A DNA stretch of 64,000 nt from Parolsenella catena (GTDB lineage Bacteria > Actinomycetota > Coriobacteriia > Coriobacteriales > Atopobiaceae): NCBI RefSeq assembly GCF_003966955.1, contig NZ_AP019367.1:1-64000 (forward strand), read 5' to 3'. Under the pieces are notes generated by a model, which saw only the letters and a list, made by a program, of their open reading frames with translations, did not search any database and had not been told where the DNA came from. Both the position numbers and the translations under genes were made by a program. Shown piece by piece: positions 1 to 64,000 of this stretch (position 1 is its first letter; every line of letters starts with the position of its first letter).

Positions 1-130
1 TTTGCAGACGTTGAAAACTACTCGTCCCATATAATGAGTTTTCATCAATCCCATGCGTAGCATGTGCAACGCGAGGGACTGGCGGGAGTTATCTTGCCGC
101 ATGCGCGGCACTCAGACCGACGGGAAGCAC
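1..130 (+). promoter_or_regulatory. dnaA upstream region with GTTGAAAAC motif
   Basis: This short stretch before dnaA is cut by the window edge. GTTGAAAAC lies at 10-18. The same nonamer recurs in the dnaA-dnaN gap (1798-1806) and upstream of dnaB (27400-27408). Its reverse complement contains TTTTCAAC, one or two changes from the DnaA-box core TTTTCCACA, so it may be a DnaA or replication-control site. CATATAATG at 29-37 could hold the -10 element TATAAT of a dnaA promoter. The function is inferred. Confidence 0.4.
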
Positions 131-1759
131 ATGGCCGAGTTCAACAACCAGGAGTCAGACGCCCAGATTCTGTGGGAGGACGTCGTCGCAATACTCACCG
201 AGGACGGACTGGCGCCGTCGACCCTCGCGATGCTGCAGAGCTGCGAGGCAATCGGACTCACGGATGACACGTTGACCATCTCGGCAAAGAGCGGATTCGT
301 GCGCAGAAACGTCGAGAGGAACGCAGACCTCATCAGGGGAGCAATCGAGCGAGCGGCGTTTCAGCCCATGCAGCTCGCGGTCGACCTCAACAGGGGAAGC
401 GCGGCGGCATCAAGCGTCAGCGCACCGGCCGCCATCGCACAGCCACGGCCCGCGCAGCCCATCCCAGCGGCCACCGCACCCGCGTCCACGCCGACCGTCT
501 CCATGCCGGCACACATGCCACAGGCGAATCCGGCGCCGGCGGCCCACGCCCCCGTCACAAACCAGACAACCATCTCGCGCGAGGACCTCGAGCGCCTGCT
601 CAACCCCACGGCCGAGGCTGAGAGGGAGCCGGAGGCCGAGCAAGACGCCCTTGCCAGGCGCCGCAAGAACCCACTCGTGCAAGACATCGCCCCGGCAGAC
701 TCGCAGTTGACGTTTGACACCTTCGTCGAGGGCGAGGAGAACCAGCTGGCCTTCCAGGCCGCAAAGGCCGTGGCCAACGGAAGCAACGGCTATAACCCGT
801 TGTTCATCTACGGCGGGCCGGGCATGGGCAAGACCCACCTGCTCAAGGCCATCCAGAACTACCTCGCCGTCAATGACCCCGACCGCATCTGCGTCTATCG
901 CAACGCCCGCGAATTCGTGAGCGACTACACGGACGCCATGGTCGACACGTCCAGGGACGTCAAGCGGGCGCTCGAGCAGAACTACCATGACATCGATGTC
1001 CTCATCATCGACGACATCCAGGGGTTCCGCGGCGCGGCGAAGTCCATCAACTTCTTCTTCGACACCTTCAACTACCTCACGAGCAACGGCAAGCAGATCG
1101 TGCTCGCGGCAGACGAGAGCCCGGCCGAGCTCGGCCTGGAGGAGCGCGTGACCACCCGCCTGGACTCCGGCGTCACGCTCTCGATCCAGGTGCCGAACTA
1201 TGAGCTCAAGCTCGGGCTCATCAAGGCGTTCTACGAGCGCATGAAGGCGGACGCCATCGAGAACGGCCAGCACGACTACGACGGCGCGCTCGACGACGCC
1301 TCCCTCGAGTTCATGGCCCAGAGGGCCGGCGCCTCCATCCGCACCATCAAGTCTTTCTGTCAGCTGTGCCTCCTCGAGGCCACGAGCCGCCAGGCCAGGG
1401 GCGAGGAGTTCACGCGCGAGGACATCTCGCAGATAGCCACCAAGAAGTGGGGCGCGGACACGCGCACGTTCACGATCGAGCAGATCCAGAAGTTCGTCGA
1501 GCAGCGCTACTCGGTATCCCACGCAGACCTCATCAGCAACAAGCGCAACAAGGGTCTCATGGAGCCACGCCACGTCGCGGTCTGGCTCGCGAGGGAGCTC
1601 ACGGACTCAACGCTTGCCCAGATCGGCGAGCGGTTCGGCGGGCGCACCCATGCCACCGTGAAGCACAGCATCAAGTGGGTCGAGGACCGTCGTCACGAGG
1701 ACCGCGTGGTGCACGACAAGATCGCGCGGATGAAGGAGGACCTCATGGCCGGCGCCTAG
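131..1759 (+). CDS. dnaA: Chromosomal replication initiator DnaA
   Basis: DnaA binds DnaA boxes at oriC, opens the origin and loads the replicative helicase. About 542 residues, with the expected four domains: an N-terminal interaction domain, a long Ala/Pro-rich linker (about residues 100-180), an AAA+ ATPase with Walker A GGPGMGKTH near residue 228 and Walker B LIIDDIQ, and a C-terminal helix-turn-helix with the signature core FGGRTHATVKHS. The frame is open from 53, but ATG 131 gives the family-like start MAEFNNQES and has GGGAAG just upstream, so I prefer it. It is followed by a 241-bp gap with origin features and then dnaN. The identification is secure; only the start is uncertain. Confidence 0.96.
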   Translation: MAEFNNQESDAQILWEDVVAILTEDGLAPSTLAMLQSCEAIGLTDDTLTISAKSGFVRRNVERNADLIRGAIERAAFQPMQLAVDLNRGSAAASSVSAPAAIAQPRPAQPIPAATAPASTPTVSMPAHMPQANPAPAAHAPVTNQTTISREDLERLLNPTAEAEREPEAEQDALARRRKNPLVQDIAPADSQLTFDTFVEGEENQLAFQAAKAVANGSNGYNPLFIYGGPGMGKTHLLKAIQNYLAVNDPDRICVYRNAREFVSDYTDAMVDTSRDVKRALEQNYHDIDVLIIDDIQGFRGAAKSINFFFDTFNYLTSNGKQIVLAADESPAELGLEERVTTRLDSGVTLSIQVPNYELKLGLIKAFYERMKADAIENGQHDYDGALDDASLEFMAQRAGASIRTIKSFCQLCLLEATSRQARGEEFTREDISQIATKKWGADTRTFTIEQIQKFVEQRYSVSHADLISNKRNKGLMEPRHVAVWLARELTDSTLAQIGERFGGRTHATVKHSIKWVEDRRHEDRVVHDKIARMKEDLMAGA

Positions 1760-2000
1760 GGCTTTCTTCGTTGCCTGTGAAAAGTCGGGTGAAAACCGTT
1801 GAAAACCGCCCACGTCGCGTTGAAAGAGTTTTGCACATGCCTTCAACGTTCAAAAGAGAGGCTGTTTCTCAACAAGGGAAAAGGCCACGAACAAGGCGCT
1901 GAACTGGTACTTTGCAAACTTGTTCACATTTGAACACGCTTTACTACATCCACTAGCTATATATCTATATATACATACATAGATAGACAAGGAGAGACAC
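1760..2000. other. Probable oriC between dnaA and dnaN
   Basis: This 241-bp non-coding gap has several origin hallmarks. TTTTGCACA at 1829-1837 fits the DnaA-box consensus TTWTNCACA exactly; TTGTTCACA at 1920-1928 and the complement of TGTGAAAAG at 1776-1784 each fit with one mismatch. GTGAAAACC, GTTGAAAAC (1798-1806) and GTTGAAAG follow one another in the first 70 bases. TGTTCA and TGAACA form a short inverted repeat at 1921-1936. A very AT-rich run of alternating TATA/CATA at about 1938-1990 could be the unwinding element. The location is classic, but the site assignments are by eye. Confidence 0.7.
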
Positions 2001-3104
2001 ATGCGCTTCACCGTCAGCCAGTCCTCGCTCGCCAAGGCGCTCTCAGTGGTCTCGAAGGGCATAGCCTCGCACTCAACCATTCCCGTTCTCGGTGGCATCC
2101 TCATGCGCGCCTCGAACGGAACCCTCGAGATGCAGACGTCTGACCTCGACACCTCGATCAGGCACAAGATAGCGGCCAACGTCGAGGAGGAGGGCGAGAC
2201 GGTCATCTCTGGCCGCATGCTCTCTAACGTCGTGAAGAACCTTCAAGACGCAGCCGTCACCTTTGACGGTGGCGAGGGCACGATCAACGTCACGTGCGAC
2301 AAGAGCTCCTTCCACCTCAACACGCTCAACGCCTCCGAGTTCCCGAGCTTCCCGGAGATTGCCATGGAGCGCTCGGTGGAGCTCCCCTGCGACGCCCTGT
2401 CGGAGATGGTCGACAAGGTCTACAAGGTCACGTCACGCGACACAAGCCGCCCCGTGCTGGCCGGCATCCTGCTGAACGTGGAGGAGAACTGCGTGCGCCT
2501 CGTCGCAACCGACTCCTACCGCCTCGTCGTGTGTGACACGAACGTCGAGACCTCCTCGCTCGAGGGCACGTTCGAGATGATCATCCCCGGAACCGCCTTC
2601 CATGACGTCCTGAGCCTGCCGAGCGACTCGGCAACGGTCATCATCGGCGCCACGACCAACCAGGTCATCTTCGTCTCGGGCAACACCACCTATGTCTCGC
2701 GCCGCATCGAGGGGACGTTCCCCAACTATAAGCAGCTGCTGCCCTCGAGCTGCCTTACCACGATGAGGACGAAGGTTGCCGACCTCGCCGGTGCCCTGCG
2801 CCGCGTGAGCTCCATCGCCACGTCCAACTCGGCCGTTCGCTTCGACGTGGACCCGGACGCCGGCCTCGTCACGCTCTCCTCGACCTCTCCCGACCAGGGA
2901 GATGCCCGCGAACAGGTGAACGTCGAGGTTGAGGGCGAGGCAAACTCCATCTGCATGAACTACCGCTACGTTGGCGACTGCGTGGGTGCCCTGTCGCAGG
3001 ACAGCGAGGTCACGCTCGAGCTGCAGCAGAGCATGCGCCCAGGTGTGTTCAAGAGCTACGGCAAGATCAACTACCTGTACCTGCTCATGCCCGTGCGGAT
3101 GTAG
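2001..3104 (+). CDS. dnaN: DNA polymerase III sliding clamp (beta subunit)
   Basis: This is the ring-shaped processivity clamp of the replicative polymerase. At 367 residues it has the usual clamp length and three-domain layout: MRFTVSQSSLAKAL at the start, the DLDTSI motif in domain I, PVLAGILLNV in domain II and the family ending YLYLLMPVRM. The start ATG has a strong AAGGAGAG ribosome-binding site 4-5 bases upstream. The gene sits directly after the probable origin. recF begins 3 bases after its stop, so the two are very likely co-transcribed and translationally coupled. Confidence 0.97.
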   Translation: MRFTVSQSSLAKALSVVSKGIASHSTIPVLGGILMRASNGTLEMQTSDLDTSIRHKIAANVEEEGETVISGRMLSNVVKNLQDAAVTFDGGEGTINVTCDKSSFHLNTLNASEFPSFPEIAMERSVELPCDALSEMVDKVYKVTSRDTSRPVLAGILLNVEENCVRLVATDSYRLVVCDTNVETSSLEGTFEMIIPGTAFHDVLSLPSDSATVIIGATTNQVIFVSGNTTYVSRRIEGTFPNYKQLLPSSCLTTMRTKVADLAGALRRVSSIATSNSAVRFDVDPDAGLVTLSSTSPDQGDAREQVNVEVEGEANSICMNYRYVGDCVGALSQDSEVTLELQQSMRPGVFKSYGKINYLYLLMPVRM

Positions 3105-3107
3105 CCC

Positions 3108-4199
3108 GTGTCTCTTACCGTCTCGCGCATATCATTCAGGGACTACCGCAACCTCGCCGGCCGCGTGCTCGAGCCGTCTGAGGGCGTCACGGTGCTCGTG
3201 GGGCCCAACGCCGTGGGCAAGACGAACACGGTCGAGGCCCTACAGTACGTCACGAGCGGACAGTCCTTCCGCAGGCCTTCGCCGTCAGAGCTGCTCGCCC
3301 CCGGCGCGGCCGAGGCGCACGTCTCGGCCAGGCTCGAGGGGGACGGGCGCGTCGTGGACGTGGAGCTTGTGGCCACGCCCGACAAGCGTCGGTTTCTGCG
3401 CAACGGCAAGCCCTGCCGTGGGCAGGATCTCTCCGGGACGCTGTTGTCCATCCTGTTCTGCCCGGACGACCTCTCTCTCGTGAAGGGGTCGGCATCTCGG
3501 CGCAGGGGAGAGCTCGACTCGTTCGGAGCCCAGGCAAACGTGGGCTACCGCAAGGTCCTCTCCACCTACACGCGCTCGGTCGAGCAGAGAAACCGCCTTC
3601 TCAAGGATGGGTGCGACGCCGCCCTCCTTGATGCCTGGGACGAGTCGGTGGCCCTGGGCGGTGCCACGCTGCTCCACCACAGGCTGAACCTCTTTGGGAG
3701 GCTCTCCTCGCTCGTGTCCGAGGTCTACGCGGAGGTCGCCGGATCGGAGCGGCTTGCGTGCCGCTATGCCCCGAGCGTCGAGGGAGCCGAGGTGGGCATG
3801 GGCCGTGACGAGCTTGTCGGCCTCATGCTCGAGCAGATGCGCGCCCGTCGCGCAGACGACCTCCGCCGTGCCCAGACGCTCACGGGTCCGCACCGAGACG
3901 ACGTCGTATTCGAGATAGACGGCCGCGACGCCCGTGCGTACGGGAGTCAGGGCCAGCAGCGCTCCGTGGCCCTGGCCTGGAAGATGGCTGAGGTGCGCCT
4001 GTGCGAGGACCTCCTCGGCGAGCGTCCGCTGCTTCTGCTCGACGACGTCATGAGCGAGCTCGACGCGAGTCGCCGCGCCTGCGTCACGCGCTTTGTCGAG
4101 GGTGGCATCCAGACGATCATCACGACAACGAACCTCTCGTACTTTGACGACGAGCTTCTCGAGAGCATGCTGGTGGTGCCCTATGGCCCAGAGTCGTAA
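3108..4199 (+). CDS. recF: DNA replication and repair protein RecF
   Basis: RecF is an SMC-like ATPase that helps load RecA at single-strand gaps. At 363 residues it has the usual length. Visible motifs are the N-terminal RDYRNL segment, Walker A GPNAVGKTN, a signature region YGSQGQQRSVALA and Walker B LLLLDDVMSELD. The start is GTG, 3 bases after the dnaN stop, which leaves no other room for a start. The dciA-like gene begins inside its 3' end (overlap 4183-4199), so dnaN-recF-dciA form a tightly coupled unit. Confidence 0.95.
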   Translation: MSLTVSRISFRDYRNLAGRVLEPSEGVTVLVGPNAVGKTNTVEALQYVTSGQSFRRPSPSELLAPGAAEAHVSARLEGDGRVVDVELVATPDKRRFLRNGKPCRGQDLSGTLLSILFCPDDLSLVKGSASRRRGELDSFGAQANVGYRKVLSTYTRSVEQRNRLLKDGCDAALLDAWDESVALGGATLLHHRLNLFGRLSSLVSEVYAEVAGSERLACRYAPSVEGAEVGMGRDELVGLMLEQMRARRADDLRRAQTLTGPHRDDVVFEIDGRDARAYGSQGQQRSVALAWKMAEVRLCEDLLGERPLLLLDDVMSELDASRRACVTRFVEGGIQTIITTTNLSYFDDELLESMLVVPYGPES

Positions 4200-4776
4200 G
4201 CGTCGCCTAGAGCGGCTCGAGTACGATCCCCTCGATCCGTCGAAGCAGCATCAGCCCCAGACCGCCGGCGAGCTCGTGTCCTCGTTTGTCGACAAGAACC
4301 TGCTCGCGGGTGCCTCGGCGGCAAGCCTGGCACTCACGACGTGGCGCCGCGTGGCCGGCCGCCGCGCGGCGAAGCACACGGTGGCGGTGTGGCTCAGCGA
4401 GCCCAGGGGAAGGGCCTCCCTTCCCGACCTCGTCGTCTACCTTGACGGACACGCCCTCATGGTTGACCTCACGACGAATGCCGAGCTGTACGTGGACCGC
4501 CTTGCGCACGCTGGCCTCGAGGTGGGGCACGTGTGCTTCAAGCTCTCGAAGAAGGCAGGTCAGCGGCGCGAGGAACGCGGAGAGACGCGTGAAGACCGTA
4601 GTGTTGCGCGAGACCTGCCTCCCCTCACGCCCCTGGAGCGGGCCCATGTTGACGCCGCGACGGCTCAGCTTTCGCCCAAGATTCGCGCGAACGCGTCTAA
4701 GGCGATGGAAATGTCGCTTCGCCGCGCGAAGCTCAAGACCACGAGAGAATCGCAAACCAGCCCTCAGAACCCGTGA
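4183..4776 (+). CDS. DUF721 / DciA-like protein
   Basis: A 197-residue protein with a central DUF721 domain (about residues 25-110: ELVSSFVDKN, TWRRVAGRRAAKHT, then a hydrophobic VYLDGHALMVDL segment). In actinobacteria this family sits between recF and gyrB. Family members in bacteria without DnaC/DnaI act as DciA-type partners of the DnaB helicase. No other helicase loader is visible in the window, which fits that role. The C-terminal half is basic and low in recognisable motifs. The gene overlaps the recF end by 17 bases in another frame. The family is fairly secure; the function is inferred. Confidence 0.8.
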   Translation: MAQSRKRRLERLEYDPLDPSKQHQPQTAGELVSSFVDKNLLAGASAASLALTTWRRVAGRRAAKHTVAVWLSEPRGRASLPDLVVYLDGHALMVDLTTNAELYVDRLAHAGLEVGHVCFKLSKKAGQRREERGETREDRSVARDLPPLTPLERAHVDAATAQLSPKIRANASKAMEMSLRRAKLKTTRESQTSPQNP

Positions 4777-4883
4777 GAGCCGCGCTGCCGTATAAGCGAT
4801 GCCCCTTGCATGGTGTCTATAGGTTTGGGCCTAGAGATATCCGCGATATGTTCTAAACTAGGAAAGATTGACGTTAACCCTAG

Positions 4884-6935
<2,052 letters not shown>

Positions 6936-6968
6936 AGAGACCTGCCGACTTAGATAGAAAGGCCATAC

Positions 6969-9644
6969 ATGGCAGACGATACCAACATCACGGGTGGCGA
7001 GAACGGCGCCGACCTGCCCGAGGACCTCAGGAGGCTGCTCGACCGCGCCTCGGCCGAGGACGAGGGCACCGACGTCTACGTCGAGTCCGATGAGGACGAG
7101 GACAGCGACGACGACGGCGAGCTCGAGGAGGAGTTCGGCGACGCCGGTCGCGGCACCGACTCCGGCGAGACGGACGAGCATGGTGGCGCCCTACAACTCT
7201 CCGAGTTTGGCCACGAGATGCGCCAGAGCTTCATCGAGTACTCGATGTCGGTCATTACCGCCCGCGCGCTGCCGGACGTCCGAGACGGCCTGAAGCCGGT
7301 GCACCGCCGCATCCTTTACGCGATGAATGAGAGCGGCATCTTCCCCAACCGCCCGCACAAGAAGAGTGCGTGGACGGTCGGCGAGGTCATCGGCAAGTAC
7401 CACCCGCACGGCGACTTCGCGGTCTACGAGACGATGGTTCGTCTCGCACAGTGGTTCTCCATGCGCGTGCCCCTTGTCGACGGTCACGGCAACTTTGGCA
7501 ACATCGACGGCGACGGCGCGGCGGCCATGCGTTACACGGAGAGCCGCCTCGCAAAGCCCGCGATGGAGCTGCTGCGAGACCTGCAGAAGGACACGGTCGA
7601 CTGGCAGCCCAACTACGACGAGTCGCTCTCCGAGCCCTCCGTGCTGCCGGCCCGCTTCCCCAACCTGCTCGTGAACGGCTGCAACGGCATCGCCGTCGGC
7701 ATGGCCACGAACATCCCGCCGCACAACCTCGGTGAGGCCATCGAGGCTGCGTGCATGCTCATCGACAACCCGGACGCCACGACCGACGAGCTCATGCAGG
7801 TCATGCCCGGCCCCGACTTCCCGACGGGCGCCGTCATCATGGGCATGGACGGCATCAGGGAGGCCTACGAGACCGGCCGCGGCTCGCTCACCGTGCGCGC
7901 GAAGGCCCATGTCGAGGACATGAAGAGCGGCCGCTCCCGCCTCGTCTTCACCGAGATGCCCTACCAGGTCAACAAGGGCTCCCTGCAGGAGAAGATCGCC
8001 CAGCTCGTGAACGAGAAGCGCATCGAGGGCATCTCTGACCTGCGCGACGAGTCCAACCAGAAGGGCATCCGTCTCGTCATCGAGCTCAAGAAGGATGTCA
8101 TTCCGCAGGTCGTGCTCAACAACCTGTACAAGTACACCCAGCTCCAGACAACGTTCGGCGTCATCAACCTGGCCCTCGTCAACGGCACGCCAAAGCTGCT
8201 GACGCTGCGCGAGATGCTCCAGCACTACATCGACCACCAGGTTGACGTGGTGACCCGCCGCACGCGCTTCGACCTCAAGAAGGCCCAGGCCCGCGCCCAC
8301 ATCCTCGAGGGCTACCTCATGGCCCTCGATCACATCGACGAGGTCATCAGCATCATCCGCTCGAGCCGCACCGACTCCGAGGCCTCCGAGCGCCTCATCG
8401 AGCGCTTCGGCTTCACGTCCGAGCAGACCACGGCCATCCTCGAGATGCGCCTGCGCCGCCTGACGGGCCTCTCGCGCGACCAGATCCAGGAGGAGCTCAA
8501 TGGGCTTCGCCAGGCCATCGCCTACTACGAGGACCTGCTCGCCAACCCCGAGAAGATCCTGGGCGTCATCAAGGACGAGATGCGAGAGATCGAGCGCAAG
8601 TTCGCCGACAAGCGCCGCACCAAGATCAACCCCATGGGCACGCGCGAGCTCAACGTCGAGGACCTCATCGCCGAGGAGGACATGGTCATCACGGTGACGC
8701 ACTCCGGCTACGTGAAGCGCACGCCGGTTGACACCTATCGTGCGCAGAGGCGTGGCGGCAAGGGCGTCCAGGGCGTCAACCTCAAGGACGATGACTTCGT
8801 CGAGGACCTGTTCGTGGCGAGCACGCACGACTACGTGATGTTCTTCTCGAACAAGGGCAAGGCGTATCGCCTGAAGGTCCACGAGCTGCCGATTGGCCAG
8901 CGCACGGCCCGCGGCACCGCCATCGTGAACCTCGTGCCGTTCTCCGAGGGTGAGCACGCCACGGCCGTCATCACGTGCCGCGACTTCCCCGCCGACGAGT
9001 ACCTTATGTTCGCCACGGCCGCCGGAACCGTGAAGAAGACGGCCATGAGTGCCTACGACCGCACCCGTCGCGACGGTCTTATCGCCATTAACCTGCGTGA
9101 AGGCGACGAGCTTGTGAACGTCCGTCGCGTGCGCGAGGGCGAGAAGGTCATCCTCGTCTCCACGGACGGCAAGGCCATCATGTTCCCCGAGAGCGACGTG
9201 CGCCCGATGGGCCGTGACACGAGCGGCGTGCGTGGCATCACGCTCAAGGGCGACGCGAAGATGCTTGGCATGGAGATCACGAACGGCACCGGCGACTTGT
9301 TCGTCATCACGGAGAAGGGCTACGGCAAGCGCACCCCGGTCTCTGAGTACCCCGAGCACAAGCGCGGCGGCCAGGGTGTCTTCACGATCACGATGACTGA
9401 CAAGAAGGGCCAGCTCGCGGCCTGCCGCGTCGTGGACCCGAGCCACGAGCTCATGATCGTGAGCACCACCGGCGTCGTCATCCGTGTGAGGGTCGAGGAC
9501 ATCTCCGAGCTTGGACGCTCCACGCAGGGTGTAAAGGTCATGGACGTGGACGAGAAGGACTCGGTGTGCGCGCTTGCCCGCATGGAGGTCTCCGAGGACG
9601 CCGACGAGCCTGACGCCGGCGAGACACCCGTCGAAGACGAGTAA
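6969..9644 (+). CDS. gyrA: DNA gyrase subunit A
   Basis: This is the DNA-cutting subunit of gyrase. The 891 residues include the winged-helix tower region with catalytic Tyr in [10 protein letters not shown] and a C-terminal beta-pinwheel. The GyrA-box QRRGGKG marks it as gyrase rather than topoisomerase IV. Two features stand out. First, about 75 Asp/Glu-rich residues precede the family start ([15 protein letters not shown]), far longer than in typical GyrA. Second, the quinolone-resistance region reads [10 protein letters not shown], so the positions equivalent to E. coli Ser83 and Asp87 are Phe150 and Glu154. The gene begins 33 bases after gyrB and ends at two hairpins. Confidence 0.97.
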
Positions 9645-9647
9645 CCA

Positions 9648-9688
9648 AGAGGGCCCGAAAGTGTCAAAGACTCTCGGGCCCTCTCTTT
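9648..9688 (+). terminator. Hairpin after gyrA
   Basis: AGAGGGCCCG (9648-9657) pairs with CGGGCCCTCT (9675-9684), followed by a short CTTT. It lies 3 bases after the gyrA stop and probably ends the gyrB-gyrA transcript. Confidence 0.6.
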
Positions 9689-9700
9689 GAACGGATATGA

Positions 9701-9740
9701 AGCGGGACCAAGACCGTCAGATGGCCTTGGTCCCGCTTTT
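9701..9740. terminator. Convergent terminator between gyrA and the BFN gene
   Basis: AGCGGGACCAAG (9701-9712) and CTTGGTCCCGCT (9726-9737) are a perfect 12-bp inverted repeat with a T run on the + strand. It abuts the stop codon of the minus-strand BFN gene, so it can serve both converging transcripts. Confidence 0.7.
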
Positions 9741-10286
9741 CTAGTTCTGCCTTGGCGCCTTGAAGTCATCCGGGGTGAGGCTCTCGACGAAGTCATGGAA
9801 CTCGGCGGCCTCGCGCTCCTGCTCGTCTCTCTTCACGGCAGCGAAGTCGGGCAGCCCGGCGCACCGGAGGACCTCCTCGCTGGCAAGCACGGGGGCGTCA
9901 GCCTCGATGGCGGCGGAGATGGCGTCCGACGGCCGTGCATCGATGTGATGCTGCTCTCCAGTGGCCGAGCGGATGTCAAGCGTCGCGAAGAAGGTGGCAC
10001 CCTCGACGCGCGTGATGCTTACGCTCTCAAGATCGGCTCCCAGCGCGTCGATGACATCGACGAGCAGGGCATGGGTTGCCGGTCGCTTGTGGTCATCGGC
10101 ATTCGTGGCGCGCGCAACGTTGGCGGCGTCGACGGTGCCAACGCTGATGGGCAGCACGAGCTCGCTCTGCTCGCGCTCCGTCTCGTCTTCTGAGTGCTCC
10201 TGATCGGGCTGCAGGATGATGGCGGAGGGAATGGGGCCACCTCCCACGATGAGGTTCTTCAACGTCATCTTGACCACGTGGACCAT
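9741..10286 (-). CDS. Bifunctional nuclease (BFN/DUF151) family protein
   Basis: A 181-residue protein matching the BFN/DUF151 family: a short beta-rich N-terminus, an acidic insertion (DQEHSEDETE), then the conserved THALLVDVIDALGADLESVSI and ARPSDAISAAIEADAPVLASE segments. Family members have reported or presumed DNase/RNase activity, and the SDA motif is characteristic. A Glu/Asp/Arg-rich tail ends the protein. The start is uncertain: the GAAGGG site abuts ATG 10286, and a GTG three codons in (10277) would be better spaced. The gene converges on gyrA. Cellular role unknown. Confidence 0.8.
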   Translation of the reverse strand: MVHVVKMTLKNLIVGGGPIPSAIILQPDQEHSEDETEREQSELVLPISVGTVDAANVARATNADDHKRPATHALLVDVIDALGADLESVSITRVEGATFFATLDIRSATGEQHHIDARPSDAISAAIEADAPVLASEEVLRCAGLPDFAAVKRDEQEREAAEFHDFVESLTPDDFKAPRQN

Positions 10287-10407
10287 CCCTTCTCGTCTTG
10301 ATGTGACAGGGGCGTCATCGCCAGAGTCACTGCCCGTCCCTTAGGTAGCGATATGCTACCCGTTGTCATCGAATTTGGCGGCGCAAAAACTTTTTTGAAA
10401 AAAGTGG

Positions 10408-10437
10408 TTGACCTTCGTTTGGGCGATGTTTTATTAT
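10408..10437 (+). promoter_or_regulatory. Promoter of tRNA-Ile
   Basis: TTGACC (10408-10413), an 18-bp spacer and TATTAT (10432-10437) form a good vegetative promoter ending 33 bases before the tRNA. The sequence just upstream is A/T-rich (AAAACTTTTTTGAAAAAA), like an UP element. Confidence 0.65.
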
Positions 10438-10470
10438 AGCGAAGCGCGTTGTGGCGAACACACCGCATGT

Positions 10471-10547
10471 GGGCCCGTAGCTCAGTTGGTCAGAGCGTCC
10501 GGCTGATAACCGGGAGGTCACAAGTTCGAACCTTGTCGGGCCCACCA
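10471..10547 (+). tRNA. tRNA-Ile (GAT anticodon)
   Basis: The cloverleaf is complete: acceptor GGGCCCG pairs with CGGGCCC, the D loop is AGCTCAGTTGGTCAGAGC, the anticodon loop is CTGATAA with anticodon GAT, the T arm contains GTTCGAA, and the CCA end is encoded. It is followed 62 bases on by tRNA-Ala, the order seen downstream of gyrA in many actinobacteria. Confidence 0.95.
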
Positions 10548-10560
10548 CCTTTTCGCCAAT

Positions 10561-10600
10561 AAACGCCCCAGCGTGAGCCGAGTCGCCGCTGGGGCGTTTA
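10561..10600 (+). terminator. Hairpin between tRNA-Ile and tRNA-Ala
   Basis: AAACGCCCCAGCG (10561-10573) and CGCTGGGGCGTTT (10587-10599) form a perfect 13-bp stem ending in a T-rich run. It suggests that tRNA-Ile is terminated, or the precursor processed, before tRNA-Ala. Confidence 0.6.
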
Positions 10601-10609
10601 TTACTAAAA

Positions 10610-10685
10610 GGGGACGTAGCTCAGTTGGGAGAGCGCGGGCTTTGCAAGCCTGAGGTCGTGGGTTCGATCCCCATCGTCTCCACCA
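10610..10685 (+). tRNA. tRNA-Ala (TGC anticodon)
   Basis: The cloverleaf is complete: acceptor GGGGACG pairs with CGTCTCC (one G-T pair), the D arm is AGCTCAGTTGGGAGAGC, the anticodon loop is CTTTGCAAG with anticodon TGC, the T arm contains GGTTCGATCC, and CCA is encoded. Confidence 0.95.
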
Positions 10686-10693
10686 GTCTGTTT

Positions 10694-10721
10694 CGCCGGA
10701 GTGCTTCTCCGGCGTTTTTTT
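10694..10721 (+). terminator. Rho-independent terminator after tRNA-Ala
   Basis: CGCCGGAG (10694-10701) pairs with CTCCGGCG (10707-10714), followed by seven T residues. Confidence 0.85.
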
Positions 10722-10927
10722 ATGCTGACATCCCTTGCCCGACGCCCGCATTCTCAAGACATCTCTGAATGCCCGCGAAGCGTGAAAAGGTGTAATCGTT
10801 ATCGTTTCTCCGGACTCTGCCGTCTGCTTCAAAAGCGTTGAATATTTTGGACTCTGTTGAGACTTTTATTATCTCCCCCTCTCGAATATCGTGCGAAGAT
10901 ACATGGTGTGACGAAGGGAGGCGACTC

Positions 10928-10990
10928 GTGCGCGCAACTAGAAAGCTTCAACATATTGCCCCCCCTCCCGTTATCTCTCCCCGTCGCTAA
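10928..10990 (+). CDS. Possible 20-residue leader peptide
   Basis: A GTG-initiated frame with a well-placed GGGAGG site encodes a basic, 20-residue peptide with three consecutive prolines (IAPPPVISPRR at the end). It lies in the otherwise gene-free 320 bp between tRNA-Ala and the LuxR gene and ends 50 bases before that gene. Proline runs stall ribosomes, so a leader function is conceivable. There is no comparative support. The rest of this gap holds only AT-rich, promoter-like sequence. Confidence 0.25.
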   Translation: MRATRKLQHIAPPPVISPRR

Positions 10991-11040
10991 TCATTGAGGT
11001 CGCCTCTTTCTCCCTCTACTTCTTCACCTGGAAGCTCTGC

Positions 11041-12402
11041 ATGTCCGTAACGCTGGGGCGTACTCCTCGCCTTGCGGATCCCGGCGTCATAGGGAACGTA
11101 TACGCGATTCTGCTCGCCTTTACGGGGCTTGGTTACGTCCTATTCTGGGTCGCGGGAGCCTATCTTCCCGGCTCGATGGAGAAAAGGACCGCTGCCGCTG
11201 CCGCAATGTCTCTTTGTGTTACCGGAGCCATTGGGATGGTGGCAACCCTTCGCCTGCCCGGCTTCCTTATCGCGAGCAGCACGACGATTCTGGCTCTTGG
11301 CTACCTTGGCGCCGCCGTCCATTATGGATTTAGCCTCGTGTCGTACGAGAGCGAGGTCTCTGGACGAGCGCTTGGGATTGGCATGGGCGTAGCCTCCCTG
11401 CTCGAGTATCTAGTCGAAACCCTCGGGATGACCCCCGCGGTCTTTGTGGTCTGCGTAATTCTGAGCGCGCTTGCCATTTTGTGGCTTGACGGTCGTCCCG
11501 CTAGGCGGTGGCTATACGATCATCGGCCATCACCGCAGCAGGTATCCGGCGTGAGCAGGGGGTCGATCGTCCTTCTTGCAGTTGCTGCCGCCGCCATGAC
11601 CCTCGACTACGGCCTTCTCGACGGCGTCCTCGTCTGGAACTATGCAAATGGGAATATCCTCAGCATCGGTCTCTCCAAGATCGCCTACTCGCTTTCGCTT
11701 CCGTTCGTCGGCGTGCTGTTTGACCTGAAGAAAGGCCGTCTTCGCTCCCTCATCACAATATGCGCGATGTTCCTCGTCGCTGCGGCGGTGCCTGCGGCGG
11801 AAACGCCGGAGGGAATGCCCGCCGCTGCCTTTATCGCGGGAATATATGGCTCTTTCTATCTCATGTATCTCAGCGCGAGCTTCATGAGGGTCGCGCCCAA
11901 GACGTCTTGCCCGGAGATCGTTGCAAGTATGGGAAGGGCCATCAGCTGTCTCGTGGGCGCTTTGGGCGCACTGTTCGCACGCTTCCTCTTTGAATCGCTG
12001 GGCGTGGTCGTGACGGTGACCTTGTCATGCTTGCTTTCGGTCGTCTGCCTTCTCGTCCTTGTTCGCGACATCGCGTGGGGAATTACGGAGAACCTGGACG
12101 AGAAGAAAGAGGGGGCCGGCGAAAATCCCATCCAGGTGTCTGCCCTTCCATCCCGCGAAGAAGCGCTCGTCCTATACGCCGAGAAGATTGGTCTCACTGC
12201 GAGGGAGGGGGAAGTGTATATGGCCCTCCTGACGACGGACCTCGGTGTTCAAGAGATTGCCGATGGCCTGTTCATCTCACGCCGCGTGGCACAGAGGCAT
12301 ATCTCCGCCATCTACGAGAAGGCGAGAGTTACCACGCGCGTTGGTCTCTATCGAGAATTCGACGCCTGGTTCGACGAATTCAAGACTCGCGAGAGGGGCT
12401 AG
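11041..12402 (+). CDS. Membrane-anchored LuxR-family regulator
   Basis: A 453-residue protein. The first 350 or so residues are mostly hydrophobic, with roughly ten to twelve membrane segments in an MFS-like arrangement. The last 80 residues form a LuxR/GerE helix-turn-helix (LTAREGEVYMALLTTDLGVQEIADGLFISRRVAQRHISAIYEKA, shown here in outline: LTAREGEV, then QEIADGLF). The fusion is a hallmark of Coriobacteriia, in which the membrane part presumably senses a ligand. GGAAG lies 6 bases before ATG. The giant adhesin starts 232 bp downstream in the same direction, making it a candidate target. The signal is unknown. Confidence 0.85.
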   Translation: MSVTLGRTPRLADPGVIGNVYAILLAFTGLGYVLFWVAGAYLPGSMEKRTAAAAAMSLCVTGAIGMVATLRLPGFLIASSTTILALGYLGAAVHYGFSLVSYESEVSGRALGIGMGVASLLEYLVETLGMTPAVFVVCVILSALAILWLDGRPARRWLYDHRPSPQQVSGVSRGSIVLLAVAAAAMTLDYGLLDGVLVWNYANGNILSIGLSKIAYSLSLPFVGVLFDLKKGRLRSLITICAMFLVAAAVPAAETPEGMPAAAFIAGIYGSFYLMYLSASFMRVAPKTSCPEIVASMGRAISCLVGALGALFARFLFESLGVVVTVTLSCLLSVVCLLVLVRDIAWGITENLDEKKEGAGENPIQVSALPSREEALVLYAEKIGLTAREGEVYMALLTTDLGVQEIADGLFISRRVAQRHISAIYEKARVTTRVGLYREFDAWFDEFKTRERG

Positions 12403-12519
12403 GGCGAGAGAGGCCAGAGGCGTTTAATCGCTCTTCCGTATCGATAGATATGTGCCTCTTCAACCATCGCGCGGCTTTGTTTTCCCTTACCGTTCGTGGA
12501 AACGGTGATTTTTAGAACA

Positions 12520-12536
12520 AGCTAATCTACCTGCGA
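12520..12536 (-). promoter_or_regulatory. GCAGGTAGAT motif upstream of the giant adhesin
   Basis: Read on the minus strand this is TCGCAGGTAGATTAGCT. TCGCAGGTAGATAGCT occurs upstream of the second VWA adhesin (43834-43849), and GCAGGTAGATT occurs upstream of dnaB (27491-27501). It lies about 100 bp before the adhesin start, in an AT-rich region that also has TTGACC (12571-12576) and the inverted repeat AGATAA/TTATCT (12594-12611). The role is inferred from recurrence only. Confidence 0.4.
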
Positions 12537-12634
12537 GTTCTCAAATTTGGCACACATGTGACCTATTGAATTGACCTCGATTTACTGACGATAAGATAAG
12601 CTCGGTTATCTAGCTTTCGTCGGAGGAGGTCACC

Positions 12635-15600
12635 ATGAGGCGACTAAGGCTTCTGTTGTTGTTTGCGATATTCCTTACGTTGGCACCTGTCTCGGCCTTC
12701 GCCGCCACGGCTGGCGCTACCACGGTCGCCGACCCCTCGTCTGCGTCAACGTGGCGCAACTGGGACCTCGAAAACTCGACGGAGAACGTCGGCCGCATTT
12801 GGACCGATAAGACCGTCTCGGATGACAACATCGACCTCACGGGTGCCGGCGGCACCATGACGACCGAGAAGGGTGACTCGGACTTCCTGACGTCACTCTC
12901 CGCCATCTCCTCGACGTCGAACCTGACGATGACGTCCTCGACGCCGTTGGATATCGTCCTCGTTCTCGACGCCTCTGGCTCGATGGACGATTCGATGGGC
13001 AACCGTGACTCCACCAAGCGCATCGATGCGCTCAAGGCTGCCGCCAACGCCTTCGTCGACGAAATCGCGAAGGCAAACGAGGGTGTCTCGGACGCAAACC
13101 AGCAACATCGCGTCGCCGTGGTGAAGTTTGCCGGCAACGGCACGGAGCGCATCGGCAACGATACCTACTGGTCTGGAGGCTACAAATACAACTACAGTCA
13201 GCGCATGCTTGGGCTCACCGCTTGCACGCAGGACGGCAAGGGGACCATTACCTCCCGCATCAACGCGATCGAGCCTGCCGGCGCCACCCGCGCCGACGAG
13301 GGTATGAGCCAAGCCAAAAAGGCACTCGATGACAACCCGCGCCCTGGTGCAAAGAAGGTTGTCGTGTTCTTCACGGACGGTACGCCGACTACGAGCAATG
13401 AATTCAGCGAGAGCGTCGCCAACCGCGCCGTTTCCACCGCTAAGGCCCTTAAGGATGGTGGAACTACCATCTACACCGTTGGCATCCAGAATGGCGCCAA
13501 TCCTTCCGTTGACCCCGACAGCTGGGGAGCTACGAAGGAGAACAAGTTCCTGCACGCCGTGTCCAGCAACTATCCCGCCGCAACGGAGTATGACGAGCTT
13601 GGTGCGCGCGCGACTGACTCTGACTTCTATAAGACGGCGACGAATGCCGACGACCTCAAGGATGTCTTCAGTGGAATCTCGCAGGACATCGTGAGTGCGG
13701 CCGGTCATCCCACTGATGTCGTCGAGGGTGCCGAGAACACGTCTGGTTACGTGACGTTTACTGATCAACTGGGCGACTACATGAAGGTCGACAGCTTCAA
13801 GAGCATCGTTTTTGCCAGGCGGGTCTTCTCCGCCCCCGATGTCTCCCGATCTGACAATGTCGATACCTACACGTTCCATGGCACGGCCGGTAACGTGCTC
13901 TATCCCACGGGCGACCTTGCCGATATCGTTATTCGCGTCGAGCGCTCCGATGATGCCCGGACCGGTGACAAGGTGACCGTCTCCATTCCGGCGTCCCTCA
14001 TTCCGCTTCGTCATTTCAACATCGACGAGGATGCGGGAACCGGCGACGTGACGCTGACATTCCCCATTCGCGTGTTCTATGGGTCAAGCCTTAAGGAAGA
14101 GGCGATTGACCTCCTCGCGAATCCCGACGAGGCCATGGCGGACTACATTGCCAGCCACACGGATGAAGATGGGAAGGTTTATTTCCTCGCGAACGCGTAC
14201 TCCGGTGGGGTGGTGGATGGCGACACGACGTCTGCATTCACTCCCGCGACGGGTAACAGCTACTACTACATCACCGAAGACACGCCCCTTTACCGTGATG
14301 CTGAGTGCACGCAGCGCGCTCGTGGTCCGCTGAGCAGCTCTGCGACGTATTACTACAAGCGTTCCTGGTATGACATTGCTGACAGAAAGGCCACCAAGTC
14401 TTCGAGCGTGGCCTCCTTCCCCGGCAGCGTTGCCGAGGGTGTTACGGGCGCAATCGCCACTGATGAGTCCGGATATCTCATCCTGAGGAAGGGCTCCCGC
14501 CGCCTCACCTACATCAACGAGATGCACACCGATAAGGATGCCAACGCCACGGGTACCGCCTCTTCCATCATCAACCCCCACTGGAGCGGCAGGACAATCA
14601 ACGTTGCCCTTGGCAACAACGGTCGCATCTCGCTCGAGCAGCCCGGAACGCTCGCGATTTCCAAGACGGTCGCTGTTCCCGCTGGCTTCGACGAGGGTTA
14701 CTACAACGACCTTAACTTCACGTTCAACATCTCGATTCCCGATGCTGCCGGCAAGACGTTCAAGGCCACCGTCAAGGGTAAGGACGGGACGGCCCACGGT
14801 GACGCGTCCTGGGACCTCACGCTCGACGCCCACGGCAATGCCACGCACACGCTCAAGCACGGAGAGACGCTCTACGTGTATGGCCTTCCTCGGGGAACTG
14901 CCTACACCGTGACCGAGGAAGCCGCGAACGGCTTTGTGACTTCGCCCACCGTGCCGCAGGAAGGCACGATCGAGGCCGGCCTTGAGGCTAAGGCAGAATT
15001 CAGGAACACCTACTCCGCTAAGGGAACGCTCTCCGGCAGAGAGAACCTCGCCGGAGAGAAGATCCTCGATGGCCGCGATTGGCTCGCAAACGATAGCTTC
15101 ACGTTCATCCTCCAGGGTCTCGACGGTGCACCCATGCCGGAGGGTGCCGAGGGAAACATCTCCAGGATTGTCGTGACGAGCCCCGAAGGCACGCCCTCCG
15201 GAACGCCTGTTGCCTTCAACTTTGGTGACATCGCCTACAACGCGCCTGGCACCTACACCTATCAGATTTACGAGCCCGCCGAGGAAGCCGCGACGCCCGG
15301 TGTGTCGACCTCACTCGCCCTCTACACCGTGACCGTCACGGCCGAGGACAACCACGACGGAACGCTCGCCGCCTCTGCCGGGATCACGTGCGACCGCGAC
15401 GACCTCGGTGCCGAAGTCGCCGCAGAGGCCGCCGCGACGAACGTCGCGAGGTTCACGAACACCTTCGACGCCACTTCGCAGGAGTGGGCACCCATCGCCA
15501 CGAAGACGCTGCACGACGCGTCTGGCGCGCTGTCTCTCCAGCCCGATATGTTCGAGTTCTCGCTGACGCCCATGCCCGGCGCTCCCATGCCCGCCGACGC

Positions 15601-18600
15601 GACCGAGCTCGTTGGCAACAACAACGCCCATGGCGTCGTGGTCTTCGAGGGGATCACCTTCACGAGCGAGGACGTGGGCAAGACCTACCAGTACAGGATT
15701 TCCGAGAAGGTCCCCGCCGATCCTCGTCCCGGCATGACATATGACGACGCGGTCTGGATCGCGACCGTGACTGTGACCCACGAGACCGTCGACGGCGAGA
15801 ACCTCGTCAAGGTCTCCGCCACGTATGCCCGTGAGGGCGAGAGCGAGGGCCATGGGGAGGCTGCGTTCGAGAACTCCTATACGCCCGAGGCGTTCGCTGA
15901 ATCCGGAATCATCAAGGGCGAGAAGCAGCTTGTTGGCCGAGACATGCTCGATACGGATAACTTCAACTTCTCCCTGAGCCTCGTCTCTGGCCCCGAGAAT
16001 GGTGTCGTCTCTGACATGCCTCTCAATCGTGTGACCAACGGCAACGTGGTCAACCTTGAGTCTGGCGAGATGACCTTCACCAAGCCTGGCGAGTACGTCT
16101 TCGGCATTCGCGAGAACGCCCCTGCCGAGGATGGCGCGGGCATCACGTGGGACCGCCACGTCGCCACCGCAACCGTCACTATCGTTGACAACAATGGCAC
16201 GCTCGCCCTTAGGAACGTCTCCTACGACAACACGACCTCTGCGATCGATAAGGACAAGGGCATTACCGATTACGCGGCCTTCACGAACGTCTACGCGCCC
16301 ACCGAGGTCGCCTACTATCCCGGTCTTACCGTGAGCAAGGTCCTCACCGGCCGCTCCATGGATATGGGCATGTTCTCCTTCACCATCAAGGGCAAGGATG
16401 CTACCGCCGAGACCGGAACCACTGCTGCGACGGCTGACGAGGCAAATGCCTTGCTCGCCGATTCCGACAAGAGCTTCTCCAACACCCAGAGGCGCGCAAG
16501 CGGCATCGCCGAGGACATGGCGAAGCTGTCTGACGTGGTCTTTAGTGCGGAGAACGCCAACAAGACCTATGCGTTCGATGTGGCAGAGGTCATCCCCGCC
16601 GATAGGGATAAGATCCCTGGCGTTAGCTATGACAACTGCACGCACGAGGTAGTCGTCTCCGTCATCGATAACCTCGACGGCACGCTGACGGTCACGACGA
16701 AGATCGACGGCCAGGTCGTGAGCGACGACAGCCGTAGGGTCCTGTTCGAGAACACGTACCATGCCGAGGATGCCACGGTCGCAACGGCTGACTTTGGCCT
16801 GACGAAGGTCCTCGAAGGCCGCGACTGGCAGAATGGCGACAGCTTCACCTTCCTGCTCGAGGGCGTCAACGGCGCTCCCGTCCCCATGGGTGATGACGGC
16901 GCGCCCTCTACGGAGGTTGCCGTTAGCTCCAATGATGCCACCGACGGGGTGGCGGAGATCGACTTTGGCTCCATCGTGTACACGCAGCCTGGTCAGTACG
17001 AGTACAAGGTCACCGAAAAGCGCGGAAGCGCCGGTGGTATGACCTACTCTGACAACGTCGCTGTCCTCCGCATTACCGTCCGCGATAACACCGAGACTGG
17101 CAAGCTCGAGGCTTCCGTCGAGCGCGTGTCCGGTGACGGGGAGTTCGTCAACACCTATGACTCGAGCATCCCGTCCGATCAGCTCGTGAGTCCCCACTTC
17201 TCCAAGGTTCTCGAGGGTCGCGAGTGGCGCGAGGGAGACAAGTTCACCTTCACGATCATCGCCAAGGACGGAGCGCCTCTTCCCGTCAATGCCAACGGCG
17301 AGGAAGTCACCAGCGTGACCGTCCACGACGCCACCGAGGCGGCGGACTTCACGTTTGGCACCATCCCGTTCACCTATGACATGGTGCGCGATGGCGCCCG
17401 CACGTTCGTCTACGAGGTTCGCGAGAAAGCCTCCGGCATCTCCGGAATCTCTGACGACCCCCACGTCGCGACGGTGACCGTGACGGTTGCTGACCGGGGC
17501 AACGGAACGATGAGTGCCGTCGTGAAGAACGAGAACAACGTCTTCAAGAACACCTACAGCTCTCGCCTCGACTACACCGCCGCTGGTGGCCTGAGCGTCA
17601 CGAAGACGATGAACGGCCGAGCCATGAGCGCGGGAGAGTTTAGGTTTGACGTTGTCGCCAACGGCGATGGCGACAAGCTCGGGATTGCCGGCGAGCACGC
17701 CAGCTCCGCAGCCCCTGACGGGGACGAGGCTCTTGTGGTGAGCTCGCCCACGGGCGTCACGTTTACCCAGGAAGACGTAGGGAAGGTCTACTCCTACACC
17801 ATTACCGAGAAGGGCGGCAATCTTGGTGGCGTCAGCTATGACGCAACGAGCTACAACGTCGAGATCACCACGGATGATGACGCTTCCAACGCCAGGCTCA
17901 CGGTGACGACGCGCGTTACGAGCACGTCTGGTATCGACAACACGTACACCTACGTTGCCGGTTCCGATGCGAACGCCGCTGCTAAGGTCTCCTTCGAGAA
18001 CTCCTATGCCGCCGCGAGGACGACGACTTCCATCGTTGGCACGAAGTCCATGACGAACGGCCTCATGTTTGACAACGACTTTAAGTTCCGCCTCGCCTAT
18101 GGCGCGGGTGACCGTGCGGTCGTCTCTAACGCTACGAATGTCAACGGCAAGGTGGACTTCGGGACCCTGTCCTACGACAGCAAAATACTCGAGGGCCTTG
18201 TTGGCAAGGGTCTCGCTACTCGCACGGGCAGCACCTGGACGATTCCGTACGTTGCCTACGAGGTCACCGATGGCCTGGGCGACCGGGGCGTGACGCCCAC
18301 GGCGTCGAGCTTCCCCTTCAACGTGACCGTCACGGACAACGGAAAAGGAACGCTGACCTGCACGACGAACCTGCCCACGGGTGGCCCCGCGTTCCGCAAC
18401 ACGTACGCGACGGGCGAATCCGTCTCCATCGAGCTTGCGGGCTCCAAGCTCCTCAACGTCGACGATGGCCTTGCCGGGGCAGATATCGCCGGTAAGTTCA
18501 AGTTCACCGTGACGGGCTATGACGGCGCTCCCATGCCCGAGCGCACCACCGCCACGAACGGCGCGAACGGCAACGTCGGCTTCGGCTTGATCACGTTCAC

Positions 18601-20038
18601 GTTCGACGACCTTCTGAAGGCCCTGGGCGAGACTCCTGGCACTACGGACGAGGCTGCCGAGGCGCTGGACGCCCCGACGACGAACGCCCCTGAGGCCACG
18701 CCCGATGTCCAGACCGGAGAGCCCGCCTCCGCCGCGGAGAACTTCTCTGACGGGGCCGAGCCCGAAGACGCTGCTCCCAAGGCGGCCCCTGAGGCCGAGG
18801 GAGAGGCTCCCGTAGCACCCGACGCCACCGAGTCCGCGCCCGCAGCCGAGCCTGCGCTCGAGGCCCTCGCCAACCATGACGTCGAGGGGGATGCCACCGC
18901 CACGGCATCCTGGCGTAGGTCCCGTAGGGCGATGCGCGTCGTCTCCGACACCGCTGAGACGGACGGAGCCGACGAGGCGGGTTCCGAGCCCGTCCGCGAG
19001 CGCTCCCACACTTATCGCTACGACATCACCGAGAGCGGTTCGGCAGATGGCGTCACGAACGACACACAGTCCACGCGTACCGTGTATGTCAAGGTCACGG
19101 ACAACGGCCGTGGCAGCCTCACCGCAGCCATCGTCGACGAGCACGGCAACGTGCTCTCCGGTCCCGCCTTCACCTTCACGAACTCCTACAGCGTCACGTC
19201 CACCACTTCGAGCGTCACTGATCAGATCAGGGTCCACAAGACCCTGACCGGGCGCACCCTCGATGCGAACGAGTTCACCTTTGAGCTTATCGAGGATGGG
19301 CGCGTTGTTGCCACGGGCACGAATGACGCATCGGGCAATGTGGCTCTGAGCACCATCGAGTACACCGCTCCTGGCGTCCACAACTACACGATTCGCGAGC
19401 ATGGCTACGGGACCACCGCGAATGGCGTTACGTATAGCGATGCAACCTACCGTGTGACGACGACCGTCGTGGACAACGGGGACGGAACCCTCGGCGTTAC
19501 CCACAAGCTTGTGGATGCGGATGAGGCCGAGTTCGAAAACGTCTACACCGCCAAGCCCACGAAGCTCGCGCTCACCGCAGCCAAGGTGCTCGAGGGCGCA
19601 GTCCTCAAGGCCGACCAGTTCACCTTCAAGCTCTCCGGTGGCGGTGTGGAGCTCACCGCGACGAATGACGCGAACGGTCAGGTTACGTTCTCCGATCTCT
19701 CCTTCACGCAGGTCGGCACCTACACGTTTACCATCTCCGAGGTGAACGATGGCCAGCAGGGCGTCACGTATGACGAGCCGGAGCGCAAGGTCACTGTCAC
19801 GGTCAAAGACGATCGTCAGGGCAACCTCATCGCGAGCGTGAACCAGGAGGAGCTCGCGGCTTGCGTGTTCCGCAACACGTACACCAATCCCGAGGAACCT
19901 GCGAAGCCCACGACCCCGGCGACGCCCACGAAGTTCGTCCCGCAGACGGGCGGCCCCATCGAGTCCGCACCCATCGTGGTTAGCGCGGTTCTCGGCGTCG
20001 CCATCCTCGCTGTTGCCCTCATTGTGAACAAGAGGTGA
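12635..20038 (+). CDS. Giant VWA / Spy0128-repeat sortase-anchored adhesin
   Basis: A 2467-residue cell-wall protein. A signal peptide (MRRLRLLLLFAIFL, then SAFA) precedes a von Willebrand A domain (about residues 104-345) with MIDAS motif DASGS and VVFFTDGTP. From about residue 670 come some twelve Spy0128/FctA-like repeats. Each opens with a K(V/T)L(E/T)GR-type strand, contains a Y-x-I/V-x-E strand and closes with F-x-N-(T/S/V)Y, the Lys, Glu and Asn that form intramolecular isopeptide bonds in this family. One repeat is interrupted near residues 2003-2123 by an Ala/Pro/Glu-rich insert. VPQTGG near residue 2435, a membrane helix and NKR form the sorting signal. GGAGGAGG precedes ATG. It is probably a pilin-like stalk with an adhesive tip; the ligand is unknown. 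Confidence 0.9.
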   Translation: MRRLRLLLLFAIFLTLAPVSAFAATAGATTVADPSSASTWRNWDLENSTENVGRIWTDKTVSDDNIDLTGAGGTMTTEKGDSDFLTSLSAISSTSNLTMTSSTPLDIVLVLDASGSMDDSMGNRDSTKRIDALKAAANAFVDEIAKANEGVSDANQQHRVAVVKFAGNGTERIGNDTYWSGGYKYNYSQRMLGLTACTQDGKGTITSRINAIEPAGATRADEGMSQAKKALDDNPRPGAKKVVVFFTDGTPTTSNEFSESVANRAVSTAKALKDGGTTIYTVGIQNGANPSVDPDSWGATKENKFLHAVSSNYPAATEYDELGARATDSDFYKTATNADDLKDVFSGISQDIVSAAGHPTDVVEGAENTSGYVTFTDQLGDYMKVDSFKSIVFARRVFSAPDVSRSDNVDTYTFHGTAGNVLYPTGDLADIVIRVERSDDARTGDKVTVSIPASLIPLRHFNIDEDAGTGDVTLTFPIRVFYGSSLKEEAIDLLANPDEAMADYIASHTDEDGKVYFLANAYSGGVVDGDTTSAFTPATGNSYYYITEDTPLYRDAECTQRARGPLSSSATYYYKRSWYDIADRKATKSSSVASFPGSVAEGVTGAIATDESGYLILRKGSRRLTYINEMHTDKDANATGTASSIINPHWSGRTINVALGNNGRISLEQPGTLAISKTVAVPAGFDEGYYNDLNFTFNISIPDAAGKTFKATVKGKDGTAHGDASWDLTLDAHGNATHTLKHGETLYVYGLPRGTAYTVTEEAANGFVTSPTVPQEGTIEAGLEAKAEFRNTYSAKGTLSGRENLAGEKILDGRDWLANDSFTFILQGLDGAPMPEGAEGNISRIVVTSPEGTPSGTPVAFNFGDIAYNAPGTYTYQIYEPAEEAATPGVSTSLALYTVTVTAEDNHDGTLAASAGITCDRDDLGAEVAAEAAATNVARFTNTFDATSQEWAPIATKTLHDASGALSLQPDMFEFSLTPMPGAPMPADATELVGNNNAHGVVVFEGITFTSEDVGKTYQYRISEKVPADPRPGMTYDDAVWIATVTVTHETVDGENLVKVSATYAREGESEGHGEAAFENSYTPEAFAESGIIKGEKQLVGRDMLDTDNFNFSLSLVSGPENGVVSDMPLNRVTNGNVVNLESGEMTFTKPGEYVFGIRENAPAEDGAGITWDRHVATATVTIVDNNGTLALRNVSYDNTTSAIDKDKGITDYAAFTNVYAPTEVAYYPGLTVSKVLTGRSMDMGMFSFTIKGKDATAETGTTAATADEANALLADSDKSFSNTQRRASGIAEDMAKLSDVVFSAENANKTYAFDVAEVIPADRDKIPGVSYDNCTHEVVVSVIDNLDGTLTVTTKIDGQVVSDDSRRVLFENTYHAEDATVATADFGLTKVLEGRDWQNGDSFTFLLEGVNGAPVPMGDDGAPSTEVAVSSNDATDGVAEIDFGSIVYTQPGQYEYKVTEKRGSAGGMTYSDNVAVLRITVRDNTETGKLEASVERVSGDGEFVNTYDSSIPSDQLVSPHFSKVLEGREWREGDKFTFTIIAKDGAPLPVNANGEEVTSVTVHDATEAADFTFGTIPFTYDMVRDGARTFVYEVREKASGISGISDDPHVATVTVTVADRGNGTMSAVVKNENNVFKNTYSSRLDYTAAGGLSVTKTMNGRAMSAGEFRFDVVANGDGDKLGIAGEHASSAAPDGDEALVVSSPTGVTFTQEDVGKVYSYTITEKGGNLGGVSYDATSYNVEITTDDDASNARLTVTTRVTSTSGIDNTYTYVAGSDANAAAKVSFENSYAAARTTTSIVGTKSMTNGLMFDNDFKFRLAYGAGDRAVVSNATNVNGKVDFGTLSYDSKILEGLVGKGLATRTGSTWTIPYVAYEVTDGLGDRGVTPTASSFPFNVTVTDNGKGTLTCTTNLPTGGPAFRNTYATGESVSIELAGSKLLNVDDGLAGADIAGKFKFTVTGYDGAPMPERTTATNGANGNVGFGLITFTFDDLLKALGETPGTTDEAAEALDAPTTNAPEATPDVQTGEPASAAENFSDGAEPEDAAPKAAPEAEGEAPVAPDATESAPAAEPALEALANHDVEGDATATASWRRSRRAMRVVSDTAETDGADEAGSEPVRERSHTYRYDITESGSADGVTNDTQSTRTVYVKVTDNGRGSLTAAIVDEHGNVLSGPAFTFTNSYSVTSTTSSVTDQIRVHKTLTGRTLDANEFTFELIEDGRVVATGTNDASGNVALSTIEYTAPGVHNYTIREHGYGTTANGVTYSDATYRVTTTVVDNGDGTLGVTHKLVDADEAEFENVYTAKPTKLALTAAKVLEGAVLKADQFTFKLSGGGVELTATNDANGQVTFSDLSFTQVGTYTFTISEVNDGQQGVTYDEPERKVTVTVKDDRQGNLIASVNQEELAACVFRNTYTNPEEPAKPTTPATPTKFVPQTGGPIESAPIVVSAVLGVAILAVALIVNKR

Positions 20039-20068
20039 AAGAGGAGCTAGGGGACTAAGAAAGCCTAA

Positions 20069-20100
20069 GCCGGCGCGGCTCCTCCCATTGCCGCGCCGGC
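20069..20100 (+). terminator. GC-rich hairpin after the giant adhesin
   Basis: GCCGGCGCGGC (20069-20079) pairs perfectly with GCCGCGCCGGC (20090-20100). There is no T run, so termination efficiency is uncertain. Confidence 0.45.
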
Positions 20101-20177
20101 GAGGGTCTGCTCCTTTCCACCGGGCGGGTTCGTCGAGCTTCTCCCGTTCTCCTTTCGCAATTCCCGTCCGGTGCTCT

Positions 20178-20216
20178 GGGAGCCGAGGTCAATTGGCCTC
20201 GGCTCCCTTCTCTTTT
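20178..20216 (+). terminator. Rho-independent terminator
   Basis: GGGAGCCGAGG (20178-20188) pairs with CCTCGGCTCCC (20197-20207), followed by TTCTCTTTT. This is the stronger of the two hairpins downstream of the giant adhesin. Confidence 0.75.
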
Positions 20217-20291
20217 GGCACGGAGCACGCAACCTCGTGCGAGGATGCGTTACCATCTTTTCGATATCACGGCGAACGCGGAGGGTGACAC

Positions 20292-20744
20292 ATGGCGGAT
20301 AATCACGGCGACGGCGGCGTTTCCGCTCAGACCGACGAGCTCGGCAGCACCCTCATGGGCGAGGCCCTCGATCGCCTCGCCGCCGGCGAGGACTTCTCCG
20401 TCGTCGCCACCGCCGCGGATTCCCAGGGCCAGCGTATGACCTGCGAGTTCGACGATGATTCCGCCGAGCAGTGCCTCGAGGCGGCCCGCACGTGGGTTCG
20501 CAACGGCGCTCGTGGCGAGGATAACGCTCGCGTCATTGGTAAGCCCGCCTGCTACGCCATCGCGTACCTTGGTGCCGTTGCGGATGAGGATGAGGCCTTC
20601 CAGGACGCCCTTATCCTCGAGTTTGGCGAGCGTGGTGCCGAGTGCGGCTACTCCGCCTTCTCGCTCGTCGAGGGCATTGGCTCGGGTAAGCGCTTCCGCT
20701 ACACCGATCCCGCTCCCGCCGGCGAGCTCTCCTGCCTGCTGTAG
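20292..20744 (+). CDS. Hypothetical acidic protein
   Basis: A 150-residue soluble, acidic protein with no motif I can assign. It has a disordered N-terminus (GDGGVSAQTD), a central helical segment (CLEAARTWVRNGARG) and three Cys residues in the C-terminal half. GGAGGG lies 7 bases before ATG, and the codon use matches its neighbours, so it is very probably expressed. It stands alone between the terminators of the giant adhesin and the typA promoter. No transmembrane segment or signal peptide is visible. Confidence 0.7.
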   Translation: MADNHGDGGVSAQTDELGSTLMGEALDRLAAGEDFSVVATAADSQGQRMTCEFDDDSAEQCLEAARTWVRNGARGEDNARVIGKPACYAIAYLGAVADEDEAFQDALILEFGERGAECGYSAFSLVEGIGSGKRFRYTDPAPAGELSCLL

Positions 20745-20851
20745 CTCCGAGCGCACACGACGACACCTGGGGCGGGCCAAGCCGTCACCGTTGCTAGCTG
20801 TAGATGGCGTGATGCGTGAGCGCATGCCATCAAGAGCTACCGTTTGCGCTG

Positions 20852-20857
20852 TATAAT
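20852..20857 (+). promoter_or_regulatory. -10 element upstream of typA
   Basis: A perfect TATAAT, preceded directly by CTG, lies 46 bases before the typA start. No good -35 hexamer is visible at the right distance. Confidence 0.45.
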
Positions 20858-20903
20858 CCCTCAGTTGCCGAAAACACAGGCATTGCAGAATTGAGAGGGA
20901 CAT

Positions 20904-22742
<1,839 letters not shown>

Positions 22743-22763
22743 GTTTTTTCTCGAGAGAGACCA

Positions 22764-22804
22764 AGGGAGGGATGGCCGGCTGCCGGCGCGTCCCTCCCTT
22801 TTTG
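22764..22804. terminator. Convergent terminator typA / TRIC-like gene
   Basis: AAGGGAGGGA (22764-22773) pairs with TCCCTCCCTT (22792-22801), with a second GCCGGC stem inside the loop and T residues following. It lies between two converging genes. Confidence 0.75.
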
Positions 22805-22805
22805 T

Positions 22806-23276
22806 TTATTCGCCGTGCCTCTTGGCATGACCCCGGGCGCGCTCTGCGGCGCGCCGTACGGGGGCGAGCACCATGTCCGTGTGGTCCCGGCTCGTGGAAG
22901 AGACTATGCCCCAGCGCAGGCTTGCGCGCCTGAGGGCCACGGTGACGAGCGTGCAGGCGATGGCGAGCCAGGGATTCATGACGTGGGCGAGGTCATGGAG
23001 CGCAAAGTAGGTGAGCGAGCCTCCGAGCGCACACAAGGCGTAGAGGTTTGACGTCTGGAAGATGCGAGGGACATCTCCCAGGCAGACGTCCCTCAGAAGG
23101 CCGCCGCCCAAGCCGCAGATGAGTGAGAGGGCCACGCAACCCGTCATGTCGAGTTTGCGGTCGATGGCGACGAGGGATCCCGAAAGAGAGCCGACCACGA
23201 TGGCGGTGAGCTCGAGCCATGCGGGCAGCATCAGGGCATGGGTGCCCTGGCCGAGAAAGGCGGAGAAATCTGGCAC
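22806..23276 (-). CDS. Half-size TRIC/UPF0126-like membrane protein
   Basis: About 156 residues with three to four hydrophobic segments. The motif GLGGGLLRDVCLGDVPRIF and the following FQTSNLYALCALGGSLTYFAL match the UPF0126 half-domain of TRIC-type channels, which normally carry two such halves in about 200 residues. Only one half is visible here. I chose GTG 23276 because GAGAGGAG lies 5 bases upstream of it. The frame stays open back through the tRNA-Ser gene, and an in-frame ATG at 23312 lacks a good site. It may dimerise to restore the two-half architecture. Substrate unknown. Confidence 0.7.
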   Translation of the reverse strand: MPDFSAFLGQGTHALMLPAWLELTAIVVGSLSGSLVAIDRKLDMTGCVALSLICGLGGGLLRDVCLGDVPRIFQTSNLYALCALGGSLTYFALHDLAHVMNPWLAIACTLVTVALRRASLRWGIVSSTSRDHTDMVLAPVRRAAERARGHAKRHGE

Positions 23277-23445
23277 GGAAGCTCCTCTCGGGACGCGTCG
23301 CGTGAAGAGCATTATGGTGCTTGGAAACCTCACGGTGCTTGGTTTGGACCGTTTTTTCTCGCGTTGCGAATTGCCTTTGAGAATCAAAGAAATTCCTCTT
23401 GTGTTTTGCAAGAACTTTAGGCTAGAATAATCAACGCACTTTACT

Positions 23446-23536
23446 GGAGAGTTGGCCGAGTGGTCGAAGGCGCACGATTGGAAATCGTGTAGGCGTCTCA
23501 AGCGTCTCCGGGGTTCAAATCCCCGACTCTCCGCCA
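23446..23536 (+). tRNA. tRNA-Ser (GGA anticodon)
   Basis: A class II tRNA of 91 bases. Acceptor GGAGAGT pairs with ACTCTCC, the anticodon loop is TTGGAAA with anticodon GGA, there is a long variable arm (AGGCGTCTCAAGCGTCTC), the T arm is GGTTCAAATCC, and CCA is encoded. Confidence 0.94.
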
Positions 23537-23545
23537 GAGTCTTCC

Positions 23546-23567
23546 GCGGCGCCCTTTGCGGCGCCGC
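23546..23567 (+). terminator. Hairpin between the two tRNA-Ser genes
   Basis: GCGGCGCC (23546-23553) pairs with GGCGCCGC (23560-23567). It lacks a T run and may be a processing or weak termination hairpin. Confidence 0.4.
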
Positions 23568-23579
23568 TCTCATATCTCT

Positions 23580-23673
<94 letters not shown>

Positions 23674-23678
23674 TACGC

Positions 23679-23714
23679 AGGACCCGGTTCGCCTGGCGAG
23701 CCGGGTCCTTTTTG
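23679..23714 (+). terminator. Rho-independent terminator after the tRNA-Ser pair
   Basis: AGGACCCGG pairs with CCGGGTCCT, extended by TTCGCC/GGCGAG with a G-T pair, and followed by five T residues. Confidence 0.8.
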
Positions 23715-23836
23715 TTTCGTCGCTTGTGGATGCGGTCTAATGTCATCGGCGACCAGAGACTGCAATCTGCCTCCGGACGCCGCTGCCTTGAAGGATTGTC
23801 TACACTCGACACATACCAACGGCATCGGGAGGACCA

Positions 23837-24898
23837 ATGCAGGACGCCAAGTATTTCTCGCACTCGTGGAAGCTGCTCACGAGAGACAAGGGGTGGGTCA
23901 AGCCCATCCTCGTGCTTGCCATTGCCATGTTCGTGCCCATCGTGGGGCCGCTCGCCGTCCTTGGCTATGCACTTGAGTGGGCGAGGCTGAGCGCGTGGGG
24001 CGTCGATGCCGCGCCAAAGCAGCGTGGCGTCAAAATCGGCGGCTGCCTGGTTGCCGGCTGGCGTGCCTTCGTGGTCATTCTCGTGTGGATGCTCCTGTGG
24101 AGTGTGGCAACCTCCGTTGTCACGGCGATTATTGCGGCCTTGCGCATCAGGCTCCTGAGTTCGCTGCTCTCGCTTGCCATCACGACGGCAAACCTGCTTC
24201 TCTCGCTCGTGGTGATGGTGGCGGCCCTTCGTGCGGCCATCTATCAGAAGATTGGCGCCGGCCTGTCGTTCGCGCGCATCTACGAGATGGTCTCGCATGA
24301 TGCCGCCGGCCTGTTCAAGAACGTTGCGATCCCACTTGTGACGATGTTGATTGTTGGCGGCATCTGCACTGTGAGCGGTTTGCTGGTCATGTCCCTCGCC
24401 ATGCCGGACATCCTGCGCCTCGTGTATGAGGTTGAGTACCTGAGTGCGACGTCTGGCTCTGACCCGAGCGACCTCCTCGCCATCGTGGGGTCGATTCTGC
24501 GCACGGTCATGCCGGCATCGGTGCTCATCGGCTATGTGAGCCTCGTGTTCTCCGTTGCGGGAAACCTTCTGCTCGCCAACAGCATCGGCCTGTGGATGCG
24601 TCAGTTCAACGTGGGGGCGTGGGGCTCGCCGAGCGATCCCCTGCCCGTGACGCCTGCCCCTCTGCCTCCGGTCTCTTCGGTGCCAACGCCGGCGCCCCAG
24701 TCGCAGCCCCAACCTCACTCGGCAGCCGAGCCTGTCACGCCCGCGCCCGCGCCCGCGCAGCCAAGGACGGATCCGGCTCCTGCGGTTGCTCCTCAGCCAC
24801 GGGAACGCTCGACCTCTCCTGACGGGGAGACCGTCGTGCCTCTTACGCCTCATCGGGCTGCCACTGATGAGCTCGGGCAGGGCACGGACAAGGAGTAG
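23837..24898 (+). CDS. DUF4013-like integral membrane protein
   Basis: A 353-residue protein with about six membrane segments in residues 20-255 and a long Pro/Ala/Gln-rich cytoplasmic or surface tail (PAPLPPVSSVPTPAP onward). The N-terminal pattern W-K-x-L plus FVPIVGPLAVLGYALEWAR fits DUF4013 membrane proteins. GGGAGGACC lies just before ATG. It is flanked by terminators on both sides and so is probably monocistronic. Function unknown. Confidence 0.7.
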   Translation: MQDAKYFSHSWKLLTRDKGWVKPILVLAIAMFVPIVGPLAVLGYALEWARLSAWGVDAAPKQRGVKIGGCLVAGWRAFVVILVWMLLWSVATSVVTAIIAALRIRLLSSLLSLAITTANLLLSLVVMVAALRAAIYQKIGAGLSFARIYEMVSHDAAGLFKNVAIPLVTMLIVGGICTVSGLLVMSLAMPDILRLVYEVEYLSATSGSDPSDLLAIVGSILRTVMPASVLIGYVSLVFSVAGNLLLANSIGLWMRQFNVGAWGSPSDPLPVTPAPLPPVSSVPTPAPQSQPQPHSAAEPVTPAPAPAQPRTDPAPAVAPQPRERSTSPDGETVVPLTPHRAATDELGQGTDKE

Positions 24899-24922
24899 GA
24901 CAATCGAAATCCATCTGTGAAG

Positions 24923-24962
24923 AATGGGTGTTCGCGCAAGAGTGCGCGGGCACCCATTTGCC
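24923..24962 (+). terminator. Terminator after the DUF4013-like gene
   Basis: AATGGGTG (24923-24930) and CACCCATT (24951-24958) enclose an inner TTCGCGC/GCGCGGG stem, and a short T run follows. Confidence 0.6.
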
Positions 24963-25286
24963 ATGAACGACGCCCATGCACCCGCGAGCGGCTGGCGCAT
25001 GGGCGCAGCATCATCCGCCATGATGCCTTCACTACCCACTAGCTCGCGTGTTGGGTTTGCGTTTGGCTGCTTGCGGATTTCTGTCAGGTGCGGGCGCTAG
25101 GCTCGAGGCGGGTAAGGGTCAGCGTGGAATTCTTCGCATGTGGTGGCTCTGTGCAGGTTGGGGTGTGCGGTGAGGTATTGCGGCTGCTCCGGCACATGCA
25201 TTCGTGGTAAGATTCTCAACCGACCTTTCCTGTCTCGGGCGCAAACCTTCACGACCCGAGGCCACATGCCCAGAGGAGGTGACCAC
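24963..25286 (+). other. Gene-free leader region before rpsF
   Basis: These 324 bases have no convincing gene. An imperfect inverted repeat around CGCCCATGC/GCATGGGCG lies near 24970-25002. Closer to rpsF, CTCGGG (25234-25239) pairs with CCCGAG (25255-25260). An ACCGAC segment lies just before that stem. Because rpsF and rpsR are in the same operon, this is where an S6:S18-type autoregulatory RNA would be expected, but I cannot confirm the consensus by eye. Confidence 0.35.
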
Positions 25287-25580
25287 ATGAAGGCTTATGA
25301 ACTGCTGTTTTTTGTCGATCCCACGATCACCGATGAGGCGCGCGCTGGCGTTATGAAGCGCATCGAAGTCGCTCTCACCGAGAACGGTGGCCAGGTCGAC
25401 AACGTCGACAACTGGGGCAAGCGCAAGCTCGCCTACGAGATCGACAAGCTCACGGAGGGTGACTACACCCTCGTCAACTTCCACGCTGACCCCACTCAGA
25501 TCGCCGAGCTCGATCGCGTTCTCCGCATCAACGATGCCGTGAAGCGCCACATGATCGTGCGCCGTCCGGATCACGAGTAA
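25287..25580 (+). CDS. rpsF: 30S ribosomal protein S6
   Basis: S6 is a small-subunit platform protein that binds S18. The 97 residues begin MKAYELLFFVDPT and contain GGQVDNVDNWGKRKLAYEI and YTLVNFHAD, all characteristic of S6. The frame is open further upstream, but ATG 25287 has a strong AGAGGAGGT site and gives the family start. It heads the operon rpsF-ssb-rpsR-rplI, the usual bacterial order. Confidence 0.97.
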   Translation: MKAYELLFFVDPTITDEARAGVMKRIEVALTENGGQVDNVDNWGKRKLAYEIDKLTEGDYTLVNFHADPTQIAELDRVLRINDAVKRHMIVRRPDHE

Positions 25581-25677
25581 GTAGTCATGGAAGTGGGCCG
25601 AGAGGCCCTAGACGCAGCTGCCAGGCATCGACCAAGCTCGATTGCGGACGCTGCGCAAGTGAAAGGTAGTGAGCATC

Positions 25678-26163
25678 GTGAGCATCAACCGAGTGAACAT
25701 TACGGGCAACCTGACCAGGGATCCCGAGCTGAGGGCCACGCAGAGCGGCACGCAGGTGCTGCATCTTGGCGTGGCGGTCAACGACCGTCGTCGCAACCCG
25801 CAGACCGGTAACTGGGAGGACTACCCCAACTTCATCGACTGCGTGATGTTCGGCACTCGTGCCGAGGCGATCCAGCGCTACCTTTCGAAGGGAACCAAGG
25901 TCGCCATCGAGGGTCGCCTCCGTTACAGCTCCTGGGAGCGTGACGGTCAGAAGCGGTCCAAGATCGAGGTCGTCATTGACGAGATCGAGTTCATGAGCTC
26001 TCGTCAGGGCGGCAACTCCGGCGGCTATGGCCAGCAGCAGGGCGGCTACGCTGCCCCTGCCCCGCAGGCCAACTACCAGGCGAACGCCCCTCAGGCGCCC
26101 GCCCCTGCCCCCGTCGCCGCACCGCCCGCCGCGGACGTCTACGACGAGGACATCCCGTTCTAG
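25678..26163 (+). CDS. ssb: Single-stranded DNA-binding protein
   Basis: Ssb protects single-stranded DNA and recruits repair and replication proteins. An OB-fold spans residues 1-110 (INRVNITGNLTRDPELR, NFIDCVMFGTRAE, KGTKVAIEGRL). A Gly/Gln/Ala/Pro-rich linker and the acidic tip DEDIPF for partner binding follow. I chose GTG 25678, which gives the family start MSINRVNI with GAAAGG 11 bases upstream. A GTG three codons earlier is only 2 bases from that site. It lies between rpsF and rpsR. Confidence 0.95.
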   Translation: MSINRVNITGNLTRDPELRATQSGTQVLHLGVAVNDRRRNPQTGNWEDYPNFIDCVMFGTRAEAIQRYLSKGTKVAIEGRLRYSSWERDGQKRSKIEVVIDEIEFMSSRQGGNSGGYGQQQGGYAAPAPQANYQANAPQAPAPAPVAAPPAADVYDEDIPF

Positions 26164-26266
26164 GCCACCTACGTCTGGGTCTGTCCAGATTACGGTGGCT
26201 GGCCTGCCCGCTCGCGGGCAGCGTCTCCGAGAGAACCGGCGTCCGGCCGAAAGCCGGCCGCACGCC
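26164..26266 (+). promoter_or_regulatory. Three consecutive stem-loops between ssb and rpsR
   Basis: Right after the ssb stop, GCCACC (26164) pairs with GGTGGC (26194-26199), with TCTGG/CCAGA inside. TGCCCGC and GCGGGCA then form a tight hairpin at 26205-26220. GGCGT/ACGCC enclosing CCGGC/GCCGG with a CGAAA loop follows at 26238-26266. None has a T run, so they may be processing, attenuation or protein-binding structures that separate ssb from rpsR-rplI. Confidence 0.5.
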
Positions 26267-26285
26267 AACAGAAAGGTATTGAGAC

Positions 26286-26552
26286 ATGGCTACTGAGTAC
26301 CAGCGTCAGCCGCGTCGCAAGTTCTGCCAGTTCTGCAAGGAGGACACTGAGTTCATCGACTACAAGGATACTCAGCTCCTTCGCAAGTACATGACCGACC
26401 GTGGCAAGATCAAGCCCCGTCGCGTCACTGGCGCCTGCACGCAGCACCAGCATGACATCGCCAACGCCATCAAGCGCGCCCGTGAGATGGCCCTTCTGCC
26501 GTACACCGTTCCCGTGGTGTCCAGCCGTGGTGGCCGTCGCGACCGCAGCTAA
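26286..26552 (+). CDS. rpsR: 30S ribosomal protein S18
   Basis: S18 is the small-subunit partner of S6. The 88 residues contain FCQFCKED with a Cys-x2-Cys pair, plus [22 protein letters not shown], the core S18 motif. The CxxC with the later Cys suggests the zinc-binding form. GAAAGG lies before ATG. rplI starts 13 bases after the stop. Confidence 0.97.
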
Positions 26553-26565
26553 GTAAGGAGTGTCC

Positions 26566-27096
26566 ATGAAAGTCATCCTTCTGGGTGAGCTCAAGGGCAA
26601 GGGCGGAGAGGGCGACGTCGTCGAGGTCGCCCAGGGGTTCGCTGAGAACTTCCTGTTCCCCAACCGCATGGCCCTGCCGGCCACCAAGGGCAACATCAAG
26701 CAGCTCGAGGAGCGTCGTCACAACATCGAGAAGCGCGAGGCTAAGCGCATCGCCGATGCCGAGGCTCTGAAGGCCGTCATCGATGGCAAGACCGTCCTCA
26801 TCGACGCCAAGGTCGGCGACGAGGGCCAGCTCTTCGGCTCCGTGACCAACACCATGGTCGCCGACGCCATCAAGAACGAGCTGGGCGTCGAGGTCGAGCG
26901 CAAGCGCATCGAGCTCAACCGCGCCATCAAGACCTCCGGTCTGCACACCGTCAAGGTGAGCCTGTACCGCGAGATCGCCGCCGAGCTTCACCTCCAGGTC
27001 GGCAAGCCGGCCGTCGAGGAGGTTGTCGAGGAGGCTCCCGAGGCTGAGGTCGCCGAGACCGAGGCTACCGAGGAGACCACCGAGGCTGCCGAGTAG
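26566..27096 (+). CDS. rplI: 50S ribosomal protein L9
   Basis: L9 is an elongated protein at the L1 stalk base. It has the N-terminal domain (MKVILLGELKGKGGEGDVVEVA, in outline KVILLGEL and GYA-like QGFAENFLFPN), a central helix, and the C-terminal domain (LFGSVTNTMVADAIK). The last 25 or so residues are a Glu/Ala/Thr-rich tail beyond the usual length. ATG 26566 is chosen because AAGGAG lies 5 bases upstream; a GTG two codons earlier would overlap that site. It ends the rpsF operon. Confidence 0.95.
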   Translation: MKVILLGELKGKGGEGDVVEVAQGFAENFLFPNRMALPATKGNIKQLEERRHNIEKREAKRIADAEALKAVIDGKTVLIDAKVGDEGQLFGSVTNTMVADAIKNELGVEVERKRIELNRAIKTSGLHTVKVSLYREIAAELHLQVGKPAVEEVVEEAPEAEVAETEATEETTEAAE

Positions 27097-27142
27097 GCTT
27101 TCGCTCATGTCCGCATCTGCGGAACAAGCACTGTGAGCGCAT

Positions 27143-27176
27143 GGGACCCGTGACCTAGAGTCGCGGGTCCCTTTTT
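27143..27176 (+). terminator. Terminator of the rpsF-rplI operon
   Basis: GGGACCCG (27143-27150) pairs with CGGGTCCC (27164-27171), followed by five T residues. Confidence 0.85.
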
Positions 27177-27630
27177 CATCTGTTTACAATCGACAATCCG
27201 TGAGGAGCTCTGTGCCAACCGGCGGTTTCCAAGCGTGAGCGCAAGGGCGCCCTCTCGTCATGCTGGGGCGAGCCTAACTGCCTGTTAGCTATGAATTTAG
27301 ACTTCTACCTGGTGTTTCGCACTGAATGAATATTGGCGTCCAAACCGCAAGACAATTCGTTTGGGCTACTGCTGCCAAACCTGGGCTTGTAAGGTAAATG
27401 TTGAAAACCGTTTACCAGATTTCCAGAATTTGTTGAAAAGTGTGAAAACTCACGTTTTGCGTGGTAGGACGCATGGGCTTTTGAAAACGTGCAGGTAGAT
27501 TCGTCCTTGTGCTTGGTGCGATTCTGTGAGTGCATGGGCCTTGCCGTGGATGGACGTCCGCAACAAGGCCCTCTGACGTTATGGGCTAAGATAGTCAGTC
27601 GCACCGAATCACGCACTCATGGGAGGCCCC
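27177..27630 (+). promoter_or_regulatory. dnaB upstream region with GTTGAAAA motif cluster
   Basis: This 450-bp gap has no convincing gene. GTTGAAAAC (27400-27408), GTTGAAAAG (27432-27440), GTGAAAAC (27442-27449) and TTTTGAAAAC (27479-27488) are clustered, and the same words occur upstream of dnaA and dnaN. The first copy lies inside the inverted repeat GGTAAA/TTTACC (27393-27416). GCAGGTAGATT follows at 27491. The cluster could be DnaA binding sites that coordinate helicase expression with initiation. It is non-coding and AT-richer than its surroundings. Confidence 0.5.
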
Positions 27631-29031
27631 TTGGACGAGATCGTATATGACGCCGCGCCGTCCCCGATGGCCCTCGCCTCCATCAAGTCGATGCCCTCTC
27701 ATCCAGATGCGGAGCGCTCGGTTCTCTCTGCGATGATGCTCTCCCCGGAGGTTCTCGAGAGCGCTCTCGTCGAGCTCTCAGAGGTTGACTTCTTCGTGGA
27801 TGCCAATCGCATCGTGTTCGCGGCCATGCGCACGATGTTCGAGCGCGGCATCGCGCTGGACCCCATCTCGCTCGCAGACTACCTCACCTCAAACGAGCAG
27901 CTCGAGCGCGCCGGAGGCATCCAGTCCCTCGCTCGCCTTGGTGAGGACTCGTTTGCCATCGCCAGCTGGAAGCATCATGCCGACATGCTGCACCGAGACG
28001 CAACCCTGCGCCTCATGATCGATGCCTCCGCAAAGATCGCCAACCTTGCGGCGAATGCCCCAGAGGACACCAAGGAAGTTGTCGAGACGGCCGAGAAGAT
28101 GCTTCTCGACGTTACGAACCGAGACATCAAGACGTCCTACGTCCGGCTCGAGGATGCCATGGTGACGCTCTATGACGAGCTTGGCCGTCTTGCCCAGCAG
28201 GATGGCGAGACCGTCGGCATCCAGACGGGCTTCCCGGCCATGGACCGCATGTTCCTCGGCCTGCGCGCAGGCCAGATGATCGTCGTCGGCGCCCGACCTG
28301 GCGTCGGCAAGACGTCGTTTGCCCTGAACCTCGCCGTTCAGATGGCGCAGTCCGGCGCCACGGTGTGCTTCTTCTCGCTCGAGATGAGCGTCGAGGAGGT
28401 GGCGCAGCGACTGTTGTCGACGTACTCGATGGTTCCCCTGCAGACCATTCGCTCCGGTAAGATCGCGCCCGAGAGCTGGGACCAGATTCTCTCTGCCACG
28501 CAGGACCTCTCCAACCTCGACATCCTCATCGACGACACGCCGGGAACCACTGTGACCGAGATTCGCGCAAAGGCGCGCCGAATGCTTCGCAACAAGGAGA
28601 AGGGCGTGGTTATCCTCGACTACCTGCAGCTCGTCTCCCCGCCGCCCAGCAAGCGTGCAGACTCCCGCGCCACCGAGGTCTCCGAGATGAGCCGTGGCAT
28701 CAAGATCATGGCGAAGGATCTCGGCATCCCCGTCATCGCCCTGTCCCAGCTCTCCCGTAAGAACGAGGAACGCACCGGTCAGCGCGGCAAGCGCCCCCAG
28801 CTGTCCGACCTGCGCGAGTCGGGCTCCATCGAGCAGGACGCAGATATCGTCATTCTGCTCGACCGTTCCATGACGGAGGAGGAGGGGTCCCGCGAGGACA
28901 GGCCGGACTACGGCATCACGGAGTTTGTCGTCGCAAAGAACCGTTCGGGCCCGCTGGGCATCATTGACATGGCGTTCTTTGCCGAGAAGACCAAGTTCAT
29001 GGAAGTCGACATGCACCACGACGACGTCTAG
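27631..29031 (+). CDS. dnaB: Replicative DNA helicase DnaB
   Basis: DnaB is the hexameric helicase at the replication fork. It has an N-terminal all-helical domain (MPSHPDAERSVLSAMM) and a RecA-like domain with Walker A ARPGVGKTSF, LEMSVEEVAQRLL, DYLQLVSPP, QLSRKNEER and the arginine-finger region. The frame also has ATG 27619, but that lacks any ribosome site. GGGAGG lies 4 bases before TTG 27631, so I prefer a TTG start. Its partner would be the DciA-like protein near 4.2 kb. Confidence 0.95.
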   Translation: MDEIVYDAAPSPMALASIKSMPSHPDAERSVLSAMMLSPEVLESALVELSEVDFFVDANRIVFAAMRTMFERGIALDPISLADYLTSNEQLERAGGIQSLARLGEDSFAIASWKHHADMLHRDATLRLMIDASAKIANLAANAPEDTKEVVETAEKMLLDVTNRDIKTSYVRLEDAMVTLYDELGRLAQQDGETVGIQTGFPAMDRMFLGLRAGQMIVVGARPGVGKTSFALNLAVQMAQSGATVCFFSLEMSVEEVAQRLLSTYSMVPLQTIRSGKIAPESWDQILSATQDLSNLDILIDDTPGTTVTEIRAKARRMLRNKEKGVVILDYLQLVSPPPSKRADSRATEVSEMSRGIKIMAKDLGIPVIALSQLSRKNEERTGQRGKRPQLSDLRESGSIEQDADIVILLDRSMTEEEGSREDRPDYGITEFVVAKNRSGPLGIIDMAFFAEKTKFMEVDMHHDDV

Positions 29032-29117
29032 GACCGGGGCCGCCATCCCATGCGGGTGGCGGCCCCTCGCATTCCGTCCTCACCCGCGACGATGCGGTTA
29101 CGGTGCGGTCGTTGGCG

Positions 29118-29123
29118 TATACT
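29118..29123 (+). promoter_or_regulatory. -10 element upstream of purA
   Basis: TATACT lies in the context GGCGTATACT, which recurs exactly upstream of purE (36389-36398). No clear -35 hexamer is visible. Confidence 0.4.
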
Positions 29124-29160
29124 CAAATGGTTTGCTAAGCCGTAAGAGAAGGAGCTCTTC

Positions 29161-30447
29161 ATGCCGGCATCTGTTCTGGTGGGAACCCAGTGGGGCGACG
29201 AGGGCAAGGGTAAGATCACCGACCTCATCTCTGGTGACTTCGATGTGGTCTGTCGCTATGGCGGCGGTGCCAACGCCGGCCACTCGGTTGTCGCCAATGG
29301 TCACAACCTCGCACTTCACCAGATTCCGTCTGGCATCGTCCACGAGGACGTCCTTTCCATCATCGGCAACGGCTGCATCGTCGATCCCGTGGTCGTTCTC
29401 GAGGAGCTCGAGCACCTCAAGGGCGAGGGCCTTTCCTGCAAGGGCCTGCGCATCTCGGGCAACGCTCACATCGTCATGCCCTGGCACAAGGTTCTCGACG
29501 GCGCTCACGAGCAGAAGCTCGGCAAGAACAACATCGGCACCACGAAGCGCGGCATCGGTCCGTGCTACATGGACAAGATGAACCGCACGGGCATTCGCAT
29601 GCAGGACATGCTCGACGACGACACCTTCCGCGAGAAGGTCGAGGCGTCGCTCGCCTACCAGAACCCCATCCTCGAGAAGGTCTACGAGCTGCCCACCTAT
29701 GACGTGGACGCCGTGTGCGAGGAGTTCCTCGGCTATGCCGAGCAGCTGCGTCCCTACATTATCGAGAGCGGCAAGCTGCTCAACGAGGAGCTTGCCGAGG
29801 GCAAGAAGGTCCTGTTCGAGGGTGCCCAGGCCACGATGCTCGACATCGACCACGGCACCTACCCGTTCGTGACCTCCTCCAACTGCACGGCCGGCGGCGC
29901 GGTTACCGGCTCCGGCGTTGGCCCCACCAACATCGACCGCGTGCTGGGTATCGCGAAGGCCTACCTCACGCGCGTGGGCTCGGGCCCGTTCCCCACAGAG
30001 CTGAACCTTGACGAGGGTGTGGGCAAGTTCCTGCTTGAGACCGGCCACGAGTATGGTGTTACGACGGGCCGCGAGCGCCGCTGCGGCTGGTATGACGCCG
30101 TGGTCATCAAGTACGCCGCGCAGGTCAACGGCCTCACCGACCTCGCCATCACCAAGCTCGACGTGCTCACGGGCCTTGACACCATCAAGGTCTGCACCGC
30201 CTACGAGTGCGATGGCGTGGAGTACACGACGGTTCCCGAGCACCGCTCGGTCTTTGACCACGCCAAGCCCAAGTACGTCGAGGTCCCGGGCTGGAAGGAA
30301 GACATCACCGGCTGCAGGAGCTTTGACGAGCTGCCCAAGGCTGCGCAGGACTACATCGAGCTCATCGAGAAGCTCAGCGGCGTGAAGGTCTCCTTCGTTG
30401 CCGTGGGTCCTGACCGCGAGCAGACGATCAATCGCTTCTGGAAGTAA
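29161..30447 (+). CDS. purA: Adenylosuccinate synthetase
   Basis: PurA converts IMP, aspartate and GTP to adenylosuccinate, the first step from IMP to AMP. The 428 residues contain the P-loop-like [36 protein letters not shown] and the C-terminal [19 protein letters not shown] lies 8 bases before ATG. It stands alone between dnaB and a terminator but is close to the purD and purE clusters. Confidence 0.97.
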
Positions 30448-30461
30448 GCGCAGACACACCC

Positions 30462-30500
30462 GGCGGGCTCGGCAACATGCCGGGCCCGCCTTTGGTTTTG
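30462..30500 (+). terminator. Terminator after purA
   Basis: GGCGGGC-CGGC pairs with GCCG-GCCCGCC around an AACAT loop, followed by TTTGGTTTT. Confidence 0.7.
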
Positions 30501-30520
30501 CGCCCTCGGGCCATTGTTGC

Positions 30521-30553
30521 GATGAGACAAGGGGACTGTCCCTTTGTCTCATC
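30521..30553. repeat. REP-like palindrome
   Basis: GATGAGACAAGGGGA, the loop CTG and TCCCTTTGTCTCATC form a 15-bp stem with one G-T/mismatch position. This resembles the 'GAGACAAGGGGAC' palindromes scattered through many genomes as REP-like elements. It lies between the purA terminator and purD and has no T run. Only one copy was seen in this window. Confidence 0.55.
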
Positions 30554-30611
30554 CGGTGGGTGGGGGCTAGGATAGACACGTTGGAACGTAGAGCCGAGAA
30601 CGGGAGCATCC

Positions 30612-31913
30612 ATGGACGAAATCGAGACGATCGACATCCTTCTTCTGGGCGCTGGCGGGCGCGAGCACGCGCTGCTTCGCAAGCTTCTCGAGAGCCCTCG
30701 CGCGGGCAAGGTCTGGGCGGCGCCGGGCAACGGCGGCATCCTCGCCGAGGCTGAGCTCGCAGACATTGACCAGGAAAACCCCGTCGAGGTCGCGCACTTT
30801 GCCGCCGAGCATGGCGTGGGGCTCGTCGTCATCGGCCCCGAGGCCCCGCTCGTCGCGGGCGTCGCCGATGCCGTGCGTGCCGCGGGCATCGCCTGCTTTG
30901 GCCCGAGTGGCCAGGCCGCCCAGATGGAGGGCTCCAAGCTCTTTGCCAAGCAGGTCATGGAGCGCGCTGGCGTTCCCACGGCCCGCTACCAGAGCTTCAC
31001 CGAGGCGGCTCCCGCCGAGGCCTATGTCCGCGAGCTCGCGGGCCCGTGCGTCGTGAAGGCCGACGGCCTTGCCGCCGGCAAGGGCGTCATCGTTGCCCAG
31101 ACCACCGAGGAGGCGCTCGCCGGCGTGCGCGAGTGCTTCTCGGGCACGTTCGGCGAGGCGGGCCAGACCGTCGTCGTCGAGGAGATGCTCAAGGGCCCGG
31201 AGTGCTCGCTTCTCGCGCTCACGGACGGTAAGACGGTGATTCCCCTCGCGACGTCGCAGGACCACAAGCGCGCGCTCGAGGGCGACCTCGGCCCCAACAC
31301 GGGCGGCATGGGCGTCTACTCGCCGGTGCCCTTCGTGACTCCTGAGGAGCACGAGGCCATGGTCGAGATCGAGCGCAAGGTCGTGGCCCAGCTCGCCGCG
31401 GACGGCATTCCGTACTCCGGTTGCCTGTACGGCGGCTTCATGCTCACGAAGGATGGCCCGAAGGTCCTCGAGTTCAACGCGCGCTTCGGTGACCCGGAGA
31501 CGCAGGTCGTGCTGCCGCGCATGAAGGCAGACCTCCTTGACGTGTTCCTGCGCTGCGACAACGGCACGCTTGATGGGGCCGACGTGAGCTGGGACGACGA
31601 CTGGGCCGTCTCCGTCGTGCTCACGAGCGCGGGCTACCCCGGCTCCTACGAGAAGGGCAAGCCCATCACCGGCATCGAGCAGGCCGAGGAGCTCGAGGGT
31701 GTCACGGTCTACCACGCCGGAACCAAGACCATTGCCGGCGAGCTCGTGACCAACGGCGGGCGCGTCCTCAACGTCACGGCCGTGGCCGACACGTTCGAGC
31801 ATGCCCGCGAGCAGGCGTATCGCGCCTGCGACCGCATCGAGTTCGACGGCAAGACGCTTCGCCGCGACATTGGCGCGCGAGCGCTGCGTGGCCGCGATGC
31901 CTGGGAGGTCTAG
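30612..31913 (+). CDS. purD: Phosphoribosylamine-glycine ligase
   Basis: PurD is the GAR synthetase, an ATP-grasp enzyme joining phosphoribosylamine and glycine. The 433 residues contain [65 protein letters not shown] and [21 protein letters not shown] lies before ATG. The NUDIX gene begins 6 bases after the stop, so purD heads the purD-nudix-ABC unit. Confidence 0.97.
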
Positions 31914-31919
31914 ATTCGC

Positions 31920-32621
31920 ATGACGCAAAAGGATACGGGCGAGCTCATGGACACCGTCGAGGCGTTCACCTATGACGGCGACCGCGTGAACCACGATCAC
32001 AAGAGCGGCGAGCCCGAGCGTCGCGGATTCGTCCGCGGCAATGACGATCCACGTGACGCCGCCCTCGCCGAGCGCCCGCTCACCGAGGAGACGGCCTGGA
32101 CGGGCAGGATCTTCTCGGTGAGTCGCCTGCACGTGCAGATGCCGGACGGCCGCGAGGCCGTGCGCGATGTCGTGCGCCACCCCGGTGCCGTTGCGATCGT
32201 TGCCCTCACGGACGACGGCCACATCTGCCTCGTGCGCCAGTACCGTACGGCGCTCGATCGCGTGACGGTGGAGATTCCGGCCGGCAAGCTCGAGCCGGGG
32301 GAGGACCCGCTGGCCGCCGCACATCGCGAGCTCGAGGAAGAGACGGGCTTCACGGCCGACAAGATGGCCTACCTTACGTCCATTGCGAGCTCGGACGGCT
32401 TCACGGACGAGGTCATCCACCTCTACATGGCCACGGGGCTCACGTTCACGAGCTCGAACCCCGATGACGACGAGTTCATCAACGTCGACCTTGTCGAGCT
32501 CACCGAACTCGTCGATGCGGTCCTCGATGGCCGCGTCGAGGATGCCAAGACCGTCGTGGGCGCCCTTGCCTGCGATGCCGTGGCCCGCCGCCTTGCTCCG
32601 GACGTATCAACCGAGGACTAG
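31920..32621 (+). CDS. NUDIX hydrolase, ADP-ribose pyrophosphatase type
   Basis: A 233-residue NUDIX hydrolase. The Nudix box fits G-x5-E-x7-REUxEExGU (GKLEPGE, then REIEEETGF-like RELEEETGF). PAGKLE and RQYRTALD upstream are typical of the ADP-ribose/NudF subgroup, which cleaves ADP-ribose and related nucleoside diphosphates. The N-terminal 60 residues are acidic and lack motifs. An in-frame ATG at 31947 is an alternative start. It is packed between purD and an ABC exporter, suggesting co-transcription rather than a shared pathway. Confidence 0.88.
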   Translation: MTQKDTGELMDTVEAFTYDGDRVNHDHKSGEPERRGFVRGNDDPRDAALAERPLTEETAWTGRIFSVSRLHVQMPDGREAVRDVVRHPGAVAIVALTDDGHICLVRQYRTALDRVTVEIPAGKLEPGEDPLAAAHRELEEETGFTADKMAYLTSIASSDGFTDEVIHLYMATGLTFTSSNPDDDEFINVDLVELTELVDAVLDGRVEDAKTVVGALACDAVARRLAPDVSTED

Positions 32622-32625
32622 CCCT

Positions 32626-34419
32626 ATGTCAGATACCAGTACCAACAGCCGTCCCCGTGGCGGGTCGGCCCCGCATGCTGCGGGCGCGCTGTACCGCAAG
32701 TTCATCTCCTACTACCGCTCGCAGTGGCACCTGTTTGCCATCGACACCATTGCCGCTGTTGTCATGACGGCGGTTGACCTGGCGTTTCCCATCGTCCTGC
32801 GCAACCTGACCGGTGGCCTGTTCACCGAGGGGACTGGCGCCATCATGGGCGCGCTGGGCACCCTCGCGCTTGGTCTTGTCGTCATGTATGCCGTTCGCTA
32901 TGTCTGCCGCTACTTCGTGGGCTACTGGGGCCACGTCATGGGCGCGCGCATGGAGAGCCACATGCGTCAGGACCTGTTTGACCAGTACGAGCGCTTCAGC
33001 TTCTCCTACTTTGACCGGCACAACACCGGCGACCTCATGAGCCGCGTGGTCTCCGACCTCTTTGACATCTGCGAGGCGGCCCACCACGGCCCTGAGTACG
33101 CCATCATCTGCGGCATCAAGATAGTGGGCTCGTTTGCGATTCTCGCAACCATCAACTGGAAGCTCTCCGCCGTCCTTGCCGTCATCACAGCGGTCCTGTG
33201 GGCGTACAACTCGCGTGCCAACAAGCGCATGCGCGCCGTGTTCATGGAGAACCGCAAGCGCATCTCGGGCATAAACTCGCAGCTCGAGGACTCGCTTGGC
33301 GGCATGCGCATCGTGAAGGGCTTTGCGGCCGAGGACGTGGAGCGCGAGAAGTTCGCTCGCTCGAACGAGGCCTACCTCGAGAGCAAGCAGCGCATGTACC
33401 ACGTCATGGGTGGTTACCAGGCCATGATCGCGGCGCTCATGGGCGCGCTGTTCACCGTCGTCATCGTCTATGGCGGCTACCTCATCGCGATGGGCGAGAT
33501 GGCGCCGGTGGACCTCTCCACCTACGCGCTCTACATCACCACGTTCACCGCCGCCATCGAGCAGCTGCTCAACTTCACCGAGACGTTCCAGAAGGCCGAG
33601 GCCGGGTTCAGGCGCTTTGACGAGATCCTCGCCACGAAGCCCGACATCCTCGACGCCCCCGGCGCGCCCGACATCGATATCACCGAGGGCCATGTGGTCT
33701 ACTCGGGCGTCCGATTCTCCTATGACGGCGAGACGGACGTCGTGCGCGGGCTGGATTTGGACATCAAGCCGGGGGAGACGATTGCGCTCGTTGGTCCCTC
33801 CGGAGGTGGCAAGTCCACCACGTGCAGCCTGCTGCCGCGCTTCTATGACGTGCGCGAGGGCTCTATCACCATCGACGGCCAGGACGTGCGCGGCGTCACG
33901 CAGAAGAGCCTGCGCGAGGCGATTGGCCTCGTTCAGCAGGACGTCTACCTGTTCGACGGCACGATAGGCGAGAACATCGCATATGGCCGCCCGTCCGCGA
34001 CGCTCGAGGAGATCCGAGCGGCGGCTCGGGCCGCCAACATCGACGCATTCATCGACGGCCTGCCCGAGGGTTACGAGACGCAGGTGGGCGAGCGCGGGGC
34101 CAGGCTCTCCGGTGGCCAGAAGCAGCGCATCGCAATCGCACGCGTGTTCCTCAAGAACCCGAAGATCCTCGTGCTCGACGAGGCCACGAGCGCACTCGAC
34201 AACGAGAGCGAGGCTGCCGTCCAGGAGTCGCTCTCTCGCCTGGCGGCCGGCCGCACGACGCTTGTGATCGCCCACCGTCTCTCGACCATCCGCGACGCGG
34301 ACGAGATCGTGACCGTGGACGGCGGTCGCGTGGTGGAGCGTGGCACGCACGACGAGCTCATGGCGCTTGGCGGCACCTATGCCACCTACTACCGCATGCA
34401 GTTTGGCCATCACGCCTAG
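32626..34419 (+). CDS. ABC exporter, fused permease and ATPase
   Basis: A 597-residue half-transporter. Six membrane segments form an ABC type I exporter domain (about residues 20-310), followed by an ATPase domain with Walker A GPSGGGKST, Q-loop VQQDVYLFDG, signature LSGGQKQR, Walker B ILVLDEATSALD and switch His in VIAHRLSTI. It resembles lipid or drug exporters of the MsbA type and would work as a homodimer. ATG is 4 bases after the NUDIX stop. The substrate cannot be told from sequence. Confidence 0.9.
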   Translation: MSDTSTNSRPRGGSAPHAAGALYRKFISYYRSQWHLFAIDTIAAVVMTAVDLAFPIVLRNLTGGLFTEGTGAIMGALGTLALGLVVMYAVRYVCRYFVGYWGHVMGARMESHMRQDLFDQYERFSFSYFDRHNTGDLMSRVVSDLFDICEAAHHGPEYAIICGIKIVGSFAILATINWKLSAVLAVITAVLWAYNSRANKRMRAVFMENRKRISGINSQLEDSLGGMRIVKGFAAEDVEREKFARSNEAYLESKQRMYHVMGGYQAMIAALMGALFTVVIVYGGYLIAMGEMAPVDLSTYALYITTFTAAIEQLLNFTETFQKAEAGFRRFDEILATKPDILDAPGAPDIDITEGHVVYSGVRFSYDGETDVVRGLDLDIKPGETIALVGPSGGGKSTTCSLLPRFYDVREGSITIDGQDVRGVTQKSLREAIGLVQQDVYLFDGTIGENIAYGRPSATLEEIRAAARAANIDAFIDGLPEGYETQVGERGARLSGGQKQRIAIARVFLKNPKILVLDEATSALDNESEAAVQESLSRLAAGRTTLVIAHRLSTIRDADEIVTVDGGRVVERGTHDELMALGGTYATYYRMQFGHHA

Positions 34420-34575
34420 GTGTGGCGGGGCATCCCCGCGCCATCCTCGCGTGTGTAGCTTGGGCGGAATGCCAGCCGACCTTAAGGAAAGCCCAAGCTG
34501 CCTGCCTATACTGAATCCCGACTGTTTTGACCCACGAGCGGCCACATGGCTGCGAATGACACTATGAGGAAGAGC

Positions 34576-35439
34576 ATGGCCAAGAAGGACAAGAGCGCAA
34601 AGGCCCCCACGCCCGACGAGGTGGAGGCCATTTTCTCCGATGTGGATGAGACGGGACACACGAACGCCTCCAAGGCCCGCAAGGAGCGCACGCGTCGTCG
34701 CGCCCGCAAGGCGGCCGTCGAGGTTGACCCGCTGTCCGGCGACGACCCTTCCGGCTCAAACGTTGGCAAGACGATGACGCGCGCGGCGGTCGTCGTGCTC
34801 ATCGTGCTGCTCGTGGCCGTTGTCGTGTCGCAGGTTGCCTGCGGTCTCGTGCGCAGGGCGGGCACGGCCCAGCTCGCCGAGCACGTCGATGCGGCCAGCG
34901 TCAACACCGCGCTGCGCAACGGCGTCGAGTGGGGCGATGGCTTCACGCAGTTCCCCGAGGACTACACGGTCCTCGAGGCCAACGAAAAGTCCGGCACCAT
35001 CGAGGTCAGCGTTGTGGACACCTCCTCCAAAAACGAGCTCGAGTGCTTGGCGGGATCTCAGATCCAGGCTGCGGCCCTCTCGGTCAACGCCCTGCTCAAC
35101 CCCAACATCAACCAGGTCATCTACCACGTTGACGTCCACGTTGACGACAACGGCGACATCCAGCAGTCCTCGCTGTTTGGCTTCCTCAAGCCCACGGGCA
35201 CGATGAAGCGCTTTGCCACGTTTGTCTGGACGAAGAGCACCGGCGTGAACGGCGGCTTCAACTTCAACTGCATGATCACCGACCTCGATGCCACGGCGTC
35301 CGAGAACCTGCGCGAGAAGGTGACGCTGCCAACCAACATCCTCGATGCCGTCATTGGCGACTCCGCGGCCACGACTGAGGCCGCGAGCACGGCTGACGCG
35401 GTCACGGCTGAGGCTGCGACCGAGGCGGCAGCGGAGTAG
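34576..35439 (+). CDS. Single-pass membrane protein of unknown function
   Basis: A 287-residue protein. A highly charged N-terminus (KARKERTRRRARKAA) is followed by one membrane helix near residues 70-90 (AVVVLIVLLVAVVVSQ) and an outside domain of about 170 residues with no motif I recognise. It ends in an Ala/Thr/Glu repeat-like tail (TTEAASTADAVTAEAATEAAAE in outline). ATG 34576 is favoured by GAGGAAGAG upstream; ATG 34546 is also in frame but lacks a site. The outside domain might be a secreted or wall-associated module. Confidence 0.65.
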   Translation: MAKKDKSAKAPTPDEVEAIFSDVDETGHTNASKARKERTRRRARKAAVEVDPLSGDDPSGSNVGKTMTRAAVVVLIVLLVAVVVSQVACGLVRRAGTAQLAEHVDAASVNTALRNGVEWGDGFTQFPEDYTVLEANEKSGTIEVSVVDTSSKNELECLAGSQIQAAALSVNALLNPNINQVIYHVDVHVDDNGDIQQSSLFGFLKPTGTMKRFATFVWTKSTGVNGGFNFNCMITDLDATASENLREKVTLPTNILDAVIGDSAATTEAASTADAVTAEAATEAAAE

Positions 35440-35452
35440 GAAACGCACGTCC

Positions 35453-35485
35453 GGGCGGCCCACCCACGAGGAGGGCCGCCCTTTT
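35453..35485 (+). terminator. Terminator before the pyridoxal kinase gene
   Basis: GGGCGGCCC (35453-35461) pairs with GGGCCGCCC (35473-35481), followed by four T residues. It sits only 18 bases before the next start codon, so it may also act as an attenuator. Confidence 0.75.
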
Positions 35486-35503
35486 CTGTTTAGAGGAGCA
35501 TCC

Positions 35504-36376
35504 ATGCCCGTGGCAAGCGACCTGTACCTGTACCAACGCGAGGGCAGCTACCTGCCGCGGGTTGCGGCCGTGCACGACCTGTGCGGCTACGGCAACTGCT
35601 CGCTCGGCGTTGCCATCCCGGTGCTGAGCTGCGCGGGCATAGACGTGTGCTCGGTCCCCACCTCGCTGTTCTCGGCCCACACGAAGTTCCCCGGCTTCTA
35701 CATGCTCGACACCACTCCCATGCTGGGCGCCTACCTTGATGCCTGGCGCCAGCACGGCGTGGACCTGGACGGCGTCTACTCGGGATTCCTGGGGTCGGCG
35801 GAGCAAGTGGCTGCGATCCGGCGCCTGTATGACGAGTACCCCCATGCCCTGCGCATCGTGGACCCCGTCATGGGGGACAACGGCAGTCGCTATCCCACCT
35901 ACACCGACGAGATGTGCGAGGCCACCCGCGGTCTCGTCGAGGGGGCGGACGTTCTCACCCCCAACCTCACGGAGGCATCCATCCTCACGGGAATTCCCTA
36001 CGAGGGCGCAGACGTCGACGAGGCCTACGTCCGGCGCATGGCTGATGCGCTTCTCGCCATGGGAGCGAAGTCGGTGGTGCTCAAGGGCATCGTGCGCGCG
36101 GACGAGGGGGTCATCCGCAACTACGCAGCCACGGCAGGCGGGCTCGAGTCCACGAGCGACGAGCTTCTGCCCTACATGCTCCATGGCACGGGAGACCTGT
36201 TTGCCAGCGGCCTCACCGCGGCCATCTACTGCGGCAGGTCACTTCTCGACGCCGTCTCGTTTGCGGGCACGCTCGTGAGCGATGCCATGGCGGTCTCATG
36301 CGACCAGCCGGGCTATGAGCTGCGCGGCGTCAGCTTCCAGTCTGTTCTCGGAGACGTAACGGCGCTCCTCGCCTAA
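35504..36376 (+). CDS. Pyridoxal/pyridoxamine kinase
   Basis: A 290-residue ribokinase-fold kinase that salvages B6 vitamers to the 5'-phosphate. Visible motifs are AAVHDLCGYGNCSLGVAIPVL, the FSAHTKFPGFY specificity region, VDPVMGDNGSRY, TPNLTEAS and the GTGDLFASGL anion-hole loop with its catalytic Asp. GAGGAG precedes ATG. A strong hairpin just upstream separates it from the membrane-protein gene. Whether it is PdxK or PdxY type is unclear. Confidence 0.88.
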   Translation: MPVASDLYLYQREGSYLPRVAAVHDLCGYGNCSLGVAIPVLSCAGIDVCSVPTSLFSAHTKFPGFYMLDTTPMLGAYLDAWRQHGVDLDGVYSGFLGSAEQVAAIRRLYDEYPHALRIVDPVMGDNGSRYPTYTDEMCEATRGLVEGADVLTPNLTEASILTGIPYEGADVDEAYVRRMADALLAMGAKSVVLKGIVRADEGVIRNYAATAGGLESTSDELLPYMLHGTGDLFASGLTAAIYCGRSLLDAVSFAGTLVSDAMAVSCDQPGYELRGVSFQSVLGDVTALLA

Positions 36377-36392
36377 GCCGGCTCGCGCGGCG

Positions 36393-36398
36393 TATACT
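36393..36398 (+). promoter_or_regulatory. -10 element upstream of purE
   Basis: TATACT in GGCGTATACT, identical over ten bases to the purA promoter region (29114-29123). The 60-base leader that follows has GCTTGCGCG/CGCGCAGC pairing potential. Confidence 0.45.
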
Positions 36399-36457
36399 GA
36401 GAGCTTGCGCGAAAGCCGCGCAGCACAGACGCACAGGCACAAACCTGAGGAGCGAAC

Positions 36458-36919
36458 ATGGCAGATCAGCCGCTCGTTGGCATCATCATGGGTTCCAAGT
36501 CTGACATGCCCACCATGGAGGCATGCATGAGTCAGCTCGACGAGCTTGGGGTTCCCTACGAGCTCGTCATCGCGAGCGCCCACCGCACGCCGGACAAGGT
36601 CCACGAGTGGGCCGCCACCGCCGCGGACCGTGGCCTCAAGGTCATCATCGCGGCTGCTGGCAAGGCCGCGCACCTCGGCGGTGTCGTTGCCGCCTACACG
36701 CCGCTTCCCATCATTGGCGTGCCGATGAAGACGAGCGACCTCGGTGGCATGGACTCGCTGCTCTCCATGGTTCAGATGCCCAGTGGCGTGCCCGTGGCCT
36801 GCGTCGCCATCAACGGCGCCAAGAACGCCGCCATCTACGCCACGCAGATCCTGGGAGCAACGCTTCCCGAGTATCGCGAGAAGATCGTCGAGTTCAAGCG
36901 CTCCATGGCGCAGGGCTAG
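36458..36919 (+). CDS. purE: N5-carboxyaminoimidazole ribonucleotide mutase
   Basis: PurE converts N5-CAIR to CAIR in purine synthesis. The 153 residues contain GSKSDMPTME, SAHRTPDK with the catalytic His, AAGKAAHLGGVVAAYT and GGMDSLLSMVQMPSG, all class I PurE features. GAGGAG lies before ATG. It heads the purE-sortase-purF unit; the sortase gene begins 9 bases after its stop. Confidence 0.97.
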   Translation: MADQPLVGIIMGSKSDMPTMEACMSQLDELGVPYELVIASAHRTPDKVHEWAATAADRGLKVIIAAAGKAAHLGGVVAAYTPLPIIGVPMKTSDLGGMDSLLSMVQMPSGVPVACVAINGAKNAAIYATQILGATLPEYREKIVEFKRSMAQG

Positions 36920-36928
36920 GTCGGGCGA

Positions 36929-37891
36929 ATGGCTCAGAAGTCGAACGGCAAGCACTTCAAGCAGGACGGCGCGCCGTCTCCGCGCCCCGCGACGACCGGC
37001 TACGTTCCGGCCTCTGCCGGCGCCTACTCGCGCACGGACCGCAAGGGTGCGGCAGCGCCCTCCTCTCGTTCCGCGCGCCGCCATCCGGCACGCGAGGGCA
37101 AGCGCAGGCGCCGTCGCAACGTCCTGTCCACGCTGCTCATGGTCGTGGGCGTGGCGCTTCTGCTCGTTGCCGGCGGCATGTGGGGGTACGCCCAGTACCA
37201 GTACCACGTCCAGGACGAGAACAACGCAAAGCTCGCCGCCTACGCCACGGTCTCCGATGACGCCGCCCAGCCCCCCACCATCGACTGGGCGGGCCTCAAG
37301 GCCGTGAACGCGGACGTCGTGGGATGGATCTACATCCCCGGCACGCACGTGGACTTCCCCGTCTACCAGGGAGACTCCAACGACGAGTACCTGCGCACGA
37401 GCGCGGAGGGCGAGTACTCCGTGGGCGGCCAGATCTTCATGGACTACGAGAACTCCCGCCCTGGCCTCGTCGATCGCCAGACGCTCGTCTATGGCCACCA
37501 CCTCAACAACGGGGCCATGTTCACCGACGTGGACGAGTTCGCCAGCCAGGATTACTTCAACGGCATCGACACCGTTTGGTACCTCACGGAGGACGCCAGC
37601 TACGAGCTCGAGCCGCTGTTCTTCTACAAGTCTGCCGCCACGAACGGCGCCGCCCGCCAGATCGTGTTCTCGGATGACAACGACTTCCACAACTACCTTG
37701 CGAACGCGCTCTCCCAGGCCACGGCCAAGAGCTCGTCCGCAGATGGTGCCGTGTCGAGCGTCTCTCGTGTGCTGACGCTTTGCACCTGCGACTATGAGAA
37801 CGACTTTGGAAAGGGCAATGGCCGAGGCCTGCTCGTGTGCGCGCTCAAGAGCGAGGTCTCCGGCAACGACGCAAACGTATCAGCCAGCTAG
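36929..37891 (+). CDS. srtB: Class B sortase
   Basis: A 320-residue membrane-bound transpeptidase that anchors surface proteins. A basic, disordered N-terminus precedes one membrane helix (LLMVVGVALLLVAGGMWGY). The catalytic domain has WIYIPGTHVDFPVYQ, catalytic His in VYGHHL, catalytic Cys in LTLCTCDYE and Arg in GNGRGLLVCA. This pattern, with the helix-containing insert, fits class B. It sits between purE and purF with gaps of 9 and 14 bases, so it is co-transcribed with purine genes. Likely substrates are the VPQTG, IPQTG and LPQTG proteins at 12.6, 44 and 47 kb. Confidence 0.9.
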   Translation: MAQKSNGKHFKQDGAPSPRPATTGYVPASAGAYSRTDRKGAAAPSSRSARRHPAREGKRRRRRNVLSTLLMVVGVALLLVAGGMWGYAQYQYHVQDENNAKLAAYATVSDDAAQPPTIDWAGLKAVNADVVGWIYIPGTHVDFPVYQGDSNDEYLRTSAEGEYSVGGQIFMDYENSRPGLVDRQTLVYGHHLNNGAMFTDVDEFASQDYFNGIDTVWYLTEDASYELEPLFFYKSAATNGAARQIVFSDDNDFHNYLANALSQATAKSSSADGAVSSVSRVLTLCTCDYENDFGKGNGRGLLVCALKSEVSGNDANVSAS

Positions 37892-37905
37892 CGGAGGGGA
37901 ACCGC

Positions 37906-39453
37906 ATGTCTGACCGTCCTGTGAACGAGAATGCCGCCAACGACTCGGACTCGCTTCATGACGAGTGCGGAGTGTTCGGAATCTGGGCCCCGGAGCGAGA
38001 CGTCGCGCGCATGACGTACTTCGCCCTCCATGCGCTGCAGCACCGCGGCCAGGAGAGCGCGGGCATCGCCGTGGGAGATGGTGCCACCGTCATGGCCACG
38101 AAGGACCTTGGCCTCGTGACCCAGGCCTTCACTGACTCTGACCTCTCGGCCCTTCCCGGCAAGGTCGCCATCGGCCACGTGCGCTATGGCACGGCCGGGT
38201 CCAAGGGCTGGGAGAGCGCCCAGCCGCACCTCTCGGCCATCAACGACGTGCTCATCGCCCTTGCCCACAACGGCACGCTCGTGAACTTCGACCAGCTGCG
38301 CGTGGAGCTCATCAACAACGGCGTGCCGTTCCGCACACACACGGACTCCGAGGTGGCAGCCCGCCTCATCGGCTTCTTCACCGAGAAGAAGCACCAACTG
38401 CGCGCAGGCATCGCCCACGCGATGGCCATGATGGAGGGTGGCTACGCTATGGCCCTCATCCGCGAGAACGCGCTCTACGCCTTCCGCGACCCCCATGGCA
38501 TCCGCCCGCTGTGCCTGGGCAAGCTCGCGGACGACCAGGGATGGGTCGTTGCCAGCGAGACGTGCGCCCTCGACATCGTGGGCGCCGAGTACGTGCGAGA
38601 CGTGCGCCCCGGCGAGATCATTCGCGTCTCGGACGACGGCATCTCCTCCACCCAGGCGCTCGACCCCGAGGCCCGCGCCGAGTGCATCTTCGAGCACGTC
38701 TACTTCGCCCGTCCGGACTCCCGTTTCCATGGCAAGAGCGTCTACTCGATGCGCTACGCCATGGGCCAGCGCCTGGCGCAGGAGGCCCCGGCCGACGTCG
38801 ACCTCGTCATCGGCGTGCCAGACTCCGGCATGCCGCCCGCCGAGGGCTTTGCCCACGAGCTGGGGCTGCCGTTTGGCGAGGGTCTCATCAAGAACCGCTA
38901 CGTGGCCCGCACGTTCATCCAGCCCACGCAGGAGCTGCGCGAGATGGGCGTTCGCCTCAAGCTCAACGCTCTCATCGACAACGTGGCCGGCAAGCGTCTC
39001 GTGGTCGTCGACGACTCCATCGTGCGTGGCACCACCTCCAAGCAGATCGTGCGCATGCTCAAGGACGCCGGTGCCACCGAGGTCCACATGCGCATCAACT
39101 CCCCCGAGGTCACGTGGCCGTGCTTCTATGGCATCGACACGGACACGCAGGACCAGCTCATCTCAGCGAGCAAGACCGTGGAGGAGATCTGCGAGTACAT
39201 CGGGGCAGACTCGCTCGCCTTCCTCTCTCCCGAGGGGCTTCGTGCCTGCGTCCCCAACCTCTCCCACTGCGACGACTGCCCGTCTGGCCGCAGCGGCTAC
39301 TGCGAGGCGTGCTTCACGGGCGAGTATCCGGTGGAGATCCCGCCGAGCTTCTCGGCCGGCAAGTTCCTTGACGGCTACAAGCCCCGCAACCTTGCCCGTG
39401 CCAGCGCCGCGTCCCACATGAGCGTGGGCGACGTGGCAAACGCCGAGGCATAG
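37906..39453 (+). CDS. purF: Amidophosphoribosyltransferase
   Basis: PurF catalyses the committed step of purine synthesis, PRPP plus glutamine to phosphoribosylamine. About 515 residues. After a short propeptide comes HDECGVFGIW with the N-terminal nucleophile Cys, then the glutaminase (ALQHRGQESAGIAV, RYGTAGSKGWE) and the PRTase motif RLVVVDDSIVRGTTS. The Cys-rich C-terminus (CVPNLSHCDDCPSG and beyond) suggests the [4Fe-4S]-bearing, Bacillus-type enzyme. GGAGGGGAACC precedes ATG 37906. Confidence 0.96.
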   Translation: MSDRPVNENAANDSDSLHDECGVFGIWAPERDVARMTYFALHALQHRGQESAGIAVGDGATVMATKDLGLVTQAFTDSDLSALPGKVAIGHVRYGTAGSKGWESAQPHLSAINDVLIALAHNGTLVNFDQLRVELINNGVPFRTHTDSEVAARLIGFFTEKKHQLRAGIAHAMAMMEGGYAMALIRENALYAFRDPHGIRPLCLGKLADDQGWVVASETCALDIVGAEYVRDVRPGEIIRVSDDGISSTQALDPEARAECIFEHVYFARPDSRFHGKSVYSMRYAMGQRLAQEAPADVDLVIGVPDSGMPPAEGFAHELGLPFGEGLIKNRYVARTFIQPTQELREMGVRLKLNALIDNVAGKRLVVVDDSIVRGTTSKQIVRMLKDAGATEVHMRINSPEVTWPCFYGIDTDTQDQLISASKTVEEICEYIGADSLAFLSPEGLRACVPNLSHCDDCPSGRSGYCEACFTGEYPVEIPPSFSAGKFLDGYKPRNLARASAASHMSVGDVANAEA

Positions 39454-39565
39454 ATTCGGTTTCACCTGCGAGCGCTGCCATGCCCTCGGTATGTCCGCAC
39501 TCGCCGCAGCGCCGGAGCGCCCGGCGCAGATCCGCTCGACTGTCCAACCCACGAAAGGACCTCTC

Positions 39566-40642
39566 ATGAGCAACGACAAGCACGTGACCTACGAGGACGC
39601 CGGCGTCGATACCGCCGAGGGCGCCCGCGCGGTGGATGCCATCAAGGCCGCCGTGAAGGAGACGAACCGTCCCGAGGTCATCGGTGGCCTCGGCGGCTTT
39701 GGCGGGTGCTTCTCGGCCGCAGCGTTCAAGGACATGGAAGACCCCGTGATGGTATCTGGCACCGACGGCGTGGGCACCAAGCTTGCCATCGCCCAGCTGC
39801 TGGACCGTCACGACACGGTGGGCGAGGACCTCGTGGCCATGTGCGTGGACGACGTGGTGCCCATCGGCGCCGAGCCCCTGTTCTTCCTTGACTACGTTGC
39901 CATCGGCAAGCTGCGCGCCGAGCACGTGGCGCAGATCGTCAAGGGCATCGCCAACGGCTGCAAGAAGAGCGGCTGCGCCCTCGTGGGCGGCGAGATGGCC
40001 GAGCACCCCGGCGTCATGAACCCGGACGACTACGACCTCGCCGGCTTCGTGGTGGGCGTCGTCGACCGCCCGAAGATGATCGGTCCCGAGAAGGTCAAGG
40101 CCGGCGACGTCATCCTGGGCCTCGCGAGCTCCGGCATCCACTCCAACGGCTACTCGCTCGTGCGCAAGGTTGCCATCGAGGGCAGGAGCGTCGAGGAGCT
40201 CGAGGCCTACAACGAGGAGCTTGGCGAGTCCGTGGCCGACGCCGTGATGCGCCCCACCACCATCTACGCCGGCCAGCTCATCCGTGCGCTCCACGCCGGC
40301 GCGCCCATCCACGCCATGGCCCACATCACGGGCGGCGGCATCACCGAGAACCTCAACCGCGCCCTGCCCGCAGACGTTGACGCGCTCGTCTATCGCGGCG
40401 GCGAGGCCGGTCCCGCGTGGAGCATCCCACCCATCATCACCTACGTGAGCCGCCTGGCGGGCCTCACGCTCACCGAGGCGTACAAGACGTTCAACATGGG
40501 CGTGGGCATGAGTATCATCTGCGCGCCCGAGGACGTCGATGCCGTGACGGCCGCCCTCAAGGCCGAGGGTCTCGACCCGTTCCTCATGGGCGAGTGCATC
40601 CCGGGCACGGGCTGCGTCCAGTATCGCGACGACGCCGAGTAG
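39566..40642 (+). CDS. purM: Phosphoribosylformylglycinamidine cyclo-ligase
   Basis: PurM (AIR synthetase) closes the imidazole ring. It has the family motifs YEDAGVDTAEGARAVDAIK, GGFGG, SGTDGVGTKLAIA, MCVDDVVPIGAEPLFFLDY, GGEMAEHPGV, SSGIHSNGYSLVR and HITGGGITENLNR. ATG 39566 has AAAGGA 8 bases upstream; the open frame reaches further back but without family similarity. purN begins 9 bases after the stop. The 112-base gap to purF has no terminator-like hairpin that I can see. Confidence 0.97.
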   Translation: MSNDKHVTYEDAGVDTAEGARAVDAIKAAVKETNRPEVIGGLGGFGGCFSAAAFKDMEDPVMVSGTDGVGTKLAIAQLLDRHDTVGEDLVAMCVDDVVPIGAEPLFFLDYVAIGKLRAEHVAQIVKGIANGCKKSGCALVGGEMAEHPGVMNPDDYDLAGFVVGVVDRPKMIGPEKVKAGDVILGLASSGIHSNGYSLVRKVAIEGRSVEELEAYNEELGESVADAVMRPTTIYAGQLIRALHAGAPIHAMAHITGGGITENLNRALPADVDALVYRGGEAGPAWSIPPIITYVSRLAGLTLTEAYKTFNMGVGMSIICAPEDVDAVTAALKAEGLDPFLMGECIPGTGCVQYRDDAE

Positions 40643-40651
40643 GGGGCCAAG

Positions 40652-41272
40652 ATGAGCGAACCCCTCAAGATCGGTGTGCTGCTCTCCGGATCCGGCACGA
40701 ACCTGCAGGCCATCATCGACCGCATCGCGGACGGCAGCCTCAACGCGAGCATCGAGCTCGTGGTGTCGAGCCGCCCGAGCGCTTACGGCCTCAAGCGCGC
40801 CGAGGCTGCGGGCCTGCAGACCCTCACGCTCTCCAAGGAGATGTACGCAGACCCCGAGCAGGCCGACGAGATCATCGCCGCCGAGCTCAAGAGCCATGGG
40901 TGCGAATATGTCATCATGGCCGGCTACATGCGCATGGTCCACGCGCCGCTGCTGGCCGCCTATCCCAACCGCGTGGTGAACCTGCACCCGGCGCTGCTGC
41001 CGAGCTTCCGCGGCGCCCACGCCATCGCCGACGCCTACGAGCGCGGCGTCAAGGTCACGGGCGTCACGGTTCACTTTGCCAACGAGGAGTATGACAAGGG
41101 GCCCATCATCGCCCAGCGCGCGCTCGCGGTGGAGGAGAGCTGGGACGTCGATGAGCTCGAGGCCCACATCCACGAGATCGAGCACGAGCTGTATCCCGAG
41201 GTCATCGGCTGGCTTGCGGACGGCCGCGTCCACGTGGGCGATGACCTGCGCGTGACGGTTGACCCGGCGTAG
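40652..41272 (+). CDS. purN: Phosphoribosylglycinamide formyltransferase
   Basis: PurN transfers a formyl group from 10-formyl-tetrahydrofolate to GAR. The 206 residues contain VLLSGSGTNLQAIID, the catalytic NLHPALLPSFRGAHA (Asn and His) and the Asp in YDKGPIIAQ. It is last in the purE-srtB-purF-purM-purN series and ends before a complex palindrome that separates it from the converging RlmD gene. Confidence 0.96.
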   Translation: MSEPLKIGVLLSGSGTNLQAIIDRIADGSLNASIELVVSSRPSAYGLKRAEAAGLQTLTLSKEMYADPEQADEIIAAELKSHGCEYVIMAGYMRMVHAPLLAAYPNRVVNLHPALLPSFRGAHAIADAYERGVKVTGVTVHFANEEYDKGPIIAQRALAVEESWDVDELEAHIHEIEHELYPEVIGWLADGRVHVGDDLRVTVDPA

Positions 41273-41307
41273 TCAGAAGGCGCCGCGCGAGAATCACGTG
41301 AAGCGAG

Positions 41308-41384
41308 AGTCGCGAGTGTAGCTACTTGGTCACTATCGGCCCGAAAAAGGCCGTCATAGTGTCTCAAAAGCTACGCTCGCGACT
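41308..41384. repeat. Nested palindrome between purN and the RlmD gene
   Basis: AGTCGCGAGTGTAGCT (41308-41323) pairs with AGCTACGCTCGCGACT (41369-41384), one mismatch. Inside, CACTAT plus GGCC (41331-41341) pairs with GGCC plus ATAGTG (41349-41361). The whole can fold as a two-tier hairpin. It is placed as a bidirectional terminator for converging genes but lacks T runs next to the outer stem, so a REP-type or RNA structure is also possible. Confidence 0.5.
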
Positions 41385-41403
41385 TCGTTGTTGCGCCGCG
41401 GGC

Positions 41404-42609
41404 CTAGCGACGGCGCAGAACCAGGACGGTCTCGGCGTGCTTTGTGTGCGGGAACATGTCCACGACCTCGAGACTCTCGATGTCGTAGCCGCCGTCGAGG
41501 AACAGCTGAAGGTCGCGGCGCTGCGTGGCGGGGTTGCAGCTCACGTAGACCACGCGTTCCGGGGCAAGGCCCAGCACGCCATTGATGAACGTGGGCGTGG
41601 ACCCCGCGCGCGGCGGGTCCATGATGACGGCGTCGAAACCCTCGCGCCCGGCTCGGGCAACGTCCCTCATGTAGGACGTCGCATCCGCGCAGACGAACTT
41701 GCAGCGATCGGCCAACCCGTTGCGGCGAGCGTTGGCGCGCGCGTTCGCAACGGCGCCCTCGACCTGCTCCACGCCCACGACCGCAAGGCCGTCGACCTGC
41801 TTGGCCGCGCACATGCCAATCGTGCCGATGCCGCAGTAGGCGTCGAGCACGCGCATGCCGCGCTCAAGCCTTGCGCCCTCGATGGCGAGCGAGTAGAGCA
41901 CCTCGGTCTGAGCGGGATTCGTCTGGTAGAACGACGTGGGGCCAATCTCGAACTCGCAGTCAAGGAGCCCGTCCACCATGTGCCCGCCGCCGTACAGAGC
42001 ACGGGTCTCGTGGCCGAGAATGGCGTTCGTGTGGCGCTGGTTCACGTTCTGGGCGATGGCCGTCACGAATGGGGCGCGGGCGCGGATGCGCTCGACGAAC
42101 TGTCGCTCGCGCGCAATCTGACCGCCGTTCGTGACCACGGTGAGCAGCGCCTCGTCGGTGGCATACCCCATGCGCACGATGGCGTGGCGCAAAAGGCCAC
42201 GGCCGTGGTCCTCGTCATAGGCGGGGATGCGGAGCTCCTCGGCGGCGCGGGCAACGGCGAGGAGCGCCTCGCGCGCGTGCGGTGCCTCCACGACGCAGCT
42301 CGCGCACGGCACGATCCTGTGCGTTCCCCGCGTATAGAAGCCCGAGCGGATGCTGCCGCGCTTGCCCGGCGCGAACGGCGTGGCCGCCTTGTGGCGGTAG
42401 CCGGTGGGCTCCATGCCATCCGTGTCCATGCCGTAGATGGGAACGAGCTCCTCGCGCTGCTGGACTGTGGCGCCGGAGGGCAGCACGTCTGCGAACAGCT
42501 GGAGCACGGCATCGCGCTTGCGCTTGAGCTGGATGGGGTAGGGCACTGCCAGCCACTCGCATCCGCCGCAACTCTTGGCGATCGGGCAGGTGTACGTCTT
42601 GAACCCCAT
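41404..42609 (-). CDS. rlmD: 23S rRNA (uracil-5-)-methyltransferase, RlmD type
   Basis: About 401 residues of the RumA/TrmA family. The N-terminus has an Fe-S cysteine pattern (CPIAKSCGGCEW), then a SAM-binding Rossmann domain with DAYCGIGTIG and MDPPRAG, and the catalytic Cys in YVSCNPATQRRDL. These fit 23S rRNA m5U1939 methylation, though other family members cannot be excluded. Met at 42609 is chosen because GAGGAGACGC lies just upstream on this strand; the frame is open further upstream without similarity. It is divergent from the dehydrogenase gene. Confidence 0.85.
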   Translation of the reverse strand: MGFKTYTCPIAKSCGGCEWLAVPYPIQLKRKRDAVLQLFADVLPSGATVQQREELVPIYGMDTDGMEPTGYRHKAATPFAPGKRGSIRSGFYTRGTHRIVPCASCVVEAPHAREALLAVARAAEELRIPAYDEDHGRGLLRHAIVRMGYATDEALLTVVTNGGQIARERQFVERIRARAPFVTAIAQNVNQRHTNAILGHETRALYGGGHMVDGLLDCEFEIGPTSFYQTNPAQTEVLYSLAIEGARLERGMRVLDAYCGIGTIGMCAAKQVDGLAVVGVEQVEGAVANARANARRNGLADRCKFVCADATSYMRDVARAGREGFDAVIMDPPRAGSTPTFINGVLGLAPERVVYVSCNPATQRRDLQLFLDGGYDIESLEVVDMFPHTKHAETVLVLRRR

Positions 42610-42727
42610 GCGTCTCCTCATCTTGCAATTCGCCCTGATGGCGAAGTGGTTACATTTTGGCAAAACGGGAGTGTTACCGTAGCTCCCTAACTTGGGCGCA
42701 GCCGCGCCCTCTACGAAAGGATACGAC

Positions 42728-43705
42728 ATGGCTTACATCCGTAAGGTTGGCGTCCTTGGCCAGGGCCACGTAGGCGCTCACGTTGCGAACTCGCTTCTCG
42801 TCCAGGGGCTCGTCGACGAGCTGTACCTGTGCGACATCAACGCCCAGAAGCTCACGAGCGAGACCCAGGACTTCACGGATGCGCTGTCGTTCTACCCGCA
42901 CAACTGCAAGATCGTGAACTGCGGTGACGAGTACGAGAAGCTCGCCGGCTGCGACGTCATCGTGAACGCTGCCGGCGACGTTGCGAGCGCCGCCAAGGAT
43001 CGTGACGGCGAGCTGTTCGTGACCTCAGAGATCGCCCGCACCTTCATCGCCCGCGTGACTGACGCCGGCTTCAAGGGCGTTTGGGTCTCCATCTCCAACC
43101 CCTGCGACGTCATCTGCACGGAGATCTGGCGCCTCTCCGGCTGCGACCCCAAGCGCATCGTGGGCTCGGGCACCGCGCTTGACTCCGCGCGCCTGCGCAA
43201 CGCCATCTCCAAGCGCACGGGCCTGGACCAGCACTCCATCAACGCCTACATGCTCGGCGAGCACGGCGCCTCGCAGTTTGCGGCCATGTCCTGCGTGAGC
43301 TTTGGCTGCAAGACGCTTGCGGACCTTGTGGCCGAGCAGCCCGAGCGCTTTGGCTTCGACCAACTCGAGTGCGAGGAGGAGGCGCGTCACGGCGGCTACG
43401 TGACGTATGCCGGCAAGGGCTGCACCGAGTACGCCGTGGCCCAGGCGGCCGTTCGCCTCGTCCAGGCGATTCTCGGCAACGAGCACTATGTGACCTGCTG
43501 TTCCACGCTGCTCACCGGCGAGCACGGCGAGGAGGGCATCTTCTCGTCCATTCCGTGCGTCGTGGGCGCCAACGGTATCGAGGAGACCTTCGAGCTGCCG
43601 CTCAACGAGCGCGAGCAGGCCGCGTTCCGTGCCAGCTGCGAACACATTCGCGGCAACATCGCCCAGCTCGGCGAGTGGTGGAACACCGAGAGCCGCGTGA
43701 AGTAG
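42728..43705 (+). CDS. L-lactate/malate dehydrogenase family protein
   Basis: A 325-residue NAD-dependent L-2-hydroxyacid dehydrogenase. The Rossmann motif GVLGQGHVGAHVANSL, ISNPCDV, the substrate Arg in GSGTALDSARLR and catalytic His in LGEHGASQF are all present. The substrate loop reads AAGDVASAAKDRDGELF rather than the GQxxGESR of ordinary lactate dehydrogenases, and is closer in form to L-2-hydroxyisocaproate dehydrogenases. The preferred substrate is therefore open. GAAAGGA precedes ATG 42728; a terminator follows. Confidence 0.82.
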   Translation: MAYIRKVGVLGQGHVGAHVANSLLVQGLVDELYLCDINAQKLTSETQDFTDALSFYPHNCKIVNCGDEYEKLAGCDVIVNAAGDVASAAKDRDGELFVTSEIARTFIARVTDAGFKGVWVSISNPCDVICTEIWRLSGCDPKRIVGSGTALDSARLRNAISKRTGLDQHSINAYMLGEHGASQFAAMSCVSFGCKTLADLVAEQPERFGFDQLECEEEARHGGYVTYAGKGCTEYAVAQAAVRLVQAILGNEHYVTCCSTLLTGEHGEEGIFSSIPCVVGANGIEETFELPLNEREQAAFRASCEHIRGNIAQLGEWWNTESRVK

Positions 43706-43734
43706 GCTCGCGAGTCCACAAGATGCGAAGGTCG

Positions 43735-43765
43735 GCCCGGCAGGAACTCCCTGCCGGGCTTTTTT
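43735..43765 (+). terminator. Terminator after the dehydrogenase gene
   Basis: GCCCGGCAGG (43735-43744) pairs with CCTGCCGGGC (43750-43759), followed by six T residues. Confidence 0.88.
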
Positions 43766-43811
43766 ATGCTTCGGCGTGCCGGCGCTTGTCTGGCGCTTAC
43801 TATCCCACCCT

Positions 43812-43861
43812 AATATGCATATAAGCGATATTTTCGCAGGTAGATAGCTATTTTTTGCAGG
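43812..43861 (+). promoter_or_regulatory. ATAT-N5-ATAT element, copy 1
   Basis: GCATATAAGCGATATTTT (from 43817) followed by CGCAGGTAGATAGCT. The two ATAT cores start 9 bases apart, as in the three other copies (46920, 49128, 49515). TATTTTCGCAGG repeats imperfectly as TATTTTTTGCAGG at 43849-43861, two helical turns on. It lies about 145 bases before the VWA adhesin start. It is probably an operator or activator site, inferred from recurrence. Confidence 0.6.
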
Positions 43862-43962
43862 ATTGAGCATGGAGCTGTCTACATCAGGGCCGCATGGCCC
43901 ACACAATCGAAGCCCGACGGCTCCGCTAGAGCCACGCACCTGCGTGGGGGAGAGGAGCCATC

Positions 43963-46851
43963 ATGGGGAAGAGGAAATGGGCCGCGAGCGCCTGGTCCAG
44001 GCGATTGCTTGGCGTAGCCGCTGCCGCGCTGCTTGCGCTTGGCGTTGCCGTGCCGTCTGTCGCGCTCGCGGACTCGGGGAGCGGCATCGTTGACCGCGTA
44101 CCCGAGCACCACAAGACCATCAAGGACAACGGGGACGGAACCTACGACCTCACGCTGTCCGTCACCGGCGACACCGAGCAGTCCTCGTCCGCCAAGCCGG
44201 TGGACGTCGTGTTCGTCGTCGACGTGTCGTCGAGCATGAACGACAAGGTGGACGGCTGGTTCGGCAAGAGCCGCATGAAGGCCGCGCACGATGCCGCTGC
44301 CACCCTTGCGAACAACCTGCTCACCGGCGAGAACGCCAACAAGCAGATTCAGGTCTCCGTCGTGACGTTTGGCACGAACGCCCAGGTTGCCACGGGCTTC
44401 ACGAGCGATCCGAGCGTCGTCGCCAACGCTGTCCCGACGGCTGCCGAGAGGAACCAGGGCACGAACTGGGAGGGCGGCCTCAAGCTCGCGAACGCCCAGA
44501 CGAGTGGCCGCGAGGGTGCCGAGAAGCACATCGTGTTCCTCTCCGACGGCAACCCGACGTACCGCGTGAGCGCTATGGGCTATACGTGGTGGGATGAGGG
44601 TGGCCTCTTCCATCCACAGGTCGACCACAAGGAAGGCGACAACCTCTACGGTTTTGGTGACAGCGACACCAATGACGGACGCTGCTACGCCGCCGCCAAG
44701 GCCGAGGCCAATAACCGCAACGGCGCTAACCTGTTCGTCGTGAGCGTCGCCAAGGACGCCGATAAGATGACCTCCTTCGCGACTGACACTACCGGCACCT
44801 TCCTCGACGGCACCACAGCTGACAACCTCGCCTCTGCGTTCTCGCAGATCGGCCAGGTCATCACCAAGACTGCTGGCTACAAGGACGTCAAGATCGTCGA
44901 CGCGCTCTCGCAGTGGGTCGAGGGCACGGCCGTGGATGGCACCGTCGAGAACGTTCGCTACGCCAAGGACGGACAGGCCTGGGCCACTGCCCCGCAGGCC
45001 ACCGTCACCGCTGGTGCCGTCGCCTGGGACCTCTCGAGCGCAGGTGAGCTCGAGAAGGGCGTCACCTACTCCATGACGTTCACCGTGCGCCCCAACGCCG
45101 CCGCGCGTGCGGACGTTGCCGCCAAGGGCTCTGAGCAGACCTATCCCACCAACGACGGCTCGGCCACCCACGTCGAGTACAAGACCGTCCAGAAGCAGAC
45201 CGGCCAGGACGACGTCATCTCCGCCGCCAAGACGGCCCCCTACGAGGAACCGCAGATCACCCTTGCGGCGCCCGCCCCCGTCACGGTCGACGGCGCCGCC
45301 GACCTTGCCGGAACCAAGACGCTCAACGGCCGCGACCTTGCTGTCGGCGAGTTTAGCTTCACCATCTCCGCGGCCGATGGCTCCGTCACCGACACCCCGC
45401 TTCCTGCCGAGACGACCGTCTCCAACAATGCGGACGGCTCGTTCCACTTTGGTGACATCGCGTTCGCCAAGACGGGCACCTACCTCTATGACGTGGCCGA
45501 GGACACCTCCGCGCTCCCGGCGGGCGTCAAGGCCGTGACCCAGGGCGCCGAGCGCGTTGAGGTCGACGTCACCGTGAACGAGGCTGGCGAACTCGTCGCC
45601 AGCGTCAAGGTCCCCGAGGGCGGTCTCTCCTTCGTGAACGAGTACGGCACCAATGACGCCGTCGTCTCCGTGAACGCCACCAAGGCCATCGTTGCGAACG
45701 GTCTTGAGGCGCCGACCCTTAATGACGGTGACTTCTCGTTCACGATCTCTGCCGACACCGAGGGTGCGCCCCTGCCCGACGAGACCACCGTCACCAACCG
45801 GGGCGGCAACGTCTCCTTTGGCCCCATGACCTTCGCCAAGGCCATGCTCGGCGACGAGATGAGCAAGACGTTCGACTACACCATCTCCGAGAGCGGCTCC
45901 AAGCCCGGCGTCACCAACGACTCTGCCAAGAGCTTCTCCGTCACCGTGACCGATGACGGCAAGGGCAACCTCACTGCCGAGATGTCCGGCCCCGTCTCGT
46001 TTGCCAACACCTACGCCGTGGCCCCGCTGAGCTACAGCGTCTCCCGGGATGTGAGCGTCAAGAAGGAGCTCGCCGGCCGAGACCTGCGCGAGGGGGAGTT
46101 CAGCTTCGAACTTCTCGAGGGTGATGACGTGGTTGCCACCGCCACGAACGCGGCGGACGGCACCGTGACGTTCCCCGAGCTCACCTATGACGCCCCTGGT
46201 GAGCACAGCTACACGGTTCGCGAGGTCGCGGGTGATGCCGCGGGCGTCTCCTATGACACCACCGCCTACGCGGTGAGCGTCAAGGTCTCCGACAATGGCG
46301 ATGGCACGCTCTCTGCCACGGCGTCCGGCGACACTAGCGTTACCTTCAAGAACGTCTACGAGGCTGCGCCTGCGACCGTCACGCTCAACGCCAAGAAGGT
46401 GCTCGAGGGTGCCGAGCTTGCGGACGGCGAGTTCACGTTCCGCCTCGAGAACGGCGGCCAGCTCATGGACGAGGCCACCAACGACGCCGATGGCAACGTG
46501 ACCTTCCGCGAGCTCACGCTCAAGCAGGCGGGTACCTACACCTTCACGGTCTCCGAGATCGCTGGCAGCGAGGAAGGCGTCACGTACGACTCCTCCCAGA
46601 AGACGGTCACCGTGACCGTCACGGATGACGGCAATGGCCAGCTCCAGGCGAGCGTCGAGGGCAACGGCCAGACGTTCACGAACACCTACGTCAAGCCTGC
46701 CGCAGGCGATACCAACGCCGATGCGGGAGATGCCGATAAGGCCATTCCCCAGACGGGTGACACGAACAACGCCGCGCTGCCGATTGTGGTGGCCGCCGTG
46801 GCGGTTGCCTGCATCGCGGGCGGTCTTGTGGCGAGCCACAAGCGCAAGTAG
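43963..46851 (+). CDS. VWA / Spy0128-repeat sortase-anchored surface protein
   Basis: A 962-residue cell-wall protein and shorter relative of the giant adhesin. A signal peptide (RLLGVAAAALLALGVAV, then ALA) precedes a von Willebrand A domain (about residues 80-300) with MIDAS DVSSS. Four Spy0128-like repeats lie between about residues 440 and 920, each with a Lys near its start, a T-x-S/V-E strand and a closing F-x-N-x-Y. IPQTGD near residue 927, a membrane helix and KRK form the sorting signal. GAGAGGAG precedes ATG. It is preceded by operator-like copy 1 and followed by a strong hairpin. Confidence 0.9.
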   Translation: MGKRKWAASAWSRRLLGVAAAALLALGVAVPSVALADSGSGIVDRVPEHHKTIKDNGDGTYDLTLSVTGDTEQSSSAKPVDVVFVVDVSSSMNDKVDGWFGKSRMKAAHDAAATLANNLLTGENANKQIQVSVVTFGTNAQVATGFTSDPSVVANAVPTAAERNQGTNWEGGLKLANAQTSGREGAEKHIVFLSDGNPTYRVSAMGYTWWDEGGLFHPQVDHKEGDNLYGFGDSDTNDGRCYAAAKAEANNRNGANLFVVSVAKDADKMTSFATDTTGTFLDGTTADNLASAFSQIGQVITKTAGYKDVKIVDALSQWVEGTAVDGTVENVRYAKDGQAWATAPQATVTAGAVAWDLSSAGELEKGVTYSMTFTVRPNAAARADVAAKGSEQTYPTNDGSATHVEYKTVQKQTGQDDVISAAKTAPYEEPQITLAAPAPVTVDGAADLAGTKTLNGRDLAVGEFSFTISAADGSVTDTPLPAETTVSNNADGSFHFGDIAFAKTGTYLYDVAEDTSALPAGVKAVTQGAERVEVDVTVNEAGELVASVKVPEGGLSFVNEYGTNDAVVSVNATKAIVANGLEAPTLNDGDFSFTISADTEGAPLPDETTVTNRGGNVSFGPMTFAKAMLGDEMSKTFDYTISESGSKPGVTNDSAKSFSVTVTDDGKGNLTAEMSGPVSFANTYAVAPLSYSVSRDVSVKKELAGRDLREGEFSFELLEGDDVVATATNAADGTVTFPELTYDAPGEHSYTVREVAGDAAGVSYDTTAYAVSVKVSDNGDGTLSATASGDTSVTFKNVYEAAPATVTLNAKKVLEGAELADGEFTFRLENGGQLMDEATNDADGNVTFRELTLKQAGTYTFTVSEIAGSEEGVTYDSSQKTVTVTVTDDGNGQLQASVEGNGQTFTNTYVKPAAGDTNADAGDADKAIPQTGDTNNAALPIVVAAVAVACIAGGLVASHKRK

Positions 46852-46869
46852 TGCCGCATAAGGCAAATG

Positions 46870-46902
46870 AGAGGGGCCAGGCCTTCCGTGCCTGGCCCCT
46901 CT
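46870..46902 (+). terminator. Terminator after the 962-residue surface protein
   Basis: AGAGGGGCCAGGC (46870-46882) pairs perfectly with GCCTGGCCCCTCT (46890-46902). The run that follows is only partly T-rich. Confidence 0.7.
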
Positions 46903-46912
46903 TATATGCCCG

Positions 46913-46945
46913 CCTATGCATATAAGTTATATTTCCGCAGGTAAA
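46913..46945 (+). promoter_or_regulatory. ATAT-N5-ATAT element, copy 2
   Basis: ATGCATATAAGTTATATTTC followed by CGCAGGTAAA. It matches copy 1 at nearly every position from ATGC to GGTA and lies at almost the same distance (about 140 bases) from the next surface-protein start. Confidence 0.6.
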
Positions 46946-47059
46946 CGCGTTGTTTAATTAGCTTTTGTTGAGGAGGATGCCAAGAATTCTCCTCACTTCT
47001 ATCGAGGAATAACCAAGCGAAGAAGGGCATCCGACACCCATTTGGGAAGGGAGCCCGAT

Positions 47060-49051
47060 ATGAAATCGAGAAACACCAACGGCACCCTGCGCAGTCGCGT
47101 TGCCATCGCTGCCGTCACGGCTGGCCTTGTGGCCTCGCTCGGCGCGCTTACGCCCGCTGCCGCCATCGCCGACGAGCAGGTTGCCCCACAGGAGGCCCTG
47201 ACGCAGCAAGAGGCCAAGGCCGAGGACGCACCTGCCGCGACTGACAAGGCGGCCACCGCGGACGTCGCCGAGCCCGCTGATGATGCCGCAGTCGCGCCCC
47301 AGGAGGATGCGAACCCAACGCCCGTCGCCAATCCCGTGGCTCGCTTCAATGGCCAGGACTATGACTCCTTCGACGCCGCACTCGCTGCGGCGAGTAACAC
47401 CGATGGGGCAACGATCGAGCTGCTTGCCGACGCCCAGACCAAAGGTCTCAACCTAAGCCGCGACCTTACCATCGACGGTGCCGGCCACTCCCTGACCTTT
47501 ACCGACAAGGGAATCGCGCTCTGGGGCCATGCGCTTGTGCTCAAGAACGTCAACGCATCTATGAGCGGCGTTGGCTCCACGCCCTACACGGCTGAGTGGA
47601 ACTGGATGTCGGTTTGCGCCAACAAGGATGCCTCTCTCACACTTGACGCTGCCTCGCTCAGCATGGATGGTGCTGGCACCGGCCAGAACGTCCACGCCAT
47701 CTACTTCTGCTCCAACAACAAGCTCAACCTGCGCAACGGCTCCAATCTCACAATCAAGAACTATGGGCAGGATGCGCTCGAGTGGGATGGTGGCGACGGC
47801 GGCTACAACGTCAACATCGAGGGTGGCTCCACCTACACCTCCGACCACAACCGCTCTGGTTTTACGGGTACGTTCACTGCCTCGGTCGATGCCTCCACGG
47901 TCAACGTGACGAACTCGACCGGTAATGGTTCGAACGGTTCCCACTTCGACATCAAGAACGGCTCTGTCGTCGACTTTTCGGACAACGGCGATCACGGCCT
48001 TTCGGCGGGCAACCTCTCCATTGCCAACTCGAAGGTTACGGCAAACAACAACGGCCGTAACGGCATCATCTTTACCGGAAAGGGCCAGTTCACCAACGCC
48101 GACGTCCAGGTGACCGGCACGCTGGGCAAGAGCTACTGGAATGCTGGCATTCGCCTGATGAAGAAGAATGCCTCGCTTGACGTCGACGCCGCCTCCAAGG
48201 TGTCCATCACGGGCAACTACGTAACGGGCCTGTTCCTCGACGCCGGCGCCCACGCCACGTTTGCCGAGGGTGCCGCGCTCGCCATCACGGGCAACGATGC
48301 CTCGCAGGCGAACTGCTCTACCAAGAGGGATCTGGCGCAGATGGGCGGCGGCGTTGTCGTGCGCTCCGGAGCAAACCTGACGCTTCCCAACTCCGCGGTC
48401 ATCGACAACAACAACGCCGCGCTTGCCGGTGACGACGTCTACGCCGAGGCTGGTGGCTCCATCTTGCTCGGGGTAACCAACAATGAAGACGCGCTCAATG
48501 GGTTTGGCGGCTGCGGCCATGCCATCGATGGCTGGTATGACGACGCTGCAGACGCCCGCTGGTCTGCTCACGGCGACACGAAGCACGTCAAGGCCGTTGA
48601 GGCTGGCAGCTTCCAGGGCCAAAATAGCCCGATTGCCCTCAAGGCGGCCCATGGCCTCGTGAACGTCAACTACCAGTACGTGGGCACCAGGCCAAACGAT
48701 GTCACGCTCCCTGCGTCTGACGAGGGCCTCGAGGTTGGGGCTTCCTACACCGCCAAGCCCCAGGCCGCGGTGGACGGCTGGACGTTCGATGGCTGGTACA
48801 CCGACGAGGCCTGCACCGCCAAGTGGGAGGATGGCGCGGAGCTCACGGGTTCCATGACGCTCTACGGCAAGTGGACGCAGGATCCGGTGGCCCCCTCTGC
48901 TCCCCAGACGCCCGGCGCCTCTGACGCCAAGCCGGCCGGGAAGGAGCTTCCGCAGACAGGCGACAGCGCCTCCGCAGCCCCGCTTGCCCTCCTTGCAGGA
49001 GCCACCGCGGCGCTGACTGCTGGTCTGACCGCGCGCAGGCGCTCGAGGTAG
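47060..49051 (+). CDS. Beta-helix-like surface protein with LPQTG anchor
   Basis: A 663-residue cell-wall protein. A signal peptide (RVAIAAVTAGLVASLGAL, then AIA) and an Ala/Glu-rich spacer precede about 400 residues rich in N-x-S/T and short hydrophobic strands (LTIDGAGHSLTF, LNLRNGSNLTIKNYG), as in right-handed parallel beta-helices. One InlB/Flg_new-type repeat (WTFDGWYTDEACTAKWEDG, then LYGKW) follows. LPQTGD near residue 629, a membrane helix and RRRSR form the sorting signal. ATG 47060 is chosen for GGGAAGGGAG upstream. Such folds often bind or process glycans; no catalytic residues were identified. Confidence 0.85.
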   Translation: MKSRNTNGTLRSRVAIAAVTAGLVASLGALTPAAAIADEQVAPQEALTQQEAKAEDAPAATDKAATADVAEPADDAAVAPQEDANPTPVANPVARFNGQDYDSFDAALAAASNTDGATIELLADAQTKGLNLSRDLTIDGAGHSLTFTDKGIALWGHALVLKNVNASMSGVGSTPYTAEWNWMSVCANKDASLTLDAASLSMDGAGTGQNVHAIYFCSNNKLNLRNGSNLTIKNYGQDALEWDGGDGGYNVNIEGGSTYTSDHNRSGFTGTFTASVDASTVNVTNSTGNGSNGSHFDIKNGSVVDFSDNGDHGLSAGNLSIANSKVTANNNGRNGIIFTGKGQFTNADVQVTGTLGKSYWNAGIRLMKKNASLDVDAASKVSITGNYVTGLFLDAGAHATFAEGAALAITGNDASQANCSTKRDLAQMGGGVVVRSGANLTLPNSAVIDNNNAALAGDDVYAEAGGSILLGVTNNEDALNGFGGCGHAIDGWYDDAADARWSAHGDTKHVKAVEAGSFQGQNSPIALKAAHGLVNVNYQYVGTRPNDVTLPASDEGLEVGASYTAKPQAAVDGWTFDGWYTDEACTAKWEDGAELTGSMTLYGKWTQDPVAPSAPQTPGASDAKPAGKELPQTGDSASAAPLALLAGATAALTAGLTARRRSR

Positions 49052-49078
49052 CGGGGAGAATCATCGGGGAAGGCGTTC

Positions 49079-49113
49079 AGGACGGGACCACGCGCGCCCC
49101 GTCCTGTTCTTGT
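49079..49113 (+). terminator. Terminator after the LPQTG protein
   Basis: AGGACGGG (49079-49086) pairs with CCCGTCCT (49098-49105), followed by GTTCTTGTTT. Confidence 0.7.
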
Positions 49114-49123
49114 TTGCGGCAGA

Positions 49124-49151
49124 ACGCATATAACGCATATTTCAGCTGGTT
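49124..49151 (+). promoter_or_regulatory. ATAT-N5-ATAT element, copy 3
   Basis: ACGCATATAACGCATATTTC followed by AGCTGGTTA. The two CGCATAT halves are a direct repeat 9 bases apart. It lies about 80 bases before the winged-helix gene, so that gene may be autoregulated. Confidence 0.6.
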
Positions 49152-49207
49152 AAAGCCTTGATTCGTTAACTTTAGGGGAGCGGGAAACTAATTCGATTGG
49201 ATATCGC

Positions 49208-49504
49208 ATGACAAAGCGAGCCAAGGTAAGCGCCGCCGTAGGCGTTCGCATCAACGAGCGCGAGCTCGATATCCTCAAGCGCATCCAGGCGGGTGTCGCC
49301 CCATGCGTCCTGAGCGTGAACGGCCTTGCGCGCGATTTCTCGTGCAGCGTTGCCACCGTGCGCAACTCGATAAGGGCGCTTGAGGACAAGGACCTCATCA
49401 CCGTGCGCGCCCGCTTCTTGAGGAACGGCGGCCAGCTCGAGAACGAGTACGAGCTCACGGAGGCGGGCGGCAGGATTCTTGAGGTGAACGGTAGTCTCGA
49501 GTAA
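49208..49504 (+). CDS. Small winged-helix DNA-binding protein
   Basis: A 98-residue basic protein that is almost entirely one winged-helix domain: SVNGLARDFSCSVATVRNSIRALEDKDLITVRARF reads as helix-turn-helix plus wing (DFSCSVATVRNSIRAL as recognition helices). No sensor domain is visible. The ribosome site is weak (GATTGGATATCGC before ATG). It sits right after the two surface-protein genes and has the shared ATAT element upstream (copy 3), making it the leading candidate for the local regulator. The family is not assignable by eye. Confidence 0.7.
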   Translation: MTKRAKVSAAVGVRINERELDILKRIQAGVAPCVLSVNGLARDFSCSVATVRNSIRALEDKDLITVRARFLRNGGQLENEYELTEAGGRILEVNGSLE

Positions 49505-49510
49505 GGGATA

Positions 49511-49540
49511 TTCCATATATCTCATATTTTCAGCCTGCCC
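49511..49540 (+). promoter_or_regulatory. ATAT-N5-ATAT element, copy 4
   Basis: CCATATATCTCATATTTT followed by CAGCCTG. The core spacing is the same as in copies 1-3 but the flanks have diverged. It begins 7 bases after the winged-helix stop and lies 100-200 bases before the poly-G / XRE genes. A GTGGGC/GCCCAC hairpin follows at 49576-49595. Confidence 0.5.
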
Positions 49541-49638
49541 CAAGACGGTCGACTAAACTCGAATCAAGGGACTGTGTGGGCGGGCCTTTGCCCACCTATC
49601 TTATCAGCCCATAACGCGCGAGTTTGGGGTGAGTCGGC

Positions 49639-49734
49639 ATGGAAATAGGTTCTGGGGGGGGGGGCGTCGCTGGTAACAGATTTGCCCGCGAGCTCGTTTC
49701 CTTCGACGTGCCGCCGACTACCCGAGGCCGGTGA
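49639..49734 (+). CDS. 31-residue open frame containing an 11-G tract
   Basis: ATG 49639 with GGGGTGAG upstream opens a 31-codon frame (MEIGSGGGGVAGNRF and on) that contains the G tract as four Gly codons. Its TGA stop overlaps the GTG start of the XRE gene (GTGA, 49731-49734), an arrangement typical of translational coupling. One G more truncates it after 12 residues. One G less moves its stop to 49766-49768, four bases before an internal ATG of the XRE gene. There is no homology evidence, so it may only be a leader. Confidence 0.35.
   Translation: MEIGSGGGGVAGNRFARELVSFDVPPTTRGR
49654..49664 (+). repeat. Homopolymeric tract of eleven G
   Basis: Eleven consecutive G residues, the longest homopolymer I noticed in the window. 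Tracts this long are slippage-prone and often mediate phase variation. It lies inside the short frame that overlaps the XRE gene start. A sequencing-length error is also possible. Confidence 0.85.
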
Positions 49735-50030
49735 GCTCCGTGCCTCGACGATGCGGCCAAGACAGTGAGCTCATGCACAGAGTTGGCCAGACCTTCGCCG
49801 ATGCCCGCGCGGAGGCTGGCCTCACGCAGACGCAGCTCGCGGAGCTTTCCGGCGTTCATCAGTCCTGTCTCAGCAGGCTCGAGCAGGGCAACGGCAACGC
49901 CACCATCTCGACTCTGGAGACCGTCGCTGCGGCCATGGGCTGCAAGATCGAGATACGTCTCTCGCGTCCGTCCGTCCGCGTCAGAGAGCCCTCGCCGCCC
50001 GCCACGCCAGGTGCCCCGTTCGCCGCGTAA
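49731..50030 (+). CDS. XRE-family helix-turn-helix protein
   Basis: A 99-residue protein with one XRE/Cro-type domain: RVGQTFADARAEAGLTQTQLAELSG, then HQSCLSRLEQGNGNATISTLETVAAAMG, ending in a short strand KIEIRLS and a Pro-rich tail. This compact form resembles HigA-like antitoxins and small phage-type repressors, but no toxin gene is next to it. GTG 49731 overlaps the upstream short frame; ATG 49773 is an alternative start that keeps the whole domain. It is the last gene of the surface-protein island. Confidence 0.7.
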   Translation: MSSVPRRCGQDSELMHRVGQTFADARAEAGLTQTQLAELSGVHQSCLSRLEQGNGNATISTLETVAAAMGCKIEIRLSRPSVRVREPSPPATPGAPFAA

Positions 50031-50152
50031 CGTGGTGGGCAGGGCTTTTTTGTCCGGCGCTTTGGGTACGGTTGACTCAACGAATGCCGTGGCGTGCGTG
50101 GGCACCCCGACGCCCACCCAAGGCGGTTTGGGTGGGTCGTGTGCGGCGACTC

Positions 50153-50190
50153 CTCCCTCCGCTGGGCCACGTGGACCTCAACGGAGGGAG
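50153..50190 (+). promoter_or_regulatory. Hairpin sequestering the EF-G-like gene's ribosome site
   Basis: CTCCCTCCG (50153-50161) is the exact complement of CGGAGGGAG (50182-50190), which contains the ribosome-binding site 5 bases before ATG 50196. The pairing can extend by GACT/AGTC past a bulge. In the folded state the site would be occluded, suggesting translational control. Confidence 0.55.
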
Positions 50191-50195
50191 TCATC

Positions 50196-52253
50196 ATGAG
50201 CGAGAAGATTAGGAACGTTGCCCTCGTCGGCCAAGGTGGCGTGGGCAAGACCATGCTTGCCGAGGCCATGCTCCATCTCTCTGGCGTCACGAACAGGCTT
50301 GGTGGCCACAAGGGCACGAAGCCCACGCTCGACTACGACCCCGAGGAGGAGAAGCGCTCCTTCTCCATCAAGCTCGCCATGGCCCCCGTGCCGTGGAAGG
50401 GCGCCCGTCTCAACGTTATCGATGCCCCCTGCTACCCGGACTTCATCGGTGACGCCTATGCCGCGATGTCTGCCGTGGAGACTGCAGTCTTTGTCGTTGA
50501 CGCTGCCGGCGATCCCGGCGCCGTTACCACGCGCCTGTGGTATGCGGCCGAGGACCTGTCCCTGGCCCGTGCCGTCTTCGTGAACCGCATCGACCGCTCC
50601 GAGGCCCACTATGACGCCGCGCTTGCGGCGCTGCAGGAGCGCTTTGGCATGCGCCTTGGCGCCGTGACGCTGCCATGGGGCGTGGGCGACGACTTCAAGG
50701 GCATCATCGACGTCATCCGCATGCAGGCGCGTCGCCTCGACGGTTCGGGCAAGCCCATTGTCTGCGACATCCCGGACGACATGCGCGGCGCCGCCGATGA
50801 GGCCCGCGCCCATCTCTGCGAGCTTGTGGTTGAGGCAGACGATGAGCTCATGCTCAAGTACCTCGAGGGTGACGGCCAGCTTACGCAGGACGAGCTCGAG
50901 GGACTTCTCGCCAAGGCCATTGCCGAGCGCATCTTCGTTCCCGTGTTTGCCGGCTCCTGCACGCGCGAGGAGGGCGTCACGAGCCTCATGGACGACATCG
51001 AGACGTACTTCCCCGGTGCCGCCGACTTTGGCGGCGTGCCGCTCGTCAACGGTGACTACCTCGACATCGACGAGGGCGATGACCGCCCGGTGGGCTTTGT
51101 CTTCAAGGTGCTGAACGACCAGCAGAACGGCCGGATCGCCCTCGTGAAGGTGCTTGCGGGTACCATCACGCCCGGTCTTGAGCTCACGTGCGCCCGCACG
51201 CGCAAGCCCGAGCGCCTCGCGCACATCTACCGTATGGTCGGTCGCGACATGACGGAGGTCCAGAGCGCCATCGCCGGAGACATCGTCGTGGTGCCCAAGA
51301 TCTCTGCCATGGCGGGAGACACGCTGTCCGTCACGGGCAAGGTGGAGGCCGCGGCGTTCCGCTTCCCCAACTCCCTGTACCAGGTTGCCATCGAGCCCGA
51401 CAAGCGCGGCACGGAGGATAAGCTGTTCAGCTTCCTGGAGAAGAGCTGCGACGCCGACCCCACGATGAAGGTAACGCGCAACGAGGAGACGGGACAGACC
51501 GTCATTTCCGCCATCGGCGAGGCGCAGGTGTCCGTGCTTCTCGACCGCATGGCCGCCCGAGCCGGCGTCACGGCCCACGTTGTGCCCATGCGCGTGCCCT
51601 ACCGTGAGACGATTCGTCGCACGGCCAGTGCCCAGGGTCGCCACAAGAAGCAGACGGGCGGTGCCGGTCAGTACGGCGACTGCTGGCTGCGCCTCGAGCC
51701 CAATCCCGGCGGCGGCTATGAATTCGTTGACGAGGTCGTGGGCGGTCGTATCCCGAAGGGCCTCATCCCGGCGGTCGACAAGGGTGTTCAGGAGACCATG
51801 CGCGAGGGCGTCGTGGCGGGCTATCCGATGATCGATGTCCGCGTTGCCTGCTATGACGGCAGCTATCACTCCGTCGACTCCAATGAGATGGCGTTCAAGA
51901 CCGCGGCGCGCATCGGCTTCCAGAAGGCGGCAGCAGACGCCGAGCCCGTTGTGCTCGAGCCGATGGCGAAGCTCGAGGTCACCGTGCCCGAGGACTACGC
52001 CGGATCCGTCATGGGAGACGTGAGCGCGAGCCGTGGCCGCATCGAGGGCATGAACGCGGGTGAGCGCGGCACCACGGTCATCCAGGCGCGCGTGCCCTAT
52101 GCCGAGGTTCTCGACTACGCCACGCGCCTGCGCTCGCTCTCTCGCGGCACGGGCGAGTTCACGCTTGAGGTTGACGGCTACGAGCAGGTTCCGCATGACG
52201 TCCAGGCCAAGCTGGCCGAGGAGTGGCAGAGCCGCCGGGCTGCCGGCAGGTAG
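50196..52253 (+). CDS. EF-G-like translational GTPase (EF-G2 type)
   Basis: A 685-residue member of the EF-G family, separate from TypA. The G1 loop is GQGGVGKTML instead of [10 protein letters not shown]3 is DAPCYPDF instead of DTPGHVDF, and G4 is NRID instead of NKxD, as in the divergent EF-G2 class of actinobacteria. The C-terminal domain keeps the IV-V layout (GGAGQYGDCWLRLEPNPGGGYEF in outline; VMGDVSASRGRIEGM). The start ATG 50196 has GGAGGGAG. The open frame reaches back to 50094 but without similarity. A possible role is an accessory translation factor. Confidence 0.87.
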   Translation: MSEKIRNVALVGQGGVGKTMLAEAMLHLSGVTNRLGGHKGTKPTLDYDPEEEKRSFSIKLAMAPVPWKGARLNVIDAPCYPDFIGDAYAAMSAVETAVFVVDAAGDPGAVTTRLWYAAEDLSLARAVFVNRIDRSEAHYDAALAALQERFGMRLGAVTLPWGVGDDFKGIIDVIRMQARRLDGSGKPIVCDIPDDMRGAADEARAHLCELVVEADDELMLKYLEGDGQLTQDELEGLLAKAIAERIFVPVFAGSCTREEGVTSLMDDIETYFPGAADFGGVPLVNGDYLDIDEGDDRPVGFVFKVLNDQQNGRIALVKVLAGTITPGLELTCARTRKPERLAHIYRMVGRDMTEVQSAIAGDIVVVPKISAMAGDTLSVTGKVEAAAFRFPNSLYQVAIEPDKRGTEDKLFSFLEKSCDADPTMKVTRNEETGQTVISAIGEAQVSVLLDRMAARAGVTAHVVPMRVPYRETIRRTASAQGRHKKQTGGAGQYGDCWLRLEPNPGGGYEFVDEVVGGRIPKGLIPAVDKGVQETMREGVVAGYPMIDVRVACYDGSYHSVDSNEMAFKTAARIGFQKAAADAEPVVLEPMAKLEVTVPEDYAGSVMGDVSASRGRIEGMNAGERGTTVIQARVPYAEVLDYATRLRSLSRGTGEFTLEVDGYEQVPHDVQAKLAEEWQSRRAAGR

Positions 52254-52275
52254 CGTTCTCCGCTGAGCTTTAGGC

Positions 52276-52314
52276 GCGGCTCCGCTGAGGATTCTCGGCG
52301 GGGCCGCTCTTTTT
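52276..52314 (+). terminator. Terminator after the EF-G-like gene
   Basis: GCGGCTCCGCTGAG pairs with CTCGGCGGGGCCGC around GATT with small mismatches, followed by TCTTTTT. Confidence 0.7.
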
Positions 52315-52502
52315 GGCGTACCGTTCACCGGACGCTCGGTTGCAAAAAATCGGTGCCCTTTGGCAAAAGTGGGCCGTCTAGCTCGTCTGACACAAATCCA
52401 ACAAGAATCAAACAGCCACTCGCCGGATTAGTGAGCGCAAGGAGCGTTGCTGGTCTTTTGGTTCCCTAGTATCTGCCCCACCCAAGAGGGAGGGGGGAGG
52501 TT

Positions 52503-53591
52503 GTGGATAGGCTTGCTGGTACCTCTGGATTCGGCGGCGTGTATGGCGCGGGCATCGCGCGGCCGCAAAGGGGCTCGTCGATCGTGATTGGCTACGAGAG
52601 CGCCCTGGCATTCTGGCGCCGCTCCCGGGTGGAGGACCCGGCCTTGACCCGTGAGCTTCTGGCTCAGCTGTACCCAGATGACATGCTTGCCACCCTTGAT
52701 GCCGAGGCTCTCGCTGCCGATACGTCACTTCGTCCGCTTGAGTTGCCAAACTCGCCCTTCGAGCGCATACATCATGCCGCGCTGGCGCTTGGCCTCAGGG
52801 AACCCGTTGACATTGTGGTCGGCAAGGACGCCGCAAGGCGTCGCTCTCCTTCCGCGCGTTGCCACGTGTGGAGCGGTCCCGTTTCCGACGGACTTCTTGT
52901 GGGCGTTGAGCCGGGCGTTTATATCTGCTCACCGGAACTGATCGTTGCCCAGCTTGCATCCGAGCTGGGGCTTTACAAGACGATTTCGCTGGCCATGGAG
53001 TTGTGCGGCAGCTACTCGCTTCTGGTAAACGGGGCCTGTGAATATGGCGTACCGTCCTCGACGAGTCATTCGAGGATAAGCAGTGTGTTGCGGCTCTCTG
53101 ATTCGTTCCGTGGAATAGATGTTGCCAAGCAAGCGGCCCTTTACTCGATTGACGGTTCGGCATCTCCCCGAGAGACGGTTTTGGCCGTCATGCTGAGCCT
53201 TCCGCGCAGGCTTGGAGGGTGGGGATGTGGAAAACCTCTGCTCAATGCTGAGATTATGCTCAGTGCCGCCGCTGCCAGAGAGTGCTCAAGATCGTCTCTC
53301 AGGGCCGACCTGCTGTTTGATGAGGCTGACCTCGATGTCGAGTACCAGGGGCGCGAGTGGCATACAAAGCCCGAGGACAGGACTTCAGACGAAGCGAGGC
53401 AGAACGCACTTATGATGATGGGAAAGTCATGCCTGTTCATCTCGAGGGAGCAGATCTCTGACGAAGCGAGGATGGACGGTATAGCCTTGCTCATCAGATC
53501 GCGACTTGGTCTCAGGCCGTATCGGAGGCCCCTGTCGACTGGAATGAGCTTGCGCCGGCATCAGATGATGTTGGATTTCGGGCTCGCGTGA
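52503..53591 (+). CDS. Protein with DUF559-like nuclease-fold C-terminus
   Basis: A 362-residue protein. The C-terminal third has the pattern PRETVLAVMLSLPRRLGG, then RADLLFDEADLDVEYQGREWH and a later EARQNALMMMG, which resembles the DUF559/PD-(D/E)xK fold seen in many actinobacterial proteins beside an AbiEi-like N-terminus. The N-terminal half (SALAFWRR onward, GVEPGVYICSPELIVAQLA) is consistent with that. GTG start with GGGGGAGG upstream. It could be a solitary antitoxin-like or nuclease-like protein; no toxin partner is adjacent. An MITE-like element lies 40 bp downstream. Confidence 0.55.
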   Translation: MDRLAGTSGFGGVYGAGIARPQRGSSIVIGYESALAFWRRSRVEDPALTRELLAQLYPDDMLATLDAEALAADTSLRPLELPNSPFERIHHAALALGLREPVDIVVGKDAARRRSPSARCHVWSGPVSDGLLVGVEPGVYICSPELIVAQLASELGLYKTISLAMELCGSYSLLVNGACEYGVPSSTSHSRISSVLRLSDSFRGIDVAKQAALYSIDGSASPRETVLAVMLSLPRRLGGWGCGKPLLNAEIMLSAAAARECSRSSLRADLLFDEADLDVEYQGREWHTKPEDRTSDEARQNALMMMGKSCLFISREQISDEARMDGIALLIRSRLGLRPYRRPLSTGMSLRRHQMMLDFGLA

Positions 53592-53631
53592 TGGGGTGCG
53601 GTTGCTTTCCGTGGAAGAGAGGCAAATCCAC

Positions 53632-53792
53632 GGTCCGAAAACCGATTTGTGAACACCATTTGGATGCAAAGTTGTAAACGTCGATAGTTTGATTAGTTAA
53701 GCAAGGCTGTTTACCAGCCGTTTTATAGCTGGCAATCATCGCTAGTATCCGCAAATATTGCTAATCGGTGTTCACAAATCGGTTTTCGGACC
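53632..53792. mobile_element. 161-bp MITE-like element with 26-bp perfect terminal repeats
   Basis: The left end 53632-53657 (GGTCCGAAAACCG onward, ending GTGAACACC) and the right end 53767-53792 are perfect 26-bp inverted repeats. The 109-bp interior is AT-rich, has a CCAGC/GCTGG hairpin (53713-53731) and codes for nothing convincing. There is no obvious target-site duplication in the immediate flanks (CCAC/AAGT). A 7-bp hairpin CCGTGGA/TCCACGG abuts the left end. A non-autonomous insertion element fits best; a long RNA hairpin is the alternative. Confidence 0.55.
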
Positions 53793-53838
53793 AAGTGAAT
53801 CAGCTACTTTCTTGGTAGATTGCCCGAGCGCGTGAAGA

Positions 53839-53869
53839 GGGGCCGCCGGTCGAATTGACCGGCGGCCCC
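53839..53869. terminator. Strong hairpin downstream of the SDR gene
   Basis: GGGGCCGCCGGTC (53839-53851) pairs perfectly with GACCGGCGGCCCC (53857-53869). It lies after the minus-strand SDR gene. T residues follow on the + strand, so its direction is unclear. Confidence 0.6.
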
Positions 53870-53896
53870 AGCTTTGTATTTGCGGTTTGTGAAGGC

Positions 53897-54784
53897 CTAG
53901 TTCCAGCCAAAATCGCTCAGACAACGGTCGACGTTTGCCTCGAAAGCCCCAAGCTCAATGCCATGACTGGCAAGCTTGCTCGCGTCGAGGCGGAAATCGC
54001 GGAAACGATCCGTATAGCGATCGTGGTTCGGTAGGATGAACCGCTCAATCCTGTCGTCGTCGTAGCCAAACTTGCGTGCTACGACCTTGGCGCACTCATA
54101 GGTGCTCAGGCCATCGTCCGCTCCCGTGCCGTTTGCGGCGGCAAAGTGATACGTCCCGCTCGGAAGCTCGCAGATCTTGCCGAAGTTGTCAGCGAGCTGC
54201 TGCGCATAGGTCATGCAGCGCTTCTCGTTCACGGTAAACTTCGTAGGGGTTTCGGTGCGCAACGCCTTTAGCACGTTGCCCACGATGCCGGGGGAGGGCT
54301 TGACCCCAGGCATGGCCATGCCGAACATCCAAGAAAGGCGCAGCGTGACGTGGTCGCTTGAGTTCTCCTGCAGCCATGCGTCAACCTCGGCCTTCTGCTG
54401 TCCGTAGTTGGTGACGCAGTTTGGCTCCACATCCTCGTCAAACGGGCCCGGCTCGCTCTTGCCGTTGAACAACTGCTCGGTGGAGATGAACAGCATGCGC
54501 TTGCCACGGCTCTCGCATACCTTCGCGATCTCAATGGCCGAGTCGCAGTTCACGAGGTGCGTGCCGTGCGGATCGCTCTCGCAGTCTGCCGTCGTGGCGT
54601 TTGCCGCCGTGTGAAACAGCAGGTCAAAGTCAAGGTCGCTAAAGAACCGCGCCACCTCGTCCGGCTTCGTGTAGTCCACGTCGGCGCGGCTCACGCGAAC
54701 GAACTCAAAGCGCTCCGCGTTGTAGCGCTGCACGAGGCTCGCGAGATACCCGTTTGCCCCGGTGATTGCAATGCGCTGTCTCAT
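53897..54784 (-). CDS. NAD-dependent sugar-nucleotide reductase/epimerase (SDR)
   Basis: A 295-residue extended SDR protein. The Rossmann motif ITGANGYLASLV, the active-site pair YGQQK (Tyr and Lys four apart) and the RLSWMFGM region resemble dTDP-4-dehydrorhamnose reductase (RmlD)-like proteins. Substrate unknown. Met 54784 is chosen because GGAGG lies 5 bases upstream on this strand. It is downstream of manA (46 bases), so it belongs to the minus-strand manA-sdr pair of the sugar locus. Confidence 0.8.
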   Translation of the reverse strand: MRQRIAITGANGYLASLVQRYNAERFEFVRVSRADVDYTKPDEVARFFSDLDFDLLFHTAANATTADCESDPHGTHLVNCDSAIEIAKVCESRGKRMLFISTEQLFNGKSEPGPFDEDVEPNCVTNYGQQKAEVDAWLQENSSDHVTLRLSWMFGMAMPGVKPSPGIVGNVLKALRTETPTKFTVNEKRCMTYAQQLADNFGKICELPSGTYHFAAANGTGADDGLSTYECAKVVARKFGYDDDRIERFILPNHDRYTDRFRDFRLDASKLASHGIELGAFEANVDRCLSDFGWN

Positions 54785-54830
54785 GGTTGCCTCCAATCGG
54801 GGCGGCCCACTCGGCCCGCCCGCACACACT

Positions 54831-55766
54831 CTACGGCCGATAGCTCTGAAGCACGCGGCAGTTCCCGCGAACGGTATAGCTGCCCGTGCACGCCGGAATC
54901 ACGGCAGACATCGTGTAGGGAAGCTCAACCGTGCCCTCGTCGGTCTCAATGACCGCGTTGCCGTGGACGCACGTGAGCACCTGGTAGCGCTCGGTGCCCT
55001 CGCAGCTCCACTCGCCCACGACGTCCACGACGTTCGAGGTGAACAGTGCGTGCTCGACACCCGTGCGCACGCGCGTGCCCGCGCTCTCGTCATAGAGCCC
55101 GAGGTGGCGAACGCTTGGCTCGTTGCTGGTCTTGAGTACGTCAAAGCCCTTCTCAACGTGCAGCTCGCGCCCGCGTCCCCAGTCGCACAGCCGGTACGTC
55201 GTGTTGCCAAACGAGCCAATCTCAACGGCAAAGATCCCCGGGCCAAGCGCGTGCATGGTCCCCGCCGGGATGAGGATGAAGTCACCCTCGTGCATCTCGA
55301 CGCGCTTGCCGTAGCGGTTGCCAATCGTGTCGTCCGCCGCTGCGGCGCGCAGGGCGTCGACGTCATCCGTCGAGCAGCCGGCGATGAGCTCCGCGCCGGG
55401 CTCGGCGTGCAGGATGTACCAGCTCTCGGCCTTCTCGTGATCGCCCTCGGCGGCCTGGGCGTACGCCTCGTCGGGGTGGACCTGTACGGAGAGGAACTCC
55501 TTCGGGTCCATGGAGACCACCTGGATCGTCGCCTCGTCGTCGAGGTCGCCGATGACCTCGTCGTGGTAACGGGCGAGGAACTCGTCGAACTTCATGCCGG
55601 CGCACGGCCCGTTTGCCACCGTGGTGCAGATGCCCTCGTGCGCCGAGACGTCGAACGCCTCGCCATTGTTGACGTCACCGCCGTGCGGCAGGCCCCGCGC
55701 CTCGGAGATGCGCGTGCCTCCCCAGATGGGGGAGATGTAGGTGGGCTCGAGAAGAATTGGTCCCAT
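54831..55766 (-). CDS. manA: Mannose-6-phosphate isomerase class I, first copy
   Basis: A 311-residue zinc enzyme interconverting mannose-6-P and fructose-6-P or related phosphates. Cupin motifs are visible: PIWGG, SVQVHPDEAY (Zn-binding His), ESWYIL, IPAGTMHALG and TTYRLCDWGR. It diverges clearly from the second copy at 59969, suggesting a different substrate. AGGAGG lies before Met 55766 on this strand. It is separated from upstream deoC by a strong minus-strand hairpin with a T run. Confidence 0.88.
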   Translation of the reverse strand: MGPILLEPTYISPIWGGTRISEARGLPHGGDVNNGEAFDVSAHEGICTTVANGPCAGMKFDEFLARYHDEVIGDLDDEATIQVVSMDPKEFLSVQVHPDEAYAQAAEGDHEKAESWYILHAEPGAELIAGCSTDDVDALRAAAADDTIGNRYGKRVEMHEGDFILIPAGTMHALGPGIFAVEIGSFGNTTYRLCDWGRGRELHVEKGFDVLKTSNEPSVRHLGLYDESAGTRVRTGVEHALFTSNVVDVVGEWSCEGTERYQVLTCVHGNAVIETDEGTVELPYTMSAVIPACTGSYTVRGNCRVLQSYRP

Positions 55767-55814
55767 GGTTCCTCCTAGGTGAGCGGGCCGCCTGGGCAAG
55801 ACCCGCGCGAGAAC

Positions 55815-55851
55815 AAAAAGGCGGCTACCGCCAGTATGAGCGGTAGCCGCC
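55815..55851 (-). terminator. Terminator between deoC and manA (minus strand)
   Basis: GGCGGCTACCGC (55820-55831) and GCGGTAGCCGCC (55840-55851) form a perfect 12-bp stem with five T residues after it on the minus strand. It should limit read-through from deoC into manA. Confidence 0.85.
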
Positions 55852-55862
55852 AGACGAGTCGT

Positions 55863-56591
55863 CTACAGCTCGATGGAGTCGATGCCCTGCTCCTCAAAGC
55901 GACGCTTGAGCTCGTCGATGATGGGCATGCCGGCCGAGCAGCCAATGCGCGTGGCGCCGGCGCGAACCATGTCGAGGAACGTGTCGGCGTCACGAATACC
56001 GCCGGCGGCCTTGACCTGGACCTTGTCGCCGCAGTGAGCCTTCATGAGCTTCACGTCCTCGACGGTGGCACCGCCGGTGGAGAAGCCGGTGCTCGTCTTG
56101 ATGAACGTGGGCTCAACCTCGCGGGCGATCTCTGCGAGCTTGACCTTCTCGTCATCGGTGAGTAGGCAGTTCTCGAAGATGACCTTGGAGGGAATCTCCT
56201 CGTCGCGGCCCTTGCTGGCCTCGCGGCAGACCTCGACGATCTGGGTCATCTCATTCTTGATGTAGTCCCAGTTGCCGGCCTTGACCTGCGTGAGGTTCAC
56301 GACGTAGTCGATCTCGTTGGCACCATTGGCGATGGCGTCCTTGGTCTCGTTGACCTTGGCGGCGATGGACGTCTGGCCAAGGGGGAACGCGATGGCGGCG
56401 CCGGTGTGGATATCGGTGCCAGCGAGGTACTCGGAGCAGAACTTGGACTGAACCTGGTTGATGGCGACCATCTTGAAGTGATAGGCCTTGGCCTCGTCGC
56501 AGAGCTTGGCCATATCTGCCTCGGTTGCGTCTGCGTGCAGGTTCGTGTGGTCAACGAGACGAGCGAGATCGTCGAGGGTCCAACGTGACAT
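55863..56591 (-). CDS. deoC: Deoxyribose-phosphate aldolase, first copy
   Basis: A 242-residue TIM-barrel class I aldolase that cleaves 2-deoxyribose-5-P to glyceraldehyde-3-P and acetaldehyde. The Schiff-base Lys is in TFIKTSTGF, the second Lys in [11 protein letters not shown] and the Asp in NEIDYVVNL. It is about three-quarters identical to the copy at 62557 by eye. It is divergent from the PTS genes with a 289-bp shared control region and is followed by a terminator. Given the setting, its substrate may not be deoxyribose-5-P. Confidence 0.92.
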
Positions 56592-56880
56592 GCGGATCTC
56601 CTTTCCTGCGGCCCCGTATCCGGGACCGACGCTTTTGCCGGTTGCCCGGCGCCTTAGCCCGTACTTATATGAACGGACGTTGTGTTGCCGATAGGATACA
56701 TCTAATGAACTAACAAAACACTATGAATTAGCTAAATGTAAGCACAAATAATTTCTTATGACGTTAATAAGTACCATTCACGCCTAAAAATACGCCGTTC
56801 GCCATTTGGAACTTGCCCTTCAAATGTGAGGGCTCGGTGAATATGTATTCTACAGGCCAGGACATGGCGAAAGGAATTCA
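56592..56880. promoter_or_regulatory. Divergent control region deoC / PTS
   Basis: An AT-rich 289-bp region. ATGAACTAACAAAAC (56705-56719) matches a site upstream of the second deoC (63446-63460) at 14 of 15 bases, and TTAGCTAA (56728-56735) recurs exactly at 63331-63338. These are candidate operators for the GntR protein at 61715. GGAATTCA lies just before the IIA start. Confidence 0.6.
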
Positions 56881-57309
56881 ATGAACATATTGCTTACATC
56901 ACATGGCAGCCTCTGCGAGGGACTCCTTGACGCTTTTCATATGATGGCCGCGGGCGCCGATCACGTGAGCGCCGTGAGCCTTACGGACACGGGCATCGAT
57001 GACTTCCGCGACCGTCTCACCGCGCGTGTCAATGAGCTGCTCGCCCAGGGCGACCTGCTCATCCTCGCCGACCTTCTCGGCGGCACGCCGTACAACGAGG
57101 CATACGCCCTGTTCCTCACCAATCCCGAGCACATCAGGCTCGTGGCGGGCGCCAACTTCTCGATGCTTCTCGAGGCTGGCGTGCTCGCGATGAGCTCTGA
57201 CGACCTTGACGCGGTTGCTTCCGCCGCGCTCACGGCCGGGTCTGCTGGCGTCGTGGCTGCGGAGATGCCTGCGGACGCCTCGGATGATGACGAGGACGAC
57301 CTGTTCTAG
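56881..57309 (+). CDS. PTS mannose-family IIA component
   Basis: A 142-residue free-standing EIIA of the mannose family, phosphorylated by HPr. The active His is in LLTSHGSLCEG, and the DLLGGTPYN segment is the family signature. The last residues, DDDEDDLF, form an acidic tail also seen at the end of the IIC protein. It is the first gene of the PTS cluster; GAAAGGA precedes ATG. Substrate to be judged from the whole locus. Confidence 0.92.
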   Translation: MNILLTSHGSLCEGLLDAFHMMAAGADHVSAVSLTDTGIDDFRDRLTARVNELLAQGDLLILADLLGGTPYNEAYALFLTNPEHIRLVAGANFSMLLEAGVLAMSSDDLDAVASAALTAGSAGVVAAEMPADASDDDEDDLF

Positions 57310-57393
57310 CCGGCGGGAGGGGCTGGCGATTCGCCGAAGGGGAGCCCCTCCATGCCGCGCCGCCCGAGCGGCGGCCAACTCACAAGGGATTTA

Positions 57394-57439
57394 CGGGGCG
57401 TGAACCCCGAGGAATCTGCGGGGCGCTGACCCCGAAGGA
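57394..57439 (+). repeat. Tandem stem-loops between IIA and IIB genes
   Basis: CGGGGC-GTGAA-CCCCG (57394 onward) is repeated as CGGGGC-GCTGA-CCCCG about 25 bases later, with related spacers (AGGAATCTG, AAGGATAAG). Two similar hairpins in the 156-base gap may stabilise or process the messenger. Confidence 0.5.
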
Positions 57440-57465
57440 TAAGCAAGAGAGACATGGGAGGAATC

Positions 57466-57960
57466 ATGGCAATCACTCTCGCTCGCGTTGACGACCGTGT
57501 CATTCACGGCCAGACCATGACCCGTTGGGTCGCCAAGAAGCCCGTCGACTCGATCATCGTCATCAGCGACAAGGTCGCCGCGGACGAACTGCGCAAGAAG
57601 GTCCTCAAGGCCGCGGCCGCCAACCTCAAGCTTGGCATCTACAACGTCGAGCAGGGCGTCAAGGCCCTCGAGAAGGTCCACGCCTCCAGCAAGAACTTCT
57701 ACATCATCTCTGACTCCACGACCGGCTTTGCCGACATCGTGCGTGCCGGTGGCAACTTTGGCCCCGTGCTCAACATCGGCAACCTCAACGGCGCCCGCCC
57801 CGACACCAAGCCCATGGGCAACGCCGTGTGCCTGAACGACGATGACGTCGTGGCCCTCGACTACCTCGAGGAGCAGGGTGTGAAGGTCGAGTTCCAGCTG
57901 ATCCCGGACAACTCGCCCGTCACCTGGCCGGCCATGAAGGCCAAGTACCAGTCCGCCTAG
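57466..57960 (+). CDS. PTS mannose-family IIB component
   Basis: A 164-residue free-standing EIIB. The phosphorylated His is in RVDDRVIHGQTMTRW, the hallmark of mannose/sorbose-family IIB. It takes phosphate from IIA and passes it to sugar during import through IIC/IID. GGGAGG lies 6 bases before ATG 57466; the open frame begins four codons earlier. It is followed after a hairpin-rich 134 bases by IIC. Confidence 0.93.
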   Translation: MAITLARVDDRVIHGQTMTRWVAKKPVDSIIVISDKVAADELRKKVLKAAAANLKLGIYNVEQGVKALEKVHASSKNFYIISDSTTGFADIVRAGGNFGPVLNIGNLNGARPDTKPMGNAVCLNDDDVVALDYLEEQGVKVEFQLIPDNSPVTWPAMKAKYQSA

Positions 57961-58094
57961 CGCCCGCTTGTGGTTCGCGCCCCTTGGGGAGGGTCGCGGG
58001 CCACGGACGCTTCGCAAGGAGAAAGACGCTCGCCTGCGGGCGGGCAATGCCGGCGACAAGCCGGAGCAAGGGTTCCATCGTTGAAGGAGGAGAA

Positions 58095-58919
58095 ATGGAA
58101 CTGCTTTTCCCAGCGCTTATGTGTGGCGTGTTCTGCTACCTGGGCGCCATCGAGTCCGCGCCGATGTTCGGCATTACGGGCAGCTTCTACATGGTCGGCC
58201 GCCCGCTCGTCGGTGGCCTTCTGTGCGGCCTCGTCTTTGGTGACGTGACGGCCGGCGTCCTGTGCGGCGTTGCAGTCCAGGCCGTGTTCATCGCCAACCT
58301 CTCCACGGGCGGCGCCACGAACTCCGAGATCACGTACGCCACCTACGGCGGCATCGGCCTGGCCCTTGCCACCACGAAGGACCCGGCCGTCGCCGTGACG
58401 CTCTCCGTGCTCATCGGCCAGACCTTCGGCCTGATCTTCTACAACACCCGCATGGCCCTGTACTCCTTCTTCAACAACGGCGCCCAGAAGGCCGCCGAGG
58501 AGAACAACGACCGCGGCATCACCCTCTGGCACGTCGTCTACCCGCAGATCTGCACGTTCTTCCTGCGCGCCGTCCCCGTGTTCCTCGCCATCTACTTTGG
58601 CCAGGGCCTCGTTGACACCCTGCTCAACTCCGTGCCCGAGATCGTCACGCACATCATCTCCGTCCTTGGCGGCGTCCTGCCCGCCCTCGGCATCGGCATG
58701 CTGATGAACATCGTCATCAAGGAGAAGATCCAGCTCATCTACTTCTTCGCCGGCTTCGTGCTCCTGCGCTTCGCCGGCCTGCCGATGGTCGCCATCGTCT
58801 TCATCGCCGCCCTCGTCGCCTACCTCGTGTACCAGTCCTCTGGCAAGGTCGCGGCCGCGCCTGCCGAGAACGCCGGCGAGAACGCTGACGGTTCCTACGA
58901 AGACGACGACCTGTTCTAA
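58095..58919 (+). CDS. PTS mannose-family IIC component
   Basis: A 274-residue membrane protein with about eight hydrophobic segments forming the sugar channel. GVFCYLGAIESAPMFG and NLSTGGATNSEI are IIC-like. The tail ends EDDDLF, resembling the IIA tail. Met 58095 is chosen for AAGGAGGAG upstream. IID begins 18 bases after the stop. Together IIC and IID form the membrane complex. Confidence 0.92.
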   Translation: MELLFPALMCGVFCYLGAIESAPMFGITGSFYMVGRPLVGGLLCGLVFGDVTAGVLCGVAVQAVFIANLSTGGATNSEITYATYGGIGLALATTKDPAVAVTLSVLIGQTFGLIFYNTRMALYSFFNNGAQKAAEENNDRGITLWHVVYPQICTFFLRAVPVFLAIYFGQGLVDTLLNSVPEIVTHIISVLGGVLPALGIGMLMNIVIKEKIQLIYFFAGFVLLRFAGLPMVAIVFIAALVAYLVYQSSGKVAAAPAENAGENADGSYEDDDLF

Positions 58920-58937
58920 GAAGGGAGCACAACGAAA

Positions 58938-59783
58938 ATGGCAAAGGAAATTACGCCGAAGGTTGGCCCCAACGGCAAGCAGGGCCTTACCAACCACGAC
59001 CTGAACCAGCTCTGGCTGCGCTGGGCCTTCACCCACCTGTCCTCCATGAGCTACGAGAAGCTGCAGGCCCACGGCTTCGCCTGGTCCTACATCCCGTTCG
59101 CCAACAAGTACTACGCTGACGACCCCGAGGCCAAGCGCCGCCTGCTCACCCGCCAGTCCGTGTTCTACAACACCGAGCCCCAGACCGGCACGATCATCAA
59201 CGGCATCGTTGCCTCCCTCGAGGAGAACATCGCCCTCGGCGGCGAGGTGTCCGAGGACATGCCGAACAACGTCAAGACCGCCCTCATGGGCCCGCTGGCC
59301 GGCATCGGCGACTCCATCGTCCAGGGCATCATCGTCCCGATCCTGCTCTCCATCGGCATGAGCCTCGCCGCTGGCGGCTCCCCGATCGGCCCGCTGTTCT
59401 ACATCATCACCTGGGGCATCATTGGCCCGGCCATCTCGTTCTTCTGCTTCCGCATGGGCTACAAGCTCGGCGTCGGCGCGGTCGACATGATCGTCGGCGA
59501 GGCCGCCCGTCGTCTCACGGACGCCTTCAACGTGCTGGGCATCATGGTCATCGGCGCCCTGTCCGCCGGCAACATCGTCCTCACCACGACGCTCAACATC
59601 CCGATGGGTGGCGAGTTCAAGCCGCTGCAGGACACCCTCGACGGCTGCTTCCCCGGCATCCTGCCGCTTATCGCGGTCCTGCTCACCTGGTGGATGCTCA
59701 ACAAGAAGCAGTACTCGCCCACGAAGGTCATCATCATCCTCTGCGTGGTCGTGGCTGTCCTCTGCGTGATCGGCGTCTTCTAA
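58938..59783 (+). CDS. PTS mannose-family IID component
   Basis: A 281-residue membrane protein with LTNHDLNQLWLRWAFTHLSSMSYEKLQ near the start and ALMGPLAGIGDSIVQGIIVPILLSIGM, both IID signatures (in outline: GPLAGIGDS). A hydrophobic C-terminal half with several membrane helices ends in VVVAVLCVIGVF. GAAGGGAG precedes ATG. A GC-rich hairpin follows before manA. Confidence 0.93.
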   Translation: MAKEITPKVGPNGKQGLTNHDLNQLWLRWAFTHLSSMSYEKLQAHGFAWSYIPFANKYYADDPEAKRRLLTRQSVFYNTEPQTGTIINGIVASLEENIALGGEVSEDMPNNVKTALMGPLAGIGDSIVQGIIVPILLSIGMSLAAGGSPIGPLFYIITWGIIGPAISFFCFRMGYKLGVGAVDMIVGEAARRLTDAFNVLGIMVIGALSAGNIVLTTTLNIPMGGEFKPLQDTLDGCFPGILPLIAVLLTWWMLNKKQYSPTKVIIILCVVVAVLCVIGVF

Positions 59784-59838
59784 GGGCTGAGAACCCGACC
59801 ATCTGAGCGGGCCCTTCCCACTCGTCCGCTCTAGTCCG

Positions 59839-59870
59839 GGCCCCGGGCAGCCCTTGCGGCTCCCGGGGCC
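59839..59870 (+). terminator. GC-rich hairpin between IID and manA
   Basis: GGCCCCGGG-x-AGCC pairs with GGCTCCCGGGGCC, with one bulge. There is no T run, so it may be a partial terminator or messenger-stability hairpin. Confidence 0.5.
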
Positions 59871-59968
59871 TGCCTCTGTTTGTCAGCTAAGGGCAAGCGG
59901 CGGCGTTGGCAATCGACCCCGGTGCCATTGCCACCGCGACCGCTTGCGTCCAATGAAGGGAGCACAAC

Positions 59969-60895
59969 ATGGCACTCCTGCGCTTCAAGCCCATCCCCAA
60001 GAAGACCGTCTGGGGTGGCACGACCGTCCGTGACTACTGGCACTATGACTGGATGCCCGATGGCGTTGGCCAGGCCTGGGCCTTCGCCGTCCAGGGCGAC
60101 GAGTCCAACGTCTGCGTCTCCGGCGAGTACGAGGGCAAGACCCTCGGCGAGCTATGGAGCGAGCACTCCGAGCTCTTTGGTGACACGGATCGCCTCTTCC
60201 CCGTCATCGTCTCGCTGCTTGGCCCCGAGGACGACCTCTCCATCCAGGTCCACCCCGACACCGAGCACGCCGTCCCTCTCGGCTTTCCCTATGGCAAGAA
60301 CGAGTGCTGGTACTTCCTCGAGGCCGAGCCCGACGCCGCCATCGTCTTTGGCCACAACGCCACTGACGAGAAGGACCTGCGCGGCTACATCGACGAGGGC
60401 CGCTGGGACGACCTTATCGGCCACCTGCCCGTGAAGCGCGACGACTTCGTCTACATCCCGGCCGGTCTGCTGCACGCGTGCTGCAAGGGCACCGTGGTCT
60501 ATGAGATCCAGCAGTCCACCGACGTCACCTACCGCTTCTACGACTACGACCGCGTGCAGGCCGACGGCTCGCTGCGCGAGCTTCACCTGGAGCCGGCCAT
60601 CGAGACGCTGCACTACGACAAGTCCGAGATGGTGAACTCCGCCAAGCCCACCACGGTGGAGCTGCCGGGCATGAAGCGCACCACGCTCGTCTCCAACGAC
60701 TCGTTCACCGTCGAGAAGCTCGAGGTCACCGGCCCTGCCGAACTCGAGGCCGGCCCCTACGAGCTCGTCACCGTGGCCCGCGGCGCCGGCCGCGCCAACG
60801 GCGAGGACATCACGGTTGGCGACCAGTTCCTGCTGCCGCGCGGCGAGTCCCTCTCGCTTGACGGCGACGTGACCCTGTTCATGACGACCGCCTAG
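59969..60895 (+). CDS. manA: Mannose-6-phosphate isomerase class I, second copy
   Basis: A 308-residue zinc cupin enzyme. Motifs are TVWGGTTVRD, SIQVHPDTEHA (Zn-binding His), NECWYFLEAEP and IPAGLLHACCKGTVVYEIQQSTDVTYRFYD in outline (IPAGLLHA and EIQQSTDVTYR). This copy is closer to ordinary ManA than the one at 54831. It follows the PTS genes and precedes the Rpe homologue, so it probably isomerises the imported sugar phosphate. AAGGGAG precedes ATG. Confidence 0.9.
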   Translation: MALLRFKPIPKKTVWGGTTVRDYWHYDWMPDGVGQAWAFAVQGDESNVCVSGEYEGKTLGELWSEHSELFGDTDRLFPVIVSLLGPEDDLSIQVHPDTEHAVPLGFPYGKNECWYFLEAEPDAAIVFGHNATDEKDLRGYIDEGRWDDLIGHLPVKRDDFVYIPAGLLHACCKGTVVYEIQQSTDVTYRFYDYDRVQADGSLRELHLEPAIETLHYDKSEMVNSAKPTTVELPGMKRTTLVSNDSFTVEKLEVTGPAELEAGPYELVTVARGAGRANGEDITVGDQFLLPRGESLSLDGDVTLFMTTA

Positions 60896-60904
60896 GAGGC
60901 CAGG

Positions 60905-61549
60905 ATGCTGCTTCTTCCCTCCATGATGTGCGCCGACTTCCTTCGCCTGGGCGAGGAGGTCGACGAGCTCGTCAGCGCCGGATGCGACGGCTTTCACCTC
61001 GACGTGATGGACGGGCACTTCGTTCCCAACCTGGGCCTGGGCATCGGCGACGTCGAGGCAATCTGTCGCCGCTCTCCCGTTCCCTGCGACGTTCACCTCA
61101 TGGCCACGCACGAGCCTACGACGATCGACCTGCTCGTGAAGGCCGGCGTGAAAATCGTCTACGTGCACCAGGAGGCCGAGCCCACCATCAACTCCACGTT
61201 GCTGCAGATCGAGCGCCTGGGCGCGCACCCTGGCCTCGTCGTTGACCCCGGCGTCAACTTCGAGACGGTGGAGACCTCGCTGCCCGTGGTCGACTATGTC
61301 CTCGTCATGACGGTGAACCCCGGTTTCTCGGGCCAGAAGTACCTCGACTACGTGGACGAGAAGATCGAACGCTTCGTCGCCGCGAAGGACAAGTACGGCT
61401 ACAAGGTCATCATTGACGGCGCCTGCTCGCCGCAGGTGATTGCCAAGGCGGACAAGATGGGCGTTGACGGAGCCGTGCTTGGCACAAGCGCGGTATTTGG
61501 CAAGGGTCGTCCCTATGCGGAAATCTTCAAGGAGCTTCGCGAGCTTTAG
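60905..61549 (+). CDS. Ribulose-phosphate 3-epimerase family protein
   Basis: A 214-residue TIM-barrel epimerase. The metal ligands are visible: His and Asp in GFHLDVMDGHFVPN, His in CDVHLMA and Asp in VIIDGAC; the NPGFSGQKY loop is also present. It could be pentose-pathway Rpe, but the setting beside PTS and ManA suggests a hexulose-6-P epimerase such as allulose-6-P 3-epimerase. GGAGG lies before ATG, 9 bases after the manA stop. A terminator follows. Confidence 0.87.
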   Translation: MLLLPSMMCADFLRLGEEVDELVSAGCDGFHLDVMDGHFVPNLGLGIGDVEAICRRSPVPCDVHLMATHEPTTIDLLVKAGVKIVYVHQEAEPTINSTLLQIERLGAHPGLVVDPGVNFETVETSLPVVDYVLVMTVNPGFSGQKYLDYVDEKIERFVAAKDKYGYKVIIDGACSPQVIAKADKMGVDGAVLGTSAVFGKGRPYAEIFKELREL

Positions 61550-61575
61550 GTAGTAACCGCAGGTGCAAGACATGG

Positions 61576-61608
61576 GAGCCGCTGGCGCAGGCGTCGGCGG
61601 CTCTTTTT
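61576..61608 (+). terminator. Terminator after the epimerase gene
   Basis: GAGCCGC (61576-61582) pairs with GCGGCTC (61597-61603), extended by TGG/CG pairs, followed by five T residues. Confidence 0.8.
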
Positions 61609-61623
61609 GTGTGCCTCGTCTTG

Positions 61624-61680
61624 TGATTAGCAAACCTTACAAATATGGTTAACATATCAAATATAGAGACTAACAATGCG
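61624..61680 (+). promoter_or_regulatory. AT-rich region upstream of the GntR gene
   Basis: This stretch contains ATTAGCAAACC, GGTTAACATATC and GACTAACAATG. The last resembles the ACTAACATA/ACTAACAAA core of the sites near both deoC genes. It may be an autoregulatory operator, but the match is short. Confidence 0.35.
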
Positions 61681-61714
61681 CCCGCCTGTGCGGGTATGTC
61701 GAATCGGAAGAATC

Positions 61715-62431
61715 ATGGCAACGCTCTACTCGTCGATCAAGGACGACCTTCTCGCAAAGATCAAGGATGGCACCTACAAGGAGGGCGACATCATCCCTCC
61801 CGAGGTCGAGCTTGCGAAGAACTATGGCGTCAGCCGCCCCACGATTCGCCAGGCGCTGCAGATCCTCGCGAACGACGGCTACATCGAGAAGCGCAAGCGC
61901 CGCGGCACCATCGTCACCAAGCCCAAGGTCTCCCAGGGCCTCACGATGGGCGTTCGCAGCTTCGAGGAGGACATGAGCCGCGAGGGCCGCGTCGTTCGCA
62001 GCACGGTCGTCATCTTCAAGCGCGAGAAGGCCAGCGAGGAGGTCGCCGCGAACCTTGAGCTCAAGCCCCGTGCGGAGGTCTACAAGCTCGTGCGCCTTCG
62101 CTACGTGGACGAGAAGCCCAACGTGTTCGTTGAGAGCTACATTCCCGTCGAGCCCTACCCCAACTTCGAGAGCTATGACTTCACGACGGAGCGCATGTAC
62201 GGTGCCATGACCGACGAGGGCCATCCCGTGACGCAGGCGCACCGTCGCCTGGACGTCATCAAAGCGGACTCCGCCACGGCGGCGCTGCTTGACGTCGAGG
62301 TGGGGGACCCGCTGTTCTTGTTCCACACCGTGGGGCGTGAGGCCGATGGCCGGGCCGTCGAGTACTCCGTGGCCACCTACCGCGGCGAGAACAACACGTT
62401 CGAGTTCAACGTCAGTCGCGAGGAGGCGTAG
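61715..62431 (+). CDS. GntR-family (HutC/UTRA) transcriptional regulator
   Basis: A 238-residue repressor. The N-terminal GntR winged helix (PEVELAKNYGVSRPTIRQALQILANDGYIEK in outline) is followed by a UTRA ligand domain (residues about 90-235: AEVYKLVRLRYVDEKPN, FVESYIP, VEYSVATYRG). UTRA domains bind sugar phosphates and similar effectors, fitting control of the adjacent PTS. Met 61715 has GGAAG upstream. It is separated from the epimerase by a terminator and faces deoC head to tail across a strong hairpin. Confidence 0.92.
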   Translation: MATLYSSIKDDLLAKIKDGTYKEGDIIPPEVELAKNYGVSRPTIRQALQILANDGYIEKRKRRGTIVTKPKVSQGLTMGVRSFEEDMSREGRVVRSTVVIFKREKASEEVAANLELKPRAEVYKLVRLRYVDEKPNVFVESYIPVEPYPNFESYDFTTERMYGAMTDEGHPVTQAHRRLDVIKADSATAALLDVEVGDPLFLFHTVGREADGRAVEYSVATYRGENNTFEFNVSREEA

Positions 62432-62483
62432 CCCTCCAGCGGGGATGGTCGGCACCGGCCTCCTTGCCACACATATATGAAGC

Positions 62484-62521
62484 GAGCGCCCGCCGGATCC
62501 TGGGTTATCCGGCGGGCGCTC
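62484..62521. terminator. Convergent terminator gntR / second deoC
   Basis: GAGCGCCCGCCGGAT (62484-62498) pairs perfectly with ATCCGGCGGGCGCTC (62507-62521), a 15-bp stem between two converging genes. Confidence 0.8.
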
Positions 62522-62556
62522 TCTCAAAGAGGGTGCGGTCTTGTGCGGTGCGGGCC

Positions 62557-63285
62557 CTACAGCTCGATGGAGTCGACGCCCTGCTCCTCGAAGCGGCGGC
62601 GAATCTCGTTGATGATGGGGATGCCTGCCGAGCAGCCGATGCGCGTGGCGCCAGCGCGCACCATGTCAAGGAACGTGTCGGCGTCACGGATGCCGCCGGA
62701 GGCCTTGACCTGCACGGCGTCGCCCACGGTGGCCTTCATGAGCTTGACGTCCTCGACGGTGGCGCCGCCGGTGGAGCAGCCCGTGGACGTCTTGACGAAC
62801 GTGGGCTTCACGCGCGTGGCAATCTCGCAGATCTTGACCTTCTCCTCATCGGTGAGCAGGCAGGTCTCGAGGATGACCTTGCAGGGGATGGGCAGCCCCG
62901 TGGCCTCGCGGGCCTCCTGGCAAGCGGCCACGATCTGGGTCATCTCGTCCTCGACGTAGTCCCAGTTGCCAGCCTTGACCTGCGTGAGGTTCACGACGTA
63001 GTCGATCTCGTTGGCGCCGTTGGCGAGCGCGTCCTTGGTCTCGAAAACCTTGGAGGCGATGGACGTCTGGCCCAGCGGGAAGCTGATGGCGGCGCCGGTG
63101 TCGATGTCGGTGCCGGCAAGGCGCTCGGAGCAGAACTTCACGGGCACCTGGTTGATGGCGACCATCTTGAAGTGATACTCCTTGGCCTCGTCGCAGAGCT
63201 TGGCGAGGTCCTCCTCCGTTGCGTCGGCGTGGATGTTCGTGTGGTCGATGAGGCGAGAGAGCTCGTCGAGGGTCCAGCGTGCCAT
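62557..63285 (-). CDS. deoC: Deoxyribose-phosphate aldolase, second copy
   Basis: A 242-residue class I aldolase, the same length as the first copy and about three-quarters identical by eye. Schiff-base Lys in TFVKTSTGC, second Lys in [11 protein letters not shown] and Asp in NEIDYVVNL are all kept, so it should be active. Main differences are Cys for Phe after the Schiff-base loop and changes around residues 120-135. AGGAAGGAT precedes its start on the minus strand. It lies at the far side of the PTS locus and converges on gntR. Confidence 0.92.
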
Positions 63286-63330
63286 GGCATATCCTTCCTA
63301 TGGGCGAGCGGCTACATCCGCTCAGTTTGC

Positions 63331-63338
63331 TTAGCTAA
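63331..63338. promoter_or_regulatory. TTAGCTAA palindrome upstream of the second deoC
   Basis: An 8-bp palindrome 46 bases before the deoC start, identical to 56728-56735 in the first deoC / PTS control region. It is a candidate operator half of the GntR regulon. Confidence 0.45.
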
Positions 63339-63445
63339 TATGTCAGAACAATAGGTTATCTATAGCAATATGTCATCTGTAAACGGTGAAATCTCGCCCG
63401 CAAGTGGTGCTTATTGTCATAGACGTTCCGCAAACCATGGGAGAT

Positions 63446-63460
63446 ATGAACTAACATAAC
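63446..63460. promoter_or_regulatory. ATGAACTAACATAAC site upstream of the second deoC
   Basis: Matches 56705-56719 (ATGAACTAACAAAAC) at 14 of 15 positions. The two occurrences are the best evidence for a shared operator in the sugar locus. It lies about 160 bases before the second deoC start. Confidence 0.5.
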
Positions 63461-63617
63461 TATTTCAATCGCTGTGTTACGAGTGGACCCGCCCAAGACG
63501 CCGTAGGCCCTGCGCTGGGTATACTCATCCCTACGCGCGATGCGCGCCCAGCCGGCGAGAGAGCCGGCGGCCAGGCCGGGGCATTCCGGTCAGAGCCGGC
63601 AGCCATGCCGGCATGCC

Positions 63618-63746
63618 ATGAGCGAGGAGAACATGAACGCCAAGAACGACACCGGAGACTGTCACAGTAGGTGCCAGCGCGAGGCCCGCCGCGTCGCGAG
63701 CCCGCTTGCAACCTTGACGTGCGGGGAGGTGCCGTCATGGGAGTAG
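63618..63746 (+). CDS. Possible upstream peptide of the CNNM gene
   Basis: A frame with ATG 63618 (or 63633, with GAGGAG just upstream) encodes about 38-43 residues with three Cys (GDCHSRC, later TCGEV). It ends 10 bases inside the CNNM gene, which would couple the two. The leader before it (63540-63615) has several GCCGGC-type inverted repeats that can form stacked hairpins. A metal-responsive leader is conceivable, but nothing proves translation. Confidence 0.3.
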   Translation: MSEENMNAKNDTGDCHSRCQREARRVASPLATLTCGEVPSWE

Positions 63747-64000
63747 CGCTCAGCATCATCCTCACGCTCGTTCTCACCATCGCCAACGGCTACTTCTCGA
63801 TGTCGGAGTCCGCGCTCGTCGCGGCGAAGCGCGCCGTCCTCGAGCATGACGCAGACGAGGGCGACAAGCGCGCCAAGGTGGCGCTCGAGCTCTCCGGGGA
63901 CTCCGGCCAGTTCCTCGCTGCCATCCAGGTGGCCATCACGCTCGTGGGCTTCTTCTCGGCCATGGTGGCCTCCACCACGCTCTCCGACCCGCTTGCCGAT
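63737..64000 (+). CDS. CNNM/HlyC-CorC family transporter (partial)
   Basis: The first 88 residues of a membrane protein cut by the window edge. SIILTLVLTIANGYFSMSESALVAAKRAVLE and LAAIQVAITLVGFFSAM are the start of the CNNM (DUF21) transmembrane domain, whose members move Mg or other divalent ions and carry CBS domains further on (not visible here). ATG 63737 has GGGGAGG about 8 bases upstream. A Cys-containing upstream frame overlaps its start. Confidence 0.85.
   Translation, partial: MGVALSIILTLVLTIANGYFSMSESALVAAKRAVLEHDADEGDKRAKVALELSGDSGQFLAAIQVAITLVGFFSAMVASTTLSDPLAD

Follow-up and report, generated by a model that had tools for sequence, protein, structure and literature searches.

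The window is the whole stretch of DNA analysed, 64,000 nucleotides in length. It contains a surface-protein island in which two adhesin genes are followed by the genes of two small regulator-like proteins. Rfam searches at gathering score found no RNA family in the island and only four tRNAs in the window. The genes and hairpins of the island are as follows.

43734..43760, plus strand: intrinsic terminator of the upstream dehydrogenase gene, 57 bases before element copy 1
43963..46851, plus strand: sortase-anchored adhesin of 962 aa with VWA, DUF7604 and four FctA/Spy0128-like isopeptide domains
46870..46902, no strand assigned (reported on the minus strand): hairpin 3' of the VWA adhesin gene, 16 bases before element copy 2
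47060..49051, plus strand: LPQTG-anchored adhesin of 663 aa (counted from the ATG at 47060) that contains a Listeria-Bacteroides repeat
49208..49504, plus strand: small winged-helix protein of 98 aa, the best candidate regulator
49576..49595, plus strand: terminator-like hairpin between element copy 4 and the poly-G leader ORF
49639..49734, plus strand: 31-codon leader ORF holding the poly-G tract, its TGA overlapping the XRE GTG
49654..49664, plus strand: G11 tract, candidate slippage site
49731..50030, plus strand: XRE (HipB/Y4mF-like) regulator of 99 aa, without a HipA partner

Four intergenic copies of an AT-rich element, three of them with a tail, are distributed among these genes.

43818..43833, plus strand: element copy 1, CATATAAGCGATATTT, 145 bases before the VWA adhesin ATG
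43836..43845, plus strand: tail box of copy 1, GCAGGTAGAT, the exact family-wide form
46919..46934, plus strand: element copy 2, CATATAAGTTATATTT, 141 bases before the LPQTG adhesin ATG
46937..46946, plus strand: tail of copy 2, GCAGGTAAAC
49127..49142, plus strand: element copy 3, CATATAACGCATATTT, 81 bases before the winged-helix ATG
49145..49154, plus strand: degenerate tail of copy 3, GCTGGTTAAA
49514..49529, plus strand: element copy 4, CATATATCTCATATTT, without tail, 10 bases past the winged-helix stop

The paired ATAT cores start at 43819/43828, 46920/46929, 49128/49137 and 49515/49524, and a recount bore out both the positions and the 9-base spacing given in a preliminary description of this DNA; the spacing is exact in all four. 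The full element follows the pattern CATATA[A/T]NNNATATTT from starts at 43818, 46919, 49127 and 49514. Three of the four copies match CATATAANNNATATTT exactly, and copy 4 reads CATATATCTCATATTT. Distances to the genes had been put at about 145, 140, 80 and 100-200 bases, in agreement with the measured 145, 141 and 81 bases and, for copy 4, 125 bases to the poly-G leader ORF or 217 to the XRE GTG. Copies 1-3 each lie after an upstream gene end and ahead of a gene. Since copies 1 and 2 are located directly past hairpins that end the preceding genes, they stand at the starts of transcription units. Copy 4 follows the winged-helix stop and precedes the hairpin at 49576-49595, so that its placement ahead of the XRE transcription unit is uncertain. 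The view that one copy accompanies each transcription unit thus holds for copies 1-3 and is doubtful for copy 4.

The window was scanned with up to two mismatches, which returned the four copies only (0.02 matches expected). In the whole closed genome of 1,796,691 bases, the perfect matches to CATATAWNNNATATTT (position 7 being A or T) number four, and every one falls within the same 5.7 kb. The sole single-mismatch match, at 1533787, lies between two convergent genes, and the reversed control pattern has no match in the genome. At three mismatches the genome scan reached background level (51 matches versus 25 for the control). Four of the best five genome matches fall in the 5.7-kb island, as expected of a site that stands before its targets and not elsewhere, with copy 4 as a poor fit. 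The genome search proposed with the preliminary description has thereby been carried out, and it places the element in the surface-protein island, with 1533787 as the one near-match outside.

The best 16-column motif common to the four intergenic regions reached 24.6 bits, compared with a mean of 18.6 and a maximum of 19.2 bits in 40 dinucleotide shuffles. Between copies, the cores are 75-88% identical and the flanks only 22-48%. A motif stronger than in any shuffle, set in unrelated flanks, is explained neither by chance nor by simple duplication of a promoter. It is very likely that the four copies are a real cis-regulatory element. That they are functionless remnants of a promoter duplication, or alike merely through chance AT-richness, is very improbable by comparison. 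Surface-protein islands do expand by duplication, and the lone near-match at 1533787 would suit such an origin; no shuffle approached the observed motif strength, however, the similarity stops at the edges of the core, and the two adhesins differ in domain architecture.

ATAT is self-complementary, which makes the element a dyad as well: ATAT-N5-ATAT forms a 13-base palindrome, which is perfect in copy 2 (ATATAAGTTATAT). In copies 1-3 its left half additionally supplies a TATAAG or TATAAC hexamer. In two of these three regions this is the sole hexamer with five of six matches to TATAAT, and it stands in fixed register, 16 bases before the GC[AT]GG of the tail. A -10-like hexamer occupies the corresponding position in several winged-helix promoters of another genus. 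A consensus scan of the island found no full sigma-70 promoter, so that the promoter placement is one that we infer; for copy 2, the -35 would land inside the preceding hairpin. The element probably overlaps or abuts a promoter.

These features would also suit elements that are mainly core-promoter DNA, composed of a -10, an AT-rich start region and a GCAGGTA leader box, and served by a non-local factor with no dedicated regulator. The register between hexamer and tail, the hexamers in the other genus and the intergenic recurrence of the tail box at gap, dnaB and other genes are in line with such an arrangement. Ordinary -10 boxes, however, would not confine CATATAWNNNATATTT to one island of 1.8 Mb, and even copy 4, where the tail is missing, keeps the leading C and the second ATAT half. 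We consider this explanation unlikely.

The GCAGGTA-like tail had been ascribed to three of the four copies. Copies 1 and 2 show it clearly and copy 3 in weaker form; copy 4 has none. No support was found for counting it into a signature private to the island. In the same genome GCAGGTAGAW precedes, among others, gap, dnaB and a second giant VWA adhesin gene (opposite strand), and in the sequences read it is about 16-fold enriched in intergenic over coding DNA (small numbers). The box likewise stands before gap in a genome that gave no winged-helix match, and a tail-like motif, TCAAATAAnnnGCAGGTAGA, was found de novo upstream of the winged-helix genes of another genus. Occurring at unrelated genes and in a genome without a winged-helix match, the tail marks something wider than the island: the GCAGGTA box is part of a separate promoter-associated element of broader distribution. 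As evidence, the intergenic enrichment alone was taken here. AAHNNGCAGSTAGAW is in large excess over its reversed control throughout the family, and this excess does not in itself prove that the box is regulatory, since TCTACCTGC corresponds to frequent codons and codon usage inflates it. The tail was considered as the winged-helix operator and rejected, since with the TCAAATAAnnnGCAGGTAGA matrix the window copies reach only ranks 17, 21 and below, and since the box is found before gap in genomes that have no winged-helix protein.

The winged-helix protein scored below all curated Pfam and NCBIfam cut-offs (HTH_36, 22.0 bits, cut-off 25; GntR, 21.2, cut-off 27; MarR, 16.4, cut-off 24.6). Its profile matched MarR-type and CRP DNA-binding domains in the PDB at 1e-6 to 1e-4. 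A single-sequence structure model had a mean pLDDT of 58, too poor to use. The protein belongs to a family of small winged-helix proteins (A1/A2), as judged by profile match and surface-protein neighbours. Its score against profile A1 is 7.6e-37, with the protein (G000) itself a row of that profile; the single-sequence match to a congener, G059, is independent of the profile and reaches 1.8e-18. Profile matches occur in 22 of 140 genomes of the same bacterial family, in two genera and with up to four per genome. Eighteen further loci were located. Four occupy a fixed ftsH-aminotransferase housekeeping position, and 13 of the remaining 14 have pilus clusters or surface proteins, either very large or LPXTG-anchored, as neighbours. 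In G059, 9 bases separate the winged-helix gene from the LPQTG adhesin gene that precedes it. Six winged-helix genes of relatives carry a G9-G10 tract near the 5' end, where a single G opens or closes the full ORF, and the same 5' frame-toggling tract is found in two adhesin genes of relatives (G058, G113).

The winged-helix and XRE proteins had been named together as candidate regulators. The observed association of the winged-helix family with adhesin and pilus loci favours the former, and we give about an even chance to the winged-helix protein being the binder of the ATAT element. The XRE protein is the weaker candidate because its homologues mostly accompany HipA-like kinase genes.

An arrangement in which the XRE protein (49731) binds the dyad, the winged-helix gene is a target and the G11 leader makes the whole regulon phase-variable is nevertheless conceivable. 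XRE dimers are common binders of short AT-rich palindromes, such as the one that is perfect in copy 2. The XRE gene is as local to the island as the winged-helix gene; it lies behind copy 4, and the G11 tract in its leader, at 49654, is the longest poly-G tract in the genome and the sole G9+ tract in the window. One homologue, in G088, adjoins a poly-G tract and a large surface protein. Against this, most homologues are found beside kinase genes and not adhesins, the congener with the adhesin/winged-helix pair has no XRE homologue at the threshold used, and copy 4, the weakest of the four, has a hairpin between it and the XRE gene. We regard control by the XRE protein as unlikely. The poly-G tract was also considered as a direct frame switch for the XRE gene and discarded, as lengths from G10 to G12 never fuse the leader ORF to the XRE frame; this would leave only translational coupling.

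The element was then sought in relatives. It was not found in congener G059, including its adhesin/winged-helix pair, and, bar unrelated AT-rich matches, the adhesin and winged-helix loci that were read from other genera all lacked it; LPXTG-adhesin homologues in other genera were likewise without it. Near-matches in the 140 genomes of the bacterial family were at background level, and of 30 inspected none had the tail and none lay beside a recognised LPXTG gene. Element plus tail gave four unrelated matches only in GTDB r220 and none in IMG/VR. Comparison of the winged-helix/adhesin loci within relatives revealed no shared operators convincingly above shuffles; the exceptions were coding or overlapping matches and one weak case, L102. 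Two observations had been proposed as refuting a regulon, namely copies scattered before unrelated genes and absence from orthologous loci. Scattered copies were not seen. Absence applies in part, namely to the G059 pair and to the LPXTG-adhesin homologues, and this counts in part against conservation of the regulon, although rapid turnover is frequent among operators of local regulators.

Of the adhesin regulon under a common regulator that had been proposed, the genome-wide confinement and the association of the winged-helix family speak in favour, and the tail and the orthologous loci against. We judge the chances to be evenly balanced that the four copies serve the island's own winged-helix protein as operators in a small, self-contained regulon of surface-protein genes. 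In the mechanism that we propose from the sequence comparisons, the winged-helix protein would bind the ATAT dyad and act on the VWA adhesin gene via copy 1, on the LPQTG adhesin gene via copy 2 and on its own gene via copy 3, with copy 4 as an auxiliary or decayed site. As a repressor it would cover the -10 at the adhesin and winged-helix promoters. With the element placed over the -10, itself an inferred position, repression would be likelier than activation; as the direction of control it is put forward tentatively and is rather doubtful. A stochastic layer of control may come from the neighbouring XRE gene, where the G11 tract in the slippage-prone leader could superimpose random on/off switching.

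Three known types of system are comparable. In the sortase-dependent pili of Bifidobacterium breve, a G-tract slippage switch is established (PMC9187656). That switch likewise concerns an actinobacterial surface-protein locus in which a G9-G12 tract sets the reading frame, and the relatives' adhesins L056 and L106 resemble it. In the window, by contrast, no pilin or adhesin coding sequence contains such a tract; the sole G9+ tract, at 49654, is in the leader ORF of a regulator gene, and slippage there is a prediction. Since the tract of relatives is often in the regulator gene, switching would act in trans. In pil1 of Streptococcus gallolyticus, phase variation of leader-peptide repeats is coupled to a terminator that the leader controls before the pilin genes (PMC3894217). 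Here, too, a surface-protein locus has a gene preceded by a short leader ORF with a repeat tract inside; unlike in pil1, the hairpin at 49576-49595 precedes the leader ORF, no terminator was identified between the leader and a surface-protein gene, and the downstream gene encodes an XRE regulator. Autoregulated MarR, GntR and HTH_36 repressors share with the island a small winged-helix protein and a candidate dyad before its own and neighbouring genes. They differ in that the window protein falls below all Pfam and NCBIfam cut-offs and its site is putative.

A search of the freely accessible literature on adhesin regulation or phase variation in this actinobacterial group returned nothing, and little appears to be known of how its gut and oral members control their adhesins. 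With its two adhesins, two small regulators and putative private operators, so compact an island lends itself readily to experiment. On a wider scale, the relatives' loci may represent an undescribed family of small winged-helix proteins dedicated to adhesin and pilus loci, with many members phase-switched by their own 5' poly-G tract and acting in trans on locally evolved operators, the ATAT element among them; we see this as possible, at somewhat less than an even chance. The recurrent association of small winged-helix genes with adhesins and with poly-G tracts suggests a general strategy in which the surface coat would be switched via phase-variable regulators and not via phase-variable adhesins.

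Poly-G tracts were located in or before genes of several relatives (G, genomes; L, loci read in them):

L059 (congener G059), L102 (G090), L103 (G088), L105 (G097), L111 (G091) and L113 (G112), G9-G10 tract close to the 5' end of a small winged-helix gene
L056:9234 (G058) and L106:6614 (G113), G9 tract near the start of an LPXTG adhesin gene
L048:4043 (G087), G11 tract preceding a predicted 549-aa protein

All six winged-helix genes, members of a family of candidate regulators, adjoin adhesins, and their full ORF is opened or closed by ±1 G in the tract. Both LPXTG adhesin genes appear out of frame in the assemblies at hand, and an intact-length ORF is obtained with another tract length. The N-terminal reading frame of the 549-aa protein likewise shifts with the length of its G11 tract.

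In G059, inverted repeats lie upstream of the LPQTG adhesin gene, which contains an in-frame TGA:

L046:13690-13950, inverted repeats CGCAACGGAATGGGTGTTCCGTTGC / GCAACGGAACACCCATTCCGTTGC

The approximately 180 bases between them are directly 5' of the adhesin start and are adjoined by a tyrosine-recombinase-like ORF. This segment looks like an invertible promoter.

In P. catena, the window and closed genome (G000) contained the following features:

window 12635-20038, predicted surface protein (2467 aa)
window 12525-12546 (-) and 27479-27500 (+), wider box found between genes (TTTGARAACNNGCAGGTAGATT, or GCAGGTAGAW in its shorter form)
genome positions 468427, 1428439 and 1533745, further copies of either form
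G000:C1:1533720-1533860, stretch between convergent genes that carries an 18-base palindrome (TATGACATATATGTCATA), GCAGGTAGAT, an ATAT near-copy and a GC-rich hairpin

No ATAT element (two ATAT cores 9 bases apart) was detected in the window upstream of the 2467-aa protein. Genes behind the wider box include a giant VWA adhesin, dnaB and gap, among others, and the gap copy was also found in a distant genus. The convergent region holds the sole near-copy of the ATAT element outside the island and may represent a small RNA or a regulatory site.
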